A stretch of 8,307 bases of DNA, from assembly GCA_021792315.1 (NCBI GenBank), contig JAJYUX010000074.1, positions 1-8,307 of the forward strand, read 5' to 3'. The first letter of the stretch is position 1. Every line of letters begins with the position of its first letter. This DNA comes from an archaeon. GTDB taxonomy: Archaea; Thermoproteota; Nitrososphaeria; Nitrososphaerales; CADDZS01. Shown here piece by piece: positions 1 through 8,307 of the stretch. Made by a program: the position numbers and the translations under genes. The notes below the pieces were generated by a model. The model was not told the origin of the DNA and did no database searches. It saw nothing but the letters and a program-made list of their open reading frames with translations.

Positions 1-689
1 CTTACGAGCCTCTTGATCTTGTCATCCCTTTCCTTCGCCAAGTAAATGAGGAACACTGGCGCAAGTATCAGAGGATAGAGCTTCAAGGATATTGCCAGTC
101 CAAGAAAAATCCCAGCAAGCATGTCGCCCTTCCTGAACATCGAAAACACAGCAAGCATAATGAGAAGAACCGCTAGATTGTCCATCATTCCCCAAACTGA
201 GCCAATTATGATCGTAAATGGACTCAGGAGATAGGTTGCGGCCAGAGTGTTTCCCAATTTGCTCGGCTGAAGACTAGCTGACCATTTGTTTGTGTTTGAT
301 TGAAAAGAATGTGACTCTGAACGAGCGGCGGAGAGCTTCCATAGATAATATGCGACACCAAAATCTGCCAGAACAATTGGGAGTTTTATGAAGAAGATGT
401 AGAGATAGACACTTTTCGAAATTAAAGAAGAGATCCAATATGCAAAAGCTGTCCAGAGCCCCCAAAGAGGAGGATACCCAAGATGATTGTAAAGATCGTA
501 GGGTGACTTGCCCTCCACGATGTATTTCCCTGTGTTGATCCACACATTAAGATCAAATGGATGCCCCGTAAACGGCGCAACAGCAAGACGGATCGCCAAG
601 GCAACGACGATAATGACCACTGATCTTCTGATATTCGAAGAATCTCCTGTATGGAATAGATTTCCGAGACTTTCGTTCAGTTTCGCCAT
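1..689 (-). CDS. Polytopic GT-C / DUF2029 (GT87)-like glycosyltransferase, 3' end outside window
   Basis: A reading frame of 229 complete codons runs from an ATG at 689 off the left edge, so the C-terminus is missing. The protein is strongly hydrophobic, with membrane segments near residues 23-40, 75-92, 95-117, 150-183 and 190-216. Features of GT-C enzymes using polyprenyl-phosphate sugars are an Asp in the first external loop (HPFDLNVW, 43-50), GKSPYDLY (60-67), YPPLWGLW (72-79), SPFTIIIGSVWGMMDN (156-171) and SLKLYPLIL (201-209). This pattern resembles DUF2029/GT87 and PIG-M-like mannosyltransferases; sugar and acceptor cannot be read from sequence. Its start overlaps the end of the upstream GT2 gene by 13 bp, so the two are probably cotranscribed and coupled. 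No clear Shine-Dalgarno is present. The family call is from motif layout, not a search. Confidence 0.75.
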   Translation of the reverse strand, partial: MAKLNESLGNLFHTGDSSNIRRSVVIIVVALAIRLAVAPFTGHPFDLNVWINTGKYIVEGKSPYDLYNHLGYPPLWGLWTAFAYWISSLISKSVYLYIFFIKLPIVLADFGVAYYLWKLSAARSESHSFQSNTNKWSASLQPSKLGNTLAATYLLSPFTIIIGSVWGMMDNLAVLLIMLAVFSMFRKGDMLAGIFLGLAISLKLYPLILAPVFLIYLAKERDDKIKRLV

Positions 690-1594
690 TTGGCTGACAC
701 CGAAGGCGTCCAGCGATTGTTTGACCGATGCAGTTTGGCCATTATATGGGAAATTAGCTCTAACGTAATTAGGGCAAGAAAAGATGTAGCTTTGAATCTG
801 CCAGCTTTTTGCTCTTCGCGTACTTCCTGTTCGATTATATTGAAGGCAAGAAGAGGTTTCCTTACAATGATGAAACTCAAAACATCTGGAGAAACACCTA
901 GAATTTTTCTCAGTTGGTTGTGACCATTTATTATCCTAGCCCGCTGCCGCATCAATTCCGCGATACTTTCAGGCGGCCGGTTAAGCACTATCGATTCCCT
1001 GTCGTAAGATACATCAAAACCCTTTTGCTGAGCTCTAAGAACCATGTATGCATCATCGTTAACAATCCGAGATGGTAAAGTTTCAACGGCCTCCCTCTTG
1101 ATTGCAAACGCCTCTCCAGCATGTCCGTGTAGACCATTCGAGTTTTGAACAGACAAGGTTTTGTCGTGTAGCCCCCACATCGAATTGCTCATCTGCCCCG
1201 TGATAGTATGAATGCTGTTTACAGGTTTAGGGCGACAACTTACAACCCCAGTATTGCCTTGCAGTCGTTGTACCATGTGTTCGACGAATTCCCTTTGGGG
1301 AAGCCGAACATCGCCGCTCATTAGAAGTAGCGCATCTCCCCTCATCTGCTGAATCATTTTATTTATCGCTGAAGGTTTGCCTAGCCTGTCCGGTTCGATT
1401 ATCAGATGTAATCGCTCGTCCTTCTTTTCAAATTCTTTCACGTCGCGGACTGTGTTGTCGGTGCAGCCGCTCGCAACTACGAGAACCTCGCAGATTTTGT
1501 CGCATCCGTGTAGTTGCTGATTTACAACGTCATTCAAAGTCTCAGCAATGTTGTCACCATTATTGAAACAAGTTATTCCAACTGTTATCTGCAT
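677..1594 (-). CDS. Glycosyltransferase family 2 (GT-A fold), membrane-associated
   Basis: This 305-residue protein opens directly with the GT2 first strand, ITVGITCFNNGDNI (3-16). It continues with SGCTDN (42-47, in place of the usual DgSxD), GKPSAIN (72-78), a DxD-like SGDVRL (93-98), NDDAYM (179-184) and RQRARI (216-221, at the place of the QxxRW motif of processive enzymes). A C-terminal hydrophobic stretch (about 268-287) could associate with the membrane. The enzyme should transfer a sugar from a nucleotide- or polyprenyl-activated donor; substrate unknown. I chose the ATG at 1594 because a GA-rich ribosome site (gaagagagagac) precedes it and the domain starts there; the frame is open to a GTG at 1651. 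It leads an operon with the overlapping GT-C gene. Operator A and a TTAAAC box lie upstream, predicting a leader of about 85 nt. Confidence 0.9.
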   Translation of the reverse strand: MQITVGITCFNNGDNIAETLNDVVNQQLHGCDKICEVLVVASGCTDNTVRDVKEFEKKDERLHLIIEPDRLGKPSAINKMIQQMRGDALLLMSGDVRLPQREFVEHMVQRLQGNTGVVSCRPKPVNSIHTITGQMSNSMWGLHDKTLSVQNSNGLHGHAGEAFAIKREAVETLPSRIVNDDAYMVLRAQQKGFDVSYDRESIVLNRPPESIAELMRQRARIINGHNQLRKILGVSPDVLSFIIVRKPLLAFNIIEQEVREEQKAGRFKATSFLALITLELISHIMAKLHRSNNRWTPSVSAKWRN

Positions 1595-1700
1595 GTCTCT
1601 CTCTTCACAGATTGTCAATTCAAGTTGTGAAACAGTCTGACGAAGTCCCACAACGGACTCTCGTCATGCTGTTTTCAGAGACGATATTTCTCATTCTGAT

Positions 1701-1707
1701 GGTTTAA
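1701..1707 (-). promoter_or_regulatory. Candidate TATA-type box of the glycosyltransferase operon
   Basis: Read on the minus strand this is TTAAACC. It begins exactly 9 nt beyond the edge of operator A. Transcription would start near 1678. The box is only moderately TATA-like; the call rests mainly on the same spacing recurring at other copies of the operator. Confidence 0.4.
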
Positions 1708-1716
1708 GTGTAAGAC

Positions 1717-1740
1717 ACGATTTTCAGAAGTGATAATCGT
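1717..1740. promoter_or_regulatory. Operator site A (24-bp imperfect palindrome)
   Basis: The half-sites are ACGATTTTCAGA on the left and, read from the other strand, ACGATTATCACT on the right; 9 of 12 positions match. The same 24-bp framework (consensus half-site ACGATTATCAGA) recurs at 5377-5400 and 5405-5428. Site A lies between the minus-strand glycosyltransferase operon and the plus-strand gene remnant. A promoter-like box sits exactly 9 nt from each of its edges. The binding protein is not identifiable from the window. Confidence 0.65.
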
Positions 1741-1749
1741 GCCCCCAAC

Positions 1750-1757
1750 TTAAGTAA
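1750..1757 (+). promoter_or_regulatory. Candidate TATA-type box of the plus-strand gene remnant
   Basis: TTAAGTAA starts 9 nt after operator A on the plus strand. It is identical over 8 bases to the box that faces apbE at 5360-5367, which has the same 9-nt spacing from operator B. It would place a transcript start near 1780, ahead of the broken gene at 1785-2026. Confidence 0.4.
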
Positions 1758-1784
1758 AGTACTTCAACTGTCCAAGGGGGAGAA

Positions 1785-2026
1785 GAAGATGATTGGCACT
1801 TCCTAGAAGAACCATTGTGGTGAAGAATTAATGAAAAAGATCCATCTGGAAATGGGAAGTAGAGTGGGAAGCAGACGAACAGAAGCTTGCTGACGGGAGA
1901 GAAATCTATCAAATTGCTTCTTGGCTGGTTGACGAGAAGAAGTTCAAGCTTGCTGGAGAAGTCCCGGAAGAACGGTACAACGAACTCTCGTACAGATTCA
2001 AGAAGATGCAGATCGGCAGCCGGTAA
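1785..2026 (+). pseudogene. Decayed small gene of unknown family
   Basis: A coding-looking reading runs through this otherwise gene-free stretch but is broken. One frame reads EDDWHFLEEPLW, meets TGA at 1821-1823, continues RINEKDPSGNGK and stops at 1860-1862. The next frame takes over near 1850 with KWEVEWEADEQKLADGREIY and continues without interruption through IASWLVDEKKFKLAG and ERYNELSYRFKKMQ to a TAA at 2024-2026. That second segment is charged, of balanced composition and has no start codon of its own back to the TGA at 1832. An alternative is one frameshift after the ATG at 1831, which has a good ribosome site (GGTGA, 1819-1823, 7 nt upstream) and reads MKKIHLEMG. I do not recognise the family. 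A draft-sequence indel could mimic part of this decay, but the first model needs two lesions. Confidence 0.5.
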
Positions 2027-2069
2027 TTCAAATTGAAGCTTCTCCTAATCGCCACTCAACCGTGATACC

Positions 2070-2303
2070 TCAGTGTTGCCATCGCTCACTTCTTTTGCTA
2101 AAAATTCCAAGGATGAGTCCTAAAACAAGCGCAACGAGTAAAGCAATTATCACCAAGATCGCAGGAATTCCTGAGTCAGGATTGTACCTCGAATCCTGAT
2201 AGTCGTAGATGAATGATATCCAATTGTTGTCTTGGTCACTTGTCTGAGCGTTCGAAGAAAGATGAGGAGTAACCATTAAAGTGCTCAGGCCAATTAGAAA
2301 CAA
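2070..2303 (-). CDS. Small secreted single-pass membrane protein, unknown function; 5' end probably frameshifted
   Basis: The uninterrupted frame starts at a TTG (2303) and encodes 77 residues. It has a hydrophobic signal-like start (FLIGLSTLMV), a likely cleavage region near SSNAQT (16-21), a polar outward segment rich in Asp, Asn and Tyr (21-45), one transmembrane helix (about 46-68) and a basic end (SKRSER), giving an outside-to-inside C-terminal anchor. The TTG start leaves the signal peptide without its positive n-region. The next frame supplies one: a GTG at 2361 with GGTGG seven nt upstream reads RTSVKKFRTLQSRKLG and would fuse onto this frame if the CCCC run at 2311-2314 were one base shorter, giving 96-97 residues. 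It lies 139 bp downstream of the NosR-like gene on the same strand. No family is recognised. Confidence 0.55.
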   Translation of the reverse strand: MFLIGLSTLMVTPHLSSNAQTSDQDNNWISFIYDYQDSRYNPDSGIPAILVIIALLVALVLGLILGIFSKRSERWQH

Positions 2304-2392
2304 TATAGAGCCCCAGTTTCCGGCTTTGTAACGTTCTAAATTTCTTGACGGACGTCCTCACCCGAGCGCCACCAACAAATTATCGCGATTTG

Positions 2393-2400
2393 ATATTTTG
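2393..2400 (-). promoter_or_regulatory. Possible TATA-type box of the small membrane-protein gene
   Basis: The minus strand reads CAAAATAT about 35 nt ahead of the GTG at 2361, the preferred start if the frameshift model holds. It is AT-rich and correctly placed but otherwise unremarkable, so the gene could also be read through from the NosR-like operon. Confidence 0.25.
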
Positions 2401-2442
2401 TCTTTTTCCCTAATCCAGCATAATACAGAAAATGTAGTTGAG

Positions 2443-4206
2443 TCAACTAGTTTTCTTCACAAGTATTCTTTCTTGGGCGTAGTGAGGACAGATCCTCGTA
2501 TTGAGGTAGAGCTTCTCGCAACCCCTGCAATCCATGCACTCGAAAGCTGAGATGTGGTCGCCCTTGATTGCTTGGGGTTCGCATTGATTTGCGCAGATCA
2601 TACATCTCTTGCACTCTGGCCACCTCTTGATCTCGCGAATCCTCAGAGCACTGAGGAGCGCCATCCCCGCCCCTGCGGGGCAGATGTACTTGCAGTAGAA
2701 CCTGTGATAGAAGATTGAGATGCCAAGAATTAGTCCGAGGAAGACCCAAGCAAACGTGTCCCCGTTGAACAGAAACAGCGTACCAAATGGTTCGACTTGG
2801 TAGAGAAATGTGTTCTGTAGGATCCCGTATACCACAACCGCGAGCACGATGTATTTTGACCACCTAAGCTTAGACTGGTACTTTACAGGTATCTTGAATT
2901 TCACGGGAGACAATTTGTTCAAAATCTCTGTAAACGCTCCGAATGGACAGAGGTATCCGCAGTAGAACCTCCCCCAGAAAAGCGAAGTGACAAAAACTCC
3001 GCCATATAGGGCATACCAATACAAGTTCCTCCAGAAAGGTGGAAACATCAGATGTATGAAACTGTAAAAGTCCCCCATCGAGACCATGCGCACTGCGAAG
3101 AATCCGATGAGAAGGATCGAGAATGCCCACACTCCATACTTTATTCTATCGCTCTTTAACTCGAATCCGATTATCGCAGCGCCGAAAAGATAAGCCAGGG
3201 CGATTAGTGCAACTGTTGACTCATTATTCAATGAATCAATTGAACCAAATATGTTTAGGACCAATCCGCCGAGAATTGCAGCCTCTCCGAGAACAGAGCT
3301 ACTGGAGCCGGCCTTCAGTTGCTGTTGATAATCGGTGACTGCGATTCTACCCGCATCTCTGACGCCATCAATTACCCCCGAACTTGAATATGTCGCACCA
3401 GTGACTGGATTTACGTCTACTCCAATTTGTAATCGTTCAAACACACTCCGATTTATGAATGTGTTGAGCCATTGCTGAGTGATCCTGTAACCCCAAGAAT
3501 CAGGATTGTTGTAAACAAACAACCCCTTGATTGTTCCGGTCGTGTTGACATAGGATATCGTTCCGATCATACCATTGTAACCCCAGCAAGATTTCGGAGA
3601 GATGTCAGTAGTCAGATAGATCAACCCGACTGAAGTACTTCCTTGAGTCACTACATAGTACGGGATCTGAGTGGAGCTCTTCACAAAACTAACGTTACTT
3701 GAAGTCAGATTAAACCAGTTTCTGAAATTCACCATAGATATAGTGTACAGCTGATAGTTTGATGCAAAGGTGGAGCTTGTACTAGAAGACGCGCTGCTCG
3801 AAGTCGTAGAACTGGTGGTGCTATAGGTAGAAGTGCTCTGAGAGCTACTTGTGCTGCTTGATATGCTGAGAGTACTGGAAGCACTGGAGTTAGCAGACGA
3901 GCTAACTAAAGACGACGAACTTGTAGTGATCGAGTTGGAACTACTCGATTCTGACGTACTCGTTGAGATCGTGTTTGATGTCTCTCCGGAAGTAGCGCTG
4001 GAGTTGCTCGTCGAAGAGACAGAAGTGCTTACAGTGCTAGTTGTAACAGTGATATAACTAGTCGTAGGTTCGACTGTTTTTGTACCAAACCCGATCGAAG
4101 GGAAATCCTGTACCAAAGCATATCCAGTGATGAAAAAGAGAATGATGATTACGATGCCGACCCTAGTCTTTGCGAATTTTCGTGTGCTGTTGCGTTGATT
4201 AGACAC
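2443..4206 (-). CDS. NosR-like flavinylated membrane electron-transfer protein (FMN-binding domain, 6-7 TM, 4Fe-4S)
   Basis: The 587-residue protein has a basic start and anchor helix (15-32), a Ser/Thr-rich stalk (about 45-149), an FMN-binding domain (about 150-290) with the flavinylation motif NPVTGATYSS (266-275; acceptor Thr272), and hydrophobic segments near 305-322, 330-349, 357-373, 391-410, 450-468 and 484-500. CGYLCP (416-421) and CKYICP (505-510) follow two of them. Two cysteine clusters come last: C532xxC535xxC538xxxC542EP and C557xxC560xxC563 with C573P. In NosR-type proteins this order carries electrons between the membrane, cytoplasmic Fe-S clusters and an external covalent FMN. 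The GTG start at 4206 is set by AGGAGGA at 4213-4219. The gene follows apbE by 11 bp. The stalk is unusual. The final electron acceptor is unknown; canonical NosR serves N2O reductase, which is not seen here. Confidence 0.92.
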   Translation of the reverse strand: MSNQRNSTRKFAKTRVGIVIIILFFITGYALVQDFPSIGFGTKTVEPTTSYITVTTSTVSTSVSSTSNSSATSGETSNTISTSTSESSSSNSITTSSSSLVSSSANSSASSTLSISSSTSSSQSTSTYSTTSSTTSSSASSSTSSTFASNYQLYTISMVNFRNWFNLTSSNVSFVKSSTQIPYYVVTQGSTSVGLIYLTTDISPKSCWGYNGMIGTISYVNTTGTIKGLFVYNNPDSWGYRITQQWLNTFINRSVFERLQIGVDVNPVTGATYSSSGVIDGVRDAGRIAVTDYQQQLKAGSSSSVLGEAAILGGLVLNIFGSIDSLNNESTVALIALAYLFGAAIIGFELKSDRIKYGVWAFSILLIGFFAVRMVSMGDFYSFIHLMFPPFWRNLYWYALYGGVFVTSLFWGRFYCGYLCPFGAFTEILNKLSPVKFKIPVKYQSKLRWSKYIVLAVVVYGILQNTFLYQVEPFGTLFLFNGDTFAWVFLGLILGISIFYHRFYCKYICPAGAGMALLSALRIREIKRWPECKRCMICANQCEPQAIKGDHISAFECMDCRGCEKLYLNTRICPHYAQERILVKKTS

Positions 4207-4212
4207 TTGGAG

Positions 4213-4219
4213 TCCTCCT
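4213..4219 (-). promoter_or_regulatory. Strong Shine-Dalgarno of the NosR-like gene
   Basis: AGGAGGA on the minus strand, 6 nt ahead of the GTG at 4206. It overlaps the apbE stop codon (TAG, 4218-4220), so termination of apbE translation and initiation of the next gene are probably coupled. It decides the GTG start. Confidence 0.85.
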
Positions 4220-5258
4220 ATTTAGTCATGAGTTGCTTCATTCCTGATGACATCATGACTCCAGAGCTGTCTGTATAGAGTAGACACTCGGCCTGGAACG
4301 AATCCATGAGCCTCATAGCGTCGTTTGGACTCTCCACCATGAGAGCAACGCCAAGCGGATCGGAGAGCATCGAAGTCGAAGCGACCACTGTGGCACTATG
4401 TGAGAATAGTGGAGATCTCGCAGTAAAAGGGTCAATGATGTGATAGTAGTCCTTGTTTGTGGTATAGTAGTCTTCATAGTCGCCCGAAGTTGCGACAGCC
4501 TGGTCTTTCAGATAAAGTGTGCCAATAACATTCGTGGGGGTTATTGGATCCACGACTCCAACCTCCCATGGAGATCCATTCGCCCTAGATCCTATTGTGG
4601 CAAGAGTACCGCCGAAGTTGACATATGCAGACTTGATTCCCCTTGATTTGAGTAGAGCTATTGACTCGTCAAGTATGTAACCGGTTGCTATTCCATCTAG
4701 AGTAACACCCATTCCAGGTTTGCTGAATGAAACCATACTGTTGGACGTGCTGACATCTTCGTATCCAATCAATTGCAGAGCAGAATCAAACTGCGAATCT
4801 GAAGGAAATGGTTGACCTGATAGATAGCCTTGAAGCAGGTCAAGGACCGGTTTCACCGTGACGTCAAAACTTCCTTCCGTTGATTCGGAGAAGTGTGTAG
4901 CGGCCTCCATTACGTTCAGGAGGTCGGGAGATGGGTCTTCCTGCGTCCCGCTCTGATTAAGACTGTAGAGATCCGTCCCTCCCGGAAACCTTGTCAATAC
5001 TGTTCCTAGACCGTTTATGCTTCCCGCAACGCTGTCAAAAATCTGGGTCGCGAGATCCGAGGATATTGCATCGTCAATTTGGATAGTAACAACTGTTCCA
5101 ATTGCATTAAACGAGGTTGAGTATGAAGTGTTCCGGTTTTGTCCGACAAAGCGGGGAGAGATCCTGTTTCCAATCAGAGGGATGGAGAGAGCAAGTCCCC
5201 CGACGGCCGCTAGTTTCAGAAAGTCTCTTCTGCGAAGATTCGATAGCCTCTGGTTCAT
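4218..5258 (-). CDS. apbE: FAD:protein FMN transferase (ApbE), Tat-exported
   Basis: The 346-residue protein starts with a Tat signal: RRRDFLKL (9-16) followed by a hydrophobic stretch (17-30), with no lipobox Cys. ApbE landmarks follow: GSFDVTVKPVLDL (129-141), LDGIATGYILDE (187-198), YVNFGGTLATIG (212-223), AVATSGDYEDYY (254-265), YYHIIDPFTARSP (271-283) and SMLSDPLGVAL (296-306). ApbE moves FMN from FAD onto a Thr of a (S/T)GAT motif, outside the cytoplasm and with Mg2+. The only candidate substrate in the window is the NosR-like protein encoded 11 bp downstream. One oddity is Thr in GIATG where most ApbE proteins have Lys (GIAKG). The ATG at 5258 is chosen because the Tat motif follows it; no good ribosome site precedes it. 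Operator B and a TTAAGTAA box lie about 105 bp upstream. Confidence 0.95.
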   Translation of the reverse strand: MNQRLSNLRRRDFLKLAAVGGLALSIPLIGNRISPRFVGQNRNTSYSTSFNAIGTVVTIQIDDAISSDLATQIFDSVAGSINGLGTVLTRFPGGTDLYSLNQSGTQEDPSPDLLNVMEAATHFSESTEGSFDVTVKPVLDLLQGYLSGQPFPSDSQFDSALQLIGYEDVSTSNSMVSFSKPGMGVTLDGIATGYILDESIALLKSRGIKSAYVNFGGTLATIGSRANGSPWEVGVVDPITPTNVIGTLYLKDQAVATSGDYEDYYTTNKDYYHIIDPFTARSPLFSHSATVVASTSMLSDPLGVALMVESPNDAMRLMDSFQAECLLYTDSSGVMMSSGMKQLMTK

Positions 5259-5296
5259 TTGTAGGTTCTTTATCCTATCTTGGATGCGCTCCTATT

Positions 5297-5313
5297 CCGA
5301 ATTTGTCGTTCGG
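5297..5313. promoter_or_regulatory. Small inverted repeat in the apbE leader
   Basis: CCGAA and TTCGG arms (5 bp) flank a 7-nt loop, 39-55 nt ahead of the apbE start and within its predicted leader. It could form a weak hairpin in the mRNA. There is no terminator-like T tract and no riboswitch class that I recognise. Confidence 0.2.
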
Positions 5314-5359
5314 ATCATGGTGCCATACTCACTATGCTGGATGAATGAATCTCCACGGG

Positions 5360-5367
5360 TTACTTAA
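5360..5367 (-). promoter_or_regulatory. Candidate TATA-type box of the apbE operon
   Basis: The minus strand reads TTAAGTAA, starting exactly 9 nt beyond operator B. The same octamer at the same distance follows operator A on the plus strand. It predicts a transcript start near 5337 and a leader of about 79 nt, similar to that of the GT2 operon. Confidence 0.5.
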
Positions 5368-5376
5368 GACGGAAAG

Positions 5377-5400
5377 ACGATTATCAGAACTGATAATGAA
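5377..5400. promoter_or_regulatory. Operator site B
   Basis: The core ATTATCAG-AA-CTGATAAT is a perfect inverted repeat with 8-bp arms, and the left half-site is the full ACGATTATCAGA. This is the copy nearest apbE, with its promoter box 9 nt beyond the left edge. Its centre is 28 bp from the centre of site C, not quite three helical turns. Confidence 0.7.
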
Positions 5401-5404
5401 CTGA

Positions 5405-5428
5405 GTTATTCTCTGAATTGATAATCGT
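5405..5428. promoter_or_regulatory. Operator site C
   Basis: The right half-site, read from the other strand, is ACGATTATCAAT, but the left half (GTTATTCTCTGA) is degenerate. This copy faces the plus-strand gene at 5473. With site B it forms a tandem pair in the 214-bp divergent promoter region. Confidence 0.55.
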
Positions 5429-5433
5429 AAGAA

Positions 5434-5440
5434 AGTATTT
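5434..5440 (+). promoter_or_regulatory. Possible TATA-type box for the plus-strand operon
   Basis: AGTATTT lies 5-12 nt beyond operator C and predicts a transcript start near 5464, only about 9 nt ahead of the GTG start. That fits the lack of a Shine-Dalgarno sequence there. The match is weaker than the TTAAGTAA boxes. Confidence 0.35.
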
Positions 5441-5472
5441 CACTGCGAAAGGGCCAAAACTCACTCTGTAGC

Positions 5473-6054
5473 GTGATCCTGGTGCTTTTTGGAATCGATT
5501 CAACCACTTTATTGATTCTCTTTTCCCTCATCCTCACCGTCATTCTTGTCATCTTTGTAGTTCTTCAGTTTCGATGGTCGATGGCCATTGGCAGGGGCAG
5601 TGAGAAGATCAGTGGGGCAATAAAGGAGCTGCAGGAAGTTACAAAAGCAATCGCACAGAATACTTCGGCTTTGACCGATACGACGCGTAATCTCTCTTCT
5701 GCGACGGCATCACTTTCGATCAGCGCGCAGTCTCTGGCTAGGATAGAGGCCGAGCCAAAACTGGAGCTTGTAGAAAGAAAGAAGGATTTGGGACTGGGAG
5801 GTATCGAATTTGATCTGATTAACAATGGAAAGGGAAGCGCCCACTCCGTCAAAATTACACCGACATCTGCGAAGGGGGCAAAACTGGGAGTTTCATTCCT
5901 TGGTGTGCAACGAAATGACATCAACGTAGGAGAGGCAAGGAAATATCTCCTGACATCTGTGAAACAAGGCGACCTGATCAGCTTGTATGTGGAATTCAAA
6001 GATTCACTAGGTGGATCTTGCCTGCCGAAAACCTTCACGGTGGATACTAGCTAG
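5473..6054 (+). CDS. Membrane-anchored coiled-coil protein with C-terminal beta domain, unknown function
   Basis: The 193-residue protein has one N-terminal membrane helix (about 11-34), then a Ser/Thr/Ala-rich heptad-like segment (about 42-92, with ISGAIKELQEVTKAI and AQSLARIEAEP) likely to form a coiled coil. A C-terminal domain (95-190) has strand patterns such as IEFDLINNGKGSAHSVKI and LISLYVEFKD, like an immunoglobulin-type fold. The positive residues after the helix (RW, GRGSEK) suggest that the bulk of the protein is cytoplasmic; the opposite topology is not excluded. The GTG at 5473 is the first start after the in-frame stop at 5428; a second GTG lies at 5482. No Shine-Dalgarno is seen, fitting a very short leader. 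It shares the divergent operator region with apbE and is followed after 24 bp by the repeat protein. I do not recognise a named family. Confidence 0.8.
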   Translation: MILVLFGIDSTTLLILFSLILTVILVIFVVLQFRWSMAIGRGSEKISGAIKELQEVTKAIAQNTSALTDTTRNLSSATASLSISAQSLARIEAEPKLELVERKKDLGLGGIEFDLINNGKGSAHSVKITPTSAKGAKLGVSFLGVQRNDINVGEARKYLLTSVKQGDLISLYVEFKDSLGGSCLPKTFTVDTS

Positions 6055-6078
6055 ATGATGATTAGGGAAAAGAGTTAG

Positions 6079-6933
6079 ATGGAAATGAACCAAGACAATC
6101 TGCAAAAGGACAAGACATCTGGTGAAACCGAAGTCACTGTCCAGAAGATGGCCGAGGGAAGCGTGGAGGGGCAGGTGTCCTGCATCGAGGGACCTGTCAC
6201 TAACGCGTCAGTCTCGATCGGTATGATCAGTACATTCACTGATGCGACCGGCAACTTCGTGCTTGAACATCTCCCCCCTGGCATAGGAAAAGTGAGAGTC
6301 AATTCACCACTAAGCAGATTCTATGACGCAAGCACTGACGTCTTAGTGGAAGCTGATCAACGGAAGAATCTGCCGATATTCCTAAACGAGATAACAGGCG
6401 TGCTCGAGGGAACAATAACTGACGAGATTGGCAAACCTTTGGTCGGAGCGGAAGTATCAGGCATGTTCCGGCTGGGTAAAGAGGCAATAACCACAAAAAC
6501 AGACGAAAAAGGCGATTACATCTTTCAGGACATCCCCCGTGGGGTGTATTATATCAGAGCCAAGGCGCAAGGATTCATGACGGAAGGTGCCGATGTGAAC
6601 ATTACAGCGGGAGGCAATATCGAATCGAATTTCAAACTCAAGGCTGCCAATCTTTCCATCTCAGGTATCGTAACCGCAAAGGAAGGTACCGTTGTTGACG
6701 GCGAACTCTATCTGATGAGGAAGGGAGTAATCGTGACCCGCACAAACATCTCAAAAGGAAGCGTTGGCAAGTACTCGTTCCCAGACTTGGTTCCTGACTA
6801 CTACGAGATTGGGATTATAGCTCCTGGATACTTCGCAAATGGTTGGGGAGGCAAGGTTGAGAAACCAGAGGTTGTCAACTTCAAACTGGAAGTCATGCCA
6901 GAAACAAACGCCGATTCATCTTTCGTCCACTGA
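6079..6933 (+). CDS. Three-repeat carboxypeptidase-regulatory-like (CarboxypepD_reg / Cna-B type) protein
   Basis: The 284-residue protein contains three beta-sandwich repeats of about 75-80 residues, near 27-102, 107-187 and 191-271. Each opens with a G-x-V/I strand (VEGQVSCIEG, LEGTITDEIG, ISGIVTAKEG) and has the typical turn before a strand and 'GxY' end: TDATGNFVLEHLPPG (54-68), TDEKGDYIFQDIPRGVYYIR (141-160) and GKYSFPDLVPDYYEIGI (230-246). Such domains bind proteins or carbohydrates or act as rigid spacers and are usually extracellular. Here there is no signal peptide or membrane helix: the start is polar and acidic (MEMNQDNLQKDKTSGETE), so the protein is predicted cytoplasmic or exported by an unseen route. 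A second Met lies at 6085. It forms an operon with the membrane-anchored gene 24 bp upstream and converges on the CPBP gene, 23 bp away. Confidence 0.85.
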   Translation: MEMNQDNLQKDKTSGETEVTVQKMAEGSVEGQVSCIEGPVTNASVSIGMISTFTDATGNFVLEHLPPGIGKVRVNSPLSRFYDASTDVLVEADQRKNLPIFLNEITGVLEGTITDEIGKPLVGAEVSGMFRLGKEAITTKTDEKGDYIFQDIPRGVYYIRAKAQGFMTEGADVNITAGGNIESNFKLKAANLSISGIVTAKEGTVVDGELYLMRKGVIVTRTNISKGSVGKYSFPDLVPDYYEIGIIAPGYFANGWGGKVEKPEVVNFKLEVMPETNADSSFVH

Positions 6934-6956
6934 TCCGAATCCAAATCTGAACAAGA

Positions 6957-7796
6957 CTAATATTTCAAAACCTTTACAGAAGTCAGATTATCTACGGCAA
7001 GTCTTGAGCTGTCTGGCCGTCTAAGGGCTTGCATGAGAAAGACGACAATGAACGGAAGTATAAGGCAGACAAATACTATGGTGATCGTTCCTCCAGCTGG
7101 GGGATAGTAAACCACGCTAAAGTCGTAAAAAGAATGCGTGATGATTGTGATGAAGATGTTGCCAGTAAGTTGATACATGCCTGCAAACGCAAGCAAACCG
7201 AAAGAAAAGCGGCCTATAGCGAGAAAACTCAGTGAAGGTAGCGCAGAAGCGAGTGTAGCTGACGATGTTACGCCCAATCCGCTGATATCAACTGGAACGT
7301 GTGCGAGAGCGAAAACAGCCGCCGAAACTATCATACCGGCTGTCACACCGAAACGTCTTGCTGTACCTACTTGCACATAACCTCGGAAGATATACTCTTC
7401 TACTACTGCAATTGTGAAAACAACAAGGATGACAACAGGAAGTGGTAAAGTAACGCCTAGCTGTGTGGATAAAGACATCGAGGGCCAGTCGCCTCCAAGC
7501 CAAGCTACTGATGTAGTGGCGACTCCGAGCGCTGCGAGTACTGGGAACGCCAAGTATAGATTCCGTTTTGTAATTCCAACTGCCCTCCAAGAGATGCCTT
7601 GCGACTTCATAATGATAGTAGCGAAACCAGCGACGACCAGATACGCGAGTATTTGTTCAATTGTAGAAACATATTGGGAGATATCGGCTGAAAGCGAAGA
7701 TAGAACAACTCCATCGCCGTTGAGCAAGAACAGAAGTAAGAACAAACACACTACAAACACTCCGCCTAGAACTGCGGTATCTGAGGACGATTTCAT
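6957..7796 (-). CDS. CPBP-family intramembrane metalloprotease (Abi/Rce1-like)
   Basis: The 279-residue protein has about eight hydrophobic segments (near 10-26, 48-64, 80-100, 116-133, 151-167, 184-205, 209-229 and 236-257). All the CPBP (PF02517) motifs are present: E133E134YIFR138 (EExxxR), F162ALAH166 (FxxxH) and H221SFYD225 (HxxxN/D). The Glu and His residues are expected to activate water inside the membrane, as in Rce1. In prokaryotes these proteins cleave prenylated or membrane peptides, or serve in bacteriocin immunity and maturation; the substrate here is unknown. The ATG at 7796 is set by AGGTGGTGG at 7800-7808. It stands alone on this strand, convergent with the repeat-protein gene. 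No link to the redox genes is visible beyond proximity. Confidence 0.93.
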   Translation of the reverse strand: MKSSSDTAVLGGVFVVCLFLLLFLLNGDGVVLSSLSADISQYVSTIEQILAYLVVAGFATIIMKSQGISWRAVGITKRNLYLAFPVLAALGVATTSVAWLGGDWPSMSLSTQLGVTLPLPVVILVVFTIAVVEEYIFRGYVQVGTARRFGVTAGMIVSAAVFALAHVPVDISGLGVTSSATLASALPSLSFLAIGRFSFGLLAFAGMYQLTGNIFITIITHSFYDFSVVYYPPAGGTITIVFVCLILPFIVVFLMQALRRPDSSRLAVDNLTSVKVLKY

Positions 7797-7799
7797 ACG

Positions 7800-7808
7800 C
7801 CACCACCT
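7800..7808 (-). promoter_or_regulatory. Shine-Dalgarno of the CPBP gene
   Basis: The minus strand reads AGGTGGTGG. Its AGGTG core is 7 nt from the ATG at 7796, fits the archaeal anti-Shine-Dalgarno and supports this start. Confidence 0.7.
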
Positions 7809-7900
7809 AGACGCAGAAAGCTGAACTCAGATCTGACTGGTTCGCGATAACTTTGGCTAACTAATCGCAAGTCCACAGCCACCCATTTCGATTCATTCAT

Positions 7901-7919
7901 ACTTACGGCTTTGGTAAGT
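7901..7919. promoter_or_regulatory. Inverted repeat upstream of the TorD-like gene
   Basis: ACTTAC and GTAAGT arms (6 bp, perfect) are separated by 7 nt, about 50 bp ahead of the TATA box. It could be an operator for this gene. It does not resemble the ACGATTATCAGA sites. Confidence 0.3.
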
Positions 7920-7967
7920 CCCTCAATGAAATGCCCTATTCCACGTTTTGAGAATCGTCTTGTCTTC

Positions 7968-7975
7968 TTTTATAC
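7968..7975 (+). promoter_or_regulatory. TATA box of the TorD-like gene (leaderless)
   Basis: TTTTATAC is centred about 27 nt ahead of the ATG at 7999. This is the normal archaeal distance from TATA box to transcript start, so the mRNA probably begins at or next to the start codon. No Shine-Dalgarno is present, which agrees. Confidence 0.65.
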
Positions 7976-7998
7976 GTAGGAATGCAATTTACTATCTT

Positions 7999-8307
7999 AT
8001 GGCGGTCAACTTGTCCGACAAATCAATTTCTGTTGAAGAAATTCGAAGGGCCACTATGACCAGAGGGACTTTGTACAGGGTTCTATCAAGGGGCTTTAGC
8101 CTCGAAATCGACGAAGCTTTTCTTGAATGGATCGTCCTGCTCAATCCGACGATAAAACAACTTGCCATTCATACCGACAGTAAAGAGTTCAAGAAAGGAA
8201 GCGACGGTCTGGATGCTTTCTCTGAAAGAGTAAAACGAGAATACGAAAAAGACAAGGCATTGTTTTTGCAGAATCCTGCCGCTGAATACGCGTCGCTCTT
8301 CCTGAAT
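7999..8307 (+). CDS. TorD/NarJ-family chaperone for a molybdenum enzyme, N-terminal part
   Basis: The first 103 residues are present and the frame is open at the right edge. The protein looks all-helical and soluble. It has an early RGTLYRVLSRGFSLEIDEAF segment (22-41), matching the 'xxLYxxLSxxF' first helix of the family, and ends in PAAEYASLFLN (93-103), matching the 'EYaxLF' helix of TorD/DmsD/NarJ (PF02613). Such chaperones bind the Tat signal and assist cofactor loading of DMSO-reductase-family or nitrate-reductase-family catalytic subunits, usually encoded next to them. A molybdopterin oxidoreductase is therefore expected beyond 8307, or upstream of the window in a related cluster. The ATG is supported by the TATA box 27 nt upstream. 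The family call rests on two motifs and length so far, so it is probable rather than certain. Confidence 0.72.
   Translation, partial: MAVNLSDKSISVEEIRRATMTRGTLYRVLSRGFSLEIDEAFLEWIVLLNPTIKQLAIHTDSKEFKKGSDGLDAFSERVKREYEKDKALFLQNPAAEYASLFLN

Follow-up and report, generated by a model that had tools for sequence, protein, structure and literature searches.

A palindromic operator repeated across archaeal promoters and its candidate self-regulating HTH_10 activator in the Nitrososphaerales

Which genes does a palindrome repeated three times in a short piece of archaeal DNA bring together, and what protein might read it? The piece (hereafter the window) comprises 8,307 nucleotides of a contig from an archaeon of the order Nitrososphaerales, and a preliminary description made from its letters had reported a 24-bp operator linking glycosyltransferase, apbE and coiled-coil operons. 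Its three copies were confirmed, with site A at 1717..1740 (22-mer core 1718-1739; 2 mismatches to a perfect palindrome), site B, toward apbE, at 5377..5400 (3 mismatches) and site C, toward the coiled-coil operon, at 5405..5428, and a repeat finder returned A, B and C as the top direct-repeat family. The perfect 8+2+8 inverted repeat of site B is likewise present (ATTATCAG-AA-CTGATAAT at 5380-5397). Regarding the common half-site, the relatedness of all three copies stood, but the form given for it, ACGATTATCAGA, was inexact: site A reads ACGATTTTCAGA and the left side of C is degenerate. The window sites lie in promoter regions as described, none of them within a plausible gene, and a 62-aa ORF over most of site A was rejected as a gene for want of support. 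A TATA-like box (CTTAAACC, 1701..1708, minus strand) stands 9 nt from site A toward the glycosyltransferase; another (CTTAAGTA, 1749..1756, plus strand) lies on its other side at the 9-nt offset seen at other sites, with no intact gene recognised downstream of it. Site B has the TATA box CTTAAGTA at 9 nt (5361..5368, minus strand), and site C a poor TATA. A weak fourth site, D, with a degenerate left half, is found at 7936..7957 (plus strand), 9 nt from the TATA-like box CTTTTATA (7967..7974, plus strand).

Position weight matrix scores were 29.4, 26.4 and 18.1 for sites A, B and C, respectively, and 29.1, 26.2 and 18.1 with a matrix trained without the window, whereas 40 Markov shuffles of the window gave scores of 12.1 at most. 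A palindrome search of the window returned A (2 mismatches) and B (3), and any match at all appeared in 0 of 200 dinucleotide shuffles. The 8.5 of site D could by itself be due to chance; in its favour are the TATA-like box, spaced as at other sites, and a site that precedes the syntenic TorD gene of a related locus, L001 (described below).

Genome-wide analyses used G001, the 3.7-Mb relative of the window that contains L001, together with other genomes of its family and order. In G001, the 22-mer CGATTMTCA-N4-TGAKAATCG occurs 109 times at up to 3 mismatches compared to 12 times for a reversed control. A stricter 20-mer core is present in 9/9 family genomes (reversed control, 0), and an earlier exact pattern matched 37 of 300 genomes across the order, including all nine of the family, with 24 of the 37 matched once. 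Aligning 128 sites at up to 2 mismatches, from the window, L001 and 80 stretches of the nine family genomes that were mostly selected for holding sites, gave the consensus ACGATTMTCA-WWWW-TGAKAATCGT. Distinct sites within the fetched stretches numbered 48 in G001, 22 in G009, 18 in G004, 15 in G008, 7 in G005, 6 in G006, 5 in G007, 3 in G003 and 1 in G002. ORFs of at least 150 codons make up 71% of the bases, yet hold only 6 of the 128 site centres, and the random spread into genes that the preliminary description had named as speaking against an operator was thus not seen. A crude gene caller placed 19 of 91 sites (the set from the first 40 stretches, the window and L001) inside some ORF, mostly short ones. 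What holds of the original proposal is a dimer-type operator in promoter regions; its local character does not, as the sites are found throughout the genome and the family, and a local regulon tying surface glycosylation to an electron conduit was rejected on these counts as too narrow, glycosylation not being the main theme. That three AT-rich intergenic palindromes resemble each other by chance is scarcely conceivable: only the short length of the window speaks for it, and it is refuted by the shuffle and reversed-motif controls, the operator in every family genome and the TATA spacing.

The operator mostly keeps a set distance from the TATA box. For 83 of the 91 sites (up to 3 mismatches), an ORF on the appropriate strand starts no more than 260 nt away. 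Among 125 unique sites, 69 are accompanied by a box with up to 2 mismatches from TTTAAATA that begins 7-11 nt beyond the site, 5 of the 69 in both directions and the rest in one. As some of these 125 sites had served to derive the box consensus, the control is not this count but the histogram of TATA offsets, with 46 at 9 nt, 18 at 8 nt and no other distance exceeding 6. The median distance from site to start codon was 53 nt in 164 site-gene pairs selected for a TATA at 6-12 nt and a start within 160 nt. As the TATA mostly starts 8-9 nt after the site, the operator ends just upstream of the BRE. In the available text of two sources, archaeal activators typically bind upstream of the BRE, whereas repressor sites interfere at BRE/TATA or sit downstream (PMC5512572, PMC4158304). 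The operator is located as an archaeal activator operator would be, upstream of BRE/TATA at a fixed distance, and we infer that it works in activation rather than repression. A repressor site would also be compatible with the sequence, and repressors are able to bind in the promoter region as well (available text of PMC5512572); with the site ending 8-9 nt before the TATA, the usual activator position in both sources, this reading is nevertheless quite improbable.

Which functions are found downstream? Predicted targets matched by Pfam include two molybdopterin oxidoreductases, TorD-like chaperones, TatA, TatC and cytochrome bd subunit I, as well as a hydrogenase maturation protease barely over its cut-off. 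Further matches were Usp, CBS, a 4Fe-4S ferredoxin, glutamate dehydrogenase (GDH), an Nramp transporter, an Fe-S NTPase and the [2Fe-2S] and FAD subunits of a molybdenum hydroxylase, and also an amino-acid permease, proline dehydrogenase, a class IV aminotransferase, a carboxyltransferase, AllG and a carbamoyltransferase. NCBIfam added carbamate kinase, formate-THF ligase and AsnA over cut-off, and DmsA-like (L144) and adenine-deaminase-like proteins below it. Among downstream homologue clusters, Usp recurred in five genomes, CBS in five and ferredoxin in four. This mix, which includes purine catabolism, suggests anaerobic or energy-limited metabolism; the amino-acid and purine targets would also fit a starvation signal for part of the set.

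The window's own genes can be placed in this setting. Site A faces a family 2 glycosyltransferase (PF00535; 677..1651, minus strand; alternative start ~1594), its predicted target. Beyond site B lies an ApbE-type FAD:protein FMN transferase (4218..5258, minus strand; PF02424, E 3.6e-60) with a twin-arginine leader, RRRDFLK, as read from the sequence, followed by a membrane protein with FMN-binding (PF04205) and 4Fe-4S (PF12801) Pfam domains and a Ser-rich linker (2443..4206, minus strand), which we take to be NosR/NapH-like, the TGATY in its FMN-binding part presumably being the flavin site. On the plus strand, site C precedes a coiled-coil-looking protein with an N-terminal hydrophobic stretch (5473..6054), which matched no Pfam family and is conserved in L001 (9244-9822), and a CarboxypepD_reg-like repeat protein (PF13620; 6079..6933) that is probably in the same operon. 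Downstream of site D, a TorD-like chaperone gene (7999..8307, plus strand; start ATG 7999) is cut by the window end; the cut piece itself had no Pfam match, and its L001 orthologue matched PF02613 (E 7.5e-29). The window ApbE shares 77% and 66% identity with P0003 and P0009, both labelled Nitrososphaerales archaeon, and 67% with the ApbE of L001 (JASHOD010000125.1, Nitrososphaerales archaeon JOPF014), the sole archaeal locus among 80 ApbE-related loci found in named genome contigs. The apbE/coiled-coil intergenic region of L001 carries two sites syntenic with B (L001:9905-9926) and C (L001:9875-9896), the apbE-facing one with an identical CTTAAGTA box at the spacing seen in the window, and the counterpart of site D lies at L001:7298-7319. 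Conservation of the operator before apbE orthologues, as had been expected, is borne out for one orthologue, that of L001, as only 1 of 300 genomes of the order encodes one (E 1e-50 or better). The operator programme would take in ApbE, the FMN-binding/4Fe-4S protein, the operon of the coiled-coil protein and the TorD-like gene; the glycosyltransferase would be one further target and not the theme of the programme.

The preliminary description had left the regulator unassigned, and a specific candidate can now be named. A protein of G001 (L150:484-1161) encoded on the same contig as apbE (C38, 22,485 bases) belongs to the HTH_10 family (PF04967, 59.2 bits against a Pfam cut-off of 23.1) and has the operator 50 nt upstream. 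In its eight best relatives for which the search over 44 genomes also gave DNA (L221-L228), a site lies 41-58 nt upstream of the match. An order-wide profile search matched 55 of 300 genomes, 33 of them over 200 bits. In a tree of 70 HTH_10 proteins (66 different) built by a quick method, the candidate's group, clade 1, comprised 30 members (SH-aLRT 99), and at a site score threshold of about 10 the operator was found in the own promoter of 27 of these 30 compared to 1 of the 40 other HTH_10 proteins. That single outside site, at L145:10958-11641 of G001, is weak (13.8), and the other 39 have none; of the three clade-1 exceptions, two are additional copies (in G112 and G154) and one is a divergent G148 protein. 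The tree excluded HTH_10 pieces below 120 aa (L269, L275, L280, L281), repeat records of genes already included, and L222, a broken copy at G007:C78 that does have a site. It covered HTH_10 genes with fetched upstream DNA, and several from G001 and other genomes are therefore absent from it. The 96-aa frame of L275 overlaps a perfect site. A smaller tree of 63 rows, without L145:10958 and six more, gave 27/30 versus 0/33. Simple operator-then-TATA spacing of 8-11 nt fits 23 of the 27 site-bearing promoters. Clade 1 hence shows the conserved operator in its own promoter that is expected of an autoregulated transcription factor.

Outside the focal family, the site in several genomes reads GATTTCCA-N4-TGGAAATCGT, and in eight genomes (G097, G062, G073, G160, G172, G112, G121 and G190) the single match of a later pattern is the clade-1 promoter. 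This later pattern occurred in 28 of 33 genomes with a full-length profile match above 200 bits compared to 33 of 267 others (Fisher p 1.2e-17), an enrichment that is partly circular, since the pattern was chosen after the clade promoters had been seen. For the earlier pattern, the numbers were 15/33 and 22/267 (p 3e-7); both tests treat genomes as independent, ignoring relatedness. Four cysteines (DCK plus C-x9-C-x2-C) are invariant in 12/12 close relatives. A structure model of L150:484-1161, of modest confidence (pLDDT 76.9, pTM 0.55), shows two alpha/beta units followed by a C-terminal HTH. In a fold search, the C-terminal portion was similar to sigma region 4 and to the HTH domains of response regulators, and for the sensor part the PDB search gave no match at E <= 0.001 (best 0.017, not credible).

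Several genomes do not fit exclusive control by clade 1. In five of the nine family genomes (G002, G003, G005, G008 and G009), the operator is present and a clade-1 regulator was not found; gross incompleteness is not evident, as helicase-domain counts, a weak measure, are even at 7-10 each. G003, G005, G008 and G009 carry a sister clade of HTH_10 proteins (IQLQF type, with CxxC; clade 2), and G002 neither clade. In addition, G056 and G127 have clade-1 genes and their single later-pattern match elsewhere, and G145, G251 and G297, which lack both clades, have match counts of 3-5 each. The main rival is shared use: the operator may be read mainly by the sister clade or by both, with clade 1 one autoregulated member of a shared-operator network. 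Besides the four family genomes with sites and clade 2 alone, this is favoured by clade-2 genes on contigs with site-bearing Usp and CBS genes (G001 C139, G009 C65 and G005 C44), by clade-2 genomes outside the family that lack clade 1 and have matches (3 in G157; 4 in G081, in three places), and by nearly identical recognition helices of the STxSEILRRAE type. We consider it doubtful all the same, as the operator is found in 0/8 clade-2 promoters, on which account the IQLQF-type proteins were rejected as self-regulated and kept as rivals only, and as G004, with 18 matches, gave no clade-2 match in the order-wide profile search.

The operator might instead be bound by a regulator of another HTH family, the clade-1 gene being only one conserved target. 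Sites are indeed also found before Lrp-, Tfx-, PadR- and CopG-like genes in G001 and before a winged-helix gene in G006 and G007. The one such candidate compared across genomes, the Lrp-like protein L149:1973-2614, was rejected, with close relatives in G001 alone among 44 genomes, and the eight genomes whose sole match is the clade-1 promoter argue in the same direction, making this explanation unlikely.

We favour, at a probability of about 0.58, the operator as the site of a global activator, a Bat-like HTH_10 homodimer of clade 1 that switches anaerobic or energy-limited genes together with its own. The homodimer would bind CGATTMTCA-N4-TGAKAATCG just upstream of BRE/TATA and help TBP/TFB onto the promoter, its four cysteines perhaps holding an Fe-S cluster or serving as a thiol/metal redox sensor; binding, dimerisation and a redox or oxygen signal are all predictions from sequence. 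It would turn on respiration and catabolism under anaerobic or energy-limited conditions, among them the window's NosR-like conduit flavinylated by ApbE, and would also activate its own gene. Ancestrally, autoregulation may have gone with few targets, the operator later multiplying to tens of promoters in the richest family genomes. In a fuller version, tentative and short of even odds in our judgement, the regulator would be a hitherto undescribed, compact HTH_10 activator with a cysteine cluster that governs redox responses globally in Nitrososphaerales; having begun as a self-regulating switch, it would have become connected to tens of promoters within one family, in a role like that of FNR/ArcA in bacteria. 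Among the papers listed by the literature searches, none described the operator motif or the regulator, or any motif-regulator pair for Nitrososphaeria. The system would offer a natural case of regulon expansion: several related genomes have a single, self-regulated site, and the richest has up to 48. From the motif-regulator pair one can predict sets of co-responding genes in uncultured archaea, and an electron conduit flavinylated by ApbE would come under what is likely a low-oxygen programme.

Redox- and oxygen-responsive regulons of bacteria under FNR/ANR or Rex use the palindromes TTGAT-N4-ATCAA or TTGTGAA-N4-TTCACAA, and their known targets include cytochrome bd, Usp and molybdo-enzymes. 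Their half-sites are unlike those of the present operator. The Fur box, to which the preliminary description had noted a slight resemblance, has the letters GATAAT/ATTATC in common with the operator, in which the half-sites are, however, in reverse arrangement with a 4-bp gap. Closer parallels come from Halobacterium. Bat shares the HTH_10 DNA-binding domain with the clade-1 candidate (architecture table in the available part of PMC5847659), and in the available text of PMC3184054 it has GAF and PAS domains, whereas the candidate shows HTH_10 alone by Pfam, with no GAF/PAS before it, in 225 aa with four conserved cysteines. For Bat, a regulatory site is described 5' of bop and further ones close to two more genes, with low-oxygen induction (available text of PMC3184054 and PMC1447603); the operator here is a long palindrome with a far larger set of sites. 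By analogy, the candidate would work like Bat without being classed as Bat. DmsR, which has a Bat-like C-terminal HTH, positively controls the anaerobically induced dms (DMSO reductase) operon (available text of PMC1447603), and a DmsA-like molybdo-oxidoreductase (L144, below the NCBIfam cut-off) is among the targets predicted here. One operon is named for DmsR in that text, whereas the operator described here stands at tens of promoters in the richest genomes.

Besides the operator, the promoters of clade-1 regulator genes (for example those at the fetched loci L294, L296 and L285) contain a second palindrome, CCTAACNNGTTAGG. When up to three mismatches were allowed, 22 of 27 clade-1 regulator promoters had this palindrome close to the start codon, and 19 of the 27 had it about 80 nt farther upstream. 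The two copies bracket the operator and the TATA in these promoters, and the pair may represent a paired site for a different regulator.

Among the clade-1 regulator genes themselves, one copy in the family genome G007 (contig C78, 19402-20059) carries an in-frame stop or a frame break, and a second copy in that genome, located at C188, is intact. Because the same longest contig of 23,573 bases is given, in other samples, for both the ApbE protein P0010 and the clade-1 regulator P0122, these two may lie on one contig.

Regarding HTH_10 genes more widely, three genomes have the IQLQF-type gene on the same contig as Usp and CBS genes that carry the site (G001:C139, G009:C65 and G005:C44), and a 96-aa HTH_10 fragment in G009 (L275; L170:253-497) overlaps a perfect operator. 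At L149:1973-3331, a single operator is common to a gene for a Cys-rich Lrp-like protein and a divergent Tfx-like gene; a search of 44 genomes revealed close relatives of this Lrp-like protein in G001 only.

In the window, an open frame (1835-2026, plus strand) lies 3' of site A's second TATA. It has no start codon and is preceded by two in-frame stops, and may be a small gene that is decayed or mis-assembled. ApbE of the window has a twin-arginine leader (5214-5258, minus strand), and in the relative G001 the tatA and tatC promoters bear the same operator.
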